Part shown: positions 1 to 64,000 of the stretch, piece after piece
How the letters are laid out: the number at the start of each line of letters is the position of its first letter
Numbering within the stretch: position 1 is the stretch's first letter
Assembly (NCBI GenBank): GCA_030651765.1
Contig: JAUSBY010000003.1
Span: 62,001 to 126,000, forward strand
DNA: 64,000 nt
From: Coriobacteriia bacterium
GTDB lineage: Bacteria; Actinomycetota; Coriobacteriia; Anaerosomatales; Anaerosomataceae
Reading direction: 5' to 3'
The notes under the pieces: generated by a model
Database searches by the model: none
What the model was told of the DNA's origin: nothing
What the model saw: only the letters and a program-made list of their open reading frames with translations
Translations under genes and position numbers: made by a program

Positions 1-1
1 G

Positions 2-343
2 GTGGCCGTGCTCGGCCTGCTCGCCGAGACCACCGAGCTGCGCGACCGGCTCGAGGCGAGTACGCGCACCTTCCGCGCGCGCATGACCGAGGCCGGCTTC
101 GACATCCGCCCCGGCGAGCACCCGATCGTGCCGGTGATGCTCTACGACGAAGCGCTCGCGCACACGATGGCCGACGCGTTGCTCGATGAGGGCATCTACG
201 TGATCGGCTTCAGCTATCCGGTCGTGCCGAAGGGCGCCGCGCGCATCCGCGTTCAGATCTCGGCGGCGCACACCGACGAGCAGCTTGCGCGAGCGGTCGA
301 CGCGTTCGTGAGCGTGGGGAGGCGGATGGGCGTCATCGGGTAG
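2..343 (+). CDS. kbl: glycine C-acetyltransferase (2-amino-3-ketobutyrate CoA ligase), C-terminal part
   Basis: This is the last 113 codons of a gene that begins left of the window. The segment matches the small C-terminal domain of Kbl, a PLP enzyme of the alpha-oxoamine synthase family that works with threonine dehydrogenase in threonine breakdown. Visible family features are the IVPVMLYDE strand and the GFSYPVVP..ARIRVQISA stretch near the end. The PLP lysine lies outside the window, so activity cannot be judged. Its stop codon overlaps the 3' end of the convergent ABC ATPase gene by 11 bases. Related oxoamine synthases such as 8-amino-7-oxononanoate synthase are the alternative, but GFSYPVVP favours Kbl. 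Confidence 0.85.
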   Translation: MAVLGLLAETTELRDRLEASTRTFRARMTEAGFDIRPGEHPIVPVMLYDEALAHTMADALLDEGIYVIGFSYPVVPKGAARIRVQISAAHTDEQLARAVDAFVSVGRRMGVIG

Positions 344-998
344 CGCGGCCGTCGATCAGCGTGAGCGATTCGTCGGCGTGTGCCGCCATGCGGGGGTCAT
401 GCGTGACCATGAGGCAGGTCATCGCGCGCTCGTGCACCTGTGCTTTGAGGAGCTCGACCACCTGCAGTCCGCGCTCGGTGTCCAGACTCGAGGTCGGCTC
501 GTCAACGAGCATGATCTCCGGAGCGTTCATCAGCGCCCGTGCGATCGCCACGCGCTGGCGCTCTCCGCCCGACAGCAGGGAGGGCTTGTGGGCGGCGCGG
601 GCGGTGAGGCCGAAGTCGGCAAGCAGCGTGTCGGCGAGTTCGCGATGCGTACGCGTCACCCGGCCGGAGAGGTGCGGTACGAGCAGCAGGTTCTCCATCG
701 CGGTGAGGTATGGCACGAGGTGGTGGTCCTGGAACACGAGACCGACCTTCTCGCGACGGAATCTCGCGGCCTGCGAGGCGGTTCGAAGGTGCACTGCGTG
801 GCCGCCTATCACGATCTCGCCCGAGGTGGGCCCGAGCAGCCCGGCGATGATCGAGACCAGTGTGGTCTTGCCCGAGCCCGACGGGCCGAGGATCGCGAGC
901 AGCTTCCCTTTGCCGAGCGTGAAGGAGACGTTGTCGAGCGCCGTGACCCGGGTGCGCCCCTCGCCGTACGACTTGGTGATGTTTCTAACCTCGAGCAT
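333..998 (-). CDS. ABC transporter ATP-binding protein, LolD/MacB-like
   Basis: A 221-aa ATPase for an FtsX-type export or lipoprotein-handling ABC system. The Walker A motif is GPSGSGKTT (around residue 40), the signature is [14 protein letters not shown], the Walker B is IMLVDEPTSSLD and the switch histidine is in VTHDP. Length fits the LolD/DevA/MacB subfamily. The ATG at 998 overlaps the TGA of the upstream permease gene (TGATG) and has GGAG about 5 bases upstream; a GTG one codon earlier is possible. The two genes are translationally coupled and must form one transporter. The substrate is unknown. Confidence 0.88.
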   Translation of the reverse strand: MLEVRNITKSYGEGRTRVTALDNVSFTLGKGKLLAILGPSGSGKTTLVSIIAGLLGPTSGEIVIGGHAVHLRTASQAARFRREKVGLVFQDHHLVPYLTAMENLLLVPHLSGRVTRTHRELADTLLADFGLTARAAHKPSLLSGGERQRVAIARALMNAPEIMLVDEPTSSLDTERGLQVVELLKAQVHERAMTCLMVTHDPRMAAHADESLTLIDGRATR

Positions 999-2149
999 CA
1001 CGGCTCCGTCCGGCCGAGCGCCGTTGCCGGATCGATCCTGAGGATGCTGCGCAGCGAGAAGAGGCTGCCGAGATAGGCGGTGCCGAATATCGCGAGCACG
1101 CTGGTGGCCCAGCGAACCGGGTCGGGGTCGAAGGCCATCATCGGGGGCATTCCCGCGCCGGCCGCGATCGCAAGTGCGGTTCCGAACACCGTCGCGACGG
1201 TCACCAGGATGGTGATCTGGATGATGAGCTCGCGGTAGAGGTGAGCGTTCGAGGCGCCGATGGCTTTGACGGCGGCCACCTGGCTCGTCTTGTGAAGTGT
1301 GGTGATGTAGAAGAACACGCCGACGAGCAGGGCGCCGATCACGATCGAGACCACCTGGATCCCGCCCACGGCCAGGATCATCTCGGGCATTCCGTTGCCG
1401 GCTCTGGCGGAGTCGGCAGGTGTGGCAAGGGCGTACGAACCATCGAACTCGCGCTCGACGTCGGCGATGGAGACGCCGTCTTCGAGCTCGATCGCGGCGA
1501 TCGAGGCGCTGCCAGCGAACTCACGCGCCATCCGTGCGCCGGCCTCGGCATCGGCTCCGCCCTCGTCCTCGACGCGGCCGAGGACCGAGGCGACGTGCAG
1601 ATCCTCCCAGGTGGAGAGGCTCACGAACAGCGCGGGCACCATGACGTAGCGGCGGTCCTCCGTGAACCCGACTACGGTGAGCTCGGCGTTCACGGGAGTG
1701 AGCGTGAGCGTGTCACCCAGTTCGACGCCCTGAAGCTTCGCGGTCACGTCGACCACCGCTTCTCCCGGACCCGGTTCGCCCGTGCCTTCGACGATCGGCA
1801 GCTGGTCGAACCTGTCGCCCAGACCCAGGATGCGGACGTCGAAGGGCTCCTCGGCAGATCCCACGGTGGCGAAGGTGTGCCCAACGCCGTAGACGCTCAT
1901 GACGCCCGGGGTGGCAGCGATCACCTTCAGGTCGTTCGCGGTCAGGATGCTTCGTTCGAGCGTGGGGTAGGTGTCCCGCTGGAAGACGAGCGCGTCGGCG
2001 GCGAGCGAGGACTTGGCGCCCGACATCCCGGTCAGCAGTCCTTCGGACATCGCCGAGGTGACCATAGTGAGCGACACGACCAGTCCGATCGCCAGCGCGA
2101 TCAGGCTGAACTTGAGTTTGCTTCCGAGCAGTTCCTTGAGCGCGAGCAA
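998..2149 (-). CDS. FtsX-family ABC transporter permease
   Basis: A 383-aa membrane subunit pairing with the ATPase encoded just downstream. It shows one N-terminal membrane segment (FSLIALAIGLVVSLTMV), a roughly 200-residue extracytoplasmic domain, then three C-terminal segments beginning near MILAVGGIQVVSIV. This one-plus-three layout is the MacB/FtsX design. The open frame runs further 5' through the tRNA gene, so I chose the TTG at 2149, which has GGGAG 6 bases upstream and gives LLALKELLGSKLKFS, a normal FtsX N terminus. The gene starts only 30 bases after the tRNA-Ser and may be co-transcribed with it. Confidence 0.85.
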   Translation of the reverse strand: MLALKELLGSKLKFSLIALAIGLVVSLTMVTSAMSEGLLTGMSGAKSSLAADALVFQRDTYPTLERSILTANDLKVIAATPGVMSVYGVGHTFATVGSAEEPFDVRILGLGDRFDQLPIVEGTGEPGPGEAVVDVTAKLQGVELGDTLTLTPVNAELTVVGFTEDRRYVMVPALFVSLSTWEDLHVASVLGRVEDEGGADAEAGARMAREFAGSASIAAIELEDGVSIADVEREFDGSYALATPADSARAGNGMPEMILAVGGIQVVSIVIGALLVGVFFYITTLHKTSQVAAVKAIGASNAHLYRELIIQITILVTVATVFGTALAIAAGAGMPPMMAFDPDPVRWATSVLAIFGTAYLGSLFSLRSILRIDPATALGRTEP

Positions 2150-2179
2150 CGTGGCTCCCTGCTGTGGTTGCTTATCGCA

Positions 2180-2269
2180 TGGCGGAGGGGGTGGGATTCG
2201 AACCCACGAGACCCTTGCGGGCCTACCGGTTTTCAAGACCGGAGCATTCAACCACTCTGCCACCCCTCC
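2180..2269 (-). tRNA. tRNA-Ser(TGA)
   Basis: A 90-nt class II tRNA with a 7-bp acceptor stem (GGAGGGG with CCCCTCC), discriminator G and an encoded CCA at 2180-2182. The anticodon TGA (2233-2235) reads UCA. The T-arm GGTTCGAATCC and a long variable arm (TAGGCCCGCAAGGGTCTC) are plain. A TATAAT box on the minus strand at 2280-2285 lies only about 10 bases before the mature 5' end. Confidence 0.97.
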
Positions 2270-2350
2270 GCGCACGAGGATTATAGCCCGCGCACCCGCA
2301 ACCGTCCTGTGCAACGGGCGATCAGTCCATCGGCACGAAGCTACGCAGAA

Positions 2351-2374
2351 GCCCCCGCCGTTCCCGACGGGGGC
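2351..2374 (-). terminator. possible hairpin terminator after the small membrane protein gene
   Basis: Inverted repeat GCCCCCG / CGGGGGC with a 10-nt loop, about 50 bases downstream of the gene ending at 2426. There is no clear T-run, so rho-independent termination is uncertain. Confidence 0.4.
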
Positions 2375-2425
2375 CTGCGCAAGCACCTCTGTGCGGTCGG
2401 GCGGACCCGGCCGGCGTCCTTCTCG

Positions 2426-2734
2426 CTACGCTCCCGAGGGAGCAGGAACATCCGATGCGTACTGCGCCGCCGGCTGCGCCAGCGAACCACGCCTTACCTT
2501 CGTGTAGACCATGAAGAAGTAGGGGATCGCGGCTATCTGGGTGAGCAGGATCAGCAGCACCCAGAGGAGCCGGTTGTTGCTCGTCGCCGTGGCGTCCGGG
2601 TACTCCCACTCCTCGCGCACCACCGAGTCGATGAGCATCCACAGCCACAGCAGGGGAGCAGCCAGGGAGAGCACCACCACTACCAGCGTGAACGATGCGA
2701 CGCTCACACCAAAGACCAGTCCGATCGCTTCCAT
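2426..2734 (-). CDS. small membrane protein, PLDc_N-like
   Basis: A 102-aa protein with two strong membrane segments: one near the N terminus and a second around NNRLLWVLLILLTQIAAIPY, joined by a polar loop LIDSVVREEWEYPD. The pattern of hydrophobic helix, acidic loop, NxxLW..I, then a P-Y-F-x-Y end resembles the phospholipase D/cardiolipin synthase N-terminal membrane domain, which also occurs alone. I prefer the ATG at 2734 because AAGGA sits 8 bases upstream; the ATG at 2743 touches the same site. It follows the PadR-controlled sensor and lipoprotein genes in the same direction and may share their transcript. Function unknown. Confidence 0.7.
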   Translation of the reverse strand: MEAIGLVFGVSVASFTLVVVVLSLAAPLLWLWMLIDSVVREEWEYPDATATSNNRLLWVLLILLTQIAAIPYFFMVYTKVRRGSLAQPAAQYASDVPAPSGA

Positions 2735-2782
2735 CACGTACATCCTTCCATCCGAGCAGGCCCGAAGTGGCCTGCGGGTCGT

Positions 2783-3514
2783 CTAGTCCACGGTCTCCAC
2801 GGTCACGTCGCCCACCCCGCGCCGCAGCGAGACCTCGTAGCGCACGTCGGCGTCGTCGAAGGCATCGTTTATGAGCGCATCGCCGTCTTGCCGGAAGCCA
2901 TCGGCCTGGTACGTGCCGAGCCCGTCGCGGCTGCCCATGAGGCGTATCCCGACATGCTCGGGCACGCGCAGCGTGAGCGCACCTGCGCCGACATTGATCG
3001 TCGCCGTCAGGTCATCTGTCGGATCGCTCGGAAGCTCGATCGTGGAGTCTCCCGCACCGAGGTTGACCTGCAGTCGGCGAACATCGAGCGTGCGCAGGTC
3101 CAGATCGCTCTCTCCGGCACCCATGTTCACGATGAGGTCGAGCGGTATCCCGTCGGCGAGCGCGATGTCCCACACGTACCTGATCTGGCCGGTGAGGCTC
3201 AGCCTCGGCCGCGAGGGCGTGCGGACCGAGAGGCGCCCCTCGCCATCACGCACGTCGTAGCTGACCTCCGGCCGCCACCGATCGTCGGTGTACTCGTAAT
3301 CGGCCTCCATCGCGCCGTCGGCGCCGCCGCCGATGGTGAGCTGGCCCGCGCCCATCTCGAACTCGGCAGCCAGCTCCGACGCGCCCTCAAGGCTGATGCG
3401 GTCACTGTCGCTCCCGACCTCGACGGCCGGCAGGTCCACGCGGACGCATCCGGTGGTCGCGAGCAGCGCCGCGGCGGCCAGCACCGTGCCTGTGAGCAGT
3501 ACTCGTGTCTTCAT
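2783..3514 (-). CDS. lipoprotein with LiaF/toast-rack-like beta repeats
   Basis: A 243-aa predicted lipoprotein. The first 22 residues are a signal peptide ending in a lipobox (LLATTGC). The mature part carries three recurrent MGAG/LGAG/VGAG turns (EMGAGQLTIGGG, NMGAGESDLDL, NLGAGDSTIEL, NVGAGALTLRV), the repeating beta-strand pattern of the DUF2154/LiaF C-terminal and toast-rack families that sit beside envelope sensors. I chose the ATG at 3514, with GGGAG about 10 bases upstream. It lies 14 bases after the sensor gene, in one operon behind a PadR regulator, so a role in membrane stress signalling is likely. The exact role is inference. Confidence 0.75.
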   Translation of the reverse strand: MKTRVLLTGTVLAAAALLATTGCVRVDLPAVEVGSDSDRISLEGASELAAEFEMGAGQLTIGGGADGAMEADYEYTDDRWRPEVSYDVRDGEGRLSVRTPSRPRLSLTGQIRYVWDIALADGIPLDLIVNMGAGESDLDLRTLDVRRLQVNLGAGDSTIELPSDPTDDLTATINVGAGALTLRVPEHVGIRLMGSRDGLGTYQADGFRQDGDALINDAFDDADVRYEVSLRRGVGDVTVETVD

Positions 3515-3528
3515 CGTCGTCACTCCCA

Positions 3529-4419
3529 TCATCGGACCTCCGGTCCGTCGGAATACCGTCCTACAAGCAGTGCCTTGGCGTATGCGGCGTGCAGCGCGCC
3601 GATCCCGCGGCACAGGTGCAGCGTCACTACGAAGCCGAGCAGCCCCACAGCCATCACCAGCGGTATCGCCCAGCCCTCGATCATGTAGCCGTAGCCGCCC
3701 CACTGGAGCAGCGGATAGTCGGTGAACAGCTGCGCGACCGGGTAGAGCACGCCGGTCGCCGATAGCGTCACCGCGACGGTCACGAGCGTGAAGTAGATGA
3801 TGCCGAGCGGAAGCTGCAGGATCATGTACAGGATGCTCGTCCACGTGCGCCAGTCGGTGAACCACTGCTTGATACGTGAGGGGATGTCGCCTTCCGGCAC
3901 GCCGGGACGCGGACGCCGCGGCATGCGTACGCCGAGAAGCGCCTCAACGAGCCGACCTTCCGCCAGCGAGATAGCGCGCACCACCGCGAAGAAGAGCAGC
4001 AGCACCAGTACGCCGACACCGATGGGTAGCAGTCCAAGCCCGGTTGGCAGCAGCGAAGCTACCAGCGTGAAGTAGACGATGCCCGTCACGAGCGAGAGCA
4101 CGAGGTAGAAGAACGCCCCGTAGCTGCGCGGGTCCGCCACTACGCCAAAGAACCGTGCGATCGCGCCGGTCTGCGCCGGTCGCTCCGGCGTCTTGAGCGC
4201 TCTGGCGACCGTGATCTCCGTCTCGAGGTACGCCGCCGCGACCTCATCAGGCGTGCCGTATCGCTCGACGACCGCCGCGAAGCAGTCGGCGTCGTCCTCA
4301 GCACACCCGGCGAGCTCGGCGCGCAGATACTCCTCGGCATCGTAGAGGGCGTCCTGTACGAGTGCGGGGTCGGCGCCGCCGAACGCGGCCCTGAGTGAGT
4401 GCAGATACTGTTCGATCAT
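3529..4419 (-). CDS. HAAS-domain membrane sensor protein
   Basis: A 296-aa protein. The first roughly 80 residues are the HAAS-type helical domain (YLHSLR..., VQDALYDAEEYLRAEL, VVERYGTPDEVAAAYLETE), typically encoded next to PadR regulators. The rest holds a duplicated membrane unit: each half has paired hydrophobic helices containing GIVYFTLVASLLPTGL or GIIYFTLVTVAVTLSATG, the pattern of the bacterial putative-sensor domain. The ATG at 4419 overlaps the TGA of the PadR gene (ATGA). The pair is expected to act as a PadR-linked sensing module, but the signal is unknown. Confidence 0.82.
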   Translation of the reverse strand: MIEQYLHSLRAAFGGADPALVQDALYDAEEYLRAELAGCAEDDADCFAAVVERYGTPDEVAAAYLETEITVARALKTPERPAQTGAIARFFGVVADPRSYGAFFYLVLSLVTGIVYFTLVASLLPTGLGLLPIGVGVLVLLLFFAVVRAISLAEGRLVEALLGVRMPRRPRPGVPEGDIPSRIKQWFTDWRTWTSILYMILQLPLGIIYFTLVTVAVTLSATGVLYPVAQLFTDYPLLQWGGYGYMIEGWAIPLVMAVGLLGFVVTLHLCRGIGALHAAYAKALLVGRYSDGPEVR

Positions 4420-4790
4420 TTCGAGTCTCGACCCCCCTTCAGTGTTCCATCCACGAATGTGCGCGTGCGTTTCCAGACATCCGACCACGAGGCAAGCACC
4501 GCCGAGCCTTCAGCGGTGATCGCGTAGTACTTGCGGGGCGGGCCGGTCACCGACGGTTCCACCCGGCTCGAGAGCAAGCCCTGGCCCTCCAGCGACCGGA
4601 GCACCGGGTAGAGCGTGCCTTGCTTGAACGCCATGCCGCCACCGGCTTCGCCTTCGAGCTGCTTGGCGATCTGGTAGCCGTACAGCGCCTCCTCGGAGCG
4701 ATCGAGGATCGCGAGAAGTACGAGCGCCACGGTTCCTGCGTTCAGCTCCTTCTGGAACTTGCGCACCGCTGTGTCCAGCGTGTCTCCCAC
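4416..4790 (-). CDS. PadR family transcriptional regulator
   Basis: A 124-aa winged-helix regulator. The family core is clear: a hydrophobic first helix (ALVLLAILDRS), LYGYQIAKQLE, the recognition segment GGGMAFKQGTLYPVLRSLEGQGLL, and the wing PPRKYYAITAEG. The start is GTG at 4790 with AGGAGG 9 bases upstream. It is the first gene of an operon with the HAAS sensor and the lipoprotein. A promoter overlapped by a repeated CACACTAGT element lies upstream, which suggests autoregulation. Confidence 0.93.
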   Translation of the reverse strand: MGDTLDTAVRKFQKELNAGTVALVLLAILDRSEEALYGYQIAKQLEGEAGGGMAFKQGTLYPVLRSLEGQGLLSSRVEPSVTGPPRKYYAITAEGSAVLASWSDVWKRTRTFVDGTLKGGRDSK

Positions 4791-4833
4791 GAGCGGTCGC
4801 CTCCTGTCCTACTCGGTTACTACTGTTGAGTCC

Positions 4834-4880
4834 ACACTAGTTCACAACCACAATACTATGAAGTTCACACTAGTCAAGGG
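4834..4880 (-). promoter_or_regulatory. PadR operon promoter with two CACACTAGT elements
   Basis: On the minus strand a TTGACT (-35) and TATTGT (-10) are separated by 16 bases. Two exact copies of CACACTAGT (4834-4842 and 4867-4875, 33 bases apart) flank the -10 region, each with TTCA nearby. The ACTAGT core is palindromic. This is a good candidate for a PadR operator; binding is inferred from position. Confidence 0.6.
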
Positions 4881-4928
4881 GTGATCTGGGAAACCTTTGT
4901 CAAGCCCCGCGTGGTGTAGCATCATCGC

Positions 4929-5396
4929 GTGGACGCCGATGCGACATACATGGCCATGGCCCTCGAGCAAGCCCGGCTCGCTGCCGCAGAAGGCGAGGTG
5001 CCGATTGGCGCCGTGCTTGTGTGCGATGGTTCGGTCGTGGCCCGCAGCCGTAATGCGCGCGAGTCGGCGGTCGACCCCACCGCGCATGCCGAGATGATCG
5101 CCATCCGTGAGGGGGCCGGGCGTCTCGGCAGATGGCGGCTGTCGGGGTGTACGCTGTACGTGACGCTCGAGCCCTGTCCGATGTGCGCTGGCGCGCTTGT
5201 CAACGCGCGCATCGACAGGCTCGTCTACGGCGCGGCCGATCCCAAGGCCGGCGCCACCGGCACGCTGTATGATCTCTCGGACGACCCGCGGCTCAACCAT
5301 CGGTTCGAGGTGACGGCCGGGGTGCTCGAAGCCGAGTGCGGGGAGATACTGAAGGAGTTCTTCAGGGGGCTGCGCGCGGGGCGCGCCGGGGAGTGA
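4929..5396 (+). CDS. tadA: tRNA-specific adenosine deaminase
   Basis: A 155-aa zinc deaminase that converts A34 to inosine in tRNA-Arg. Zinc and catalytic motifs are complete: HAEM (His and Glu near residues 53-55) and PCPMCAGA (around 83). EGEVPIGAVLV and NHRFEV are also typical of TadA rather than of free-base deaminases. Start GTG at 4929 is the best in-frame option although no clear ribosome site precedes it; an ATG eight codons on is possible. Transcribed divergently from the padR operon and followed 11 bases later by the DUF2207 gene. Confidence 0.95.
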   Translation: MDADATYMAMALEQARLAAAEGEVPIGAVLVCDGSVVARSRNARESAVDPTAHAEMIAIREGAGRLGRWRLSGCTLYVTLEPCPMCAGALVNARIDRLVYGAADPKAGATGTLYDLSDDPRLNHRFEVTAGVLEAECGEILKEFFRGLRAGRAGE

Positions 5397-5407
5397 GGGG
5401 ACCCGTG

Positions 5408-7258
5408 ATGAGACGCAGGGCAACACGGCTCACGCTTGCGATCGGACTCGCGACCGTTCTTGCGGTCCTCGTTGCGGCGCCCGCATATGCCAAGTCCTAC
5501 CGGATGACGCAGGTAGATATCCTGGCCGAGGTCGCTCCGGACGGCTCGATGCTCGTGACCGAGCAGCGCACGTTCGACTTCTCGGGTGACTACACGTTCG
5601 CGTACTGGGAGCTCGACACGTCGCGCGCGGACCGGATCGAGATACTCGGCGTGGCGGGGCCTGAAGGTCCGTACTCGCCGACGACCGACTACGACGCCCG
5701 GGACACACGTCCACCGCAGACCTACCAGGTCACCGACCTCGGGCATGCTCTGGACGTGCGCGCGTTCTTCCGTGCCGGGGACGTGGCGCACACGATCACG
5801 CTTCAGTACCGCGTCTTTGGCGCCGCGAAGCGCTGGCAGGACACGTCCGAGCTCTACTGGCAGTTCGTCGGCGACCGGTGGGAGCTCGATTCGGGCAACG
5901 TGACCGTCCACATCGTGCTGCCGTCTGGTGTCACCCGCGAGGACGTGAAGGCCTGGGCGCACGGGCCGCTCACGGGCGACGTCGTGCTCAACGACGATGG
6001 CACGGTGGACCTCATCGTCGATCGCGTACCGACGGGCGTCTTCGTGGAGGGACGCGTCGTGTTCCCCGCCGAGGCGCTCTCCTCGGCGCCGCAGGTGTCC
6101 GAGTCGATGCTCGAGACGATCCTTGCTGCCGAGGACCGGCTCGCGCGTGACGCGAACACCGAACGCACCATCGCCCGTGCGAGCACCGGCGGCTCGATGG
6201 GCGTTGCGGCCCTCCTGCCGCTCGGCGCCCTCGGCTGGGCGTTCACGTACTGGCGAAAGCACGGCAAGGAGTACAAGCCGCAGTTCCAGGGTGAGTACTA
6301 CCGCGATTTGCCGTCCGACCTCACGCCGGGCCAGGTCTCGGCGCTCATGAACATGGGCGCGCCGGACGACAAGGCGATCAGCGCGACGATCATGGACCTC
6401 ATCGACCGCGGCGTGATCGCGATCGAGCGCGTCTACGTGGACAAGAAGGTCATGCTCGGCCTGGGCAGCAAGAACGTGGAGACGTACAAGCTCACGCGCC
6501 GCCGCGACAAGGAACAGGGGCTCAGCCCGAGCGAGAAGTCGCTGCTCAGCCTGGTGTTCAGCACGATCGCCAATGCCGATGAGGTCACGATGGAGGACCT
6601 GAAGGCTCTCGTGAAGAAGCAGAGCAAGGCTGATGCGTGGGGTTCGGGCATCACGACGTTCAAGGCGAAGGTCGTCGAGGAGATCCAGCAGCGCGGTCTG
6701 CTCGAGGAGAAGGGCGGCAACGCGGTCGGCGGTTTCATCGCGCTCGGCGTAATCACGGCTCTGCTCGGTATGGTGCCCCTGCTAGCCGTGGGAAACGGCT
6801 ACCTGCTGCCCTGGACGATCCTCATCGGCGCCGCGGTGATCGTGCTCGGTGCGAACATGAAGCGCCGGAGCCCGGGGGCCGCCGAGCTCGCCGCGCAGTA
6901 TCGGGCCGTGCGCAACTACCTCAAGGACTTCGGCCGGATGCAGGAGAAGCCACCCACCTCCGTGGTGCTATGGCGCCACTTCCTCACGCTTGCGGTCGTC
7001 TTCGGCATCGCCGACGAGGTCGTCAAGCACCTGCACGTGCGCGTGCCCGAAGTCATGGCGGACCCGGTCATGGGGACGTGGGCGTGGATGGCCGCGCCGG
7101 GCACCGACGGCATGACGCCGATGAGCGCGCTCTCTACGGGGATGGTGTCCGTCTCGAGCGTCGCCACATCGAACAACTCGTCCTCCTCCGGTAGTGGTGG
7201 CGGGTTCTCGGGCGGCGGAGGCGGCGGCGGAGGGGGCGGCGGTGGCGGTGCCGGATAA
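5408..7258 (+). CDS. DUF2207-family membrane protein
   Basis: A 616-aa protein with a signal peptide (to about residue 28, PAYA/KSY), a large extracytoplasmic beta domain (VDILAEVAPDGSMLVTEQ), a membrane helix near residue 260-285, a cytoplasmic region with helical bundles, a hydrophobic pair around 440-490 (FIALGVITALLG...LLPWTILIGAAVIV), and a C terminus of serine followed by a long glycine run. This architecture, including the GGGFSGGGGGG tail, is that of DUF2207 proteins of unknown function. Start ATG 5408 has GAGGGGA upstream; a GTG immediately before it is an alternative. The glycine-codon run also supplies the ribosome site for the next gene. Confidence 0.85.
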   Translation: MRRRATRLTLAIGLATVLAVLVAAPAYAKSYRMTQVDILAEVAPDGSMLVTEQRTFDFSGDYTFAYWELDTSRADRIEILGVAGPEGPYSPTTDYDARDTRPPQTYQVTDLGHALDVRAFFRAGDVAHTITLQYRVFGAAKRWQDTSELYWQFVGDRWELDSGNVTVHIVLPSGVTREDVKAWAHGPLTGDVVLNDDGTVDLIVDRVPTGVFVEGRVVFPAEALSSAPQVSESMLETILAAEDRLARDANTERTIARASTGGSMGVAALLPLGALGWAFTYWRKHGKEYKPQFQGEYYRDLPSDLTPGQVSALMNMGAPDDKAISATIMDLIDRGVIAIERVYVDKKVMLGLGSKNVETYKLTRRRDKEQGLSPSEKSLLSLVFSTIANADEVTMEDLKALVKKQSKADAWGSGITTFKAKVVEEIQQRGLLEEKGGNAVGGFIALGVITALLGMVPLLAVGNGYLLPWTILIGAAVIVLGANMKRRSPGAAELAAQYRAVRNYLKDFGRMQEKPPTSVVLWRHFLTLAVVFGIADEVVKHLHVRVPEVMADPVMGTWAWMAAPGTDGMTPMSALSTGMVSVSSVATSNNSSSSGSGGGFSGGGGGGGGGGGGGAG

Positions 7259-10109
7259 CGACGACATGCCAGGCGGGCGCCGGCCCGCATCTCGCCGCTG
7301 GCGGCCGCTGGCCGATCTGGGCGTCTTCTCGGCGATCTTCGCAGTCGCGCTTGTCTCGGCGGCCTGCTACCTCGTCATCTATCACAAGTCGGCGATCTGG
7401 TCGGTGGACGGGGTCTCGGCGCACTATCCGATGCTCTACTACCTGAACCTGTGGTTGCGCAGGATCGTGTACGACCCCGGGGCCGGCGTGCCGCTGTGGT
7501 CGTGGAACATCGGCCTGGGCTCGGACGTGGTGGGGTCGCTTTCGTGGCCTGTCCTCGGTGATCCGTTCGCGATCATCAGCCTGCTTATGCCGATGGCCAA
7601 GATGGAGCTTGCCTACACGCTTGCATGGGTCGCGCGTCTGTTCGTCGCCGGGCTGGTCGCGTTCGGCTACATCCGGGCGATGGGGGCGCGGGCGCTGGCT
7701 GCCACCGCAGGCGCGCTCGTGCATGTCTTCGCGGTGTTCGCCTTGTACGCTGCGATGCGTCATCCGTTCATGGCCAACGCGCTCGTCTTTCTGCCGCTCG
7801 TCTTATGGGGCATCGAGCGCGCGCTCGACCGGCGTCGGATGTGGTTGCTCCCGCTGGCCGTGATGGCGGCTGCGGTATCCAACTACTACTTCTTTTACAT
7901 GATCACGATCGTCGCGGTGATCTACGCCGTCGCGCGGTACGTGGAACTCACACCGAAGGGGGAGCGCCTGCGCGGCTTCCTGCCCGTCGCGGCTCGTGTC
8001 GGCGGCCTGTACGTGCTCGGCGTGCTCATGGCTGCCGCATCGCTGTTCCCGTCAGCCGCGGCGGTTCTTGCAAGCGGACGCAGCGGTGCCGGCGGGCTGC
8101 CGGATCTTCTGTTCGAGATGAGCGGCTACGTGAGGATGCTCCATCGCCTTACCGCGGGGATCGCTCCCTCGGCGATGCCGTACCTGGGCTTCAGCGCTGT
8201 CGGGATGGCGTTGCTGCCGATCTTGTTCATGCGTCGCGGCAACCTGGCCACCAAAGTCATGCTCGTGCTGTTCCCGGTCTTTGTCGCGCTCCCGATCGTC
8301 GGTTCGGTCTTCAACGGGCTGAGTGCGCCGACCGGCCGGTTCACGTTCGCATGGGGGCTGTTCATCGGTCTGGGCGCGGCCCAGGTCCTTTCGAGCGAGC
8401 AGCGCATCAGCTGGCGGGAGATACGCGCGTCGCTCGTGTTCCTCGCCGTCTACCTCGTCGCGCTCTATGCGAGCGGGGCCGAGATCAAGAGCGCTTCGCT
8501 GCTCCCGCTCGTTCTGGCCGCTTTCGCGCTGCTCGTGATGGCGTTCGAGCACGCGCCTGCTGTCGAGCTAGAGCCGGGATCGTCCGGCATCGGCTCTCGC
8601 CTCGGAGAGGCGTGGACCGCCCCGGCGACGCGGTGGGTGTTCGTGGCCCTGATCGTGGCGGGCATCGCCGGCAACGCGGCGCACCTGTACGACTTCCGCT
8701 ACCAGAACATGCTCTCGTCGTGGTCCGAGCACGACACCGTGCTCGACCGCTACCTCGCGAACTCGGGTATGGCCGCGCAGAAGCTGCCGAAGGACGGCTT
8801 CTATCGTGTGGAGAAGCAGGAGTACGTGATGGGTCCGTACGCCACGTCTCCGTTCTCCAACGACCAGCTCGTCCAGAAGTACTTCGGCACGTCGGGATAC
8901 TCCTCGGTGATGGACAGCGATCTCGTGGACTTCATGGACGAGATGAACAACCGCAGCAGGCACCTGCCGTTCACGTTCCACGGCTTTGATGATCGCGTCG
9001 GGCTGCTGACGCTGCTCGGCGTGGAGTACTACATCGGCATACCGCGCTACGAGCACTACGTGCCGTACGGCTTCGAGCCGGCCGAGGAGTACTCAACCGA
9101 CGAGTACACGGTCTACCGCAACGAGCACGCGCTGCCGATCGGTTTCGTGTACGACCACGCGATCGAGCGCTCGGTCTACGAGGGCATGTCGGTGCTCGAG
9201 AAGCAGCAGGTCATGCTCGACGCGGCCGTGATCGACGACGGCACGCTGCCCGAGCTGCCGCGGGCGGAGCAGGGCGCACCTGTCATCGAGGTCCCGTACG
9301 AGGTGATTGCTACCGAGGGGGTCGATATCGACACCGACGCCCGCTCGCTCACCACGACCGAGGACGATGCGCGGTTGACGCTCGACACGACGCCTGTCGA
9401 GGACGCCGAACTCTATGTGGAACTCGTGAGGCTGGACTTCACGGTGCAGTCGCCGCTCGAGCGGCCCGAGGAGGAGCTCGGCAAGAACCCCTCGCGGCTC
9501 AAGGTCCTGACTGCCGAGCACCGGTACCGGGACTTCGCACAGCCAGGGTTCTCGGAGATCGTCTACGGCGCCGGCGGGCCACGGAAGGTCGTGCGCAGGT
9601 ACCGCGACGGTCATATCTACGCGTGGGGCGACCACTCGCATGTCGTGAACCTCGGGTACAAGGAGTCGGGCGCTGACGAGGTGACCATCGACCTCGATGG
9701 CATCGGTAGCGGCACGTACGAGTCCCTGCACGTCTGGGCGATCCCCATGGCCGCGTATGAGGCGAGCGTGAGCCGGCTGGCCGGACGGGCGATGACCGAC
9801 GTCGAGATCGGCACCAACCGCGTGACCGGTCGGGTATCCTCTGACGTGGACGGCCTGCTCTACCTGAGCATCCCGTTCAGCGAGGGCTGGACCGCCGAGG
9901 TGGACGGCGCGACGGTCCCCACCGTTCGGACGAACACCGCGTTCACCGGCGTTCCGATCGCAGCGGGCGAGCATGACGTGACGCTCAGGTACTTCACCCC
10001 GTGGCTTGCCGAGGGGCTCGTGACGACCGCAGTGGCGTTCGCGGTCTTTGGCGCCGTGATCGTCGTTCCGGTGGCGCGCCGACGAGCCCGGAGAAGCCGG
10101 GCCGCATGA
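7242..10109 (+). CDS. YfhO-family membrane protein (GT-C type glycosyltransferase)
   Basis: About 955 aa. The N-terminal half has ten or more membrane helices with the YfhO hallmark early loop (WSVDGVSAHYPMLYYLNLWLRRI..., GVPLWSWNIGLGSD). The C-terminal half is a large extracytoplasmic domain closed by one last helix (VTTAVAFAVFGAVIVVPVARRR). In firmicutes YfhO transfers a sugar from a lipid carrier made by a CsbB-type GT2 onto lipoteichoic acid, with a GtcA/GtrA flippase; both partner types lie at 12959-14443. The start is uncertain: GTG 7242 has GGAGG 8 bases upstream and overlaps the preceding gene; ATG 7266 is the alternative. The acceptor polymer is unknown. Confidence 0.82.
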   Translation: MAVPDNDDMPGGRRPASRRWRPLADLGVFSAIFAVALVSAACYLVIYHKSAIWSVDGVSAHYPMLYYLNLWLRRIVYDPGAGVPLWSWNIGLGSDVVGSLSWPVLGDPFAIISLLMPMAKMELAYTLAWVARLFVAGLVAFGYIRAMGARALAATAGALVHVFAVFALYAAMRHPFMANALVFLPLVLWGIERALDRRRMWLLPLAVMAAAVSNYYFFYMITIVAVIYAVARYVELTPKGERLRGFLPVAARVGGLYVLGVLMAAASLFPSAAAVLASGRSGAGGLPDLLFEMSGYVRMLHRLTAGIAPSAMPYLGFSAVGMALLPILFMRRGNLATKVMLVLFPVFVALPIVGSVFNGLSAPTGRFTFAWGLFIGLGAAQVLSSEQRISWREIRASLVFLAVYLVALYASGAEIKSASLLPLVLAAFALLVMAFEHAPAVELEPGSSGIGSRLGEAWTAPATRWVFVALIVAGIAGNAAHLYDFRYQNMLSSWSEHDTVLDRYLANSGMAAQKLPKDGFYRVEKQEYVMGPYATSPFSNDQLVQKYFGTSGYSSVMDSDLVDFMDEMNNRSRHLPFTFHGFDDRVGLLTLLGVEYYIGIPRYEHYVPYGFEPAEEYSTDEYTVYRNEHALPIGFVYDHAIERSVYEGMSVLEKQQVMLDAAVIDDGTLPELPRAEQGAPVIEVPYEVIATEGVDIDTDARSLTTTEDDARLTLDTTPVEDAELYVELVRLDFTVQSPLERPEEELGKNPSRLKVLTAEHRYRDFAQPGFSEIVYGAGGPRKVVRRYRDGHIYAWGDHSHVVNLGYKESGADEVTIDLDGIGSGTYESLHVWAIPMAAYEASVSRLAGRAMTDVEIGTNRVTGRVSSDVDGLLYLSIPFSEGWTAEVDGATVPTVRTNTAFTGVPIAAGEHDVTLRYFTPWLAEGLVTTAVAFAVFGAVIVVPVARRRARRSRAA

Positions 10110-10166
10110 GAGAGGTCGCGCATCGGACACCGGTCCGGTGACGCGCAGGAGTCGTGAGGAGCAGCG

Positions 10167-10937
10167 ATGAAGGTAGTGATCCTGGCAGGTGGGCTCGGCA
10201 CCAGGCTCTCCGAGGAGACGCAGGTCAAGCCCAAGCCGATGGCCGAGATCGGCGACAAGCCGATCCTGTGGCACATCATGAAGATCTACAGCTCGTATGG
10301 ATTCAACGACTTCATCATCTGCCTCGGCTACAAGGGGTACGTGATCAAGGAGTACTTCTCGAACTACTTCCTGCACAACAGCGATGTGACCTTCGACATG
10401 CGTGACAACCGCGTCGAGGTGCACCAGAACGCCACCGAGCCCTGGCGCGTGACGCTCGTTGACACCGGGGCCGAGACGATGACCGGCGGGCGCATCAGGC
10501 GGATCGCCCCGTACGTGGAGGACGATACGTTCATGCTGACTTACGGCGACGGCGTGTCCGATGTGGACGTCGCCGCGCTGCTCGCCGATCACCGTGCGAG
10601 CGGTCGGGAAGCGACGCTCACTGCGGTCCAGCCGCTCGGCCGGTTCGGCGCGCTCGAGATCGGTGCCGATGGCACGGTCGACTCGTTCCGCGAGAAGCCA
10701 CTCGGCGACGGCGACTGGATCAACGGCGGCTTCTTCGTGTGCCAGCGCAGCGTGTTCGACCGCATCGCAGGCGACGCGACCGTCTGGGAGCGCGAGCCGC
10801 TCGAGTCGCTTGCCGCCGCCGGCCAACTGCACGCCTACCGCCACGAGGGCTTCTGGCAGCCGATGGACACGCTGCGTGACAAGACGCATCTCGAGGGCCT
10901 GTGGGCCTCGGGCTCCGCGCCGTGGAAGGCGTGGTGA
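10167..10937 (+). CDS. rfbF: glucose-1-phosphate cytidylyltransferase
   Basis: A 256-aa nucleotidyltransferase making CDP-glucose from CTP and glucose 1-phosphate, the first step to CDP-linked deoxysugars. The N terminus has the nucleotide-binding ILAGGLGTRLSEET and KPKPMAEIGDKPILWHIM signatures specific to RfbF, with LTYGDGVSD (metal-binding Asp) and GFWQPMDTLRDK near the end. AGGAG lies 6 bases before the ATG. It overlaps the next gene, rfbG, by four bases (GTGA), so the two steps are coupled. Confidence 0.95.
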   Translation: MKVVILAGGLGTRLSEETQVKPKPMAEIGDKPILWHIMKIYSSYGFNDFIICLGYKGYVIKEYFSNYFLHNSDVTFDMRDNRVEVHQNATEPWRVTLVDTGAETMTGGRIRRIAPYVEDDTFMLTYGDGVSDVDVAALLADHRASGREATLTAVQPLGRFGALEIGADGTVDSFREKPLGDGDWINGGFFVCQRSVFDRIAGDATVWEREPLESLAAAGQLHAYRHEGFWQPMDTLRDKTHLEGLWASGSAPWKAW

Positions 10938-12064
10938 CCGGCGTGAGCCTCTCGCACCTGTTCGGCGGGGCGTACGAGGGCCGGCGCGTCCTCGTCACGG
11001 GGCACACGGGCTTCAAGGGCTCGTGGCTCACGCAGTGGCTCCGGATGCTTGGCGCCGAGGTGACCGGCTACGCGCTCGAGCCCGCGACCGATCCGGCGCT
11101 GTGGGACCTGCTGGCGCTCGAGGGCACGACTGACTCGGTCATCGCCGACGTGCGCGACGGCGCGCGGCTTACGGCGGTCATGGCCGAGGCACGGCCCGAG
11201 ATCGTCTTCCATCTCGCCGCGCAGCCGCTCGTACGGCTCTCGTACGACGAGCCGCACCTTACCTACGAGACCAACGTCATGGGAACGGTGAACGTCCTGG
11301 AGGCGGTGCGCGCAACACCCGGCGTCCGGGCGGTCGTGAACGTCACGAGCGACAAGTGCTACGAGAACCGCGAGATCGACCACGCATACCGCGAGGACGA
11401 GCCGATGGGTGGCTACGATCCCTACAGTTCGAGCAAGGGCTGCGCCGAGCTCGTCGCCTCGGCGTACCGGCGGTCGTACTTCGGCGCCGCAGAGGGTCCG
11501 CGCCTCGCGTCCGTGCGCGCCGGCAACGTGATCGGCGGGGGCGACTGGGCGCTCGACCGCATCGTGCCCGACTGCGTGCGTGCGCTGGCCGCGGGCGAGC
11601 CGATCGTGGTCAGGAACCCCGGCGCGGTGCGACCGTGGCAGCATGTGCTCGAACCGCTCTCGGGCTACCTGTGGCTGGGCGCCCGGCTTCTCGGCGGCGA
11701 GGAGGGCTTCGACGCGGCGTGGAACTTCGGTCCCACACCCGAGGGGCACCTGAACGTGCGGCAGGTCGTCGAGTCGGTCATCGCCGCGTGGGGGAGCGGC
11801 TCGTGGCAGGGGCCGCCGGCCAGCACGCCGCAGCCGCATGAGGCGCACTTCCTGAAGCTCGACAGCACGCGCGCGATCGAGACGCTCGGGTGGCGTCCCG
11901 CGTGGGAGTCCGCCGAGACGCTGGCGCGCACGGCGCGCTGGTATCGCGACTGGTACTCCGGCGAGGGCGACGCCTCCGCGCTCACGCGTGGGGACATCGC
12001 CGCATACGTGGAGGCCGCACGCGCCGCGGGCGCGCTGTGGGTCACCGACGGGGAGCAGTCATGA
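10934..12064 (+). CDS. rfbG: CDP-glucose 4,6-dehydratase
   Basis: A 376-aa extended SDR that converts CDP-glucose to CDP-4-dehydro-6-deoxyglucose. Evidence is the NAD-binding GHTGFKGSW loop (family variant of GxxGxxG), HLAAQPLVRLSY, the catalytic Tyr-Lys pair in YDPYSSSKG, and AGNVIGGGDWALDRIVPD. The GTG at 10934 overlaps the rfbF stop; GTG 10943 is an alternative. The stop overlaps the ATG of the following SDR gene (ATGA). The rfbF-rfbG-SDR set is one translationally coupled unit. Confidence 0.94.
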   Translation: MTGVSLSHLFGGAYEGRRVLVTGHTGFKGSWLTQWLRMLGAEVTGYALEPATDPALWDLLALEGTTDSVIADVRDGARLTAVMAEARPEIVFHLAAQPLVRLSYDEPHLTYETNVMGTVNVLEAVRATPGVRAVVNVTSDKCYENREIDHAYREDEPMGGYDPYSSSKGCAELVASAYRRSYFGAAEGPRLASVRAGNVIGGGDWALDRIVPDCVRALAAGEPIVVRNPGAVRPWQHVLEPLSGYLWLGARLLGGEEGFDAAWNFGPTPEGHLNVRQVVESVIAAWGSGSWQGPPASTPQPHEAHFLKLDSTRAIETLGWRPAWESAETLARTARWYRDWYSGEGDASALTRGDIAAYVEAARAAGALWVTDGEQS

Positions 12065-12945
12065 GGACGGTCGTCACCGGCGGGACGGGATACATCGGCG
12101 GGCGGCTCGTGGCCGAGCTCGTCGGTCGCGGCTGGCCGGTCGCGGTCGTGGTGATCCCGGGCGACCCGGCCCCGCTGCCGGACGGCGTGGCCCGCATCGA
12201 GGACCCGGGGACCGCCTCCGGGCTGGCAGAATCGCTTGCCGGCTTTCGGCCGGACGCGGTGATGCACCTGGCCGCAGCTCAGGATCTCACGGACACACTC
12301 GAGGCGTCGGACCTGCTCGTGACCGCCAACCTCGGCTTCGGCGCGCGCGTTCTTGCAGCGTCGCGCTTCGCCGGAGCCCGTGCGCTCGTGGCGGCCGGGA
12401 CGTACTCGGCACACGCCGACGGTGACGCCGGTTACGCGCCGCAGACGCTGTATGCCGCCACCAAGCAGGCGTTCGGCGCGCTTGCCGGGCACTACCGGCG
12501 CAACACCACGCTTGCCACCGTCGTGCTGGAGCTCTCGGACACCTACGGTCCCGGAGACCGTCGGCCAAAGTTCCTGACCCTCATCGCGGCTGCGGCCGCC
12601 AGCGGCGAGGTGCTGGGGGCCAGCCCGGGCGAGCAGGTGATCCGGCCGCTTCATACCGACGACATCGTCGCGGCGTTCATCTACGCGGCGAGCGCGCTGG
12701 TGGAGGGCCGCGAACTCGGCGGCGCCTACTCGGTGGCGGGCCCCGACGCGGTCACCCTGCGCGAACTCGTGGCGGTCTTCGAGCGCGCGACGGGCACGAG
12801 CGTGACGGTCGAGTGGGGCGCCAGGCCGTATCGCCCCGGCGAGATCATGGTGCCGTGGACCGGCGAGACACTTCCGGGCTGGGCGCCGTCTATCGGCCTC
12901 ACCGAAGGCCTCGCAGCCGTGTACGGTGCGAGCGCCGAAGGGTAG
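12061..12945 (+). CDS. NAD-dependent epimerase/reductase acting on a CDP-6-deoxysugar
   Basis: A 294-aa extended SDR with GGTGYIGGRL at the N terminus, HLAAAQD, a catalytic Tyr-Lys in YAATKQ, and RPLHTDDIVAAF near residue 200. It starts in an ATGA overlap with rfbG, so its substrate is probably the RfbG product. Relatives at this position include CDP-paratose/abequose synthases and CDP-4-dehydro-6-deoxyglucose reductases. No RfbH-like C3 dehydrase is present nearby, which argues for a direct 4-keto reduction giving a 6-deoxyhexose rather than a 3,6-dideoxyhexose. The stereochemistry cannot be told from sequence. Confidence 0.75.
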   Translation: MRTVVTGGTGYIGGRLVAELVGRGWPVAVVVIPGDPAPLPDGVARIEDPGTASGLAESLAGFRPDAVMHLAAAQDLTDTLEASDLLVTANLGFGARVLAASRFAGARALVAAGTYSAHADGDAGYAPQTLYAATKQAFGALAGHYRRNTTLATVVLELSDTYGPGDRRPKFLTLIAAAAASGEVLGASPGEQVIRPLHTDDIVAAFIYAASALVEGRELGGAYSVAGPDAVTLRELVAVFERATGTSVTVEWGARPYRPGEIMVPWTGETLPGWAPSIGLTEGLAAVYGASAEG

Positions 12946-12958
12946 TCTGCCGCTCGCC

Positions 12959-13903
12959 CTACCGCTCCAGCGACTCCTCGATCACGGTGATCGACTTCGG
13001 CTTGATCTGTTTGTAGATCCGGCCGAGGTACTCGCCGATTATGCCGAGGAACAGCGCGTTCAGGCTGATCGAGAACAGGATCAGCACGGTCGTCGTGGCA
13101 AAGCCCTCGGGCCAGTCGGCGTCGAAGAACAGACGCGCGGCGAGCAGCCCGATCGTGCCGAGCACGGTGACAATCGCCACGGTCAGACCGACGTAGCTCG
13201 CGATCCGCAGCGGTACGATCGAGTGGTTGAGGACGGCGTCGATCGACAGCGTGACGAGGTCGTGGAACGTGAACTTGCTCTCGCCGGCGTGACGCGCCGC
13301 CCGATCGTAGGGGATGCCCTTCTGAGAGAAGCCGAGGGAGGCGATGGTCCCGCGCAGGTACGGCTGGGCGTCGGGCATGGCGACGAGCTCGTCTAAGATG
13401 AGGCGGTCGACAAGGCGAAAGTCGCCCGCGTCGAGCGGCAGAGGGTCTTCGCTCAGGAGCGCGACGCCCCGGTAGAAGACCTTCCTCGCCAGATTGATGC
13501 CCCAGCCTTCTTTGCGCGATCGACGGATGCCGTAGACGACCTTGTAGCCGGATTCCCACTCACGGATGAAGTCGGCGATGAGCTCGGGCGGGTCTTGCAG
13601 ATCCACGTCGAGCTGGATAGCCGCAGCACCGCGCGCCTTCGTATAGCCGGTCCAGATGGAGCGCTGGAAGCCGAAGTTACGTGAGAAGCGGAACGCCCGG
13701 ATGCGCGGGTCGCGCTCGGCTAGGGCACGGAGCGCCTCGAAGGTTCCGTCCGTGCTGTGGTTATCGGTGAACACGAGTTCGAAGTCGTAGCCTTCGATCG
13801 AGTCCAGGACTCCGGCGACCCGCTCGTAGAACGCATCGACGTTGCCGATCTCGTTGTAGACCGGGGTCACGATCGACAGCAGGTGGCGTTCGGGTGCCGT
13901 CAT
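12959..13903 (-). CDS. family 2 glycosyltransferase, CsbB/GtrB-like polyprenyl-phosphate sugar transferase
   Basis: A 314-aa GT2 enzyme with SIVTPVYNEIGNVDAFYERV, FTDNHSTDGTF, and QLDVDLQDPPE holding the Asp-x-Asp metal site, followed by GDFRLVDR. Two C-terminal membrane helices around residues 230-300 mark the GtrB/CsbB/DPM1 branch, which loads a sugar on undecaprenyl phosphate at the inner face. Start ATG 13903 has GAGGAGG upstream. It is divergent from the GtrA gene and convergent with the CDP-sugar genes. With GtrA and the YfhO protein it completes a three-part glycosylation set. Confidence 0.9.
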   Translation of the reverse strand: MTAPERHLLSIVTPVYNEIGNVDAFYERVAGVLDSIEGYDFELVFTDNHSTDGTFEALRALAERDPRIRAFRFSRNFGFQRSIWTGYTKARGAAAIQLDVDLQDPPELIADFIREWESGYKVVYGIRRSRKEGWGINLARKVFYRGVALLSEDPLPLDAGDFRLVDRLILDELVAMPDAQPYLRGTIASLGFSQKGIPYDRAARHAGESKFTFHDLVTLSIDAVLNHSIVPLRIASYVGLTVAIVTVLGTIGLLAARLFFDADWPEGFATTTVLILFSISLNALFLGIIGEYLGRIYKQIKPKSITVIEESLER

Positions 13904-13999
13904 CGGGTAACGAACCTCCTCGGTGGACTTTCCCGTGCGGTCCCGGCACGGCATGGACTATCGTATACCAGACCGGGGATCTCCAGAACGGAGCTGAAG

Positions 14000-14443
14000 G
14001 TGCGTCCAGTCAAGTTCGCTGTGGTGGGAGTACTCAATACCGCCGTCGACTTCGTGGCGTTCAACGTGCTGGCGACGCTTATCGGCATGCCCATCATCGC
14101 CGCAAACGTGGCTTCTTACTCGCTCGGCGTCATCAACTCGTACGTGTGGAACCGTCGCTGGACGTTTGGTGACCGTCCGAGTGACCGGCGCCGGTCCGAG
14201 TTCGTCCGCTTCGTGGTCGCCAACATCGCGGGAGCGGGGATCAACACCGCGCTCGTCTGGGGAGCTCTCACGCTCTACCACGCCCTCGTTCCAGCCGCGG
14301 ACCCCGCAGCCGACAGTCCGGTGACGCTTGCTGCCGCCAAGGCGCTTGCGATCGTCGGCAGCATGGTGTTCAACTACACGGTCTTCCACCGCTGGGTGTT
14401 CGTGCCGGGCACGTCGGACGTGGCACAGGTGGACCCGGAGTAG
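14000..14443 (+). CDS. GtrA family membrane protein (lipid-linked sugar flippase candidate)
   Basis: A 147-aa protein with four membrane helices. Hallmarks are VKFAVVGVLNTAVDF at the N terminus, YSLGVINSYVWNRRWTF after helix 2, FVRFVVANIAG, and VFNYTVFHRWVF near the end. GtrA/GtcA proteins help move polyprenyl-phosphate sugars across the membrane. The GTG start at 14000 has GGAG 7 bases upstream. The 96-bp gap to the divergent GT2 gene holds a CCGTGC/GCACGG inverted repeat (13933-13951) and should contain both promoters. Confidence 0.92.
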   Translation: MRPVKFAVVGVLNTAVDFVAFNVLATLIGMPIIAANVASYSLGVINSYVWNRRWTFGDRPSDRRRSEFVRFVVANIAGAGINTALVWGALTLYHALVPAADPAADSPVTLAAAKALAIVGSMVFNYTVFHRWVFVPGTSDVAQVDPE

Positions 14444-14463
14444 TGTAGCCAACGTCCCCCGCG

Positions 14464-14492
14464 TTGCCGCACCCCAGCCAGGCCGCTATACT
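14464..14492 (+). promoter_or_regulatory. tRNA-Ser(GGA) promoter
   Basis: TTGCCG (14464-14469) and TATACT (14487-14492) with a 17-base spacer, 35 bases before the tRNA. The tRNA-Ser(CGA) gene has the same -10 at the same distance. Confidence 0.7.
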
Positions 14493-14527
14493 CGCCTATG
14501 CTGCGGCGGCCGCGACGCCGTCCGCAC

Positions 14528-14620
14528 GGAGAGCTGACCGAGAGGCTGAAGGTGCACGACTGGAAATCGTGTGTGCGGTTTATAGCCGTACCCAGGGTTC
14601 GAATCCCTGGCTCTCCGCCA
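14528..14620 (+). tRNA. tRNA-Ser(GGA)
   Basis: A 93-nt class II tRNA: GGAGAGC pairs with GCTCTCC, discriminator G, encoded CCA at 14618-14620. The anticodon GGA (14562-14564) reads UCC/UCU. The long variable arm and GGTTCGAATCC T-arm are intact. Confidence 0.97.
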
Positions 14621-14631
14621 GATGAAGACCC

Positions 14632-14660
14632 GCAGGCCGCCTCATCCTCAGGCGGCCTGC
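14632..14660 (+). terminator. hairpin terminator after tRNA-Ser(GGA)
   Basis: A perfect 11-bp stem, GCAGGCCGCCT / AGGCGGCCTGC, with a 7-nt loop, 11 bases after the tRNA. It separates the tRNA from the thymidine kinase gene. Confidence 0.7.
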
Positions 14661-14735
14661 GTGCATCCCGGGCATAGGACGGTCCCGTCGAAGGCGGTAT
14701 ATGCTGTACCTGCACGCCGAGCGAGGAGGACACGA

Positions 14736-15305
14736 GTGAGCGGTACAGTCGGGCGGCTTCACGTCATCGCGGGATGCATGAGCAGCGGCAAGACCGGCGA
14801 GCTCATCCGGCTGCTCTCCCGGCACGCCGTCACCGGCGACTCGATGGTCATCTACAAGCACTCGGTGGACTCGCGCGACGGCTGCATGGCCCGCTCGCGC
14901 CTCGGCACGGAGATGGAGGCGCGGGTCGTGTCCGAGCCGTCCCGGATCATGGCAGACGGATGCCGGGTCGTGGCGATCGAGGAGGGGCAGTTCTTTGGCG
15001 AGGGGCTCGTCCCGGTCGTTCGCAGACTGCTCCGAGACGGCGCGCTCGTGTACGTGACCGGCCTCAACCAGGACTTCCGCGGCGAGCCGTTCGGCGTGAT
15101 GCCCGTGCTCATGTCCCTTGCCGATGAACTCACGCTGCTCACCGCCATCTGCCAGACCTGTCACGGTGTGGGCACGCGAACCCAGCGGATAATCGATGGC
15201 GCCCCCGCGCCATGGGACTCGCCGCTCATCCTCGTCGGCGGCGGCGACTTCTACGAGGCGCGCTGTCCCGACTGTCATGACGTTCCGGGACGGCCGAACG
15301 GGTAG
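14736..15305 (+). CDS. tdk: thymidine kinase, type II
   Basis: A 189-aa enzyme that phosphorylates thymidine in the salvage pathway. The P-loop is GCMSSGKTGELI (residues 12-20), the active-site region is AIEEGQFF, the lasso is GLNQDFRGEPFG, and two CxxC-type pairs (CQTC, CPDC) form the structural zinc site. Length and order fit the TK1-like family. The GTG at 14736 has GAGGAGGA 5 bases upstream. It stands alone between a tRNA terminator and a convergent regulator gene. Confidence 0.95.
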   Translation: MSGTVGRLHVIAGCMSSGKTGELIRLLSRHAVTGDSMVIYKHSVDSRDGCMARSRLGTEMEARVVSEPSRIMADGCRVVAIEEGQFFGEGLVPVVRRLLRDGALVYVTGLNQDFRGEPFGVMPVLMSLADELTLLTAICQTCHGVGTRTQRIIDGAPAPWDSPLILVGGGDFYEARCPDCHDVPGRPNG

Positions 15306-15314
15306 CCGCAGCTG

Positions 15315-16277
15315 CTAGCGGGCGCCGGGCTCGGCGCGACGCTCGATCGCGACCGTGCTGCCGGGTTGCGTACGCGCGTAGGCGAGCAGCTCGTGCCCGA
15401 CATCGGACAGCGCGATGACCGAGTCCGGGAAGTAGTCGGCCATCATGACCACGGCCGCCGAGAGCGTGAGTGGCCCGTGCTTGATCGCATCGCCGGCGCG
15501 GTCCCTCAGTGTGAAGTAGCCGCGCTCGCGGTCCTCGTCCTCGTAGTAGTCCATGATCCCGGTATCGAATGCCCGCACTATGTCGCCTGCCACCTGCTCG
15601 GCTTTCTCCGGCTCGCAGATGATGACGAAGTCGTCGGCGCCCATGTGTCCGATGAACGGCTCCTGGCACTCGGCGAATCTCGTGGACTCGAGGATGAGTT
15701 CCACGACGAGATGGAGGACGAGGTCGCCTCGCGAGAAGCCGTACCGCGTATTGAATGCGCGGAAGCCGTCCACGTCCACGTAGATGATCCCGAAGGGCTG
15801 GCGGCGGCCGAGTGCGAAGGCGATGCGCTCCTCGGTGAGCGCGTTGGCGGGCAGCCCGGTGAGCGCGTTGGTGAAGCGCTCGCGCCGCATGCGGCGGACC
15901 ACCATCTGGATGCGGGCGTCGAGTACGAGCGGATCGACGGGCTTTGCGATGAAGTCATCGGCACCGGCTTCGATCGCCATGATCTCGAAGCCCGACTCGC
16001 CGAGGCCGGTCATGACCAGGATCGGGATGTTGTGGCTCCGGGGCTCGGCCTTCATGCGCTTGCACAGCTCGAAGCCGTCGATGTCCGGGAGGTTCAGGTC
16101 GAGCAGGATAGCGTCGGGCATGAACTCGGCCAGGGCGTGGAGCCCGGTGATGCCGTCCCCCACGCCGGTCACATGGTAGCCGCGCTCCTGCAGCGCCATC
16201 GTGATCATCTGACGCAACGTCGCCGAATCTTCCACGACAAGGATCTTGTACTTCTCGTGGGGTGTCTGGCTCTTCAT
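15315..16277 (-). CDS. response regulator with degenerate GGDEF domain
   Basis: A 320-aa two-domain regulator. The first 125 residues are a receiver domain: ILVVEDSAT with the acidic pair, LLDLNLPDIDG with the phospho-acceptor Asp, and AKPVD with the conserved Lys. The second domain has the GGDEF fold signs (NALTGLPA, FGIIYVDVDGFRAFNTRYGFSRGD) but the active loop reads GADDF instead of GGDEF, so cyclase activity is doubtful and a binding or scaffolding role is more likely. Start ATG 16277 is preceded by a G-rich site. Divergent from the ThiS-like gene. No cognate kinase is adjacent. Confidence 0.88.
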   Translation of the reverse strand: MKSQTPHEKYKILVVEDSATLRQMITMALQERGYHVTGVGDGITGLHALAEFMPDAILLDLNLPDIDGFELCKRMKAEPRSHNIPILVMTGLGESGFEIMAIEAGADDFIAKPVDPLVLDARIQMVVRRMRRERFTNALTGLPANALTEERIAFALGRRQPFGIIYVDVDGFRAFNTRYGFSRGDLVLHLVVELILESTRFAECQEPFIGHMGADDFVIICEPEKAEQVAGDIVRAFDTGIMDYYEDEDRERGYFTLRDRAGDAIKHGPLTLSAAVVMMADYFPDSVIALSDVGHELLAYARTQPGSTVAIERRAEPGAR

Positions 16278-16392
16278 CTCGCCCCCCCGGGCTCGCGGAC
16301 GGTTCCTAGCGTACTCCGAACGGCGCGACGATGGTACCGTCCGGTGTGGTTCTTGCTGCCACGAGCGACACCGCTCGAGAAGGGACCAGCCC

Positions 16393-16698
16393 ATGCCCAC
16401 AACCACTCAGGCGAGCGTCCGGATGCTCGCCTTCCTCCACGCATATCGTCGCGATCGCGGCTTGCCCGCGTCAGTTGCCGTTACCGTTCCTGCCGAGGGA
16501 TTCACGGCGGCAGCCCTTGCGGAGTCGCTCGAACTGCCACTCGACCGGATCGAGGGGCTGTTCTTGAACGCGCGCCTCGTCGGGCTTGAGGCGATCGTGC
16601 ATCCAGGGGACCGGGTCGCGTTCCTTCCGCATGGCACTCCCGCCACGCACCCGGCGTTCTTCGGACGGACCGGGATCGAGGCGCCCGCACCGGTGTAG
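16393..16698 (+). CDS. ThiS/MoaD-like ubiquitin-fold protein
   Basis: A 101-aa protein. The C-terminal half (IEGLFLNARLVGLEAIVHPGDRVAFLPHGTP) matches the beta-grasp pattern of ThiS/MoaD proteins, where x-PGDRVAFLP is the last strand region. The usual C-terminal Gly-Gly, needed for adenylation and thiocarboxylation, is missing; the chain ends in EAPAPV. It may therefore be a protein-binding relative rather than a sulfur carrier. Start ATG 16393 has AAGGGA 8 bases upstream. No moeB, thiF or thiG is nearby. Family assignment is by pattern only. Confidence 0.6.
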   Translation: MPTTTQASVRMLAFLHAYRRDRGLPASVAVTVPAEGFTAAALAESLELPLDRIEGLFLNARLVGLEAIVHPGDRVAFLPHGTPATHPAFFGRTGIEAPAPV

Positions 16699-16751
16699 CG
16701 CGGGGTCCGCGCCCTTGAGACCCGCTACAATGGCGGCGAGAGGGGGCGCCC

Positions 16752-18716
16752 GTGGACCTGCTGATCGACGTCACCATCATCTTCGCCGTCGCTGTGGTCG
16801 CCGTACTGGTGAGCCATCGGCTGAACGTGCCCACCACCGTCGGCTTCCTGATCGCGGGAATCCTTGCGGGTCCCGACGGGCTCGGCCTCGTACGGATGAG
16901 CGAGCAGGTCGACCTCCTGGCCGAGATCGGCATCGTGCTCCTCATGTTCCTGATCGGACTCGAGTTCTCGCTGTCCGGTCTTGCCGAGATCAGGCGTCCG
17001 TTCCTGGTCGGCGGCAGCGTGCAGATGCTCGGGACTGCCGCTATCGTGGGCCTGGGCACCTACATCCTCGGCTCCACACTCGCCCAGAGCGCGTACCTGG
17101 GCCTCGTCGTCTCGCTGAGTTCCACGGCCGTGGTACTCGACCTGCTACAGAAGCGCGGTGAGCTCGACAGCCCCCACGGCCGCACGGTCCTCGGAGCGCT
17201 CATCTTCCAGGACATCGCGGTCGTCCCGATCATGCTCGCGGCGCCACTACTCGCGGGCACCGCGGGAGACAGCGCGCTCGACGGGCTGGCCGAGGTCGGA
17301 TTCGGTGTCGCCGCGGTGGGCATCGCGTCGTACGTCGCGTACCGGTGGGTCGTGCCGTGGCTGCTCCACCGCATCGCGATGACCGGCAGCCGCGAGGCGT
17401 TCCTGCTCGGCGTGCTCGTCATCTGCGTGGCAATCGCGCTGCTCACGCACGAGGCGGGTCTTTCGCTGGCGCTCGGCGCGTTCCTCGCCGGGCTCATAAT
17501 CTCCGAGTCCGAGTACTCTCATCAGGCCGTGAGCGTCATCCTGCCGTTCCGCGACGCGTTCATGAGTCTGTTCTTCGTCTCGATCGGCATGTTGCTCGAC
17601 GTTCAGTATCTGCTCGCCAACCCCCTCAGGATCGCCCTGCTCACCCTCGGCATCCTGCTCATCAAGCCGCTCGTGGCGGCGCTGGCCGCACTGCTCGTGG
17701 GTCTGCCGATGCGCAACGCGGTGCTCGTGGGTGTATCGCTCGGCCAGATCGGCGAGTTCTCGCTCGTACTCGCCACTGCCGGCGTGGCCGCCGGGCTGTT
17801 CGGTGCCGACGTCTTCCAGACCGTTCTGGACACGGCAGTCGCGAGCATGATCCTCGCACCGGTGCTCGTGGCGGCCGGTCCGCGGATCGCCGATCTTCTC
17901 GCGCGCATGCCACTGCCGGCCCGCGTGCGTGAGGGGGTGGGGATAGCGCGCATCGGCGCGGCGCACCTGTACAGCGACCACGTGCTCCTCGTCGGCTTCG
18001 GGGTGACCGGTCACAACATCGCGCGCGCTGCCGAGAGCGCGGGCGTGCCGTACGCGGCGATCGAGATCAACGCCGAGGTCGTCCGCCGGGGCACGGCCGA
18101 GGGCCACCACCTCCACTACGGTGACGCGACGAGCGAGGCCATCCTGCGCCACGTCAACGCTGACCGGGCGAGGGCGATTGTCGTGGTGATCAACGATCCC
18201 GCCGCCGCCCGACGGGTGACCGAACTCGCACGGCGGGTGGCGCCGGACGCGTACCTCGTGGTCCGCAGCCGTTACGTTAGCGAGACCGAGGCGCTGCATG
18301 CCCTCGGCGCGGACGAGGTCATCGCCGACGAGCTCGAGATCTCCATCGAGATCTTCACCCGGGTCCTGGCCCGCTTCCTCGTGCCCCGCGAGGACATCGA
18401 GCGCTTCATGACAGAGTCCAGGGCCGAGTGGCGCGACATGGCGCGCACACTCGCGCCGGCGAGTCCGGCGGCGCACGACCTGCGCGTCGAGGTGCCCGAC
18501 CTCGCGACGCGCAGCTTCCGGCTGAGTGAGGACTCGCCGCTGGCTGGACACTCGATCGCCGAGAGCGGTCTGCGCCCCGGGCACGGCGTGAGCATCCTGG
18601 CCGTCAAGCGCGGCGGTGAGACGACCGGCAACCCCCACGGCGCGTTCGTGCTCGAGCCCGGTGACGTCCTCTTCGTCTTCGGCCCCAACGAGTGGGACCC
18701 CACCCACGTCGCCTGA
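16752..18716 (+). CDS. Kef-type cation:proton antiporter with TrkA-N and TrkA-C domains
   Basis: A 654-aa CPA2 transporter. Residues 1-390 carry about twelve membrane helices with PTTVGFLIAGILAGPDGLGL, LLMFLIGLEFSL and LGAFLAGLIISES, the Kef/NapA signatures. Residues 410-530 form a Rossmann TrkA-N domain (HVLLVGFGVTGHNIAR, EINAEVV, HYGDAT). The last 90 residues are TrkA-C (DSPLAGHSIAESGLR, GDVLFVFGP). It exchanges K+ or Na+ for protons, gated by nucleotide or other ligands. Start GTG 16752 has GAGGGGG upstream. Ion choice cannot be read from sequence. Confidence 0.92.
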   Translation: MDLLIDVTIIFAVAVVAVLVSHRLNVPTTVGFLIAGILAGPDGLGLVRMSEQVDLLAEIGIVLLMFLIGLEFSLSGLAEIRRPFLVGGSVQMLGTAAIVGLGTYILGSTLAQSAYLGLVVSLSSTAVVLDLLQKRGELDSPHGRTVLGALIFQDIAVVPIMLAAPLLAGTAGDSALDGLAEVGFGVAAVGIASYVAYRWVVPWLLHRIAMTGSREAFLLGVLVICVAIALLTHEAGLSLALGAFLAGLIISESEYSHQAVSVILPFRDAFMSLFFVSIGMLLDVQYLLANPLRIALLTLGILLIKPLVAALAALLVGLPMRNAVLVGVSLGQIGEFSLVLATAGVAAGLFGADVFQTVLDTAVASMILAPVLVAAGPRIADLLARMPLPARVREGVGIARIGAAHLYSDHVLLVGFGVTGHNIARAAESAGVPYAAIEINAEVVRRGTAEGHHLHYGDATSEAILRHVNADRARAIVVVINDPAAARRVTELARRVAPDAYLVVRSRYVSETEALHALGADEVIADELEISIEIFTRVLARFLVPREDIERFMTESRAEWRDMARTLAPASPAAHDLRVEVPDLATRSFRLSEDSPLAGHSIAESGLRPGHGVSILAVKRGGETTGNPHGAFVLEPGDVLFVFGPNEWDPTHVA

Positions 18717-18757
18717 GACGACGGTCGGCGGGGCCCCAGCAGCAGGTGTGTCCTGCG

Positions 18758-19921
18758 TCAGGCCGACTCGCCCATCGCGTGCAGCGCGCCTGCGTGTACG
18801 ATCGTCCGATCGCGCGTGACGAGCATATGTCTCACGATCTCGTCTTCCCAGTCCGGGACCTCGATCCCGTTCTTGAACAGGTTTCGCACGATGGCCAGCA
18901 TGTTCTTGCCGTACAGCCAGCTTGCGTGCACCGGCACCGAGCCGGGGATGTTGATGTAGCCCATGACGGTGACGCCGTGCGCGACGACCTCCTGAGCCGG
19001 CACCGTGAGGGCGCAGTTGCCGCCCTGGTCCACCGAGACGTCGACGATTACCGATCCGGGACGCATCGAGCGCACCATGTCCTCGGTGATGAGTACCGGG
19101 GCGACCTCGCCGGGGACAAGCGCGCTCGTGATGATGACGTCGGCGGTCTTCACAAGCGGCACGAGTGCCTCCCGGGCACGGTCGAGCCAGTCCGGCGGCA
19201 GTGCGTCGGCGTAGCCTCCTTCGCCGACCGCCACCTCCTGGGGGATATCGAAGCCTACGACCTCCGCGCCGAGGCGTGCCGCCTCTGCCTGTGCAGTGTC
19301 GCGGATATCGAGGGCCTTGACCGTGGCGCCGAGTCGCCTGGCCGTGGTGATCGCATGCACGCCGACCACGCCGGCGCCGATGATGAGGAACTCGGCCGGC
19401 TGGGTCTCGCCGATGGGCGTCTCGAACGACGAGACGAAGCGGGGAAGCGCTGCCGCGGCCATGATCACCGACTTGTAGCCGGTGACGAGTGACATCGATG
19501 AGAGTGCGTCCATGCCGAGTGCCCGGGGGATGCGAGGGATGCCGTCCATCGTGAGCGACGTGATTCCGCGGTCACGCAGCGTGCGGATGATGTCGTGGTT
19601 CGCCGGGGCCGCCGGGTGCAGGAAGGTGATGAGCATCGCGCCCTCGCGGATCATCTCGGCCTCGTGTCGGCCGAGTTCCGCGTTGAAGTGCGGCTGTTTG
19701 ACCTTGAGGATGATGTCGGCTGCCGAGAAGACGTCGGCCGCGCCGGCCGCGATCCGGGCGCCTGCGGCCGCGTACTCGTCGTCGCTGTGCAGAGAGCCCG
19801 CTCCTGCGCCCGACTCTACGAGTACCTCGAACCCCATGTCCACGTAGGCCGTGACCTCGTCGGGGAGCGCCGCGACCCTGTGTTCGCGCTCGAGGATCTC
19901 CGTCGGTATGCCGATGATCAT
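18758..19921 (-). CDS. NAD(P) transhydrogenase alpha-subunit-like protein (orphan)
   Basis: A 387-aa protein of the alanine dehydrogenase/PNT family. MDGIPRIPRALGMDALSSMSL, IIGAGVVGVHAITTARRLGA, TSALVPGEVAPVLITEDMV and DQGGNCALT are the soluble NAD-binding part of PntA rather than Ald. It ends without membrane helices, and no pntAB or pntB lies beside it. Unusually it keeps both alanine dehydrogenase-type active residues, Lys in ILKVKQP and His in TFLHPA. It could be a free-standing dehydrogenase. Start ATG 19921 has GGGAGGA 4 bases upstream. Confidence 0.8.
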   Translation of the reverse strand: MIIGIPTEILEREHRVAALPDEVTAYVDMGFEVLVESGAGAGSLHSDDEYAAAGARIAAGAADVFSAADIILKVKQPHFNAELGRHEAEMIREGAMLITFLHPAAPANHDIIRTLRDRGITSLTMDGIPRIPRALGMDALSSMSLVTGYKSVIMAAAALPRFVSSFETPIGETQPAEFLIIGAGVVGVHAITTARRLGATVKALDIRDTAQAEAARLGAEVVGFDIPQEVAVGEGGYADALPPDWLDRAREALVPLVKTADVIITSALVPGEVAPVLITEDMVRSMRPGSVIVDVSVDQGGNCALTVPAQEVVAHGVTVMGYINIPGSVPVHASWLYGKNMLAIVRNLFKNGIEVPDWEDEIVRHMLVTRDRTIVHAGALHAMGESA

Positions 19922-19961
19922 GATTCCTCCCGGTTCACGGTGGACCGCCTGAAACAATGTA

Positions 19962-19994
19962 TCGTGCGGGACGCCAACTGCATATTCCGCACGA
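19962..19994. promoter_or_regulatory. inverted repeat upstream of the PntA-like gene
   Basis: TCGTGCGG (19962-19969) and CCGCACGA (19987-19994), perfect 8-bp arms around a 17-nt spacer, 41 bases upstream of the PntA-like start. It could be an operator or a 5' leader hairpin; no function is shown. Confidence 0.45.
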
Positions 19995-20150
19995 ACACTT
20001 CGCCCCCGCTAGTGTATCTTCCCCGCGCCGGGCATACCGGACGACCGGCGCGCTAAGAACCGTTCATCACACCCAACAGACCGTTCGCCTCAAGTGCCAG
20101 GTCATTTACGCCGAAAGATACCCTACGTGTGGCCGACGGAAGGCATGGGC

Positions 20151-20621
20151 GTGAGTCGCAGACGATGGGCGCCGGGGGTCGTGATCGTACTGGCTGTTAC
20201 GATGGCGCCGGTCTCGTACGCGTATGCCGCGCCCGGCGACGAACTGCCGGGACTCGGCATGGCAGCGGGCGTGCTCGCACTGCTTGCATCCGCCGTCTTA
20301 CTGCGCGAGATGCTGGCACTGCGCGCTGTCGCCCGGGGTGCCGCGATCGTCGAGAACGTCCGGTACGTCGTGCTTGCGGTTCTCTGCCTCGCCGCCTCCG
20401 TGCTTGTCGGTTGGATCCAACGGTTCCTGCCGCTCGGCTTCTCGGCCGACCACGCCCGGCTCGGCGCCGACCTGCTCGCCGTCGTTGCCATCGTGCTCTT
20501 CGTCATCTACTTCGCGCGCGTGCGCAAGGTGATGTCGCGTTATCTCGCACGCCTGTCCGGCGAGGCGCAGTTGCTGACGGCCGTCATGGCCGAGGAAGAC
20601 GGGGGCCCGCGCGATGGCTAA
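20151..20621 (+). CDS. membrane protein of unknown function
   Basis: A 156-aa protein with an N-terminal signal-like helix (to about residue 26, SYAYA/APG), then three membrane segments (GLGMAAGVLALLASAVLL, VRYVVLAVLCLAASVLVG, ADLLAVVAIVLFVIYFARV) and a cytoplasmic tail with RYLARLSGEAQLLTAVMAEE. GTG 20151 has GGAAGG 7 bases upstream and is preferred to the ATG two codons before. It overlaps the next gene by 8 bases. I do not recognise the family. Confidence 0.65.
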   Translation: MSRRRWAPGVVIVLAVTMAPVSYAYAAPGDELPGLGMAAGVLALLASAVLLREMLALRAVARGAAIVENVRYVVLAVLCLAASVLVGWIQRFLPLGFSADHARLGADLLAVVAIVLFVIYFARVRKVMSRYLARLSGEAQLLTAVMAEEDGGPRDG

Positions 20622-20844
20622 CCTCGTCGCCGAGCGGATCGAAGAGGTGCTCAAGCCGATCATCGGCACGGTGCTGGCGTCCGTGTCGGTGGATCTCGAG
20701 TCCAAGCGCATCGGCAAGGACCGCGAGACCATCAGCAGCCTCGACCTGCCGGTGATCGCCGACAATCTCTCCGATGCGCTCAAACTCGTCGTGGGGCCGG
20801 ATGTGGCCGCTGCCGCTGCGCGGCGCGTACGCGAACTCACGTAG
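20614..20844 (+). CDS. small protein of unknown function
   Basis: A 76-aa soluble protein, mostly helical by composition (LVAERIEEVLKPIIGTVLA ... LSDALKLVVGPDVAAAAARRV). It overlaps the upstream membrane protein gene by 8 bases, so the two products are probably made together and may interact. No family recognised. The ATG has only a weak ribosome site (GGGGGCCCGCG), as expected for coupled translation. Confidence 0.6.
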   Translation: MANLVAERIEEVLKPIIGTVLASVSVDLESKRIGKDRETISSLDLPVIADNLSDALKLVVGPDVAAAAARRVRELT

Positions 20845-20854
20845 GCCCTCGACG

Positions 20855-21016
20855 CTACCTGACCGCGACGCCCAGGTAGTAGGGCCAGATGATAAGCCCG
20901 AGTACCGCCGGCCAGAACGTCAGCTTCACGTACGCGATCGTGAACAGCCACCCGATGAACCAGATCGTGCTCATGCCGGTGTCAACACGGATCTTCTGTC
21001 CGCTCCCTGTCGCCAT
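20855..21016 (-). CDS. small single-helix membrane protein
   Basis: A 53-aa protein: a polar start of about 15 residues, then one or two hydrophobic stretches (TIWFIGWLFTIAYVKLTFW, AVLGLIIWPYYLGVAV). The ATG at 21016 has GAGGAGG 7 bases upstream, which is strong support for translation. It is the last gene of the DUF2089/SHOCT operon. Function unknown; similar short aromatic-rich peptides often sit with LiaX/YvlB-like stress proteins. Confidence 0.65.
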   Translation of the reverse strand: MATGSGQKIRVDTGMSTIWFIGWLFTIAYVKLTFWPAVLGLIIWPYYLGVAVR

Positions 21017-21071
21017 CGAACTACCTCCTCGGTCGGTCGGCCCGGCGGGCCGGTTCGTGTGCTCCGGGCGT

Positions 21072-21512
21072 CTACGCGCAGAAGACCCGGATGTGGTCGC
21101 CATCAGCCGAGCGGACGTTGATCTCCATCTCGCGGAGGCTCCCGATGAGCTCCTCGATGTCCTCGGGCTTCAGGTTGTTGAGGTCGATCGACATGCCGTG
21201 CTCGCCCATCGACTCGCTGATCTGATCCATCGCCTGCGGCGGGATGAGCGACGTCAGCTTGAGGCCGGCGCGCAGCAGTCCGAGCGGGACCTTCACATCG
21301 ACGGTGTCCTTGCCGGTGACTTTGATGTACATGAACTTCGGTGTGCCGGTGCCCGAAGGGCCGCTCGGCCACTCGGCGGACGGCGAAGGTTCGGGCCCGG
21401 TGCCCGTCTCGCCGGCGGGCGTGCCGATGGAGTCGAGGAGCAACTCGGCCTCCTCGGCTGTGATTTTTCCCTCGGCGAGCATGCCGAGGATGCGCGTGCG
21501 GTCTTCACTCAT
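21072..21512 (-). CDS. SHOCT-like domain protein, YvlB/LiaX N-terminal type
   Basis: A 146-aa cytoplasmic protein. The N terminus RTRILGMLAEGKITAEEAELLLDSI is the short bihelical SHOCT-like motif also found at the start of YvlB/LiaX. A proline/glycine linker follows, then a conserved-looking domain with KFMYIKVTGKDTVDVKVPLGLLRAGLKLTSLIP and a helical end (PEDIEELIGSLREMEINV). The pattern matches uncharacterised proteins encoded with DUF2089 regulators. It is third in the operon, 15 bases after the membrane protein gene. Confidence 0.75.
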   Translation of the reverse strand: MSEDRTRILGMLAEGKITAEEAELLLDSIGTPAGETGTGPEPSPSAEWPSGPSGTGTPKFMYIKVTGKDTVDVKVPLGLLRAGLKLTSLIPPQAMDQISESMGEHGMSIDLNNLKPEDIEELIGSLREMEINVRSADGDHIRVFCA

Positions 21513-21527
21513 GGGTGCTACTTCCTT

Positions 21528-21818
21528 TCAGTAGATGTCGACTTTGACGAGACTGCCATCGCTGAGCGCGTCCACGTGGGTGCCGCGGACCTCGGCGAGC
21601 AGCCGGAGCGAGTTCAGCACGAGCAGGGTGTAGTGGTGGTAGCGCGCGCCGGACACGAGGAGTGCAAGGTCGACCAGCAGCGTGATCACGACGACGGGCA
21701 TCAGCAGTAGCAGCAGCGGCGGCCAGAGCAAGAAGAGCGGCAGCCAGATGCGGAACCCTCGCGAACCGGGTTCGCGCACGCGCACGTCGATGACGAGGGG
21801 AGGCAGGTAGGCGGTCAT
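21528..21818 (-). CDS. small membrane protein of the DUF2089 operon
   Basis: A 96-aa protein with a charged N-terminal strand (PPLVIDVRVREPGSRGFRIW), two adjacent membrane helices rich in Leu/Val/Pro (residues 24-60), and a polar end. The ATG at 21818 overlaps the stop of the DUF2089 gene (ATGA), so the two are coupled. Family not recognised beyond frequent company with SHOCT-like proteins. Confidence 0.7.
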   Translation of the reverse strand: MTAYLPPLVIDVRVREPGSRGFRIWLPLFLLWPPLLLLLMPVVVITLLVDLALLVSGARYHHYTLLVLNSLRLLAEVRGTHVDALSDGSLVKVDIY

Positions 21819-22186
21819 CGCCGTAGCCTCTCAGCAGCCTCACTCGCGCTGATCTCGCCGCGCTCCAGCAAGTCGAGCACGTCATCGCGCGGCTCGGGCG
21901 TCGGCTCGATCTCCACCTCAACGAGCGCCAGGCGGGCAGCGATGCGGTTGAGACGGTTCTTGATCGTTGGGTAACTCACGCCGAACGCCTTCTCCATGTG
22001 CTTGATCGAGCCGTGGCAGCGCACGAACTCGCCGACGAACACCTGGTCCTCGTAGCGGAGACCCGTAAGGGGGGGCGGGTCGAACTCGCCCTCGATGCCG
22101 ATCCCGCTGTCGCTCAGGCGGACGCCGGTGACCACGAACTCGCGGTCGCCTGTCAGCTCGGTCAGGTCGTGCCATTCATGTGCCAT
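21815..22186 (-). CDS. DUF2089-like regulator
   Basis: A 123-aa protein. The centre (LRYEDQVFVGEFVRCHGSIKHMEKAFGVSYPTIKNRLNRI) is a helix-turn-helix of the DUF2089 family; the end (DVLDLLERGEISASEAAERLR) is a SHOCT-like motif. The zinc-binding cysteines of full DUF2089 proteins are replaced by an N-terminal WHDLTELTGDREFVVTGVRL segment. Start ATG 22186 has AGGAG 8 bases upstream. It leads an operon of four small genes and is the probable regulator of the phased repeat just upstream. Confidence 0.78.
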   Translation of the reverse strand: MAHEWHDLTELTGDREFVVTGVRLSDSGIGIEGEFDPPPLTGLRYEDQVFVGEFVRCHGSIKHMEKAFGVSYPTIKNRLNRIAARLALVEVEIEPTPEPRDDVLDLLERGEISASEAAERLRR

Positions 22187-22231
22187 TACCATCTCTCCTC
22201 TCAGCAATCATGAGCAGCTTGTACCCAGAGA

Positions 22232-22266
22232 TTGAGAAAGTCAAGCTGCAACTTGAGAAACTTAAG
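22232..22266 (-). promoter_or_regulatory. phased direct repeat upstream of the DUF2089 operon
   Basis: Two copies of CTTNANTTTCTCAA on the minus strand (plus-strand positions 22232-22245 and 22253-22266), identical at 12 of 14 positions, start 21 bases apart, exactly two helical turns. The nearer copy contains TTGACT, a possible -35. This is a likely operator for the operon's own regulator. Confidence 0.5.
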
Positions 22267-22441
22267 TACAGGCAATCCACTCCTGCCGCCAGACACACGT
22301 TTCGTTTGAAGCTGGAACTGTTTTCGCTAGGATGTACTGCAGGTCGATGTCACCGGGGACTGGGCGGCATCGCTACGGGAATCCCGTTGAACCGGGGCAC
22401 TGATCTAGCCTGAACGGCGGCAGACTGCGCAGGAGCACACG

Positions 22442-23359
22442 TTGCACACCTCAGACGCGCTTCGGAAGACCAGGTTCATCGACCTGCACCAGGACATGCT
22501 GTCCGGCGTATCGCAGCTGGACGGTGGCTTCCCGGTTTACGGCTCGAACTACCTCACCGGCTCGTCCCACGCCATCGCGGTCTGGTCGTCGCTGTATCCG
22601 CGAGATCTCGAGGCGACCCTCGTCGGCAGACTCGGAGCGCATTCCGAGCTACTCACGTCACACGGGTCCTCCCTGCGTCTCATCACCACGGTCGAGGACT
22701 TGAACGCAGAGGATTCGCGGACGGGGGTTCTTCCCCACTCGGAGGGCTTCAACCTTCCCGGCATCGGGCCCGATACGCTGGACGTGTTGTGGACCGAACA
22801 CTCGCTGCGCAGTCTGGCGCTGACGTGGAACTACGAGACCGACTACGGCTTCAGTTGCTACGACGACGGCGCGCCCCTCAAGCCGGCGGGTCGGCAGTTG
22901 GTCAGAGCACTCGAGGACAGTCCGCTCATGCTCGACCTGGCGCATCTGAACGACGCCGGCTTCTTCGATGTCCTTGATCTCTACGCGGCTCCGGTGCTCG
23001 TGACGCACTCGTTCTGCCGGGCGATAGGGGGTCACCCGCGAGGGTTGTCCGACGATCAACTGCGAGCGCTGGGCGATCACGGCGGGCTGATCGGCCTGGC
23101 ATTCGATCCGGACTTCCTGGGCCGAGGCACCGTGGACGAAGCCCTGAGACACATCGACGCGATCGTGTCGCTCGCAGGAGAGAATGCCGTCTCCATCGGT
23201 AGTGATTGGGGCGTTGCCGCCATGGGCGAGCTGGGAGACCATACGTCCCTCGCCGGGCTCATCGATGCGGTTGCCGGTCACTACGGCCCCGAGCTGGCCG
23301 AGAGGTTCGCGTTCGCCAACGCCCACGACTTCCTCTGCGCCCAGCTACCCCTCAACTAG
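22442..23359 (+). CDS. membrane dipeptidase, peptidase family M19
   Basis: A 305-aa zinc dipeptidase. Family features are FIDLHQDML (His-x-Asp metal pair), LAHLNDAGFFDVL, LVTHSFCRAIGGHPRGLSDDQL (metal His and substrate Arg region) and SIGSDWG near residue 255. M19 enzymes split dipeptides, including those with a D-residue. The TTG start has AGGAG 6 bases upstream. The gene is convergent with the DUF1611 gene and overlaps it by 15 bases; M19 and DUF1611 genes recur together in D-amino-acid or wall-peptide salvage contexts. Confidence 0.87.
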   Translation: MHTSDALRKTRFIDLHQDMLSGVSQLDGGFPVYGSNYLTGSSHAIAVWSSLYPRDLEATLVGRLGAHSELLTSHGSSLRLITTVEDLNAEDSRTGVLPHSEGFNLPGIGPDTLDVLWTEHSLRSLALTWNYETDYGFSCYDDGAPLKPAGRQLVRALEDSPLMLDLAHLNDAGFFDVLDLYAAPVLVTHSFCRAIGGHPRGLSDDQLRALGDHGGLIGLAFDPDFLGRGTVDEALRHIDAIVSLAGENAVSIGSDWGVAAMGELGDHTSLAGLIDAVAGHYGPELAERFAFANAHDFLCAQLPLN

Positions 23360-24457
23360 CGGCCGACCCGGTTGCCCACCGAGCTCGGGGAACGCGCGCA
23401 ACACCATGTCGACCAACCGGTCCGGGGACCGTGTGAGCGCATCTGTGGCGGGGATGCCGAGTTCGGACTCGTATCGCTCGATGGCCTCGGTGACCTCGGC
23501 ATCGGTCATGTCCTCATGGTTGATCGTCAGACCGATGACCTTCGTGTAGGGCGCGAAGGTCTCGATGAGGAATACCTCGCTCGCCGGGGTCGGCATGGGG
23601 AAGTCGGGGAAATCGCCGAGCTTCTGGCGCGCTGGCGCATGCTGTAGGATGACCGCGCTGGCACGGCTACCTCGCAGGATGAAGGCCGAGGACATGTAGG
23701 CGGGGTGGCTCAGCGCGCCCTGCCCTTCGATGACGATGATGTCGGGGTGCTCGCCCTCGAAGGCCTCCACCACGGTGGCCTCCATCTCGCCTGAGCTGAA
23801 CTGCGCGGGGATGGCGTCGAGCGCCACGCCGTAGCGAGCACCCTGTATCATGGCCGTCTGTCCCGTGCCGACGAGGACCGCCTTGATCCCGCGATCGTTG
23901 AGAGCGGCCACGAGGACCGTCGCCGTGGTGCGCTTGCCGATCGCGCTGTCGGTCCCGAGAATCGCGATCCGCGGACAGGTGACCGTGGCGATGCGGCCTG
24001 TGAACAGTCGGAGGTCCTTCTTCGCCCTCGGCCGACGCACGTCGAGTATCGTCACGCCGTGCGCCGCCGCCGCCACCGCGAACACCGCTTCGTCGTTCAG
24101 GAACTCGTGGAGGCCGTTGACGACGTGCATTCCGCGGTCGATTGCCTCGAATACGGCGCGACGCTCGAGGGTGGAGAGCAGCCCACTGGAGGGTGCGAGC
24201 CCGATGATGAAGAAGTCCGGAACACGCCCCGCCAGGGCGATCGCGTCCACCAGGTCGGCACAGATCGGGATGCCGTTGGGTGCGTCGCCGAGCACCTCGC
24301 CCGCGTCCATGCCCGACTTCGTACTATCGATCACCGACAGGATCTCGTACTTCTCCGAATGGCGCACCAGGCCATTCGCGGTCTTGCCGTCGGGGGCGCC
24401 GAAGTTCGCTTCACAGTAGACGACGGCAGTAGAGCCCGCCGGGGCGTCATCATTCAT
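23345..24457 (-). CDS. DUF1611-family P-loop protein
   Basis: A 370-aa protein. An N-terminal Rossmann-like domain (VVYCEANFGAPDGKTANGLVR, EILSVIDS) is followed by a P-loop domain with ILGTDSAIGKRTTATVL and later VLVGTGQTAMIQG and IIVIEGQGALSHPAY. These are the marks of DUF1611, whose DgcN member is an N-acyltransferase for D-glutamate. The substrate here is not known; the overlapping M19 dipeptidase gene suggests D-amino-acid or muropeptide use. Start ATG 24457 with GAGAGG about 10 bases upstream. Confidence 0.82.
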   Translation of the reverse strand: MNDDAPAGSTAVVYCEANFGAPDGKTANGLVRHSEKYEILSVIDSTKSGMDAGEVLGDAPNGIPICADLVDAIALAGRVPDFFIIGLAPSSGLLSTLERRAVFEAIDRGMHVVNGLHEFLNDEAVFAVAAAAHGVTILDVRRPRAKKDLRLFTGRIATVTCPRIAILGTDSAIGKRTTATVLVAALNDRGIKAVLVGTGQTAMIQGARYGVALDAIPAQFSSGEMEATVVEAFEGEHPDIIVIEGQGALSHPAYMSSAFILRGSRASAVILQHAPARQKLGDFPDFPMPTPASEVFLIETFAPYTKVIGLTINHEDMTDAEVTEAIERYESELGIPATDALTRSPDRLVDMVLRAFPELGGQPGRPLVEG

Positions 24458-24543
24458 GGGGAACCATCCTCTCCAGTCTTAGAGCATATGCCCGCAGCTG
24501 GCGAACGGCATCACCATGGGTCGCTTGGATGTCCACTCGCGTA

Positions 24544-24572
24544 TCGCCGCGCGCGGGCACGCCTGCTATACT
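24544..24572 (+). promoter_or_regulatory. tRNA-Ser(CGA) promoter
   Basis: TATACT (24567-24572), 34 bases before the tRNA, with a weak TCGCCG -35 at a 17-base spacing. The layout copies the promoter of tRNA-Ser(GGA). Confidence 0.55.
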
Positions 24573-24606
24573 CCGTAGCCGTCGCGCTGCGGCGCGGCGC
24601 CATCGC

Positions 24607-24699
24607 GGAGGGGTGGCAGAGTGGTTGAATGCGGCGGTCTCGAAAACCGTTGTGCGGGTATCCCCCGTACCGAGGGTTCGAATCCCTCCCCCTCCGCCA
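24607..24699 (+). tRNA. tRNA-Ser(CGA)
   Basis: A 93-nt class II tRNA: GGAGGGG pairs with CCCCTCC, discriminator G, encoded CCA (24697-24699). The anticodon CGA (24641-24643) reads UCG. The 5' half is nearly the same as tRNA-Ser(TGA) at 2180-2269. A weak GCCCTG/CAGGGC hairpin at 24718-24746 may end the transcript. Confidence 0.97.
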
Positions 24700-24856
24700 C
24701 ATAGACCGTGTGAAGAGGCCCTGTCCGCTGAGCACGTGGGCAGGGCTCTCGGCTCCCCGGGTACCCCCCGGGAATGCGCGCTGAGGAGAACCGGAGGCGT
24801 CGCCGGCAACTCAAGGGGTAGTCGGTAGGCAGGTGCCGCGAGCCGACCCATTTCTC

Positions 24857-25570
24857 TCAGTCGTCATCATCATCGTTGCTGTCCCTGCCCAGCCCCAGAC
24901 CGGGCTTGTCGCCATCAGAAGGGGGCGGATCGCCGGCGGATACGACATACAGGACCGTGCTTCCCTCGGCGGCCTCACCGCCTGCGGAAGGCTCCTGCCG
25001 GAGGATCGTTCCCGCTTTGACTCGGGATGAGTACTCGGGAGGAAGTGCCTGCGGTAGCACAGCCGTGGGGCTCTCGACAGCGAGGGGTCCGAGCGTCGCA
25101 GGTAGCACAGCGGTGGCATCCAGACCTTGGTCTTCCGCAACTGCCAGAAGACTCCGTCGCATCTCCTCAGCGGTTGCGAAGCGGTCTTCCGCGCGTTTGG
25201 GCCGCCGACAAGGCTGCGCTCACCTGCACGCCGATGTCGGCGACCCGGCTTGAAGGCAGCGCGCCCTCTCGCGTGATCAGCTCCATGAGATCTTCGCCCT
25301 CCAGGTACTCCATCACGATGAAGTACGTGAGTCGTCCTCGCCCCAGTCATAGATCGTGACTGTGTAGGGACTCTGGAGGTCAGCGGCGGCCTCCGCTTCC
25401 TGCCGGAAGCGCGCGGCGAACGCGGGATCAGCGGCGTACTGAGTGTGCATCACTTTGACGGCGACGGTGCGACCGAGCACCTCGTCGAGGGCCCTGTACA
25501 CGTCCGCCATGCCGCCGGCCCCGACTCTCTCGGTCAACCGATATCTGCCGCCCAACACGGTGCCTTCCAC
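24857..25570 (-). pseudogene. serine/threonine protein kinase pseudogene with deleted catalytic core
   Basis: Parts of a PknB-like kinase remain in order but in different frames. From a GTG at 25570: LGGRYRLTERVGAGGMADVY (glycine loop) and TVAVKVM (ATP lysine). Near 25325 the frame shifts and continues as LTYFIVMEYLEGEDLMELIT and ADIGVQVSAALSAAQ. At about 25200 the sequence jumps, again out of frame, to KRAEDRFATAEEMRRSL, the last helix of kinase domains, then a PASTA-like segment (VKAGTILRQEPSAGG) and an acidic end. The catalytic loop, DFG and activation segment, over 100 residues, are missing. The gene cannot make an active kinase. Confidence 0.8.
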
Positions 25571-25752
25571 GAGGCTGTACTCCCACTCGACGAAGCGTGC
25601 TCACTGAAGGACATTCCACAAGGAACCCGGCCCGTGTCGATTTCGCAGGCTTGGAATCATCAGCGGTTGGCGACTACTTCGACGACGCGACATCGACGAC
25701 ATGGGGCATCAAGACCTTCAGAGCGCGATAGAGCACACAACGGAGGCTGAGC

Positions 25753-27033
25753 ATGTCTCACGTCGCAATGAGGTCTGGCTACGCAGAGTTCGTCGACCGG
25801 CTGAACCGCTTCCCCCAGGGCGCGCCCCCTTCGGAAACCCTCTACAAGATCCTTGAGGTGCTCGTCAGCGAGCGCGAAGCTCAGATACTGGCACTGCTCC
25901 CGATCCGGCCCTTCACGGCCCCACAGGCAGCTCGTCTCCTGAAGCTGAGCGTGGCCGAGACCCGCACGGTCTTAGACGAGCTCGCCGGCCGCGCCGTCCT
26001 CGTCGACACGGAGCGCGACGGTGAGACGACCTACGCCCTGCCACCGCCGATGGCAGGGTTCTTCGAGTTCTCGATGATGCGCATGCGCGGTGACATCGAC
26101 CAGAAGCTGCTGGCCGAGTTGTTCTACCAGTACCTGAACGTCGAAGAGGAGTTCATCAAGGACTTGTTCGTCAGGGGCGAGACGCAGGCCGGCCGGGTGT
26201 TCGTGCACGAGCCGGTGCTGACGAATGAGAACGCGCTTCACGTCCTCGACTACGAACGCGCAAGCGAGGTCATCACGTCTGCGACGCACCGGGGAATCGG
26301 GATGTGCTACTGCCGGCACAAGATGATGCATGTCGGCCGCAGTTGCGAGGCCCCCATGGATATCTGCATGACCTTCAACGGGGCTGCGTCCTCGCTGATA
26401 CGGCACGGCTACGCGCGTGAGGTGGACGTTGCCGAGGGGCTCGACCTGCTGCAGCAGGCCTACGAGCAGAACCTGGTGCAGTTTGGCGAGAACGTCCGCG
26501 AGCAGGTCAGCTTCATCTGCAACTGTTGCGGGTGCTGCTGTGAGGCGATGATCGCGGCGCGCAAGTTCGGACTGCTCAACCCCGTGCACACGTCGAACTT
26601 CCTGCCCGTGATCGACGCGGCTACGTGCAACGGGTGCGGCCGGTGCGTGAACATCTGTCCCGTTGGGGCGATGGCTCTCGTTTCGGCCAATGACCCACAC
26701 GATCCGAAGTCCCGGGTCGCGCGGGTCGCCGAGGAGATCTGCCTTGGATGCGGCGTCTGCGTGCGGGCGTGCTCGTCAAGCGCGCTCAGTCTGCGTTCCC
26801 GTCCGGCGCGCGTCATCACGCCACTCAACTCGACCCACCGCATCATCGTGATGGCGATCGAACGCGGGAACCTTCAGGATCTGGTCTTCGACAAGCGGGT
26901 GCTGTGGAATCACCGCGCGCTTGCGGCACTGCTCGGTGTGGTGCTGAAGCTGCCGCCGACGAAGCAGGCACTTGCCAGCCAGCAGTTGAAGTCACGATAC
27001 CTGGAGTACCTGATCGCCAGAGTGGCGCCGTAG
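25753..27033 (+). CDS. 4Fe-4S binding protein with N-terminal winged-helix-like domain
   Basis: A 426-aa protein. Residues 40-100 look like a winged helix (REAQILALLPIRPFTAPQAARLLKLSVAETRTVLDELAGRAVL). Then come three cysteine groups: CYCRHKMMH with C198 and C205, the dense CNCCGCCC at 256-263, and two ferredoxin motifs (CNGCGRCVNICP at 292, CLGCGVCVRAC near 331) for two 4Fe-4S clusters. The C terminus is helical. GGAGG lies 7 bases before the ATG. It resembles uncharacterised anaerobe ferredoxin-like proteins; an electron-transfer or redox-sensing role is inferred. The next gene is 84 bases on. Confidence 0.8.
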   Translation: MSHVAMRSGYAEFVDRLNRFPQGAPPSETLYKILEVLVSEREAQILALLPIRPFTAPQAARLLKLSVAETRTVLDELAGRAVLVDTERDGETTYALPPPMAGFFEFSMMRMRGDIDQKLLAELFYQYLNVEEEFIKDLFVRGETQAGRVFVHEPVLTNENALHVLDYERASEVITSATHRGIGMCYCRHKMMHVGRSCEAPMDICMTFNGAASSLIRHGYAREVDVAEGLDLLQQAYEQNLVQFGENVREQVSFICNCCGCCCEAMIAARKFGLLNPVHTSNFLPVIDAATCNGCGRCVNICPVGAMALVSANDPHDPKSRVARVAEEICLGCGVCVRACSSSALSLRSRPARVITPLNSTHRIIVMAIERGNLQDLVFDKRVLWNHRALAALLGVVLKLPPTKQALASQQLKSRYLEYLIARVAP

Positions 27034-27117
27034 CGGCCGCTGCACTGCCGAACTGCGGCGGAACCTGTTCGGGAACACTCTGTGTGACCACTGCGGCCGA
27101 CATAGGGACACCGCACC

Positions 27118-28149
27118 ATGACCGAGCTTCTTGCAGCAACTGCGCGCTCCGCGCCGATACGGCACAGACTTGCGAAGCTATGGAATCCCGGCTGGTATCA
27201 GGACGGCCGCAAGAGGCAGGGTTACTTCGAGGGGTGGTACTTCAAGTGCGTCGACGCTGGCGCACAGCATGCCGTCGCTCTCATCCCCGGCATCTCGCTG
27301 ACACCCGACGGGGAAGGATCTCACGCCTTCGTCCAGCTTATTCGCGCCGGTGGCCGCACGGCGTACTGGGAGTATCCGGCCGAGGAGTTCCGCTTTGCGC
27401 CCGACCGATTCGAGATCGAGGTGGGACCCAACCGGTTCTCCTCGGCAGGGGCATGGCTCGATATGGACGGTGCGGAGGGTCGGGTGACAGGCGAGCTGCG
27501 ATTCGGCGACTGGGTCGCCTGGCCGGTCGGGTTGCTCTCTCCGGGCGTCATGGGTTGGTATCGGTTCGTGCCGTTCATGGAGACGTACCACGGCGTGCTG
27601 GGGCTCGACCACACGGTGGACGGTGAGCTCGAGATCGATGGTAGCGTGCTCGATTTTGGCGGTGGACGCGGCTACGTCGAGAAGGACTGGGGCCGGTCGT
27701 TTCCGAGTGCCTGGGTGTGGGCGCAGAGCAACCACTTCGATTCGGGCGGAACCTCGGTGATGATCTCGGTGGCACGCATCCCGTGGCTCGGCGGGTCGTT
27801 CGTCGGCTACATCGTGGGGCTGCTGCATGACGGGACGCTCCACGAGTTCACCACCTACAACGGGGCGAGAATGCGTGCATTCTCCATTCGCGACGGCGAG
27901 GCGCGTATGACCCTCGAGCGGGCTGGTCTGCGGCTCGAACTCACCGTCGAGGGTGCACATCCGGGAGAGCTCCGCTCGCCGCTGCTCGGCTCGATGGACG
28001 GCACCGTGTGGGAGAGTCTCGATGCGCACATCGGTGTGACGCTGCGCCAGGGAGAATCGCTGGTGTTCGGGGGCCGAGGACTGCACGCAGGCGTGGAACT
28101 CATGGACGAGTCCGGAGACCTCGAGGCCGGACTCAAACTGAGACGGTAG
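27118..28149 (+). CDS. tocopherol cyclase-like protein
   Basis: A 343-aa protein. KRQGYFEGWYFKCVDA near the N terminus, GVMGWYRFVPFMETYHGVLGLDHTV in the middle, and GGRGYVEKDWGRSFPSAWVWAQSNHF match the tocopherol cyclase-like (lipocalin-like) family. Many bacteria carry members without making tocopherol, so the substrate is probably another lipid and is unknown. ATG 27118 has AGGGA 9 bases upstream. It is co-directional with the Fe-S protein gene and convergent with PBP1A. Confidence 0.85.
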   Translation: MTELLAATARSAPIRHRLAKLWNPGWYQDGRKRQGYFEGWYFKCVDAGAQHAVALIPGISLTPDGEGSHAFVQLIRAGGRTAYWEYPAEEFRFAPDRFEIEVGPNRFSSAGAWLDMDGAEGRVTGELRFGDWVAWPVGLLSPGVMGWYRFVPFMETYHGVLGLDHTVDGELEIDGSVLDFGGGRGYVEKDWGRSFPSAWVWAQSNHFDSGGTSVMISVARIPWLGGSFVGYIVGLLHDGTLHEFTTYNGARMRAFSIRDGEARMTLERAGLRLELTVEGAHPGELRSPLLGSMDGTVWESLDAHIGVTLRQGESLVFGGRGLHAGVELMDESGDLEAGLKLRR

Positions 28150-28172
28150 ATTCCTCGCATGCGGCGAGCGCG

Positions 28173-30332
28173 TCAGGGGTCGCTGGCATCAGGTTCCGGT
28201 GGTGATTCGGGAGGGGGAGGTGGAGGCGGCTCAGGTTCGGGTTCCGGCTCGGGTTCGGGAGCGGGAGGTTCAGGCGGAGCTTCCGGTTCGGGAGCTGGAG
28301 GTTCAATCGCCGGTTCGGGTTGGGGAGCCGATACAGGTGTCGGCTCCGGCTCCGATGATGCTGCGGAAGGACCTGCCCACCGCTTCTTCGGAGGCGAGAG
28401 CTTGTTCGCGTACACGGGAGGGTCCACGCGTTCGAAGGCGAGGGCCGGCGCGTCCGCGAGAGCGCCCCGCATGAACTCCGCCCAGATCGGGGCAGCCAGC
28501 GTTCCGCCGAAGCCTCTCCGGCCGTGCACGTTGCGCATCGAGATCTCTTCCTGGTAATGGCCGACCCACACTGCCGTCGTGAGATCGGGTGTATAGCCCG
28601 CGAACCATGCGTCTCTGTAGTTCTGGCTGGTGCCGGTCTTTCCGGCGGCTGGCCGGCCGATGCTCGCGGAGCGACCGGTGCCGCTTGTGATCACTCCTCG
28701 AAGTATGTCGGTGGCAGCATACGCGATCTCGGGGGCGAGTGCCCTCCGGCCCTCCGGCACGGCTTCGAAGACGACCTCGCCGCTCCGGTCTATCACCTTG
28801 GTGATCGCCACGGGTGGGAAGTACTCGCCGTTCGTGGCGAGGGTACCGAATGCTGACGCCATTTCGAGTGGCGTGACATTCTGACTTCCGAGGGCGATGG
28901 AAGGAAATGGAGGGATCGTAGTCCGGATGCCCATGCGTTGGGCCACCTCGGTCACCTTTTCGGCTCCGGCGCTCTGCTCGTCATTCAGTGCCCAAACAAG
29001 CCGGGCGAAGGCCGTGTTCACGGAGGCCTGGGTGGCCTTCTCCATCGTGATCATTCCGCGGCCCCGACCCTCGCTGTTCGAGACCTCCCATTCCTCGGGC
29101 TCCGTCGGAATGGAACATGGCGATGATGAGTCAAGGTACTGGCTGGGGGAGACTCCCGCCTCAAGGGCCGCAACGAGAACGAACGCTTTGAAGGACGACC
29201 CCGGTTGCCTGCGCCCCTGCGTCGCGAGATTGAACTTGTTGACACTGTAGTCCTCGCCGCCGACCATCGCTTTGATGTGACCGCTGCGCGGATCTATCGA
29301 CACGAGCGCGGCATCAGGATCGTCCGGCTGATCCAGGAACCCGAACACGGCATCCTCGGCCAGTCCCTGCATTCTGCTGTCGAGGGTCGTATAGACCTCC
29401 AGCCCGCCTTCGAAGACGAGCGAAGGGCCGTACCGGTCCTGAAGGAGCCTCTTCACGTGCGAGACGAAATACGGAGCCGACAGTACTCCGTTATCGAAGT
29501 ACGGCTCCGGGTTCAGCTCTACGGGAGTCGCAGCAGCCTCGTCATGCTCTTGCTGGGTGATGTATCCGTTGACGAGCATGCGAGACAGAACGCGGTCTCG
29601 GCGCTGTCTGGCTCCTTCGGGATTCACGAGGGGTGAGAGTCGTCCGGGCTGCTGGGGCAGGCCGGCAAGCAGTGCCGCCTCGGGAAGCGTGAGCTCCAGG
29701 GCATCTTTCGAGAAGTAGGTCCGTGCAGCGGCCTGGGCACCATACGCTCCCTCGCCGAAGTAGACGGCGTTGAGGTAGAGCTCAAGAATCTCTTCCTTGC
29801 TCTTCCGTCGTTCCAGCTCCATCGCGAGGAACGCCTCGCGCACCTTCCTGACCATGGAGATCTCTGTGCGTTCGTCAGCTAGGACCGTGTTACGGACGTA
29901 CTGCTGCGTGATGGTCGATGCGCCCTCCATGGCTTCACCCGTGCTGAGGTTCGTGACCGCAGCCCGCGCGATGCCCTGGACATCGACACCTTCGTGCATG
30001 AAGAAGCGCTCGTCTTCGATGGCGACGACGGCATCGGCGAGGTCTGTCGTGATCTGGGACAGGGGCACCACGGTGCGGTTCTCCAGGTAGAGGCGCGCGA
30101 GAAGCTTGCCGTCAGCCGAGTAGACCGTGGTCGCCTCCGGCACACGGAACGCGTCTGGCGATTCGTACTCGGGAAGATCCTCAAGCCACGTGTTGACAAC
30201 CGCATAGGCGGCACCGACGCCCAGGAGTGTCACCACTGCGACAGCAGCACCAAGGCCTCCGAGAAAGCCCAGGATGATGCGATGCGGTCGATGACTGCGG
30301 CGGTTACGGACTCTTCTGGCCGACATGTGCAC
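28173..30332 (-). CDS. class A penicillin-binding protein (PBP1A-like)
   Basis: A 719-aa bifunctional peptidoglycan synthase. One membrane helix (residues 20-45) is followed by a GT51 transglycosylase domain with EDERFFMHEGV and STITQQYVRN, then a transpeptidase domain with the SxxK serine in GSSFKAF, the SVN triad in QASVNTAF, and KTGTSQN. The last 70 residues are a low-complexity PEPEP tail, reflected in repetitive GGTTCGGG DNA at about 28200-28340. Start is GTG 30332 or ATG 30326; neither has a strong ribosome site. Divergent from the FAD/Rieske gene across a GTGAAC palindrome. Confidence 0.93.
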   Translation of the reverse strand: MHMSARRVRNRRSHRPHRIILGFLGGLGAAVAVVTLLGVGAAYAVVNTWLEDLPEYESPDAFRVPEATTVYSADGKLLARLYLENRTVVPLSQITTDLADAVVAIEDERFFMHEGVDVQGIARAAVTNLSTGEAMEGASTITQQYVRNTVLADERTEISMVRKVREAFLAMELERRKSKEEILELYLNAVYFGEGAYGAQAAARTYFSKDALELTLPEAALLAGLPQQPGRLSPLVNPEGARQRRDRVLSRMLVNGYITQQEHDEAAATPVELNPEPYFDNGVLSAPYFVSHVKRLLQDRYGPSLVFEGGLEVYTTLDSRMQGLAEDAVFGFLDQPDDPDAALVSIDPRSGHIKAMVGGEDYSVNKFNLATQGRRQPGSSFKAFVLVAALEAGVSPSQYLDSSSPCSIPTEPEEWEVSNSEGRGRGMITMEKATQASVNTAFARLVWALNDEQSAGAEKVTEVAQRMGIRTTIPPFPSIALGSQNVTPLEMASAFGTLATNGEYFPPVAITKVIDRSGEVVFEAVPEGRRALAPEIAYAATDILRGVITSGTGRSASIGRPAAGKTGTSQNYRDAWFAGYTPDLTTAVWVGHYQEEISMRNVHGRRGFGGTLAAPIWAEFMRGALADAPALAFERVDPPVYANKLSPPKKRWAGPSAASSEPEPTPVSAPQPEPAIEPPAPEPEAPPEPPAPEPEPEPEPEPPPPPPPESPPEPDASDP

Positions 30333-30410
30333 GAATCACTCGTCTCAGTTGCCCCGGGGCATGTATCCCCTCCGCGGGCGCCCGAGGAGCCTCGACCGTG
30401 CTTAAAGACG

Positions 30411-30427
30411 GTGAACAATCCGTTCAC
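30411..30427. promoter_or_regulatory. GTGAAC-N5-GTTCAC palindrome, copy 1
   Basis: A perfect 6-bp inverted repeat with spacer AATCC in the divergent region between PBP1A and the FAD/Rieske oxidoreductase. The same 17-mer recurs at 33691-33707 with one base changed, spacer included, also between divergent genes. Likely a shared operator. Confidence 0.6.
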
Positions 30428-30502
30428 ATTTCAGCGCGGCCCGGTGAACCGCGCTTTGGGTATGCAAGAAGGGGTTCGTAGGTGCGACGGAGGGCGTGGA
30501 CG

Positions 30503-32110
30503 ATGGATGCCGGGAGGCGTGAGTACATTCGTGAGGAAGTGTCATTGCCGGGCCGACCGGTGTCGTACTGGATCGACACCACCGACCCCGAGCCGCTTGA
30601 GGCGCTTGCAGGTACGACCGTCGACGTCGACGTCGCCATACTGGGTGGCGGAATCGCAGGAATCACTCTCGCCGATGAGCTGAAGCGCCTCGGCGCCTCG
30701 GTAGCCGTGATCGAGATGCGCCGCGTCGGATGCGGTGTCACCGGGCACACCACCGCGAAGATCACTGTCCAGCACGGCGAGATATACGCCGACCTCGAAG
30801 ATGCGCATGGTGGAGAAGCGGCCACGTTGTATGCGTCCGCTCAGAAGGCGGCTCTCGAGCACATCGCCGAGACGGTCGCTTGGCGCGGTATCGAGTGCGA
30901 TTTCGAGAGAGCGCCATCGTACCTGTTCGCCCAGAACGAAGCGTCGCGAGAATCCCTGGAGAGGGAGGCGGAGGCGGCGCAGCGGGCAGGTGTGCCCATG
31001 GAACTGCTGGACAATGCTCCGTTGCCGTTCCCGACCACGTGTGGCGTTCGCCTCGTCGACCAGGCTCTGTTCCACCCGCTTCGCTACCTGCTCGCACTCG
31101 CAGACGGCATCCCCGGTGATGGCAGCCACATCTTCGAGCGCACACGCGCACTTGAGATCGACGGGCACGAAGGTCGGGGTATCGTGACGACCGATCGGGG
31201 ACTCGTGCGGGCGGACCACATCGTCTTAGCGACGCACTACCCCTTCTACGACAAGGCTGCCCTCTTCACCCGCATGCACGCCGAGCGGTCCTACGCGTTG
31301 GCCGTCGATCTCGCCGAGCCTCCTGACGCGGGGATGTACTACTCGTCCGAGGAGGGGGGACGCTCCTTGCGGTGGCATCCCGTTGCAGATGGCGGGCTGG
31401 CGGTCGTGGCGGGCGAGGGCCACAAAGCGGGACAGGGCGGCGATGAGCGTGAGCGGTATCGGGCTCTCGCTCGCTGGGCCGGTGAGCACCTCGGCGCAGA
31501 CAGCGTCACGCACCACTGGTCTACCCAGGACAACCATTCCGTCGACCGGCTCCCGTTCGTCGGTCAGATGCCGGGCACGCCGACCGTTTGGGTTGCGACA
31601 GGCTTCGGTTCTTGGGGGATGACCAACGGCACGGTGGCGGCCACGATGCTGGCCGGTCGGATCGCCGGCACCGCGAGCGAACTCGATGACCTGCTCAGCC
31701 CGTCCCGGGTCAACCCGGGTGCCTCGGCCAAGTCGTTCCTCCGGGAGAATCTCGATGTGGCCGCACACTTCGTCGGCGACAAGCTGTCCTCTCCCGACAA
31801 GGTCCCGATCGATCAGATACCGATCGGCGTAGGCCGTGTGATCGCTGCAGAGGAAGGCCGGGTCGCCGTATATCGGGCGAGCGCGGCCGAGGTCCACACG
31901 CTCTCTCCCAGGTGCACCCATCTCGGGTGCGAACTGCACTTCAACATCGCCGAGAAGACGTGGGACTGCCCCTGCCACGGCGGGCGTTTCACCGCCGAGG
32001 GGATGGTCGTGCAGGGTCCGCCGGTGCGCGACCTGACCCGGAAGACCGAATCAGGTGACGACGCGCCCACAGCAGGACCAGCGAAGCGTCCTACTGGCGG
32101 AGCTCTGTAG
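30503..32110 (+). CDS. FAD-dependent oxidoreductase with C-terminal Rieske domain
   Basis: A 535-aa two-domain protein. Residues 30-400 are a DAO-type FAD domain (VAILGGGIAGITLADELKRLG; VGCGVTGHTTAKIT; ATGFGSWGMTNGT). The last 110 residues form a Rieske 2Fe-2S domain with CTHLGCEL and CPCHGGRF, giving the two Cys-x-His pairs. Similar proteins occur in many actinobacteria; their substrate is not settled. ATG 30503 has GGAGG 9 bases upstream; a GTG at 30482 is in frame. The 3' end overlaps the convergent mgtC gene by 20 bases. Confidence 0.9.
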   Translation: MDAGRREYIREEVSLPGRPVSYWIDTTDPEPLEALAGTTVDVDVAILGGGIAGITLADELKRLGASVAVIEMRRVGCGVTGHTTAKITVQHGEIYADLEDAHGGEAATLYASAQKAALEHIAETVAWRGIECDFERAPSYLFAQNEASRESLEREAEAAQRAGVPMELLDNAPLPFPTTCGVRLVDQALFHPLRYLLALADGIPGDGSHIFERTRALEIDGHEGRGIVTTDRGLVRADHIVLATHYPFYDKAALFTRMHAERSYALAVDLAEPPDAGMYYSSEEGGRSLRWHPVADGGLAVVAGEGHKAGQGGDERERYRALARWAGEHLGADSVTHHWSTQDNHSVDRLPFVGQMPGTPTVWVATGFGSWGMTNGTVAATMLAGRIAGTASELDDLLSPSRVNPGASAKSFLRENLDVAAHFVGDKLSSPDKVPIDQIPIGVGRVIAAEEGRVAVYRASAAEVHTLSPRCTHLGCELHFNIAEKTWDCPCHGGRFTAEGMVVQGPPVRDLTRKTESGDDAPTAGPAKRPTGGAL

Positions 32111-32744
32111 AGTACCCGACGATCTCCTCGGCTGAAGCGAGACGCTCGATCGCCTCTCCGTGCGCCTCCTCCGTCCCGCGGGTGAGCCAGAGTGCCACGT
32201 TCCCCGAGTCTTTGACGTCCAGCCTCCAGAACGTCGCCTCGAGTCCGGCGTCGTGAAGGTAGGTGGGGGAGATGACCCTGGAGACCCGTGTCTCCGGGCT
32301 GAACGTGAGCTCATACGTGCGCGTCTCCCGGCGGACAGATCCGAAGTCGATCAAGGACAGCACGGTGAGGATGATGAGAGTCAGTGCGGTGCCCACTGCG
32401 ACCAGGACGTACTCGCCGAGAGCCGCCGTCACACCGAGTGCCGATGCCATCCAGACGGTCGCCGCGGTCGTGAGTCCGAAGACGGATCCGCGGCTCTGGA
32501 TGATAGCTCCGGCACCGAGAAACCCGATGCCGGTCGCGATGCCCGCCATCATGCGTACACCCTCGTCAGGAAGGCTCGTCATCGCCGCGAGCACGAATAT
32601 CGCGCTGCCTGTCGACACGAGTGTCAGTGTCCTGAACCCCGCGGATTTCTCTCGCCATTCACGCTCGAGGCCGATGAGCGCACCGGCCGCTGCCGCGACA
32701 GCGATGTGGATGATGAACTCTCTCCATTCGGTGAGATCGAGCAC
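32091..32744 (-). CDS. MgtC/SapB family membrane protein
   Basis: A 217-aa protein with about five membrane helices in the first 135 residues. AAGALIGLEREWREKSAGFRT, MAGIATGIGFLGAGAIIQ and GLTTAATVWMASALG are the family signatures. The C terminus is a roughly 80-residue soluble domain. MgtC proteins act in magnesium-limitation and acid-stress responses. GTG 32744 has GGAGG 8 bases upstream. It lies 18 bases after the zinc peptidase gene and likely shares its transcript. Confidence 0.92.
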   Translation of the reverse strand: MLDLTEWREFIIHIAVAAAAGALIGLEREWREKSAGFRTLTLVSTGSAIFVLAAMTSLPDEGVRMMAGIATGIGFLGAGAIIQSRGSVFGLTTAATVWMASALGVTAALGEYVLVAVGTALTLIILTVLSLIDFGSVRRETRTYELTFSPETRVSRVISPTYLHDAGLEATFWRLDVKDSGNVALWLTRGTEEAHGEAIERLASAEEIVGYSTELRQ

Positions 32745-32762
32745 CTGGCCGCCCTCCCATGC

Positions 32763-33599
32763 TCACAGGTCAGACACGCCGAATGTGTCCCAGTCGTCCA
32801 GGTTCCCTGCGGCGAATCCTTTCTTGAACCATCTCATCCTCTGCTCGGATGTTCCGTGCGTGAAGCTGTCGGGAACGACATAGCCCTGGGCCTCTCTCTG
32901 GAGGCGGTCATCGCCGATCGCGTTGGCGGCGGTCAGGGCTTCCTCCAGATCACCCTCCTCCAGCAGTCCGCGCCCTTGGGCGTGGCTGGCCCAGACGCCC
33001 GCAAGGTAGTCGGCTTGGAGCTCGAAGCGCACAGAGTACTGGTTGTACTCTTGTTCGCCAAGCTGCTGCCGGAGCTCTTCCAGTCTGGCCGTGACCCCCA
33101 ACTCCGTCTGGACGTGATGTCCGACTTCGTGCGCCACTACGTAGGCCATCGCGAAATCCCCGGGAGCCTGGAATCTGTCCCGGAGTGCCCGGAAGAAGCT
33201 CAGGTCGATATAGAGGTTGTTGTCCGCGGGACAGTAGAACGGACCGGTCGATGAGCCGGCGACGCCGCACGCGGAGCTGACACTGTCCGAGAACAACACC
33301 AGCGTTGGCTCGGCGTAGACCTCGCCCATCTCACCGAAGATCTCGGTCCAGACCATCTCGGTGTCAGCTAGCACGACGGAGACGAACTCCGCCAGCTCCT
33401 GTTCCTCTGCCGTCTCGACGTACGGAGCCTGGCTTTCTGGTGAGCCCTGAATGCCTTCGAGCACGTCTCCGGGGTTCCCGCCGAGCAGGGCGACAACGAG
33501 CATGAGAAGCAGCACTGCGCCGCCTCCGATCGCGACCTTACCGCCCCTGCCTCGTCGGTCCTCCACATTGGAGCTGCTTGGCAGTCCCCTCCACCTCAC
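32763..33599 (-). CDS. neutral zinc metallopeptidase, YpfJ family
   Basis: A 278-aa membrane-anchored peptidase-like protein. RWRGLPSSSNVEDRRG at the N terminus, a single membrane helix (residues 25-42), FYCPADNNLYIDLSFF, AYVVAHEVGHHVQ (HExxH-type zinc site), ELQADYLAGVWA (third ligand region) and GTSEQRMRWFKKGF are all typical. The true start is GTG 33599, with GGAGG 8 bases upstream, although the frame stays open further 5'. Target unknown. Divergent from topoisomerase IB across palindrome copy 2. Confidence 0.92.
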   Translation of the reverse strand: MRWRGLPSSSNVEDRRGRGGKVAIGGGAVLLLMLVVALLGGNPGDVLEGIQGSPESQAPYVETAEEQELAEFVSVVLADTEMVWTEIFGEMGEVYAEPTLVLFSDSVSSACGVAGSSTGPFYCPADNNLYIDLSFFRALRDRFQAPGDFAMAYVVAHEVGHHVQTELGVTARLEELRQQLGEQEYNQYSVRFELQADYLAGVWASHAQGRGLLEEGDLEEALTAANAIGDDRLQREAQGYVVPDSFTHGTSEQRMRWFKKGFAAGNLDDWDTFGVSDL

Positions 33600-33690
33600 C
33601 GACCTCACCTCCACAGGAGCTTCGAGTCCCCCGATGCCGTATCGATACCCATCGCCGACGCCGTGTGGCGCCCGAGCGCGGTGACAGACT

Positions 33691-33707
33691 GTGAAGAATC
33701 CGTTCAC
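33691..33707. promoter_or_regulatory. GTGAAG-N5-GTTCAC palindrome, copy 2
   Basis: The same 17-base element as at 30411-30427 (16 of 17 identical) between the divergent zinc peptidase and topoisomerase IB genes, 92 bases before one start and 95 before the other. Confidence 0.6.
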
Positions 33708-33801
33708 GGGCCGTGTCTTGAGACTCCGATGTGTCGGACAACGTGAAGGACGGGGTAAGCAGACGCTTAGTGCGAAGCCCGCGGAGGAAGGCAGTAATCT
33801 G

Positions 33802-34899
33802 ATGCCCGACCGGCGAGACGACACCTCCGAGCCAGTTCAGATCTCGCAGCATGACATCTCCGCGACGGTCGCCCATACCGTGGGGCTCGTATTCTCATCG
33901 GACTCCGCCCCAGGTATGCGCAGGCGAAGAGTCCGGGGAGGAGGCTCTTTCACCTATCGGCATGACGACGGTCGATCCGCGTCCCCAGAGGAGGTGCAGA
34001 GGATCGAGGGCCTGACGATCCCTCCAGCATGGGAGGACGTCTGGATCTGCGCAAAGGAACGCGGGCACGTGCAGGCTACCGGCCGTGACGCCCGGGGCAG
34101 GAAGCAGTACCGATACCACACGAAATGGCGTGCGGTTCGTGACGAGAACAAGTACGAGCGGCTCCTGGCCTTCGGGGAGGCTCTGCCACGCGTGCGGCAG
34201 CAGGTGGACGTCGATCTGCGCAGGGCCGTCATGGATCGTTCCCGTGCCCTGGCACTCGCCGTAGCGTTGCTCGACGAGACGCTGATCCGGGTAGGCAATC
34301 GCGAGTACGCGAAAACCAACAAGTCGTTCGGACTGACCACGCTTCGTGATGAGCATGTCGAAGTCTCCGCGACCAAGGTGCGTCTGCGCTTCCGCGGTAA
34401 GTCCGGCATGGAGCTCGACGCACGGGTGGACAATCCCCGGATCGCGCGGGCCGTCCGCCGCATCCGCGACCTGCCCGGCGAAGAGCTCTTTCAGTACGTG
34501 GATGAGACAGACACGCAACAGATCGTCGAGTCCGGTGAAGTGAACACGTACTTGCAGGAAGCAGCCGGTGATGCCATCACCAGCAAGGAGTTCCGGACAT
34601 GGGGCGGTAGCCTGGTGGTGGCCACCGCCCTGCTCGCCTCGGAGGACGCTTCGCCCTCGGACCTCGTTGTCACGGCCGCAGTCAGAGAGGCGGCTGCGGT
34701 GCTGGGCAACACGCCTGCCGTCTGCCGAAAGGCCTACGTCCACCCCGGTCTCATCGAGCTGTACCTGTCCGAGCAACTCGAGGCCGTGCGCGAGGCCGCT
34801 GCATCTGAGCCGGAGGACCCCTATCTGACCGAAGACGAACGGCTCTTCCTGGGCATCCTACGGGAGACTGCGCGCCGGCGGGCCGTCGCTCGCGGGTGA
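33802..34899 (+). CDS. DNA topoisomerase IB
   Basis: A 365-aa bacterial type IB topoisomerase, which relaxes supercoils through a 3'-phosphotyrosine link. Features in order: the N-terminal FTYRHDDGRSASPEEVQRIEGLTIPPAWEDVWIC, the catalytic-core Arg and Lys in GRKQYRYHTKWRAVRDENKY, LIRVGNREYAKTNKSFGLTTLR, FRGKSG, and the active Tyr in CRKAYVHPGLIELY. The start is set at ATG 33802 by family length; GGAGGAAGG lies slightly far upstream (10-14 bases). Followed by a strong terminator. Confidence 0.95.
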   Translation: MPDRRDDTSEPVQISQHDISATVAHTVGLVFSSDSAPGMRRRRVRGGGSFTYRHDDGRSASPEEVQRIEGLTIPPAWEDVWICAKERGHVQATGRDARGRKQYRYHTKWRAVRDENKYERLLAFGEALPRVRQQVDVDLRRAVMDRSRALALAVALLDETLIRVGNREYAKTNKSFGLTTLRDEHVEVSATKVRLRFRGKSGMELDARVDNPRIARAVRRIRDLPGEELFQYVDETDTQQIVESGEVNTYLQEAAGDAITSKEFRTWGGSLVVATALLASEDASPSDLVVTAAVREAAAVLGNTPAVCRKAYVHPGLIELYLSEQLEAVREAAASEPEDPYLTEDERLFLGILRETARRRAVARG

Positions 34900-34906
34900 C
34901 TAGGAA

Positions 34907-34939
34907 AGAGCCCCGATCCTGTGCTCGTATCGGGGCTCT
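34907..34939. terminator. bidirectional hairpin terminator
   Basis: Perfect 11-bp stem AGAGCCCCGAT / ATCGGGGCTCT with an 11-nt loop between the convergent topoisomerase IB and hemerythrin genes. Confidence 0.85.
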
Positions 34940-34968
34940 ACCATCTCGTAGCGAGTGACGCCGAGATG

Positions 34969-35409
34969 CTACTCTTCCGCTTTCTCTGCCTTCTCGTACG
35001 CCTCGTACAACGCGTCCAGTTGCTCCTTTGACGCGTGCTTCTTGAGCCACACGAAGTGCGTGCTCTCCTCTTCGTCCATGTGGTGCTCGTTCATCTCGAC
35101 GAGAACCGTCGCCTTTGCACTGAAGATCTCGCTTTCCAGACTCAGATCCATGATCTCCCTCAGCACGGTCCGAGCGGCGTGGTGTTCCTGTACTGCCTCA
35201 AGGGCATGCTTATCGGCCTTGCGATCTCCCGAATCCCGCATGTAGGGGAAGATGGACGCTTCCTCGCCGGCCATGTGGGGAAGCAGCTCCTCCTGCATCC
35301 GCTCTCGCATGTCCTTGCGCCCGTCGGCATCGGCGGCGTTCTTCAGTCGCTCTCCGAGTGCGCGTTGCTTCTCGTGATCCTCGATAAGGTGCTCGACGAA
35401 TTCGTGCAT
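34969..35409 (-). CDS. hemerythrin-domain protein
   Basis: A 146-aa four-helix protein with non-heme di-iron ligands in the hemerythrin order: HLIEDH, HMAGEEASIFPYM (HxxxE), EHHAAR and HHMDEEE. Such proteins bind O2, NO or act in iron handling. ATG 35409 has AAAGGA 6 bases upstream. It lies 55 bases after the catalase gene in the same direction and is probably co-expressed with it, which suits a role in oxidative stress. Confidence 0.9.
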   Translation of the reverse strand: MHEFVEHLIEDHEKQRALGERLKNAADADGRKDMRERMQEELLPHMAGEEASIFPYMRDSGDRKADKHALEAVQEHHAARTVLREIMDLSLESEIFSAKATVLVEMNEHHMDEEESTHFVWLKKHASKEQLDALYEAYEKAEKAEE

Positions 35410-35464
35410 GATCGTTCCTTTCATCGGTGTACTGCGTCATGTGTGCGGTCCCGGAACACCGAAG

Positions 35465-37573
35465 CTACGTCTTACTCCTTACCTCGGGCTCCCGAGCCCA
35501 TTGGCGGGTCTTCGCCGCCTTGATGAACGCCTTGGTGTCTGACGCGGCGACGACTCCTGCATCCGGCATGACACCGGCAGCGTCGAGGAGCGCCTGGGCT
35601 CCTCCGTCAGCGGCGATCGCCTTGAGGTGCGAGAACGCATCGGCGACGAATGCCTTTGCCGCCGCTTCACCGGCCAGCATTGTGCCACCTGACTCCGAAA
35701 GCACGACCGCCACGGCGTCGTAGAAGACGGACGGCGAACCGGCCAGCTGGGCGTCAGCGTTGAGGGTCTTGCGACCGGCCGTTTTGAGCTTGCCGATCGT
35801 CGGCGCGACCACAGTCACGGCTGCGCCCGCGTCCTCGGCAGCCGTGCGAATGCTGTCCACCGTGCCTTCGTCTGAACCTTCGGCCACGAGGATGCCGACT
35901 GCTCGTCCTTCGAGGGTCTCCTTCATGCGCGGGATCAGCGTCGTGGCGGGCGACTTGGGAAGGTCCTGGACGGGAACGGCCGGCTTGGGTGCCGTCGGGA
36001 GCGGGTCGATCGAGAGGCCCTTGGCGACCCGCTTGGCCAGATCCTGATCTATGTTGCGCACATGAGCCACCATTGCCTCGCGAACGTGGGCTGTCTGTAC
36101 CTTGGACAGCTCGAAGATGAGCGCTGAGGCCATGTGTGCCTGCTCAACAGGACTCTGGCTACGGTAGAACTGCCGGGCCTGGCTGTAGTGGTCGGCAAAC
36201 GACTCAGCCCTGATCCGACCTTTCGAGCCGTCCTCAGTGGGCTGGGCGCAGCTGCGGAAGCCGGCATCGGTCTCACGCGGCTTGTCGGGTTCGAGAGACT
36301 GTGGCTCGTACGCCACGCGCCCTGTCGGCACCCCCATCTGCATGTGCCCGTCCCGTTGGTTGTTGGCTACCCCCGCACGGGGCGCGTTGATCGGTATCTG
36401 GTGGAAGTTGGGCCCTCCGAGACGCGAGAGTTGCGTGTCGAGGTATGAGAACAGCCGGCCCTGAAGGAGCGGGTCGTTGCTGAAGTCGATACCCGGGACG
36501 ATGTTTGCCGGGCAGAATGCAACCTGCTCGGTCTCCGCAAAGAAGTTGTCGGGCCAGCGGTCGAGAACCATACGGCCGATGACCTTGAGAGGCACCATCT
36601 CTTCGGGCACGATCTTCGTCGGGTCAAGATGGTCGAAGGGGAACCCCTCGGCCTCTTCCTCTGTGAACAGCTGCACGGCGAGGTCCCATGCTGGGAAGTC
36701 ACCCCGCAAGATGGCCTCGAACATATCGCGACGGTGGAAGTCCTGATCGGCGCCGGCTATCTTCACGGCCTCGTCCCAGACGGTCGACTGCAGGCCGAGC
36801 ACGGGCCTCCAGTGGAACTTTACGAACGTGCTCTTGCCCGACTGGTTGATCAATCGGAAGCTGTGCACGCCAAACCCTTCGATCATGCGCAGCGACCGCG
36901 GTATGGTGCGGTCGGACATCTGCCACATGACCATGTGCATTGCCTCCGGTGTATGCGAGATGAAGTCCCAGAACGTGTCGTGCGCGGACGCCGCCTGGGG
37001 AAATGCCCGGTCCGGCTCCATCTTGAGCGCGTGCACGAGGTCAGGGAACTTGATCGCATCCTGGATGAAGAACACCGGGACGTTGTTGCCCACGAGGTCG
37101 TAGTTGCCTTCCCCGGTGTAGAACTTCACGGCGAATCCGCGCACATCACGCGGCGTGTCGACAGAGCCTGCGCCACCCGCCACCGTGGAAATGCGCGCGA
37201 ACACCGGAGTCTCGACGTCGACTTCGGTGAAGAGCTTGGCGGTCGTGTAACGGCCGAGCGACTTCTTCAGCGTGAACCTGCCGTGCACTCCGGTTCCGCG
37301 AGCATGCACGATGCGCTCGGGAATGCGTTCGTGGTCGAAATGCATGATCTTCTCGCGCAGGACGAAGTCCTCGAGAAGTGTCGGTCCTCGCTCGCTCGCA
37401 CGTAGGGAGTTCTGATTGTCCGATATCGGCACTCCCTGGTTGGTTGTAAGAGCCGGATGCTTGCCGCCCGCCTTCTGGTGGTGCTCACCAGCATTGCCCA
37501 GGGGCGTTCCGCCGCTCTTGCTTGTCGGCTTCTTCTTGGGGCCGCTGCTCTTCTGCGGCTTGCTGCGTGGCAT
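35465..37573 (-). CDS. katE: large-subunit monofunctional catalase (HPII type)
   Basis: A 702-aa heme catalase breaking down H2O2. The distal His is in [12 protein letters not shown], the Asn in [15 protein letters not shown], and the proximal heme Tyr in [16 protein letters not shown] lysine-rich 40-residue N-terminal extension and a C-terminal DJ-1/PfpI-like flavodoxin domain (from about residue 550, [15 protein letters not shown]) are those of the large HPII clade. GGGAG is 6 bases before the ATG. The hemerythrin gene follows. Confidence 0.96.
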
Positions 37574-37662
37574 GACAGTCTCCCATCTGGTAGACGTTGG
37601 TTACTCGGACTCTCCTCACTCATCTGTCACCTGGTCGCTCAGCGCCGAGAAATCGCCGAGGA

Positions 37663-37699
37663 AATGCGCCCGCTGCTCAGGGGGAGGAGCGGGCGCATT
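37663..37699 (-). terminator. hairpin terminator after the YggT gene
   Basis: Perfect 12-bp stem AATGCGCCCGCT / AGCGGGCGCATT with a 13-nt loop, followed on the minus strand by TTCC. It separates the small membrane-protein genes from katE. Confidence 0.75.
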
Positions 37700-37732
37700 G
37701 GGGGCGTGATCGTAAGCAGCGGGGCGGTGTGC

Positions 37733-38164
37733 CTAGGTCTGCGCGTGCAGTTCCTCGGTTTCCTCCGCAGTCTCGACGCGCTCCGTCTGCTCGATTGTGT
37801 CCACCGCCGAGCGGGGAGTCAGCGCCCTGACGAGCGAAGCGATGCCCCAGGCGATAAGTGCGTAGACTGCGATCGCCAGAAGAACGCTCCAATCGAGAAC
37901 GGCGCCCTCGACCTGCGGAGTTGAGAAGACCGCCTCGAACGGAGCCATGAACGGTGCCGCAATCGAGTAGACCAGCTGCACGAACCCGGCATCGGGGTTG
38001 GCGCCGAGCAGCCTGAGCACGAAGCGCAGACCGAGCACCACCTCGATGGCCCCAAAGATGAAGTAGACGATGTTGATGATGATCGCCTCGGTGGGCCTAC
38101 GCCTTTCGCTGTGGACTACCGCTCGCTCCGTGTGTCCACGTGAGCCTGCGCGTACTTCGCTCAT
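37733..38164 (-). CDS. YggT family membrane protein
   Basis: A 143-aa protein. After a basic N terminus come two YggT-type membrane regions: IINIVYFIFGAIEVVLGLRFVLRLLGANPDAGF and VYSIAAPFMAPFEAVF...DWSVLLAIAVYALIAWGI. The F-x-P-F-x pattern between helices is the YggT mark. Function is poorly known; links to osmotic or envelope stress are reported for some members. ATG 38164 or a TTG at 38176 (closer to GGAAGGGG) could be the start. Third in a row of small membrane-protein genes. Confidence 0.85.
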   Translation of the reverse strand: MSEVRAGSRGHTERAVVHSERRRPTEAIIINIVYFIFGAIEVVLGLRFVLRLLGANPDAGFVQLVYSIAAPFMAPFEAVFSTPQVEGAVLDWSVLLAIAVYALIAWGIASLVRALTPRSAVDTIEQTERVETAEETEELHAQT

Positions 38165-38188
38165 CGGGTGCGTCAACCCCTTCCGCTA

Positions 38189-38428
38189 CTAGGTGGTCTC
38201 GTCGCTCTCGCCTGGCACGACGATGTTGATATCTTGGTCCGGCTGCACTTGCTCCTGCTCGATGTTGATGGTGTCCGAGTCGTTGTCGTTGGCAAAGGGC
38301 GCCACGACCCAGCCCGGCCAGACGAACAGAACGACGAGCAGCACGATCACGAGCAATGCGACGATGCCCCACACGGCAGAACTGTCGCGCTCTACGGTCG
38401 TAACCCTGTCTCTATCGATATCTGCCAT
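38189..38428 (-). CDS. small single-pass membrane protein
   Basis: A 79-aa protein: a polar charged first 18 residues (DIDRDRVTTVERDSS), one strong membrane helix (WGIVALLVIVLLVVLFVWPGWVV) and an acidic tail (NDNDSDTINIEQEQVQPDQDINI). GAGGAG lies 9 bases before the ATG. It sits between the 48-aa Lmo0937-like gene and yggT. No function known. Confidence 0.75.
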   Translation of the reverse strand: MADIDRDRVTTVERDSSAVWGIVALLVIVLLVVLFVWPGWVVAPFANDNDSDTINIEQEQVQPDQDINIVVPGESDETT

Positions 38429-38556
38429 TCTTGGTCACTCCTCACATCCGGGTGGCTGCGATCTGCCAACCACCGACCCTGCGGCTCGTACGCGCCGCAC
38501 CCTGCGTAACCCAGGGCGCGGCTGTCGTTCCATCCATAGAAGGATCGGGGAGCGGA

Positions 38557-38703
38557 TCAGGCGGCTCTTCGTCCCGATACCATCTGGTAGATGAACACGA
38601 TCAGTGCGATCACGAGCAGCGCATGAATCAGTCCGCCACCGATTTCGGTGACCAAACCCACCAACCAGAGCACCACTAGAATTCCTACGATTGTCCACAA
38701 CAT
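38557..38703 (-). CDS. Lmo0937-like 48-aa membrane protein
   Basis: A very short gene read directly from the DNA: ATG at 38703, TGA at 38557-38559. The product starts MLWTIVGILVVLWLVGL, has GGGLIHALLVIALIVFIYQ as a second hydrophobic stretch, and ends SGRRAA. The MLWTI...LLVIALIV layout is that of Lmo0937/DUF5670 small membrane proteins, which often accompany stress genes. AGGA lies 8-9 bases upstream. It heads the cluster with the 79-aa membrane protein and yggT. Confidence 0.82.
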   Translation of the reverse strand: MLWTIVGILVVLWLVGLVTEIGGGLIHALLVIALIVFIYQMVSGRRAA

Positions 38704-38949
38704 GGTCTCTTCCTCTCTCCGTGGCCTTCGCTGCGACCTCCGCGAATGGCCTCATGGACTGCCTACATTGGGATTTCCCCGCTCACTCTGCGGGCTTGCC
38801 TTAACTCACCGTGAACTCGTGTGACATCTGAGGTCCGGGCTCTTCGGACTTCGAGCCGACGTGTGCAGGGATGTTGAGCCCACGCGGCCAGTGGGCTACG
38901 GGGCCCGGCGGGTATCAACACTCTGTGGCTGGAGCCGAAAGGGCGTTTG

Positions 38950-41900
38950 GTGAACCCGATGCATGCACCTGAAGTTCCCGACGACATGCCCCCCGCGTCT
39001 CGAGAAGCGCGTGAGGTCTCGCTTCTCGAGGCGGTGGGCACCGCCGTCGTCATCACCGACGCTTTCGCCCGCATACGGTTCATGAACGGCGCCGCTCGGA
39101 CGCTGCACGGACTCGAGAGCGACACAGGGTATGTTGGCGCGGAGTACGGGTCCGGTTTCGACATGTTCGACCGGCAGGGGCTCCCTGTGGCAGAGGCCTC
39201 GTCTCCGGTATGGCAGGCCGCACGCGGGCGCCCCGTCGTTGCGGAGACGGTCGTCGTCAGGTTCACGGATGATGAGACGCCCCATTTGTGGGAGTACTCG
39301 GCTTCGTTAGTCGATGCGGACGGTCCGTCGCCGGCCGTGGTACTCACCATCCGGGAGATCCCCGATGCCTTCACCGACGATCGAAAGGTCGGAGGGCACA
39401 GTGCCTCGGAGGAGAATCTCAACGCACAGAGCCTGGACAGGCTACTCGAGTTGCTGCCGAGCGGTGCAGCCATCTGTGACGACCAGGGTAGGATGCTCGC
39501 CACGAACCCCAGGATCGAGGAGATCTGGGGCGGGATGCCCCGCTCGGAGAGTTTCGACGAGTTCGGGATCTATCGCGCACGATGGGCGGACACCGGCACG
39601 CCGCTCCTCCCACAGGACTGGGCGATGTATCGCGCGGTCATGTTCGGTGAGACGTGCACAGGCGAGCTGCTGGACATCGACCGGTTCGACGGTGGACAGG
39701 CAACGATTCTGAACTCGGCGGCGCCGATTCGCAACGAGCGCGGTGTGATCGTCGGCGCCGTAGCGGTTCTGGCTGATGTCACCGAGTACATGCGCAGAGA
39801 ACGTCTTGAGCGGCAGATGGTCCGTGCCATCCCGGAGATTCTTCGAGCGCGGAGCACCGACGTGCGCATCGGCGTCGTGGCGGGTCTGATGGACAGCATG
39901 TTCATGGGTTCGACGGTGTTCGTGTCCGTTCAGGAAGGGGGTGGTCTCGCACTCACCGATCGGAGCAGTGTCCGGACGGCTACACTCCTGGAGCGCCATG
40001 CGCCTGATGTATGGGACGCGCTGAAGTCGCTGCGCGCCCGGCACGTACCCCGTTCGACCGGCTCGAGAAAGTCCTCGCTCCTCATCATCCCGGTGCAGTC
40101 AGGTGTTCGCGCCGCAGGCTGCTTCCTGACGACGAGCGACGGGGCCTGGATCCCCGAGTTGGGGCTCGATGTGGCGCAACAGATGGTCGAACTGCTTCCC
40201 TCGCTCTTCGATGCCCCCTTCTTCGATGAGAACGAACGCCAGAAGATCACGAGCTACTCCTTCTCGCTCGCCGGCCCTCTCGTGGCGCTGTTGAGTGATG
40301 AGGTTCTCGGCTTCGAGGAGCCCGAGTGGATATCGTCCCGCGTTCTCGAACTGCTGATGGAGTACGCCGAAGCCGACTACGGGCGCGTAGTTGAGTCGAA
40401 TGAGGGGGACTCCGATCACAGTCTCCGTGCGCTGAGTGAGATCGGTGCCGAAGAGGGAGTGGTTCCCATCGAGTCTCTCGGACTGCCCGCCGCTACGGTG
40501 ACGGGCCAGACGATCATCGTCGCTGCCGGTGCCGAGGCACCCGATTCTGTCGGCTACGAATCGTTTGCAAGCTTTCCATTCGTGACGGATTCCGGGTCCG
40601 GGGCAATCACCCTCGCGTGGCTGAAGAGTCGAGATTCCGCCCACATGCGGGCAGGTGACCTTGCCCTAGGGGCAGCCTTCCTCGGGTTACTTCTGAGCGG
40701 CTCGCAATTGCGATCACGGCTGCAGCGAGCCCAGGAGGCGCACCTCTTCGTCGGCGCCGTGGCAGCGGCCGCAGCGTCTTGTTTCGACGCTGCCGGCATT
40801 CGCGACGCGGTGGCCAATGTCGTCAAGAGGCAGTTCGGTTCTGACGCGGAGACTCACTTGTTCCGGATGGATTCGGCGAGCCGGCTTCGAGAGGTTGCGC
40901 CAACCTTCACCGCCGCGCCAGCCGTGGTCTGCGACTGGTCGGAGGTTGAAGGACCCCTGGCCAGCTCATCGACCGGAGTCCTGCTGATCACACCAGACAA
41001 CAACCCATTCTGCGCTTTACTCCCACTGCGCGAGGGCGAGCAGGCCGTGGTGGCTGTTCTCCAGCTTCGAGGCCGCCCTATCGGCCTCATGATGACGGTC
41101 CTTGATGGCGAACGTGACGTTGACGCGAACATGCTCAGCCTGCTGGACGCCGCGGCTCGTGAAGTCGCCGAAGCGCTCGCGGTTGCGTGGTATTCAAGCA
41201 CTCAGGTCAGAATCGCCATGCGAAGTCGTGTCGCAGAGGCCATAGAGGCTGAGGTGCGTGCCCTGAGCGACGAGGACGATATCATCGATGCGGCGGTGCG
41301 CACGGCCCTCGCTGCGCTCAAGGCCGAAGGCATCGCCCACCTGAGGAAGACCCATGCCGGATGGCAGGTCGCATGCTGGGCGGGCCGTGTGGACACGACC
41401 AGCGTCGTGAACATGGTCGACTCGGCCGTTACGGATGTCTCGACCGGATCAGCGATCCTTGCTGACAACGACACAGCAGTGGTCTCAAGTATGTGGATCG
41501 ATGAGGAACTGTGTGCGCTCGTCGCATTGAGGACGCGTAATCAAGTGCCGTTCTCCCGAGACGACCTGGAGCTTCTGTATCGGATACACGTCATCGTCTC
41601 CGAGGCGATCCGCTCTCTCCGGCTCGCCCGGGAGCGAGAGGCTCTGCTGGTAGCACGGGAGCGCTGGCTTGCGGATATCTCTCATGACCTCAAGACCCCG
41701 CTCAGCGCCATCCGTGCGTACGCCGAGCTGCTGTCCAGCACTGGAGACACTACGCAGGACGAGGTGAGACGCCAGGGGGGGCGCATCTTGCAGCAGGCCT
41801 CCGGGATTCAGTATCTGATCGACAACCTCCTGCTGGTATTCCGGATTCGTGCCAAGGCGCTTCCTGTCGAGATGACCGTTCAAGATGCCAACGATGTTGC

Positions 41901-42330
41901 GTCCGAAGCGGTTCAGCTGGTACTGGCCGACCCCCGGGCGCGCGGAGCAAGCGTGACGCTGGAGGGGGCTCCTTCCCCCATCCCGGTTGCGGTCGACAGC
42001 CGGTTGCTCGTGCGCGCGCTCAGCAACGTGACCATGAATGCGGTAGTACACGGAGGCGCTGGGGTTAACGTGCGCGTGAGTGTCGCCTCCGAGGGAAGCA
42101 CGTGCAGGATCGAGGTGTCCGATGACGGCAAGGGCATTGAGGCGGACAATCTCGACCGTGTCTTCGACCGCTACTACCGCGGCGACCCTGCGCGGGGTGA
42201 TCAAGCCGGAAGCGGACTAGGGCTGCCGATCGCACGAGAGCTTGTCGAGCTCATGGGCGGCACACTCGATGTGGACTCGTCGCCAGGGAGCGGTACGACC
42301 ATCAGTATCGAGTTCGCCACATCCGAGTAA
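38950..42330 (+). CDS. large soluble sensor histidine kinase (PAS/GAF)
   Basis: About 1126 aa with no membrane helix. Two PAS domains (about 15-125 and 155-265; LLPSGAAICDDQGRMLATNP, VAVLADVTEY), then roughly 600 residues of GAF-like repeats, a HisKA helix with the phospho-His in ADISHDLKTPLSAIRAY (near residue 911), and a HATPase domain (NVTMNAVVHGG, DDGKGIEADNLDRVF, GSGLGLPIARELVELMGG). It senses a cytoplasmic signal and should pass phosphate to the regulator at 43496. GTG 38950 has AAAGGG 6 bases upstream; ATG 38959 is possible. Confidence 0.92.
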   Translation: MNPMHAPEVPDDMPPASREAREVSLLEAVGTAVVITDAFARIRFMNGAARTLHGLESDTGYVGAEYGSGFDMFDRQGLPVAEASSPVWQAARGRPVVAETVVVRFTDDETPHLWEYSASLVDADGPSPAVVLTIREIPDAFTDDRKVGGHSASEENLNAQSLDRLLELLPSGAAICDDQGRMLATNPRIEEIWGGMPRSESFDEFGIYRARWADTGTPLLPQDWAMYRAVMFGETCTGELLDIDRFDGGQATILNSAAPIRNERGVIVGAVAVLADVTEYMRRERLERQMVRAIPEILRARSTDVRIGVVAGLMDSMFMGSTVFVSVQEGGGLALTDRSSVRTATLLERHAPDVWDALKSLRARHVPRSTGSRKSSLLIIPVQSGVRAAGCFLTTSDGAWIPELGLDVAQQMVELLPSLFDAPFFDENERQKITSYSFSLAGPLVALLSDEVLGFEEPEWISSRVLELLMEYAEADYGRVVESNEGDSDHSLRALSEIGAEEGVVPIESLGLPAATVTGQTIIVAAGAEAPDSVGYESFASFPFVTDSGSGAITLAWLKSRDSAHMRAGDLALGAAFLGLLLSGSQLRSRLQRAQEAHLFVGAVAAAAASCFDAAGIRDAVANVVKRQFGSDAETHLFRMDSASRLREVAPTFTAAPAVVCDWSEVEGPLASSSTGVLLITPDNNPFCALLPLREGEQAVVAVLQLRGRPIGLMMTVLDGERDVDANMLSLLDAAAREVAEALAVAWYSSTQVRIAMRSRVAEAIEAEVRALSDEDDIIDAAVRTALAALKAEGIAHLRKTHAGWQVACWAGRVDTTSVVNMVDSAVTDVSTGSAILADNDTAVVSSMWIDEELCALVALRTRNQVPFSRDDLELLYRIHVIVSEAIRSLRLAREREALLVARERWLADISHDLKTPLSAIRAYAELLSSTGDTTQDEVRRQGGRILQQASGIQYLIDNLLLVFRIRAKALPVEMTVQDANDVASEAVQLVLADPRARGASVTLEGAPSPIPVAVDSRLLVRALSNVTMNAVVHGGAGVNVRVSVASEGSTCRIEVSDDGKGIEADNLDRVFDRYYRGDPARGDQAGSGLGLPIARELVELMGGTLDVDSSPGSGTTISIEFATSE

Positions 42331-42344
42331 GGCTACGCGGGGGT

Positions 42345-42427
42345 GCCGACGACCGGGCACGGGAGGCCCCGGCCGTCGGCGGGAAGAGGGCCGACGACGG
42401 GGCAGGGGGGAGGGCTCGGTCGTCGGC
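42345..42427. repeat. two tandem hairpin units after the histidine kinase gene
   Basis: Two copies of a 45-base unit, each a stem of GCCGACG.. with ..CGTCGGC (42345-42380 and 42390-42427), separated by GGGAAGAGGG, which also follows the second. Lying between convergent genes, they probably act as terminators; the duplication is unusual. Confidence 0.65.
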
Positions 42428-42442
42428 GGGAAGAGGGCGTGT

Positions 42443-43228
42443 TTACCAGTTGCGCTCCGAACCGTAGTAGTCGTACACGGCACCAAGCCATTCGTCATCG
42501 CCCGTCTCGGGCCAGTCGTCCTTGTCGAACCCCGGTGCATTCTCGAGCTTCTCCTTCGGGACATCCAGTACGAGACGCTCGCTGCCGGCCTCCACTGTCA
42601 TCGCATCCCAGGGGATAGCGAAGAGCTTGTCGCCAAGGCCCAGGAAGCCGCCGAACGACAGCACCGCATACACTACGGTCCCGCCGTTGATGTCGAGCAT
42701 GAGTTCCTTGATGCTCCCGAGGTCTTCGCCCTGTCCGTTCACGACAGGATTTCCCGAGAGAGTGGATGCGGATAGCATCCGGGTGTGCGTCATGGTTCTT
42801 TCAGAATGAGCCATTGTCGTGTCCTCTCTGCTCTTGGTCGTCAGATCAGCGTGTCCTGCATGGCTATGAGTCGAGGTGCTCAGTACGTGTCCACCAGCGT
42901 GTTCTGCACGCCGGAACATCCGTCGATCGGGTGACGGCGGCCATGTGTCCGGGTCGAAGCCCGGAGCCTCCTCCAGAGTCTCCTTCGCGACGTTCATGAC
43001 GAAGTGACGTCGTTCGCCGTCGAGTTGCAACGCCTCCCACGGGACGGCGAAGAACTTCTCGCCAGACCCGAAGATCTCTCCGAACGACAGCACCGCATAC
43101 TCGATGCGTCCACGATCAGGGTCGATCACGAACTCCTCGATGCGGCCGAGATCCTCACCTCTCGCATTCACGACACTGCGTCCGGCCAATGTCTGGCTGC
43201 GAAAGAGCGTTCGAGCACCGCTCGCCAC
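42443..43228 (-). CDS. tandem PRC-barrel protein, possibly two fused genes
   Basis: A 261-aa frame with two PRC-barrel domains: residues 10-95 (LAGRSVVNARGEDLGRIEEFVID, YAVLSFGEIFG, FFAVPWEAL) and 152-240 (LSGNPVVNGQGEDLGSIKELMLD, YAVLSFGGFLG, LFAIPWDAM). Only the second ends with the usual WLGAVYDYYG. The link between them is a poor His-rich stretch. An internal ATG at 42814 (residue 139) has GAGAGG 8 bases upstream, as a separate second gene would. So either one fused protein or two, made from GTG 43228 and ATG 42814. Function unknown, stress-linked in relatives. Confidence 0.75.
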   Translation of the reverse strand: MASGARTLFRSQTLAGRSVVNARGEDLGRIEEFVIDPDRGRIEYAVLSFGEIFGSGEKFFAVPWEALQLDGERRHFVMNVAKETLEEAPGFDPDTWPPSPDRRMFRRAEHAGGHVLSTSTHSHAGHADLTTKSREDTTMAHSERTMTHTRMLSASTLSGNPVVNGQGEDLGSIKELMLDINGGTVVYAVLSFGGFLGLGDKLFAIPWDAMTVEAGSERLVLDVPKEKLENAPGFDKDDWPETGDDEWLGAVYDYYGSERNW

Positions 43229-43495
43229 TGTTCACCACTCCCAATCTTCAATGCTTCACCGCTTTCCGCCGAATGACCGTGTGATCGCTCCAAGTCCGGT
43301 CTCCTGCGGGCATCCACCGCGAGCCAACGCAACACCTCTACTATTCCCGCCGCCGCCGCCTCTCGATGTGACGCTGAGGTGAAGTCGCGTGAAGTCGGAG
43401 CGCGGCATGCTCTGCTGTCTCGTTGAGGCTCGCAACTCCGGAATGGGAACACTCAATCGTGCGGCCAACGTCGAGGACGCAGGAGGAGGGTGTCC

Positions 43496-44311
43496 ATGGA
43501 CGGCGTCCTGATCGTCGAGGATGAGTTCGATATCGCCGACGCCGTTCGCCTGGCGCTGGAGCGAGAAGGCGTGGAGCCTGTGTACATCGCTGACAGCCTC
43601 GCAGCCGGGCGCGATGTGCTTCTTCGCGCGGAGATAGCTGTCGCGATCATCGACATCGGCCTGCCGGACGGAAGCGGACTCGACCTTGCGGTCGAGATGC
43701 GCTCGTCTGGGTCGAACGCCGCGATATTCTTCCTTACCGCCCGCGACTCCGAGGCGGACAGACTTGCCGGATTCGGGGTCGGAGCGGACGACTACATCTC
43801 AAAGCCCTTCAGCCCAATCGAACTCAGCGCACGCGTCCGCGCTTTCTTCAGAAGGTCCCGCACGGCTGCCCAGGACGACAAGACCATCGTTGTCGGGAGA
43901 GTACGCATCGGCGCGCAGTCCGGGACTATCGAGGTCGACGGTGAGCCCGTGGCGCTCCCTGCGCTCGAGTTCAAGCTGCTGCGGTTTCTTGCGGAGCACC
44001 GCGGCATGGCTTTCACGCCTGCGGATCTCTACGAGAAGGTCTGGGCCGCCGCCGCGCTTGGCCAAGCGGATGAGAATAACGTCCGGGTCCACGTACGGCG
44101 GCTGCGGGAGCGCATCGAGGCCGATCCGTCGCATCCCGAACTCCTGATGACGGTGCGGGGTCTTGGTTATCGGTTCGACGAGCCTCCACGCGGAGGTGAA
44201 TTCAGCGTCGGCAGCGCGTGGGAGCAGCACGAGGACGCCGATGCCCGACGCGAAAGTCGAGACCACGAGGACGAGAAGGTCGAAGATGGCACGTGGCGGC
44301 ACGAGGACTGA
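43496..44311 (+). CDS. OmpR-family response regulator
   Basis: A 271-aa regulator. Receiver domain: VLIVEDEFD, phospho-acceptor Asp in AIIDIGLPDGSG, Thr in FFLTARDS, Lys in YISKPFSP. DNA-binding winged helix: LPALEFKLLRFLAEHRG, LYEKVWAAAALGQADENNVRVHVRRLRERIE and VRGLGYRFDEP. The tail of about 45 residues after the winged helix is long and charged (EQHEDADARRESRDHEDEKVED), not normal for the family. ATG 43496 has AGGAGG 9 bases upstream. Likely partner of the kinase at 38950. Confidence 0.93.
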   Translation: MDGVLIVEDEFDIADAVRLALEREGVEPVYIADSLAAGRDVLLRAEIAVAIIDIGLPDGSGLDLAVEMRSSGSNAAIFFLTARDSEADRLAGFGVGADDYISKPFSPIELSARVRAFFRRSRTAAQDDKTIVVGRVRIGAQSGTIEVDGEPVALPALEFKLLRFLAEHRGMAFTPADLYEKVWAAAALGQADENNVRVHVRRLRERIEADPSHPELLMTVRGLGYRFDEPPRGGEFSVGSAWEQHEDADARRESRDHEDEKVEDGTWRHED

Positions 44312-44333
44312 AGCCGGGGGAGCAGGGCGCTGA

Positions 44334-45344
44334 TCACGCCTTCGCTGATCGGCGCCTCCACATCATTGCTGCCATCCCCACGACCACAGCGGCAAGTCCT
44401 GCGAGCACGAGGTAGTCGATCCACGTATCAAGAGGTCCGAAGAGCGCCCCGGCGAAGCGGGCAGCGCTCTCTTCAGATGCCGAGAACGCCGAACGCATGA
44501 GAGCCTCGATTCGTACGGTCTCTTGCTCGGCGGCGACCCGCGCGATCCCCCCGCCGACGACGAGCGAGATCCCTACACCGAACAGAGCGTGCCATGCTCG
44601 AGGGGCTGCTACGAACGAGAGAAGGAGCGCAACCGCCGTCGCCCACGGCACGTACGGGCGCGCGCGGTCGAGGATTCGCATGAACTCGAGTCTGTCTGCT
44701 ATGAGTTCCGCGTTGAACACGGCCACCCGCATCTGACGGACAGAGTCAGGGACGAGGCTCGTGATGAGGCGTCGCACGAGGCGGTTCTCGGTTTGCTCGG
44801 CGAGCAGATCGACATAGGGCCCGAGCGAGACGCGTATCACGGCGCCCTCGGCGATGGATTCCCCACCGGTTGCACGGACGGCGCCGACAAGTCCGATATG
44901 CCACCGACGCATCTCATCGAGCCACAGGTTCGCGAAGGTGTCGGTTCTCACCGCGGCCTCGACCGTTTGGCGGACGAGCGAGTCGAAACCGGCTGCGAGT
45001 TGTTCGACCAGGGGAAGGTCGAGGCCCGGAGCGACCGAGTCTGTGATCTGGTCGATATCGATGGCGTCCAGGACGGCGTCGGAGATCGCAGCCGAGGCCT
45101 GCGTCCGTACACCGTCATCGCGCACAACGGGTTCGATGGCTGTCATGAAGGTCGGTGTGTCGAGCAGTACCGTGTTCGCCCAGTACGCGGCCACCGAGCC
45201 GTAGGCGCACGCGGCCGCCACGACGACGAGTAGCACGACCAGCGCCCGCCGCAACGGGAGAAGACCCTCGTGGCCTTGTGGGCGTTTCACGTACGGCTCC
45301 TTGGTCACGTGAATCTGCGAGGTCGTCACATCCACGGCGCACAT
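44334..45344 (-). CDS. integral membrane protein of unknown function
   Basis: A 336-aa protein: one N-terminal membrane helix (ALVVLLVVVAAACAYGSVAAY), a 170-residue outside region (TPTFMTAIEPVVRDDGVRTQASAAISDAVLD) and three C-terminal helices. The pattern of a signal-anchor followed by a VxxDPxV-like stretch is common in actinobacterial membrane proteins without known role. ATG 45344 has GGAGG 9 bases upstream. Convergent with the response regulator gene (22-base gap). Confidence 0.72.
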   Translation of the reverse strand: MCAVDVTTSQIHVTKEPYVKRPQGHEGLLPLRRALVVLLVVVAAACAYGSVAAYWANTVLLDTPTFMTAIEPVVRDDGVRTQASAAISDAVLDAIDIDQITDSVAPGLDLPLVEQLAAGFDSLVRQTVEAAVRTDTFANLWLDEMRRWHIGLVGAVRATGGESIAEGAVIRVSLGPYVDLLAEQTENRLVRRLITSLVPDSVRQMRVAVFNAELIADRLEFMRILDRARPYVPWATAVALLLSFVAAPRAWHALFGVGISLVVGGGIARVAAEQETVRIEALMRSAFSASEESAARFAGALFGPLDTWIDYLVLAGLAAVVVGMAAMMWRRRSAKA

Positions 45345-45548
45345 GGTGTATACCCTCCGACCACCCCTGGCCCCGAGGGACACGAGTCATGGCTCATCAT
45401 GGTTCAAGGTGTAGCTGGAACCCCTCTCGGCGTGGCCCTTGGACTCCTGCCGCAGCCTCGGGCCGCCGAAGTGCTGCGTCCCACGCCAAGCTCGAGTTGC
45501 CGATGCGCTCGGCTCGGGAGTACAGTCGGCCGGGAGGGGGTTGAGCGG

Positions 45549-46355
45549 ATGCATCGCTTCGGGGTGGCAGTCCTCGCTTGCGTGGTCGTCGTCTCAATCG
45601 GCGGATGCTCGGCTTCACCGGCCTCGACTGCGCCCGCCGAGCTGCCGATCCTCGTCCTGGATCCCGAGGAGCCTGATCCTGAGGCTCTCGCCGCGCGGTT
45701 TCTCGGCGGTGGGCTGTCGCCGCAGGAGGGCGTCACTCCCGATGACACGCGTGCGATGTTCGCGTGCGGGGACGAGGCGGTCTGGATCGAGCCGGGCGAG
45801 CTCACGTACCTTGCCGGGGAGCCGCGCGAGCCCGTGACCATCACGCTCGATGAAGCACGCGGCATCGCGCTGGAGTTCCTGAACGACACCATCGGGCTTC
45901 CGGATGACGTGGTGCAGGTCGAAAGGGTAGGCGCAGTCATGGCCGAGGAACTCGATTCCTCCGGCCCGGGTACGCCGTACTCGTACAGCATCGAGTGGCA
46001 ACGAGTGATTGACGGCGTGCCGGTTGCCGGAGCGCAATGGATTCGGGTGGAGGTCTGCGAGAGCGGCGTGGTCTCGCAGCTGCATCGGCGGTGGCACCGG
46101 GTCGTCTCGGAGGGCGAGGTCATTCGTTTGCAGCCGCCAGTCGAGATCATCGACATCGCCGCCGGCCTCAAGGGCGGCTCGTGTCCCGACCACTCCGCCG
46201 AGCCGACGGCGGAGGACGTCGCGGCTGCGCGGCTCGTCTATCATGTGCCGTTCACGGGCGATCAGCACCTGATGATACCTGCGTGGGAGGTCACCGCGAG
46301 TGATGGCGAGCAGTACTACTTCCATGCCGGAACCGGCGCTGCCCTGGACTGGTGA
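45549..46355 (+). CDS. secreted lipoprotein of unknown function
   Basis: A 268-aa protein with a lipoprotein signal (VVVSIGGC at residues 13-20). The mature part has an ITLDEARGIALEFLNDTIG helix, then VIDGVPVAGAQWIRVEV and a C-terminal LVYHVPF..HLMIPAWEVTASDGEQYYFHAGTGA. The order of a short helix, beta sheet and a final Ala-Trp-Glu-Val strand recalls YycI/PepSY-like extracytoplasmic domains, but I cannot assign a family. GGAGG lies 8-12 bases before the ATG. Confidence 0.7.
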   Translation: MHRFGVAVLACVVVVSIGGCSASPASTAPAELPILVLDPEEPDPEALAARFLGGGLSPQEGVTPDDTRAMFACGDEAVWIEPGELTYLAGEPREPVTITLDEARGIALEFLNDTIGLPDDVVQVERVGAVMAEELDSSGPGTPYSYSIEWQRVIDGVPVAGAQWIRVEVCESGVVSQLHRRWHRVVSEGEVIRLQPPVEIIDIAAGLKGGSCPDHSAEPTAEDVAAARLVYHVPFTGDQHLMIPAWEVTASDGEQYYFHAGTGAALDW

Positions 46356-46868
46356 CGCGTTCCGGCAACGTGCGTTGTGATGGCCGGGCGAGCCTCCGGC
46401 CGCCGGATGGCCGCAGCCCGTATGTTAGGGTAAGGGTAGCTCTTCTACTCTCGTCTCCTTACGGGGGTGTAGCGCATCGTAGTCAGGAACAGGCTTCCGC
46501 TCGCCGCGTGTTCCTCGCCCCTTCCTCCACGCGAAGTGGGCGGCTTCGAGTCGTACGTGCAACTACCTGAGCCGTTGCCGAGTATCGGCGAGTCGGCAGC
46601 GACGACGTATCTCCACCGCTGGAGGGCAACGCGCCGCGACTGTCGGCCCAGGGCTCTTCATCTGGGGCGCGTCTGGATCAGGTTCGTCATCATAGGCATC
46701 CCGCCTCCCGTGATCTGCTAGGTCCCGGGCGATCGCTCCGCAGACCGGGGCGTTCTGCCACCCACGGGCGCGCCCGTGCGTATCCCGCCGGCACACAGGA
46801 CCGAACCACCCGTGATCGTCGGTGCGCGTCCTGATATGTCGTCGACCTGGGAATCGAGGTGGGGTCAC
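46356..46868. other. 513-base region with no supported gene
   Basis: No frame with a ribosome site and a protein-like composition was found on either strand. The DNA lacks an obvious terminator. It must carry the promoter of the YCF48 gene at 46869; I saw no recognisable riboswitch motif. Confidence 0.5.
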
Positions 46869-47960
46869 ATGACCTTTCTCCCGCGAACGAACGTCAGACT
46901 GCACCGCTGTTGTACGTGCGGGAGGACATGGCTGCTGGCCGCCGTGGTGCTCGCACTACTGGTTGCCGGGGCTACCGGATGTCGTGCCGAGGATCCGGCC
47001 GAGCCGGAACCGGATACCGACGTGTCGGTGGAGCCTCCCGCTGACGAGCCGGTCGAGCCCGTGTGGCAAGAACAGGTCTCGGGTGTGTCCGACAGACTGA
47101 ACGATGTCATGTTCGTCGACCCGCAGGTGGGCTGGGCGGTAGGCGGAGACAGCAGAGGTGTCATTCTCGGCACGAGTGACGGCGGCGACACCTGGGCCGA
47201 GGTACACGTTCAAGACAGGTACCCTTTCGAAGCCGTGCACTTCATCGATGCCCGCACCGGGTGGGCCGTCCACCAGGGTGACGGGGAGAGCGACATAGTC
47301 AGGACCGCCGACGGTGGGCAGACCTGGACCGCGCAGACGAGCGGCTCGATCCGCTCCGCGAACGACATCTTCTTCGCGGACGCCGATCATGGATGGATCG
47401 TGACCACGGCCGCTCAGATCTGGGCCACGACGGACGGGGGGTCCACCTGGATCCAGCAGGAGTCCGGAGCCGAGGGCCTGGCGAGCCACCTGTACGACGT
47501 CCACTTCGTGGATGCGCAGATGGGATGGGCCGTGGGCTGGGACGGTGACGGAGTCATCGTCGCCACCACCGATGGCGGTGTGACATGGACCCGTCAGGAT
47601 CCCCCCGTGGAGTTCCTGAAGGCGATCTTCTTCGCAGACGCCCTTAACGGATGGGCGGCAGGTAACGACGGTGTCGTGGTCACAACCGACGGCGGTCAGA
47701 CGTGGACAGCACAGGACGCGGGTAGCCGCACGCTTGAGGACGTCTTCTTCGCAGACGCACAGAGCGGATGGGCCGTGGGCGCCGGGAGCATCGTCCTTTC
47801 AACGGCCGATGGAGGCGCCACCTGGAATCAGGAGCGCGATGGTGGTGGTGGAGCGCCAATCCTGTACGGGGTGCATTTCCTGGATGCCGAGCATGGCTGG
47901 GTCGTCGGCGCCGATGGCGTCATCCTGCACTTCGGGATCCCGGCAGGCGCTGAAGACTAG
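46869..47960 (+). CDS. YCF48-type beta-propeller lipoprotein
   Basis: A 363-aa protein. A basic start and hydrophobic stretch end in a lipobox-like VAGATGC (about residue 38), then an acidic linker (EPDTDVSVEPPADEPVEP). The rest is about seven repeats of the form [V/I]xFxDxxxGWAVG...[G/S]xDGGxTW, the YCF48/BNR-like propeller repeat. In plants and cyanobacteria YCF48 helps photosystem assembly; bacterial surface versions are unassigned. GAGGTG is 7 bases before the ATG. It precedes a paralogue with CWB2 domains. Confidence 0.85.
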   Translation: MTFLPRTNVRLHRCCTCGRTWLLAAVVLALLVAGATGCRAEDPAEPEPDTDVSVEPPADEPVEPVWQEQVSGVSDRLNDVMFVDPQVGWAVGGDSRGVILGTSDGGDTWAEVHVQDRYPFEAVHFIDARTGWAVHQGDGESDIVRTADGGQTWTAQTSGSIRSANDIFFADADHGWIVTTAAQIWATTDGGSTWIQQESGAEGLASHLYDVHFVDAQMGWAVGWDGDGVIVATTDGGVTWTRQDPPVEFLKAIFFADALNGWAAGNDGVVVTTDGGQTWTAQDAGSRTLEDVFFADAQSGWAVGAGSIVLSTADGGATWNQERDGGGGAPILYGVHFLDAEHGWVVGADGVILHFGIPAGAED

Positions 47961-47995
47961 GTGATACGGATCAGATGGATCGACCGAACGATGGG

Positions 47996-48012
47996 TGCGG
48001 CTGTAAGCCGCA
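47996..48012 (+). promoter_or_regulatory. leader hairpin before the YCF48-CWB2 gene
   Basis: TGCGGCT-GTA-AGCCGCA, a perfect 7-bp stem with a 3-nt loop, placed just before the AGGAGG ribosome site. It could affect translation or mRNA stability. Confidence 0.35.
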
Positions 48013-48030
48013 TCAGAAGGAGGGATGATC

Positions 48031-49980
48031 ATGGTAGCCAGGCTCAGAAGGACGATAGCGCTGTCTCTGTCGGCGGTGCTGGTGCTGACGTTTGCGGGGC
48101 TCCCGGCTGCGCAAGCGGTCACGGATCCCGCGCCGCTGGATGTACGCGCAGCAGGGTGGTCTCTACAGGACTCGGGAGTCAGTGTTCCCCTTGGCAGCGT
48201 GTACTTCATCGACGAGAGCACCGGTTGGATGACCGGAGGCAACGGCACGCTCCGCAAGACCACGAACGGTGGTGAGAGTTGGTCCGCACGGAACACGGGA
48301 ACATCGGTGGCGCTTTCGGGCGTGTTCTTTCTGGATGCGAACACCGGATGGATCGTGGGTGACGGGGGCACCATCCTGAAGTCGATCGACGGAGGCGTCA
48401 GCTGGACGCCGCAGACATCGGGCACGAGCAAGAACCTGTGGGGGGTTCAGTTCGTCGACGAGAACACCGGCTGGGCGGTGGGCATCCCCGGCGGGTACGG
48501 TCCTCCGCCTCCCGGTGAGTTCAGCCCTATTCTGCGGACCACCGATGGCGGTGAGACGTGGACGAATCACGGTGACATAGCGCACCAGAGCTTGCAGACC
48601 ATGTTCTTCATCGACGCGACCACCGGTTGGGCAGCTGGCAACGGCACGCTCATCCGCTCGACCGACGGGGGCGTCACCTGGGAAGACATCAGGCCGGACG
48701 ACACATGGCGACTGTACTGGGCACCCCATTTCGTGGATGCCAACACCGGTTGGGTCGTCGGTGACAACGGACTCATCATGCGCACCACCGACGGTGGCGG
48801 CAACTGGGAGTTCCAGGACTCGGGTGTCTCTACTGAGCTCATCGACGTGTACTTTGTGGATGCCAACACCGGCTGGGTGTCGGGCAACGGCGGGCTCATC
48901 CTCGCCACGGACGATGGTGGCGACACGTGGGTGGTCCAGCACTACGGTGGAACGCGGTACCTGCGCGATCTGTACTTCGTGGGCGCGAACACGGGCTGGG
49001 GAGTAGGTGCCGGCGGACATGTGGTCGCTTACCGGTGGCCGCTTCCTCCGGTTGAGTCGCTGGAAGGCGAGGACCGTTACGCCACCGCTGTGGATGTGTC
49101 GCGGCGGGCCTTCCCGATCGGCGCGGAGACCGTCGTGATCGCCACGGGCGCCAACTGGCCCGATGCACTCGGCGGCACAGCACTGGCGGGAGCATTGAAT
49201 GGACCCGTCCTGCTTGTCGGTACAGACGTCATTCCGTCTGTCGTGACGCAGGAGATAGACCGTCTTGGGGTGACGAACGCAATCATCCTCGGCGGCACAG
49301 TGGCGGTCGGAGATGCGGTCGAGGGTGCTCTCGAAGCGATGCTCGGCGAGAGCAACGTTGAGCGCATCAAGGGAGCTGACAGGTACGAGACTGCCAACGC
49401 CGTTGCGCTGCGCGTGATCGCGGAGCTCGGCGTGGACTACGACGGTATGGCGTTCGTGGCCACCGGCGGCGACTTCCCCGACGCCCTGGCGGCGGCGCCG
49501 CTTGCCGCCAGACAGCACTGGCCGCTGTTTCTCGCTCACCCTGTGACCGGACTCTCCGCTGGTACGAAGGCCGCCATGGCCGACGTGACCGATGCCATCG
49601 TGCTCGGTGGAACCGCGGCCGTCTCATCGGTCACGGCGACTCAACTTGCGACGGAGCTGTCCGGCACCGTTGAGCGCTTGTGGGGCGAGGACCGCTATGC
49701 CACCGCTGTGGCGGTGGCAACGTACGCCGTTGACGAGCAGGGCCACGATTGGGATCGCGTAGGCATCACCACCGGCATGAACTTCCCGGACGCGCTTGCG
49801 GGTGGTGTGGCCCAGGGCAAGATGAACTCCGTCATGCTGCTCACACGACCGACGCTGCTCGATGCGTACACAGCCGCGGCGCTCGCGGCGCACAAGGCGG
49901 AGATCGATAGTGTCACGTTCTTTGGTGGTGCGAACGCGGTGACGCAAGGCGTTCGAGATGAGGTCGCCGCGGTCTTGGAG
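48031..49980 (+). CDS. surface protein with YCF48 propeller and three CWB2 domains
   Basis: A 649-650-aa protein ending at the TAG at 49981. A signal peptide (to about 30, AQA) is followed by seven to eight YCF48 repeats (DxNTGWxVGxxG...TTDGGxTW, residues 45-330), then three cell-wall-binding type 2 domains starting at GEDRYATAVDVSRR, ADRYETANAVALR and EDRYATAVAVATY, each with an x-NWPDALxG or FPDALA motif and ILGG..AV. CWB2 triplets anchor S-layer-like proteins to wall polymers. ATG 48031 has GGAGG 7 bases upstream. Propeller plus CWB2 is a surface adhesin-like layout; its ligand is unknown. Confidence 0.93.
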
Positions 49981-50202
49981 TAGACACCGGAAGGCGAAAC
50001 AGCACACGCCGTTGGTTCTGCGACGGAAAAGGGTGAGGTCCGTCGGCTCTGCGCTGCGCAGGAGGCGTCCCACGGGATGAGCTCCGCCAGCCGCTTGAGA
50101 ATGACCCGCGCTCGGTGGCAGCCGATGGCTTCGCCGGGACGATCGAGGGGAGTGGGTACGTACATAGGTATCGTTCACATGATGTCACCAAAGGAGTCCG
50201 AC

Positions 50203-50514
50203 ATGGCGCGCGAATCGACCTGGCGACCCCACAGCACCCACGGCAAGCTGTCGCCCGCCCGGGAAGCGGCGCTTCCTGAGTCGGCGTTCGCGTTCCCGTC
50301 ACACCGAATGCTACCGCTGACCGATGAGGGTTCTGTGCGGGGCGCTATCGAGAACTTCGCGGAGGTCGAGGGCGCATCTGACGAAGACCACGAGATCGCC
50401 TTTGCCAACATCCAGCGCGCCGCTGGTTTCTATCGCGTGCCCATGACCGAGACGGACTGGCGGCAGCTCGGTACCCGCCAGGTGAAGCCGGGCTACGAGC
50501 GCGAGCGCACGTAG
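50203..50514 (+). CDS. DUF6582-like small protein
   Basis: A 103-aa soluble protein. LPESAFAFPSHRMLPLTDEGSVRGAIENFAEV is the conserved core of a family (DUF6582-like) seen in phage and chromosomal contexts, of unknown role. AAGGAG is 6 bases before the ATG. Its TAG stop (50512-50514) lies in the same frame as the CWB2 fragment that follows at once, so readthrough would make a fused protein. Confidence 0.72.
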   Translation: MARESTWRPHSTHGKLSPAREAALPESAFAFPSHRMLPLTDEGSVRGAIENFAEVEGASDEDHEIAFANIQRAAGFYRVPMTETDWRQLGTRQVKPGYERERT

Positions 50515-51144
50515 CCTCCCTACGCGACCGCTGATGCGGTAGCCGCCAAGGTCGCAGCCGTCCTTGGCGATGCGTGGGACGGCACGGCGTTCGTTGCCAC
50601 CGGCGACAACTTCCCCGATGCGCTTGCGGTAGCGCCCGTGGCCGCGGCGACCTACTCACCGATCCTCCTGGTCAGGACGCAGGCGCCTCTGCCTCCCGCT
50701 ATCGACGACGTCTTCGAGTACCTGCCGATCTGGGACACGTGGATCGCCGGCGGGACCGACGTCGTGAGCGAGGGCGTTGAGGAGGCTATCGAAGCGTGGC
50801 ACAAGCACCACCTCGGCGCGGACAGCCCGGCGACCCGTATGGCCGGTGACGACCGCTACGAAACCTCTGCTAGGGTCATGCAGAGTGCGGTTTCTATGGG
50901 CTGGCTCGACCTGGACACATTGGGTGTCGCTACGGGCCTCAACTTCCCCGACGCGCTCGGCGGCGGTGCGGCGCTCGGCACGTACGGCAGCCCGCTCGTA
51001 CTCACGCGGCCGGACTCGCTGCCTCCCAAGGTGGCCGATGCGATCATGTATCGCGCTCACGAGATCGGGCGTGTCGACATCTTCGGCGGTTCCGACGTCG
51101 TCTCAAACGGTGTGCGCACCACGATCTCCGGGCTGCTGCCGTAG
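50515..51144 (+). pseudogene. 5'-truncated CWB2 protein fragment
   Basis: About 209 codons of CWB2 sequence with no start or signal peptide. It opens abruptly inside a repeat at YATADAVAAKVAAVLG, directly after the DUF6582-like stop codon. Two CWB2 units remain (FVATGDNFPDALAVAP; GDDRYETSARVM...GVATGLNFPDALGG) and end normally (RTTISGLLP). A GTG at 50638 is unsupported by a ribosome site. Best read as the tail of a surface protein whose front was lost by recombination, unless the TAG is read through. Confidence 0.7.
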
Positions 51145-51176
51145 GCATCCGTCCGGGCAACGTACTGCAGGCAGTC

Positions 51177-51203
51177 GAAGGGCCCCGCGCTGCGGGGCCC
51201 TTC
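51177..51203 (+). terminator. hairpin terminator after the CWB2 fragment
   Basis: Perfect 12-bp stem GAAGGGCCCCGC / GCGGGGCCCTTC with a 3-nt loop. No T-run follows, but the stem is very stable. Confidence 0.75.
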
Positions 51204-51325
51204 GCGCACGGTACAGTTGTTCGTGGTGCACCCGCGCCATGTGCGATGCTAAAGGCCCTACATTCCGGGGTGTCGGTTGCAGCGCGGGAGGCAAAGAAGC
51301 CCCCAGGCAGAGATGTGAGGTCACA

Positions 51326-52366
51326 GTGAAGATCGGACTCGTCGGCTTCGCCGGCTCGGGCAAGACCACGGTGTTCAACACGATGACCGGCCTCGACGTG
51401 CCGGTCGGCTACGGCGGCGAGGTACGGCTTGGAACGGTGCGCGTGCCCGACGAGCGCATCGACCGGCTCTCGGCTATCTTCCACCCGAAGAAGACGATCT
51501 ACGCCGAGATGACCTTCTGCGACGTGCCCGGTGAGCACGGGGCGGAGCGCACGGGTCTGTCGTCGCGGACGCTGTCGACGATCCGGGAGCAAGAGGCGCT
51601 CGCGCTCGTCTTGCGCGACTTTGAGGACCCGGCGGCCGGGGGCGACGCGAACCCCCTCCGGGACCTGAACGCCTTCTCGGACGAGTGTGCCCTGGCCGAC
51701 CTGGCGCTCGTCGAGGGACTGCTCACACGCGCGCGCAAGGAGAACCTGCCCCCGGCCGACCGCGATCGCCTCGAGTTCATGCGGGGCGTCCTTGAGGACG
51801 GTCGCCCCCTGCGCACGCTGCCATCCGACCAACTCGACCGTGACGCCCTGAGGAGCTACCAACTCCTGACGGACCGCCCGTTGCTCGTCGTCGTCAATCG
51901 CGACGAGGACCGGGCCGCTGCCTCGCTGCCGGACGATCTGGCGGGGCGGATCGACGAACTCGGTGCAGCCGGTCTGGTGCTCTCGGCAAGCGTCGAGGCC
52001 GAGATCGCCGCGCTCGATCCCGACGACCAATCGGCCTTCCTCCAGGACCTCGGTCTCACCGAGCCCGCGCTCTCACGCTTCATCCGGAGCGCTTATGGCC
52101 TCCTGGACCTCATCAGCTTCTTCACCATGGGTGAGGACGAGGTGCGCGCGTGGACGATCACGCGCGGGATGACGGCACGCAAAGCTGCCGGACGGATCCA
52201 CTCCGACCTCGAGCGCGGCTTCATCCGTGCCGAGGTCATGCCCTACGCGGTGTTCATGGAGTACGGCAGCGAGCAGGCCGTGAAAGCGGCCGGGCGTTTT
52301 CAGACGGAGGGTAAAGAGTACATCGTGGCCGACGGCGACATCCTGAACATCCGCTTCAACGTGTAG
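51326..52366 (+). CDS. YchF/Obg-like P-loop GTPase with C-terminal TGS-like domain
   Basis: A 346-aa protein. G1 is GFAGSGKTTVFNTMTG, G3 is DVPGEHG, and the G4 position reads NRDED. The C-terminal 80 residues (LISFFTMGEDEVRAWTITRGMTARKAAGRIHSDLERGFIRAEVM) match the YchF C-terminal domain, including FFTxGxxExRAWTI and HSDxxxGFIRAEV. G1 differs from the GxPNVGKST of true YchF, so this is a variant paralogue. GTG 51326 has GAGG 5 bases upstream. Role perhaps ribosome-linked, by family. Confidence 0.85.
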   Translation: MKIGLVGFAGSGKTTVFNTMTGLDVPVGYGGEVRLGTVRVPDERIDRLSAIFHPKKTIYAEMTFCDVPGEHGAERTGLSSRTLSTIREQEALALVLRDFEDPAAGGDANPLRDLNAFSDECALADLALVEGLLTRARKENLPPADRDRLEFMRGVLEDGRPLRTLPSDQLDRDALRSYQLLTDRPLLVVVNRDEDRAAASLPDDLAGRIDELGAAGLVLSASVEAEIAALDPDDQSAFLQDLGLTEPALSRFIRSAYGLLDLISFFTMGEDEVRAWTITRGMTARKAAGRIHSDLERGFIRAEVMPYAVFMEYGSEQAVKAAGRFQTEGKEYIVADGDILNIRFNV

Positions 52367-52374
52367 GTGCACGC

Positions 52375-53688
52375 TCACTCTCCGTCGTGCGCGGGCGGTG
52401 GCGCGGGCATGCGGGGGTCCGGACAGGATGACACGTGTGCCGTCGAATCGAGCTCGGGTTCGTACGCGCCGGGTTCGTCGAACAGTCTGAGTGCCCGCAT
52501 CGGCGCGGCGATGGCTGCGACCGCGAGGATGAGCAGGCCAAGGGCCACGAACGTCGCCGGCGCACCGATGCGTTCGATGGCCACGCCCGCCCCCATGTAG
52601 CCCAGCGGCCCGGCCGCGTAGTAGGAGGCCATCAGCACGCCGAGTACGCGCCCGCGCCGCACGGGATCGGTCCGCGTTTGCATCGCGAGATTGATGAGCG
52701 GATCGACCGGACCCCAGAACAGTCCGGCGAGTGCCGCCGCTACTATCAGCAGGGCGTAGGTGGGAGCGAGCGCCATCGCGAGGATCGACACCGAGGCGAG
52801 GACGATCGCGCCTGCGAACACGGGATAGCGGCGCAGCCGGGGGCCGATGGCGGCATACGTCAGCGCGCCCACCAGCCCACCCGCCGAGAGCGCCGTGAGC
52901 ACGAGTCCGAGCGCGGCAGGTCGGCCCTGCTGCTGGAAGATGTAGGGCAGCACGACGCCTTCGATCGGCATGTAGACCGCTACGACCGCCATGCTCACCA
53001 GGGTCGTCGCGCGCAAGAGCGGGTCTTTCCACACGAGGCGAATGCCCTCAGCCGAGCCGGCGAGCACGTTACTCGGCCTGTCGGCCTTCTCCGGCACGCC
53101 GACTCCGGGTGCGCGGATGAACGTGACGATCGCGCATGAGAAGACGAACGCGACCGCCGTCGCCCACAGCGTCGTGGCCGGGCCCACCGTGGCGATCAGG
53201 ATGCCGCCGATCGCGGGGCCGATGAGGAACGACACGCCCCAGGTCGCCTCGTGCACGGCGTTCGTCCTCGGCAGCGGCCAGCGCGCCTCCCTGCCGAGCT
53301 CCGGGATCATCGCCTCGCGGGCGGTCGCTCCGGCCGGGTCGAACACCGCGCCGAGCACAACGAGGATGAGGATCAGCGTCATGTCGAGGCCGAGCAGCCG
53401 GTCGACGAGCGGGATGGCGGCCACCGAGAGCGCCGAGAACGCATCGGAGATGATCGACGTCCGCTTGCGACCGAAGGTATCGACGATCGAGCCCGAGAAG
53501 AGGGCCGAGAACAGCAGCGGGATCGCGGTGGCTGCGCCCACAAGGCCCGCCGACGTGGCCTGGCCCGTGCGCTCGAGCACCAGCCAGGGGATGGTGACGG
53601 CGGCGATCCCGTTGCCGATGCCGGAGACGAGAACGGCGCTCTCCAGCAAGGCGAGCGGTCCGAGGCGGCGGGTAGAGGCGGTGCTCAT
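52375..53688 (-). CDS. MFS efflux transporter
   Basis: A 437-aa transporter with about twelve membrane helices. FSGSIVDTFGRKRTSIISD between helices 2 and 3 is the MFS motif A loop, and PLLFSALF, SFLIGPAIGG and AAGPLGYMGAG mark the EntS/MFS_3-like drug and siderophore exporters. The C-terminal 35 residues are a polar proline-rich tail. It is divergent from the TetR gene, which may control it. Substrate unknown. Confidence 0.9.
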   Translation of the reverse strand: MSTASTRRLGPLALLESAVLVSGIGNGIAAVTIPWLVLERTGQATSAGLVGAATAIPLLFSALFSGSIVDTFGRKRTSIISDAFSALSVAAIPLVDRLLGLDMTLILILVVLGAVFDPAGATAREAMIPELGREARWPLPRTNAVHEATWGVSFLIGPAIGGILIATVGPATTLWATAVAFVFSCAIVTFIRAPGVGVPEKADRPSNVLAGSAEGIRLVWKDPLLRATTLVSMAVVAVYMPIEGVVLPYIFQQQGRPAALGLVLTALSAGGLVGALTYAAIGPRLRRYPVFAGAIVLASVSILAMALAPTYALLIVAAALAGLFWGPVDPLINLAMQTRTDPVRRGRVLGVLMASYYAAGPLGYMGAGVAIERIGAPATFVALGLLILAVAAIAAPMRALRLFDEPGAYEPELDSTAHVSSCPDPRMPAPPPAHDGE

Positions 53689-53828
53689 CGGCTTCGTGGT
53701 CTCCGGTCGTTACGAATGCGCGTGTTCCACGGGTCGCTCGCGCTGCAGCCGCTTCGCTGTGAGGGTACCCGATGCGGGGCGTGGCGTGGCGAATGGCTAT
53801 CAGCACCGACCGCGGGTCTAACCTCGGC

Positions 53829-53862
53829 TGAACAGGTGTATAGTCTACTGAACATGTGTTCA
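53829..53862 (+). promoter_or_regulatory. TetR promoter/operator overlapping a leaderless start
   Basis: TGAACATGTGTTCA (53849-53862) is a palindrome that contains the ATG (53854) of the tetR gene. A further TGAACA half-site begins 20 bases before (53829). The -10 box TATAGT (53839-53844) ends 9 bases before the ATG, so transcription should begin at or next to the start codon. Autoregulation is expected. Confidence 0.65.
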
Positions 53863-54516
53863 ATCGATGCCACAGATGACCGAACGGCCCTTGCGCGCAT
53901 CCGCGACGCAGCGGTCGTGCGCTTCGGTGAGGTCGGCTTCAGCGAGACCACCGTACGCGACATCGCTGCCGCCGCAGGCGTGTCGGCGGGTCTCGTCCTG
54001 CATCACTTCGGCTCGAAGGCGGGCCTGCGCGAGGCGTGCGATGACTACGTGGTGGCCGAGTTCGCGCGATCGCGGATCGAGGCGGTCGAGTCGGGTGAGA
54101 TCGATCCGTTCGCGGCGATGGCGAGCGTGCAGGCAGAACAGCACCTGATGCGGTACTTCCTGCAGTCGCTCCGGGAGAGCTCGCCAGCCGCCAGCCGTCT
54201 GTTCGCCGCATCGTTCGAGGAGACGCTCAGGCTGATGGAGCTGAGTGTCGAGCAGGGCGTGATTCGCCCGAGTGACAATCTTCACGACGTGACCGCCGTG
54301 CTCCTCGCCTGGCAGTTCGGCGGCATGCTGCTCCAGGAACACGTCGCGCGCGTGATGGGGGTGGGGACCGACGTGGCCGAGATGATGCCGCGGTACGCTC
54401 GGGCCTCGCTCGAGGTCCTGACCCACGGCGTGTTCGCCGACACCCGGTATGAGGACGCATGGCGGGAGTTCGCGGCGAGTGGAGCGCCGCCGCCTACGGA
54501 GGAGGACCCCGCCTGA
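53854..54516 (+). CDS. TetR family transcriptional regulator
   Basis: A 220-aa regulator. The N-terminal helix-turn-helix is clear: [49 protein letters not shown]. The remaining 150 residues are the helical ligand domain. There is no ribosome site and the -10 box sits just upstream, so the mRNA is probably leaderless. The ABC exporter genes follow 68 bases later, and the MFS gene is divergent; either or both are likely targets. Confidence 0.93.
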
Positions 54517-54584
54517 GCGGGGTGTCCGAGGCTGGTATCTGCGGGCGGTTTCCGAAGCTGCCCCCAACACGAAGGAGCGACGGT

Positions 54585-55504
<920 letters not shown>

Positions 55505-55508
<4 letters not shown>

Positions 55509-57127
55509 CGGCGACCGGCCCAGCGCGTGGCGGGACGCTGGCCGGCACGGGCTCCCTCGTGCGGTTCATGCTGCGCCGCGATCGCGTGAAGTTGCCGAGC
55601 TGGATCCTCGGCATCTCGGCGTTCTGGCTGTACTACACCCGGCTCGTTCCGCAAGCCTATCCGACGCAGTCCGATCTGGACGCCATCGTGTCGATGATGG
55701 GCGGCCCGGCCGGTCGCATGTGGACGGGCCCCACGTACTTCCTCGACAACATGACGTACGAGACGTTCATCCCGGCCGCGTACGGCGGCTATCTGATCCT
55801 GGTCATCGTCCTTATGAGCATTCTGGTGATGGTCCGGCATACGCGGGTGGAGGAGCAGACCGGTCGCGCCGAGCTCGTGCGCGCGAGCGTCGTGGGGCGG
55901 CACGCGCCGCTCACCGCTGCTCTCGTGGTGGCGCTCATCGCCAACGGTGTGGTGGCCGCACTCGTGGCACTCATGATGATCGCCGACCCCATCTTCGCGA
56001 CGGCCGGGTCGCTCCTGTTTGCCGCCGGATGCTTCACGACGGGACTCGCGTTCGCAGGGCTCACCGCAGTGATCGTGCAGGTGACCGAGTACTCCCGGAC
56101 CGCCACCAGCCTGGCGGCCGGCGCGGGCCTTGGCCTGGCTTTCCTGATCAAAGGGCTCGGCGACATGGGTCACGAGCACGGCACGCTGCTCTCGTGGTTC
56201 TCGCCGATGGCGTGGCCGCAGCAGACCGCCCCGTTCGTGCTCGACCGCTGGTGGCCGCTCGCGCTCTCGCTCGCGTTCGCCGTGGTGACCGCCGCGCTCG
56301 GCTACGCGCTCTCCGCCCGGCGCGACGTCGGTGCGGGGCTTGTCGCCCCCCGCGCCGGGAAAGCGCGGGGGGCGTGGTGGCTCGGCACGCCGATCGGCCT
56401 GGCCTGGCGTCTCGAGCGCCGCGCGATCATGTGGTGGGCGCTCGGACTCGGTCTCCTCGGGATGGCGATGGGCGCGTTCGCCGAGCGCGCAGTTCCGGGC
56501 GAGATGCCGGAGGCGCTCCTGCAGGTGCTCGGCGGCGCCGAGGACATCGCCGCGGGATACCTCGCCTACATGGGCATCTTCATGGCGACGATCGTCGCGA
56601 TCTACGCGGTCCTCGCGATGCAGGGCATGCGTGCCGAGGAGACCGGCGGGCGCGGCGAGCCCGTGCTGTCCACGGCCGTGAGCCGCTGGTCGTGGCTCGG
56701 CGCGAACGTTCTCGTAGGTGCGATCGGCGTGGTGATCATCATGGCAGTCGCGGGTGCGGCGACCGGGCTCGGCGCCGCATCAGCGTTGGGCGACAACGCG
56801 CTCATCTGGGACGTCACCGCAGCGCACCTCAATCACGTGCCGCCGGTCCTTGTGGTACTCGGCGCGGCTGCGCTGTTGTTCGGCCTCCTGCCGAGGGCGA
56901 CCGGAGCCGCCTGGGCCGTGGTGGCGTACGGGTTCATCGTGGGTACGTTTGGAGCGCTCATGGACCTGCCCGAGGTTGCGTTCGACCTGTCGCCGTTCGA
57001 GCATGCGGCCCGGATGCCGCTCGAGGAGTTCGAGCTTGCGCCGGTCGTGGGTCTCCTGGCCGTCGCGGCGGCCCTGACGGTGGCCGGACTTGTCGGCTTC
57101 AGGAGGCGCGATCTCGATGTGACGTGA
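55505..57127 (+). CDS. ABC exporter permease, tetronasin-resistance type
   Basis: A 540-aa membrane protein with about twelve helices in two halves, each beginning with a similar stretch ([24 protein letters not shown] and [23 protein letters not shown]). [21 protein letters not shown] and [21 protein letters not shown] are repeated family marks. This duplicated form is the tetronasin/polyketide exporter permease seen with one ATPase. It is coupled to the ATPase gene and downstream of TetR. Confidence 0.9.
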
Positions 57128-57367
57128 TGGGGTCCTGAGCTCCTTGGCGGCGACTCCCTGTCCATGCACGCTTCTTGACGACTCCGGGCAGCCGTGGCCG
57201 CCCGCCCGCTGTGGCCATCAGGTCACATACTGATACACTGTTCCCTACTCGGAAGAGCGGGACCGCTGCTGCCAGCCGGTCGTCGTGGAGAGCCTACTTC
57301 CGAGGCTGCCCACTTTGCGCACCGTCAAGAGATGCATACCAGGGCCCGCACGGCAGAGGAGCAGTCT
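57128..57367 (+). promoter_or_regulatory. upstream region of the amino-acid ABC operon
   Basis: 240 bases without a gene. A TGATACACT stretch at about 57230 may include a -10 box, leaving a leader of about 130 bases before the TTG start. No clear hairpin terminator for the preceding operon was found. Confidence 0.3.
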
Positions 57368-58093
57368 TTGATCAAGCTCGTTGGCGTGAACAAGCACTTC
57401 GGACTCCATCATGTCCTCAAGGACATCAACCTTGAGGTGCCCATGGGTCAGAAGCTCGTCGTCATCGGCCCGTCCGGTTCCGGCAAGTCGACGCTCATCC
57501 GCTGCATCAACATGCTCGAGCGTCCGAGTTCCGGCCACGTGATCGTCGACGCCGTGGACCTCATGGCGCACCGCGCTCCGGTCGCCAAGGTCCGGCAGTC
57601 GGTCGCGATGGTCTTCCAGTCGTTCAACCTCTACCCGCACAAGACGGTACTCGAGAACGTGACGCTTGCCCCGATCGTGGTGTGCGGCGTGTCCAAGGAG
57701 GAAGCGACCACCTCGGCGCTCAAGTACCTCGAGCGCGTCGGCCTTCGCGAGAAGGCGGACCAGTACCCGGCGCAGCTGTCGGGCGGTCAGCAGCAGCGGG
57801 TCGCTATCGCGCGGGCCCTCAACATGCACCCCAAGGTCATGCTGTTCGACGAGCCGACCTCGGCGCTCGACCCCGAGATGATCCAGGAAGTGCTCGACGT
57901 CATCATCGACCTGGCCCAGAGCGGCATCACCATGATCGTGGTCACCCACGAGATGGGCTTCGCGCAGGAGGCCGCCGACCGCGTCATCTTTCTCGACGAG
58001 GGCAGCATCATCGAAGACGGGACGCCCCAGCACTTTTTCACGAACCCGCAACACGACCGCACCAAGCTCTTCCTGAGCAAGATCCTGCGGTAG
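57368..58093 (+). CDS. polar amino-acid ABC transporter ATP-binding protein
   Basis: A 241-aa GlnQ-type ATPase: [18 protein letters not shown] (Walker A), [21 protein letters not shown] (Q-loop and family signature), [30 protein letters not shown] and VTHEMGFA. It begins at a TTG (57368) with GAGGAG 6 bases upstream. The set of ATPase, binding lipoprotein and two permeases forms a complete polar amino-acid importer, likely for glutamate/glutamine-type substrates. Confidence 0.94.
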
Positions 58094-58118
58094 CGCGCAG
58101 GCACCATCACTGCTGGTC

Positions 58119-58135
58119 GAGGCCCGCCGGGCCTC
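58119..58135 (+). terminator. intra-operon hairpin
   Basis: GAGGCCC-GCC-GGGCCTC followed by TT, between the ATPase gene and the binding-protein gene. Such an element often lowers or sets expression of one side relative to the other. Confidence 0.55.
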
Positions 58136-58202
58136 TTACGCACCGCTAGCACCGTAAGCGTCATCGTGTGCCCCGGGTGAATCCGGGGGAGAAGGAGGAA
58201 GC

Positions 58203-59042
58203 ATGAAGAAGATAGTGCTGTTGCTGCTCGCGCTCGTCCTGGCGTTCAGCGCGTTCGGTCTCGTCGGCTGTGGCTCGGAGGAGCCCGCCGAGGAGCCCGC
58301 AGGCGAAGAGCCCGCCGAGGAGCCGGCTGCCGAGCTGCCCGCCGGCGTGCAGGCGATCAAGGACTCCGGCAAGCTGCGCGTAGGCGTCAAGGCCGACGTG
58401 CCGAACTTCGGCCTGATGGATGCGGCCACCGGCGAGTTCGAAGGCATGGAGATCGATCTTGCCTACGCGCTTGCCGAGCGCATCGGTCTCACCGCCGATG
58501 ACGTCACGTTCGAGGCTGTTACCGCCAAGACCCGTGGTCCGCTGCTGGACAACGGTCAGATCGACGTGGTCATCGCCACCTTCACGATCAAGCCCGAGCG
58601 TCTCGAGCAGTGGAACTTCTCGGACACGTACTACCAGGACGAGGTCGGCCTGCTCGTGAAGAAGGACTCCGGCATCGAGGGCCTCGCGGACCTCGATGGC
58701 AAGACCGTCGGCGTTGCGCAGGGTGCGACGACGCGCGACGCGGTCCAGGTCGAGGCTGACGCCGCCGGCATCACGGTGGAGTTCCTCGAGTTCGCGAGCT
58801 ACCCGGAGATCAACGCCGCTCTTGAGTCGGGCCGTGTCGACGCGTTCTCCGTCGACAAGTCCATCCTCTCGGGCTACGTGACCGATGGCTCGGTCATCCT
58901 CTCCGACGGTTTCTCCCCGCAGGACTACGGCATCGCAAGCAAGCTCGGCACCGACGAGCTTCGCGACTTCATCAATGAGATGCTCGTCGACATGCAGGGC
59001 AATGGTGAGATGGATACTCTGCTTGCCAAGTGGGGACTCTGA
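58203..59042 (+). CDS. amino-acid ABC transporter substrate-binding lipoprotein
   Basis: A 279-aa lipoprotein. Signal peptide with lipobox (FGLVGC, residues 18-23), an acidic EEPAEEPAGEEP-rich linker, then a type 3 solute-binding domain: SGKLRVGVKADVPNFGLMD, GFEGMEIDLAYALAERIG-like stretch, and VGVAQGATTRDAV. LEQWNFSDTYYQDEVGLLV is typical of the glutamate/polar amino-acid group. AAGGAGG precedes the ATG. Confidence 0.93.
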   Translation: MKKIVLLLLALVLAFSAFGLVGCGSEEPAEEPAGEEPAEEPAAELPAGVQAIKDSGKLRVGVKADVPNFGLMDAATGEFEGMEIDLAYALAERIGLTADDVTFEAVTAKTRGPLLDNGQIDVVIATFTIKPERLEQWNFSDTYYQDEVGLLVKKDSGIEGLADLDGKTVGVAQGATTRDAVQVEADAAGITVEFLEFASYPEINAALESGRVDAFSVDKSILSGYVTDGSVILSDGFSPQDYGIASKLGTDELRDFINEMLVDMQGNGEMDTLLAKWGL

Positions 59043-59069
59043 TCCTCGGCGATCGGAGAACATCCGGGC

Positions 59070-59777
59070 ATGTCTGAGATCATCGCGAGCATAGGCTTCC
59101 TCCAGCGGGGGCCGTTCTCCATCCCCCGCTGGGAGGCCGTGTTCTCGAACATGGACGTGCTCTGGCAGGGAGCGCTCGTAACGCTACTGGTGGCGTCCCT
59201 GGGGCTGGTGATGGCGCTGGCCCTGGGGACTGTCATCGGTGTGATGTCGGCATCGCAGTGGAAGCTCCCGCGCGCTCTGGCGCGTGCGTACGTCGAGTTC
59301 TATCAGAACACCCCGCTGCTCATTCAGGTGTTCATGCTCTTCAACGCCATCCCGCTCGTCTTCCCCGGGCTGTTCATCCCGGTCATCGTGATCGGCATCT
59401 TCGGTGTCGGCATGTACCACGGCGCCTATATCGCCGAGGTCGTTCGCGCCGGGATCCAGTCGATCGGGCGGGGGCAACTCGAGGCCGCGCTGTCCCAGGG
59501 ATTCACGTACGTGACGGCGATGCGCTACATCATCATCCCGCAGGCCATGCGCATCGTCTTGCCGCCGCTCACCAATCAGGCGGTCAACCTGATCAAGAAC
59601 ACCTCGGTCATCGCCATCATCGCGGGCGGCGACCTCATGTACGCGGGTGACTCGTTTGCAGGCCGCTACGGCCACTACGGTCCGACGTACGTAATCGTGG
59701 GTCTCGGGTACTTCCTGATGTGCTTCCCGCTTGCCGTGCTCACGCGGCGCCTTGAAGAACGCACGAGGGCGGCGTGA
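59070..59777 (+). CDS. amino-acid ABC transporter permease, HisM/GltJ type
   Basis: A 235-aa inner-membrane permease with about five helices. The cytoplasmic EAA loop EVVRAGIQSIGRGQLEAALSQGFTYVTAMRYIIIPQA is complete, and YVEFYQNTPLLIQVFMLF is the N-terminal family motif. It follows the binding protein by 27 bases and its TGA overlaps the ATG of the second permease by one base. Confidence 0.94.
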   Translation: MSEIIASIGFLQRGPFSIPRWEAVFSNMDVLWQGALVTLLVASLGLVMALALGTVIGVMSASQWKLPRALARAYVEFYQNTPLLIQVFMLFNAIPLVFPGLFIPVIVIGIFGVGMYHGAYIAEVVRAGIQSIGRGQLEAALSQGFTYVTAMRYIIIPQAMRIVLPPLTNQAVNLIKNTSVIAIIAGGDLMYAGDSFAGRYGHYGPTYVIVGLGYFLMCFPLAVLTRRLEERTRAA

Positions 59778-60463
59778 TGGAAGCCTTCATGAACAGCCCG
59801 GTCATGGAGATGCTGACCGACCCGGTCCTGTACATCGGCCTGGGGTATGGTCTTCTGCTCACGCTGCAGATCGCCGGCCTGTCCATCGCGCTGAGCTTCG
59901 TGTTCGGGACGATCATCGGATCGATGCGCTACACGGGGCTACCGGTCATCAGCCATGTCGCCACGATCTACATCGAGGTCATCCGCAACCTGCCGACGCT
60001 GCTCCTCATCTTAGTGAGCTACTTCGTGCTTGGTCTTCCCGCGATGTGGGCGGCCACCATCGGCCTCACCATCTACACCTCGGCGATCATCGCCGAGGTC
60101 ATCCGCGGCGGCCTCAACTCGGTGCCGACCGGGCAGTGGGAGGCAGCGCGCTCGCAGGGGTTCTCGTTCCTGCAGTCGATGCGCTACATCGTGCTTCCGC
60201 CGGCGGTGGTCAAGATGATCCCGCCGATCGTGTCCCAGTTCGTCACCGTGATCAAGGACTCGTCGTTCGCCATGGCGATCGGCGCCTACGAGCTGATGTT
60301 CAAAGGGACGATCCTTGCGGCGAAGTACTGGAGGCCGGCGCAGATCATCACGATCTACCTCGTGATCTCGCTTGTCTACTTCGTCATCAACTTCGCGATA
60401 TCGACTGTCGCCCGGCGTCTGCAGACCAAGATGTCGGTCGGCCGGGGCGGTATCGGCGACTAA
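59777..60463 (+). CDS. amino-acid ABC transporter permease, HisQ/GltK type
   Basis: A 228-aa partner permease with YIEVIRNLPTLLLILVSYF and the EAA loop EVIRGGLNSVPTGQWEAARSQGFSFLQSMRYIVLPPA. ATG 59777 (TGATG overlap, AGGG 7 bases upstream) or GTG 59774 starts it. It forms the heterodimeric membrane channel with the preceding product. Confidence 0.94.
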   Translation: MEAFMNSPVMEMLTDPVLYIGLGYGLLLTLQIAGLSIALSFVFGTIIGSMRYTGLPVISHVATIYIEVIRNLPTLLLILVSYFVLGLPAMWAATIGLTIYTSAIIAEVIRGGLNSVPTGQWEAARSQGFSFLQSMRYIVLPPAVVKMIPPIVSQFVTVIKDSSFAMAIGAYELMFKGTILAAKYWRPAQIITIYLVISLVYFVINFAISTVARRLQTKMSVGRGGIGD

Positions 60464-60623
60464 CTAGCGCGCAGCTCCGCGCGCTCCTTCCGAATGGACG
60501 AGTCGGCCGCTATACGGCGCGGCGCTTGCTGTTTGTGTTCGTTGACAGCGGAATCCGCAGCGCGCCACGCGGGCAACGTCACGTCTGGAGTGAGTCACGA
60601 CCACCAGTCTGAGGTGCACACGT

Positions 60624-62561
60624 ATGCTCCTGCGCTCTCTGTTTGAATCCGCGACGCTCGCGATGCTGGTCGTCGACCCGCCCAACAACGCGATTCTCGA
60701 GGTCAATGACGCGGCGATCGCCCTCTATGGTTGGACGCGCGAGCAGTTCGTTGCGATGAACCTCTCCGACATCGATCTCGGCGCCGAGCCTGGCGCCTGG
60801 TCATCGCCCGGAGACGACCATGCAGGCGGCCTGGATGAGACACGCCGCCGGCACCGGAGGGCGGACGGGTCCGTGCGGCACGTCGACGTGCGGAGCGGTC
60901 GCTCGGACTATCAGGGCCGGGATCTGCTGCTCATGATCGTCGTCGATGTCACCGAGCGGACCGAGCGTGAAGCGCTGCTCGCCACCGAGGCGTTCACGCT
61001 GCGTACGATGGTCGAGCAGTCGCGTGACGGCATCGTGGTCCTCAACGCATCCGGCGGTGTCCACGAGGCGAACGCCATGTTCGCCCGGATGCTGCGCTAT
61101 TCGCCCGACGAGGTGCGGCGGCTGAGCGTGTGGGACTGGGAGTACCAGTACAGCCCCGAGGAGACCGCGGAGATGATCCGGACCGTCGACGAGCAGGGCG
61201 ACCACTTTGAGTCGAAGCACCGGCGCAGCGACGGCACGACCTTCGACGTTGAGATATCCACGAACGCCGTGCCGGTCGGTGGCGAGAAGCTCATCTTCTG
61301 CATCTGTCGCGATATCACCGAGCGCACGCGAGCGGAGGATGAGCTGCAGAGCAGTCACGCGCTGCTGGCCAACCTCACCGCACAGGTGCCGGGCGTTGTG
61401 TATCAGTACCGGCTGTATCCGGATGGCAGCTCGGCGTTCCCGTACTCGAGCCCTGGGATGAACGACATCTACGAGTACACGCCCGATGAGGTCCGGGAGG
61501 ATGCTACACCGGTGTTCGGCCGGCTGCATCCCGAGGACATCGACCGCGTCTCCGCCGACATCTTCGAGTCTGCGCGTACGCTTGCGCCGTACCACAGCGA
61601 GTTCCGGGTCGTCTTGCCGCGGCAGGGTCTGCGGTGGCGCCTGTGCGACGCCATCCCGCATCGGATGGATGACGGCGGGACCACGTGGTACGGCGTCATC
61701 TCGGACATCACTGCACGCAAGGTCGCCGAGCAGGAGCTCGCCGTGCTGAACGCCGAACTCGAGCAACGCGTCCGCGAGCGCACCGAGGAGTTGCACGGCG
61801 CCTACGAGGAACTCGTGCAAGCCAACGAGCGGCTCGACGCGGCCAACCGCATCAAGAGCACGTTCCTCACGAACATGAGCCACGAGCTTCGGACACCCCT
61901 CAACTCGATCATCGGCTTCTCCACGCTGCTCGAGCAGGAACTTGCCGGTCCGCTCACCGGTGAGCAGCGCAAGCAGATCGGCATGATCAATCAGTCGGGC
62001 AGGCATCTGCTCTCTCTGGTGGATGAGATCCTGGATCTCTCAAAGATCGAGTCCGGGCAGACGACCCTGCAGCTTACGGAGTTCGGGCTCGCGGAGATCT
62101 TCGCTGAGGTGGCTGGCGTCCTCGAGCCGCTTGCCGCCGAGAAGGGGCTGCGACTTGATGTCGTAGATGCGTGCGGGAGCCACGTGCGAATGACGTCGGA
62201 CTACGTCAAGCTCAAGCACGTGTTGCTGAATCTCGGCGGCAATGCGGTGAAGTTCACGAGCGCCGGGCGGGTGCGTCTCTCGGCCATGCGCAGTGGTGAT
62301 GATCGCCTGAGTCTTGCGGTGACCGACACGGGTCCGGGGATCCGGTCCGAGCATCTGGAGGGCATCTTCGTCCCGTTCGTGCAGGTGGGAAGCGCCGATG
62401 TCCCAAGGCCCCCTGGGACGGGACTCGGGCTGACCATCTCTCGCGAGTTCGCGACGCTCCTCGGGGGCGAGTTGAGCGTTGCGAGCAAGGTGGGGTCGGG
62501 GACCGAGTTCGTGCTCGATCTGCCGATCGCATACCCCGGGCCGCCGCAGCCGGCGCAGTAG
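60624..62561 (+). CDS. soluble PAS-domain sensor histidine kinase
   Basis: A 645-aa cytoplasmic kinase. Three PAS domains: residues 5-120 (NAILEVNDAAIALYGWT), 130-235 (DGIVVLNASGGVHEANAMF) and 250-365 (VYQYRLYPDGSSAFPYSS; GTTWYGVISDITARK). A coiled coil (ELAVLNAELEQRVRERTEEL) leads to HisKA (FLTNMSHELRTPLNSIIGF, phospho-His) and HATPase with NAVKFT, DTGPGI and GTGLGLTISREFATLLGG. GAGGTG lies 7 bases before the ATG. No regulator gene is adjacent. Confidence 0.93.
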   Translation: MLLRSLFESATLAMLVVDPPNNAILEVNDAAIALYGWTREQFVAMNLSDIDLGAEPGAWSSPGDDHAGGLDETRRRHRRADGSVRHVDVRSGRSDYQGRDLLLMIVVDVTERTEREALLATEAFTLRTMVEQSRDGIVVLNASGGVHEANAMFARMLRYSPDEVRRLSVWDWEYQYSPEETAEMIRTVDEQGDHFESKHRRSDGTTFDVEISTNAVPVGGEKLIFCICRDITERTRAEDELQSSHALLANLTAQVPGVVYQYRLYPDGSSAFPYSSPGMNDIYEYTPDEVREDATPVFGRLHPEDIDRVSADIFESARTLAPYHSEFRVVLPRQGLRWRLCDAIPHRMDDGGTTWYGVISDITARKVAEQELAVLNAELEQRVRERTEELHGAYEELVQANERLDAANRIKSTFLTNMSHELRTPLNSIIGFSTLLEQELAGPLTGEQRKQIGMINQSGRHLLSLVDEILDLSKIESGQTTLQLTEFGLAEIFAEVAGVLEPLAAEKGLRLDVVDACGSHVRMTSDYVKLKHVLLNLGGNAVKFTSAGRVRLSAMRSGDDRLSLAVTDTGPGIRSEHLEGIFVPFVQVGSADVPRPPGTGLGLTISREFATLLGGELSVASKVGSGTEFVLDLPIAYPGPPQPAQ

Positions 62562-62587
62562 GCGGGCCGTTACGGCGGTGCCCGGCG

Positions 62588-63502
62588 TCACCGCAGTGCG
62601 AGCCCCGCCGCGACCTCGAGCACGATGAGAGCGGCGAGCCGCACAGTCCGTCCATCGGCGGCATCGGCCGTCGCGTCCACCTCGGTGATGTCGAGACCAC
62701 GGACGCGGGGGTCGCGCGCGAACAGGCGCGCGAGCTGGCGGAGCTCATCTGCCGAGATGCCGCCGGGCGCCGAGGCGGGACATCCGGGCACCACAGCGCG
62801 ATCGCATACGTCCACGTCGAGGTCGACGAAGACGGGACGCCCGCCGAGCCCTGCGATCTCGAGCGCGTGGGCGGCGATCTCGGTGACCGGGCGCGTGCGC
62901 AACTCGCCGCGAGGGATGACCGTGATGCCGTACTCGCGCGCGCGCTTCGCGTAGACGGCCGAGTTGGCGAAGTCGGCGACGCCGATCTGCACGATGTGCG
63001 CACCTGGCAGTCCCGCTTCGACGAGGCGACGGATCGGAGAGCCGTTGGAGACGCCGTCGCGCAGGTCGTGGTGGGCGTCTACGGTGATGAGGCCCCACTC
63101 GGCGAGCGCATCGCCGGCAAGCCCGCGCATGAGCGAGTACGTGATGGAGTTGTCGCCGCCGATGCCGAGCACGAGCCGGAACCGCGCGGCGGCCGCGGCT
63201 ACCGCGGCGGCGACCCTGGCCTCGCCGTCCGGTCCGTCGGGCCCTTCGACGTCGCCGAGATCGATCGCGCGGACGGCCGACAGGTCGAGGTCCTCGCTTG
63301 CGGCGAAGAGCGAGTAGCGCGCGAGCGCCGTTCGGACCGCGGCGGGCGTCGCGTGTGCGCCCGTCAGCGAGATCGAGGTCTCGTGCGCGGGCACGCCGAG
63401 GAGGGCGAGGTCGCCCTCGGCGGTGCGCGGATCGTCCGGGGCGGCCAGCCACTCGGACGCTCTCGGCCAGTGTGGGTCGTGCGGTGTGCTCGATTCGGCC
63501 AC
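62588..63502 (-). CDS. hutG: arginase-family ureohydrolase, probable formimidoylglutamase
   Basis: A 304-aa Mn-dependent hydrolase. ITVDAHHDLRDG and FVDLDVDVCDRAVVPGCPASAPGG hold the usual metal Asp and His, and the first metal motif reads GIGGDNSITYS, with Asn where most arginases have His. The neighbour is hutH, so cleavage of formimidoyl-glutamate in histidine breakdown is the likely role; agmatinase or a guanidino-acid hydrolase is possible. GTG 63502 has GGAAGG 8 bases upstream. Divergent from hutH. Confidence 0.75.
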   Translation of the reverse strand: MAESSTPHDPHWPRASEWLAAPDDPRTAEGDLALLGVPAHETSISLTGAHATPAAVRTALARYSLFAASEDLDLSAVRAIDLGDVEGPDGPDGEARVAAAVAAAAARFRLVLGIGGDNSITYSLMRGLAGDALAEWGLITVDAHHDLRDGVSNGSPIRRLVEAGLPGAHIVQIGVADFANSAVYAKRAREYGITVIPRGELRTRPVTEIAAHALEIAGLGGRPVFVDLDVDVCDRAVVPGCPASAPGGISADELRQLARLFARDPRVRGLDITEVDATADAADGRTVRLAALIVLEVAAGLALR

Positions 63503-63651
63503 GGTGTTCACCTTCCGTGCGCGCGGTATGGCGGGTGCCGCCACGGCGAATCGGGCAGATACTGAGCGTCGGGTGGTCACGTCGATCGCCCGGGCAGTGC
63601 GGCGTACCCTAGTGAGTGTTCCACACTTCGCGAGTGATGAGAGGCATGCGC

Positions 63652-64000
63652 ATGGAGGAATCACCGGCAGTCATGCTCGGCATGGGCCCGCCGACGATGG
63701 CAGACGTGGTCGCGGTCGCGCGTTCGGAAGCGAGGGTGGCGATCTCGGCCGAGGCAGAAGCAGCGATGGGGGAGTCGCGCACACACGTCGAGCGTCTGGC
63801 GGCTTCGGGCCAGCCCGTCTACGGGATCAGCACCGGTTTTGGCGCGCTCGCCACGAAGTACATCGAGCCGGACAGACGCCGGTCCTTGCAGCGCGCGCTC
63901 GTAGCCTCCCACGCGGCCGGGGCGGGAGCCGAGGTCGAGACCGAGGTCGTACGGGCGATGATGCTCCTGCGGCTGTCCACGCTGTGCACCGGGCGCACCG
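63652..64000 (+). CDS. hutH: histidine ammonia-lyase, N-terminal part
   Basis: The first 116 codons of HutH, cut off by the window end. The family motif VYGISTGFGALATKYIEP is near residue 57 and supplies the Tyr used in catalysis; SLQRALVASHAAG follows. The MIO ring (Ala-Ser-Gly) lies beyond the window. HutH makes urocanate and ammonia from histidine. ATG 63652 has AGAGG 7 bases upstream; an in-frame ATG is two codons before. A weak TACCCT -10 lies at about 63605. Confidence 0.9.
   Translation, partial: MEESPAVMLGMGPPTMADVVAVARSEARVAISAEAEAAMGESRTHVERLAASGQPVYGISTGFGALATKYIEPDRRRSLQRALVASHAAGAGAEVETEVVRAMMLLRLSTLCTGRT

Follow-up and report, generated by a model that had tools for sequence, protein, structure and literature searches.

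A start-less CWB2 fragment in frame with a DUF6582-like gene in a Coriobacteriia bacterium: very probably a young pseudogene beheaded by a deletion

The window, i.e. the whole 64,000-nucleotide stretch of Coriobacteriia bacterium DNA that was analyzed, contains at positions 50203-51144 an arrangement that raises the question of how a CWB2 sequence came to lie open behind the stop codon of a short DUF6582-like gene, in the frame of that gene and without a start of its own. Translation of the region gave 103 amino acids, a TAG (50512-50514), 209 codons beginning with PPYATADAVAA, and a second TAG at 51142-51144, which confirmed the initial annotation of a TAG followed directly by about 200 in-frame CWB2 codons. 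The earliest in-frame start within the fragment is a GTG at position 50638, 41 codons in. The 209-residue part matched CW_binding_2 (PF04122) in two stretches with a Pfam score of 105.5 bits, which is far beyond chance. The score of the 103-residue part against PF20223 (DUF6582) was weak (24.9 bits, under the cut-off of 27.3), whereas its orthologue in the sister genome reached 33.8 bits and passed that cut-off. The fragment had been described as two intact CWB2 units; one unit is indeed complete, but the other is truncated, and the initial 80 bp or so of the fragment, which belong to the truncated unit, differ in origin from the remainder.

Sixty-one genomes were searched, and the DUF6582 gene was found in 10 of them, including the genome under study, and CWB2 matches in 51. 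CWB2 is very abundant in some of these genomes, with at least 53 matches in the genome under study and at least 51 in its sister, whereas several members of the same family (G003, G007, G013, G018, G022, and G025) gave no CWB2 matches. Among the genomes compared, only the sister (G001, a contig of which matches the metagenome-assembled genome UBA2272) belongs to the same genus, and a contig scan for relatives revealed none closer. Comparison with its contig C4 allowed the locus to be divided as follows.

48025-49983, plus strand: intact upstream neighbor, a YCF48/BNR-repeat protein of 652 aa with three C-terminal CWB2 stretches and an orthologue in the sister
50203-50514, plus strand: intact DUF6582-like gene, 103 aa, ending with the TAG at 50512-50514; the sister orthologue, 93% identical, shares both its end and this TAG
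50515-50520, plus strand: putative deletion junction (between 50518 and 50520); the left side matches the sister's DNA after the DUF6582 gene, and the right side is a CWB2 unit from YAT onward
50520-50601, plus strand: patch of standard CWB2 sequence; three full-length relatives have a different sequence in the orthologous unit 2
50602-51144, plus strand: putative CWB2 gene remnant of 180 codons (end of unit 2, unit 3, and native stop), sharing 91% of its residues with the sister
51145-51206, plus strand: conserved 3′ flank of the CWB2 gene; the alignment with the sister extends to 51206
51326-52366, plus strand: downstream neighbor, a YchF-type GTPase gene

The same junction, which the initial annotation had proposed to look for in sister genomes, was not present in G001. 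There, the DUF6582 gene (C4:931296-931604) ends at positions 3606-3608 of locus L031, and 80 bases after this TAG an intact CWB2 gene begins instead (L031 3689-5671). It encodes 661 aa, in which Pfam recognizes three CWB2 stretches, and its last 180 codons correspond to the window fragment. From the DUF6582 stop onward, the sequence reads TAGCCTCG in the sister versus TAGCCTCC in the window. BLASTN paired window positions 50118-50518 with L031 3212-3612 and positions 50583-51206 with L031 5113-5736, so that the alignment breaks at 50518/3612 and picks up again in unit 2. With the right breakpoint set at a shared CTACGC, 1428 bp of the sister sequence (L031 3613-5040) are missing from the window, including the leader, the N-terminus, the middle domain, the first CWB2 unit, and the beginning of the second. 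Since two further relatives are also full-length (G009, with 674 codons in an open frame, and G053, whose gene lies within an open frame of 893 codons), the headless state of the window is the derived one. The sister also carries, between its 661-aa CWB2 gene and the YchF-type GTPase gene, an extra CWB2 gene on the opposite strand (positions 4998-7129 of locus L070, which spans this region in UBA2272; open frame of 699 codons) that is absent from the window (51206-51228).

The missing head was not found elsewhere in the genome under study, the assembly of which is 97.4% complete with 1.1% contamination. A DNA search with the sister's head returned eight matches, none better than E 0.05, and a protein search returned only paralogues, the best with 29% identity over its length and the others over the CWB2 part only. 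The head is missing in comparison with the sister and absent elsewhere in the assembly, the DUF6582 stop is unchanged, and the fragment shows no decay. As for a pseudogene produced by deletion, an intact orthologue (661 aa, on contig C4 of G001) stands at the same place and the lost part has no copy elsewhere in the genome; as for a working CWB2 protein, the fragment has neither a start codon nor a signal peptide at its N-terminus, and it contains two Pfam stretches, the first of them truncated, versus three tandem units in the sister. We consider it very likely that the fragment is a young pseudogene, namely what a deletion of about 1.43 kb left of a secreted CWB2 gene, its 3′ third. This deletion would have taken place in this lineage, with its left breakpoint 4-5 bases past the DUF6582 stop, the DUF6582 gene itself being intact, and its right breakpoint within the second CWB2 unit. 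The patch of about 80 bp from another CWB2 unit lies at the junction, and the remnant would make no protein. The frame common to the DUF6582 gene and the fragment is then probably due to chance, a one-in-three coincidence. An earlier suggestion that a fresh recombination had joined two genes holds insofar as a recent rearrangement, the deletion, appears to have beheaded the adjacent CWB2 gene; however, no two genes were fused, because the sister's DUF6582 gene stops at this very TAG and is not followed in frame by CWB2 sequence.

The age of the loss was assessed on the 180 codons that align cleanly between the window and the sister, of which 8.9% differ in the encoded residue. For these codons, the NG86 method gave a dN of 0.056 and a dS of 0.388 (0.047 and 0.766, respectively, by YN00). 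The dN/dS ratio, proposed earlier as a check for purifying selection, was therefore low (0.14), and the NG86 values of 0.20 for DUF6582 and 0.18 for the CWB2 part of the intact neighbor were similar. With G009 as the outgroup, two residue changes fell on the window branch, eight on the sister branch, and six were unpolarized, while with G053 the respective numbers were two, six, and eight. The window branch hence carries no excess of residue changes, which is compatible with a recent loss. In a neutral simulation of the stretch (4000 runs per rate), two or fewer residue changes occurred in 1.7% of the runs at 0.02 changes per site and in none at 0.03, and when up to eight changes were allowed, the limit was 0.05 changes per site (0.4% of the runs), as compared with a dS of 0.39 (NG86) for the pair. 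Under neutrality, more than two residue changes are thus expected as a rule above about 0.02-0.03 changes per site, and more than eight at about 0.05 or more. Judging from these substitution patterns, either the loss would be recent relative to the split of the two genomes or the remnant would still be under selection, and a recent loss would call for no new function. The head was probably lost recently, which would explain why the fragment has not decayed, and the purifying signal may predate the deletion. As grounds for refuting its reading, the initial annotation had coupled a normal full-length gene in sister strains with decay of the fragment; the former was found at this place in the sister, but the fragment is undecayed.

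The patch at positions 50520-50601 is not accounted for by a simple deletion and counts against the explanation that we prefer. Its sequence is that of a standard CWB2 unit and differs from the orthologous unit 2 common to G001, G009, and G053 (YDAL.ADGRPFSN.AFVARGD). A DNA search of its own genome found no near-identical source, and as the best match was 79% over 71 bp, no recent donor is visible. The best match in a protein search of 28 genomes, found in G001, shared 68% of residues, and comparison with the sister's extra downstream CWB2 gene gave short matches only. Either another CWB2 unit had converted this sequence before the deletion took place, or a CWB2 template outside the assembly served to repair the break. 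We think that the patch is the one real oddity of the locus, yet one within the behavior of a repeat family.

The absence of a donor for the patch, together with the numerous CWB2 units per genome, could also suggest that the junction is an assembly artefact and that the species has an intact gene. This is, however, very improbable: the 258-kb contig has the junction in its middle, inspection by eye revealed at the junction no long shared word able to mislead an assembler, and the head is missing from all contigs.

Slightly less probable still is that the remnant is translated alone as a small CWB2 protein, through reinitiation or from the GTG at 50638, with which an open reading frame of 168 aa begins. 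The lack of decay on the window branch would suit such a product, but it would have no signal peptide, the earliest start would cut deeper into unit 2, a scan of positions 49950-51400 for the sigma-70 consensus showed no promoter-like site, and the recent loss already explains the missing decay. A comparably slim chance attaches to the remnant still being made, by readthrough of a structured TAG context or by reinitiation, and maintained by selection, either as a DUF6582-CWB2 protein in the cytoplasm or as a short CWB2 protein.

The single shared frame, open for 209 codons, and the low dN/dS ratio of the CWB2 part would also be expected if the TAG were read through. Furthermore, the 89 nt from the TAG onward (50512-50600) fold at -47.1 kcal/mol (z -3.15), a value as low as which was reached by eight of 431 nearby stretches and one of 193 CWB2 unit heads, both sets possibly including the stretch itself; we give this fold little weight, because of the high GC content of the stretch and because it came from one look among several. 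Against readthrough, the purifying signal can be older than the deletion, and TAG is an ordinary stop in the window, where it ends 18 of the 45 long coding-like open reading frames picked by a simple composition rule (TGA, 22; TAA, 5). No match to PylS over the cut-off was found in the genome under study, and the two weak matches there are of a kind also present in 13 of 14 control genomes, with one over the cut-off. In nine relatives, the DUF6582 stop is TAG six times, TGA twice, and TAA once, and the frame past it runs for 9 to 134 codons, with CWB2 in none of the nine (first 60 residues judged). Finally, the DUF6582 part begins with MARESTWRPHSTHGK, in which no signal peptide is visible by eye, so a readthrough fusion would not be exported. 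Display of a DUF6582-CWB2 fusion on the cell surface by readthrough of the TAG, as envisaged in the initial annotation, is therefore the least probable of these readings.

A pseudogene formed by deletion would matter little beyond bookkeeping, as an instance in which an uncultured actinobacterial lineage lost one gene of its large CWB2 family and probably shuffled CWB2 units. It also serves as a caution that an in-frame join across a stop codon with a low dN/dS need not mean readthrough. A literature search found nothing on DUF6582, and the accessible parts of the literature on CWB2, S-layers, and pseudogenes held nothing bearing on this locus. Surface proteins characterized by CWB2 (PF04122) include the cell wall proteins of Clostridioides difficile. 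Like these, the fragment matches PF04122, as do its full-length relatives, and the intact gene of the sister has three units; unlike them, the fragment lacks both a start and a signal peptide and has just a single complete unit, and is thus not a working member. In multi-copy surface-protein families, 5′-truncated pseudogenes arise by deletion. The fragment differs from these in the patch of about 80 bp from another CWB2 unit at the junction and in a frame that continues from the upstream gene, and it resembles them in that its head is gone, its native stop and 3′ flank are retained, and the orthologue in the sister is intact and in place.
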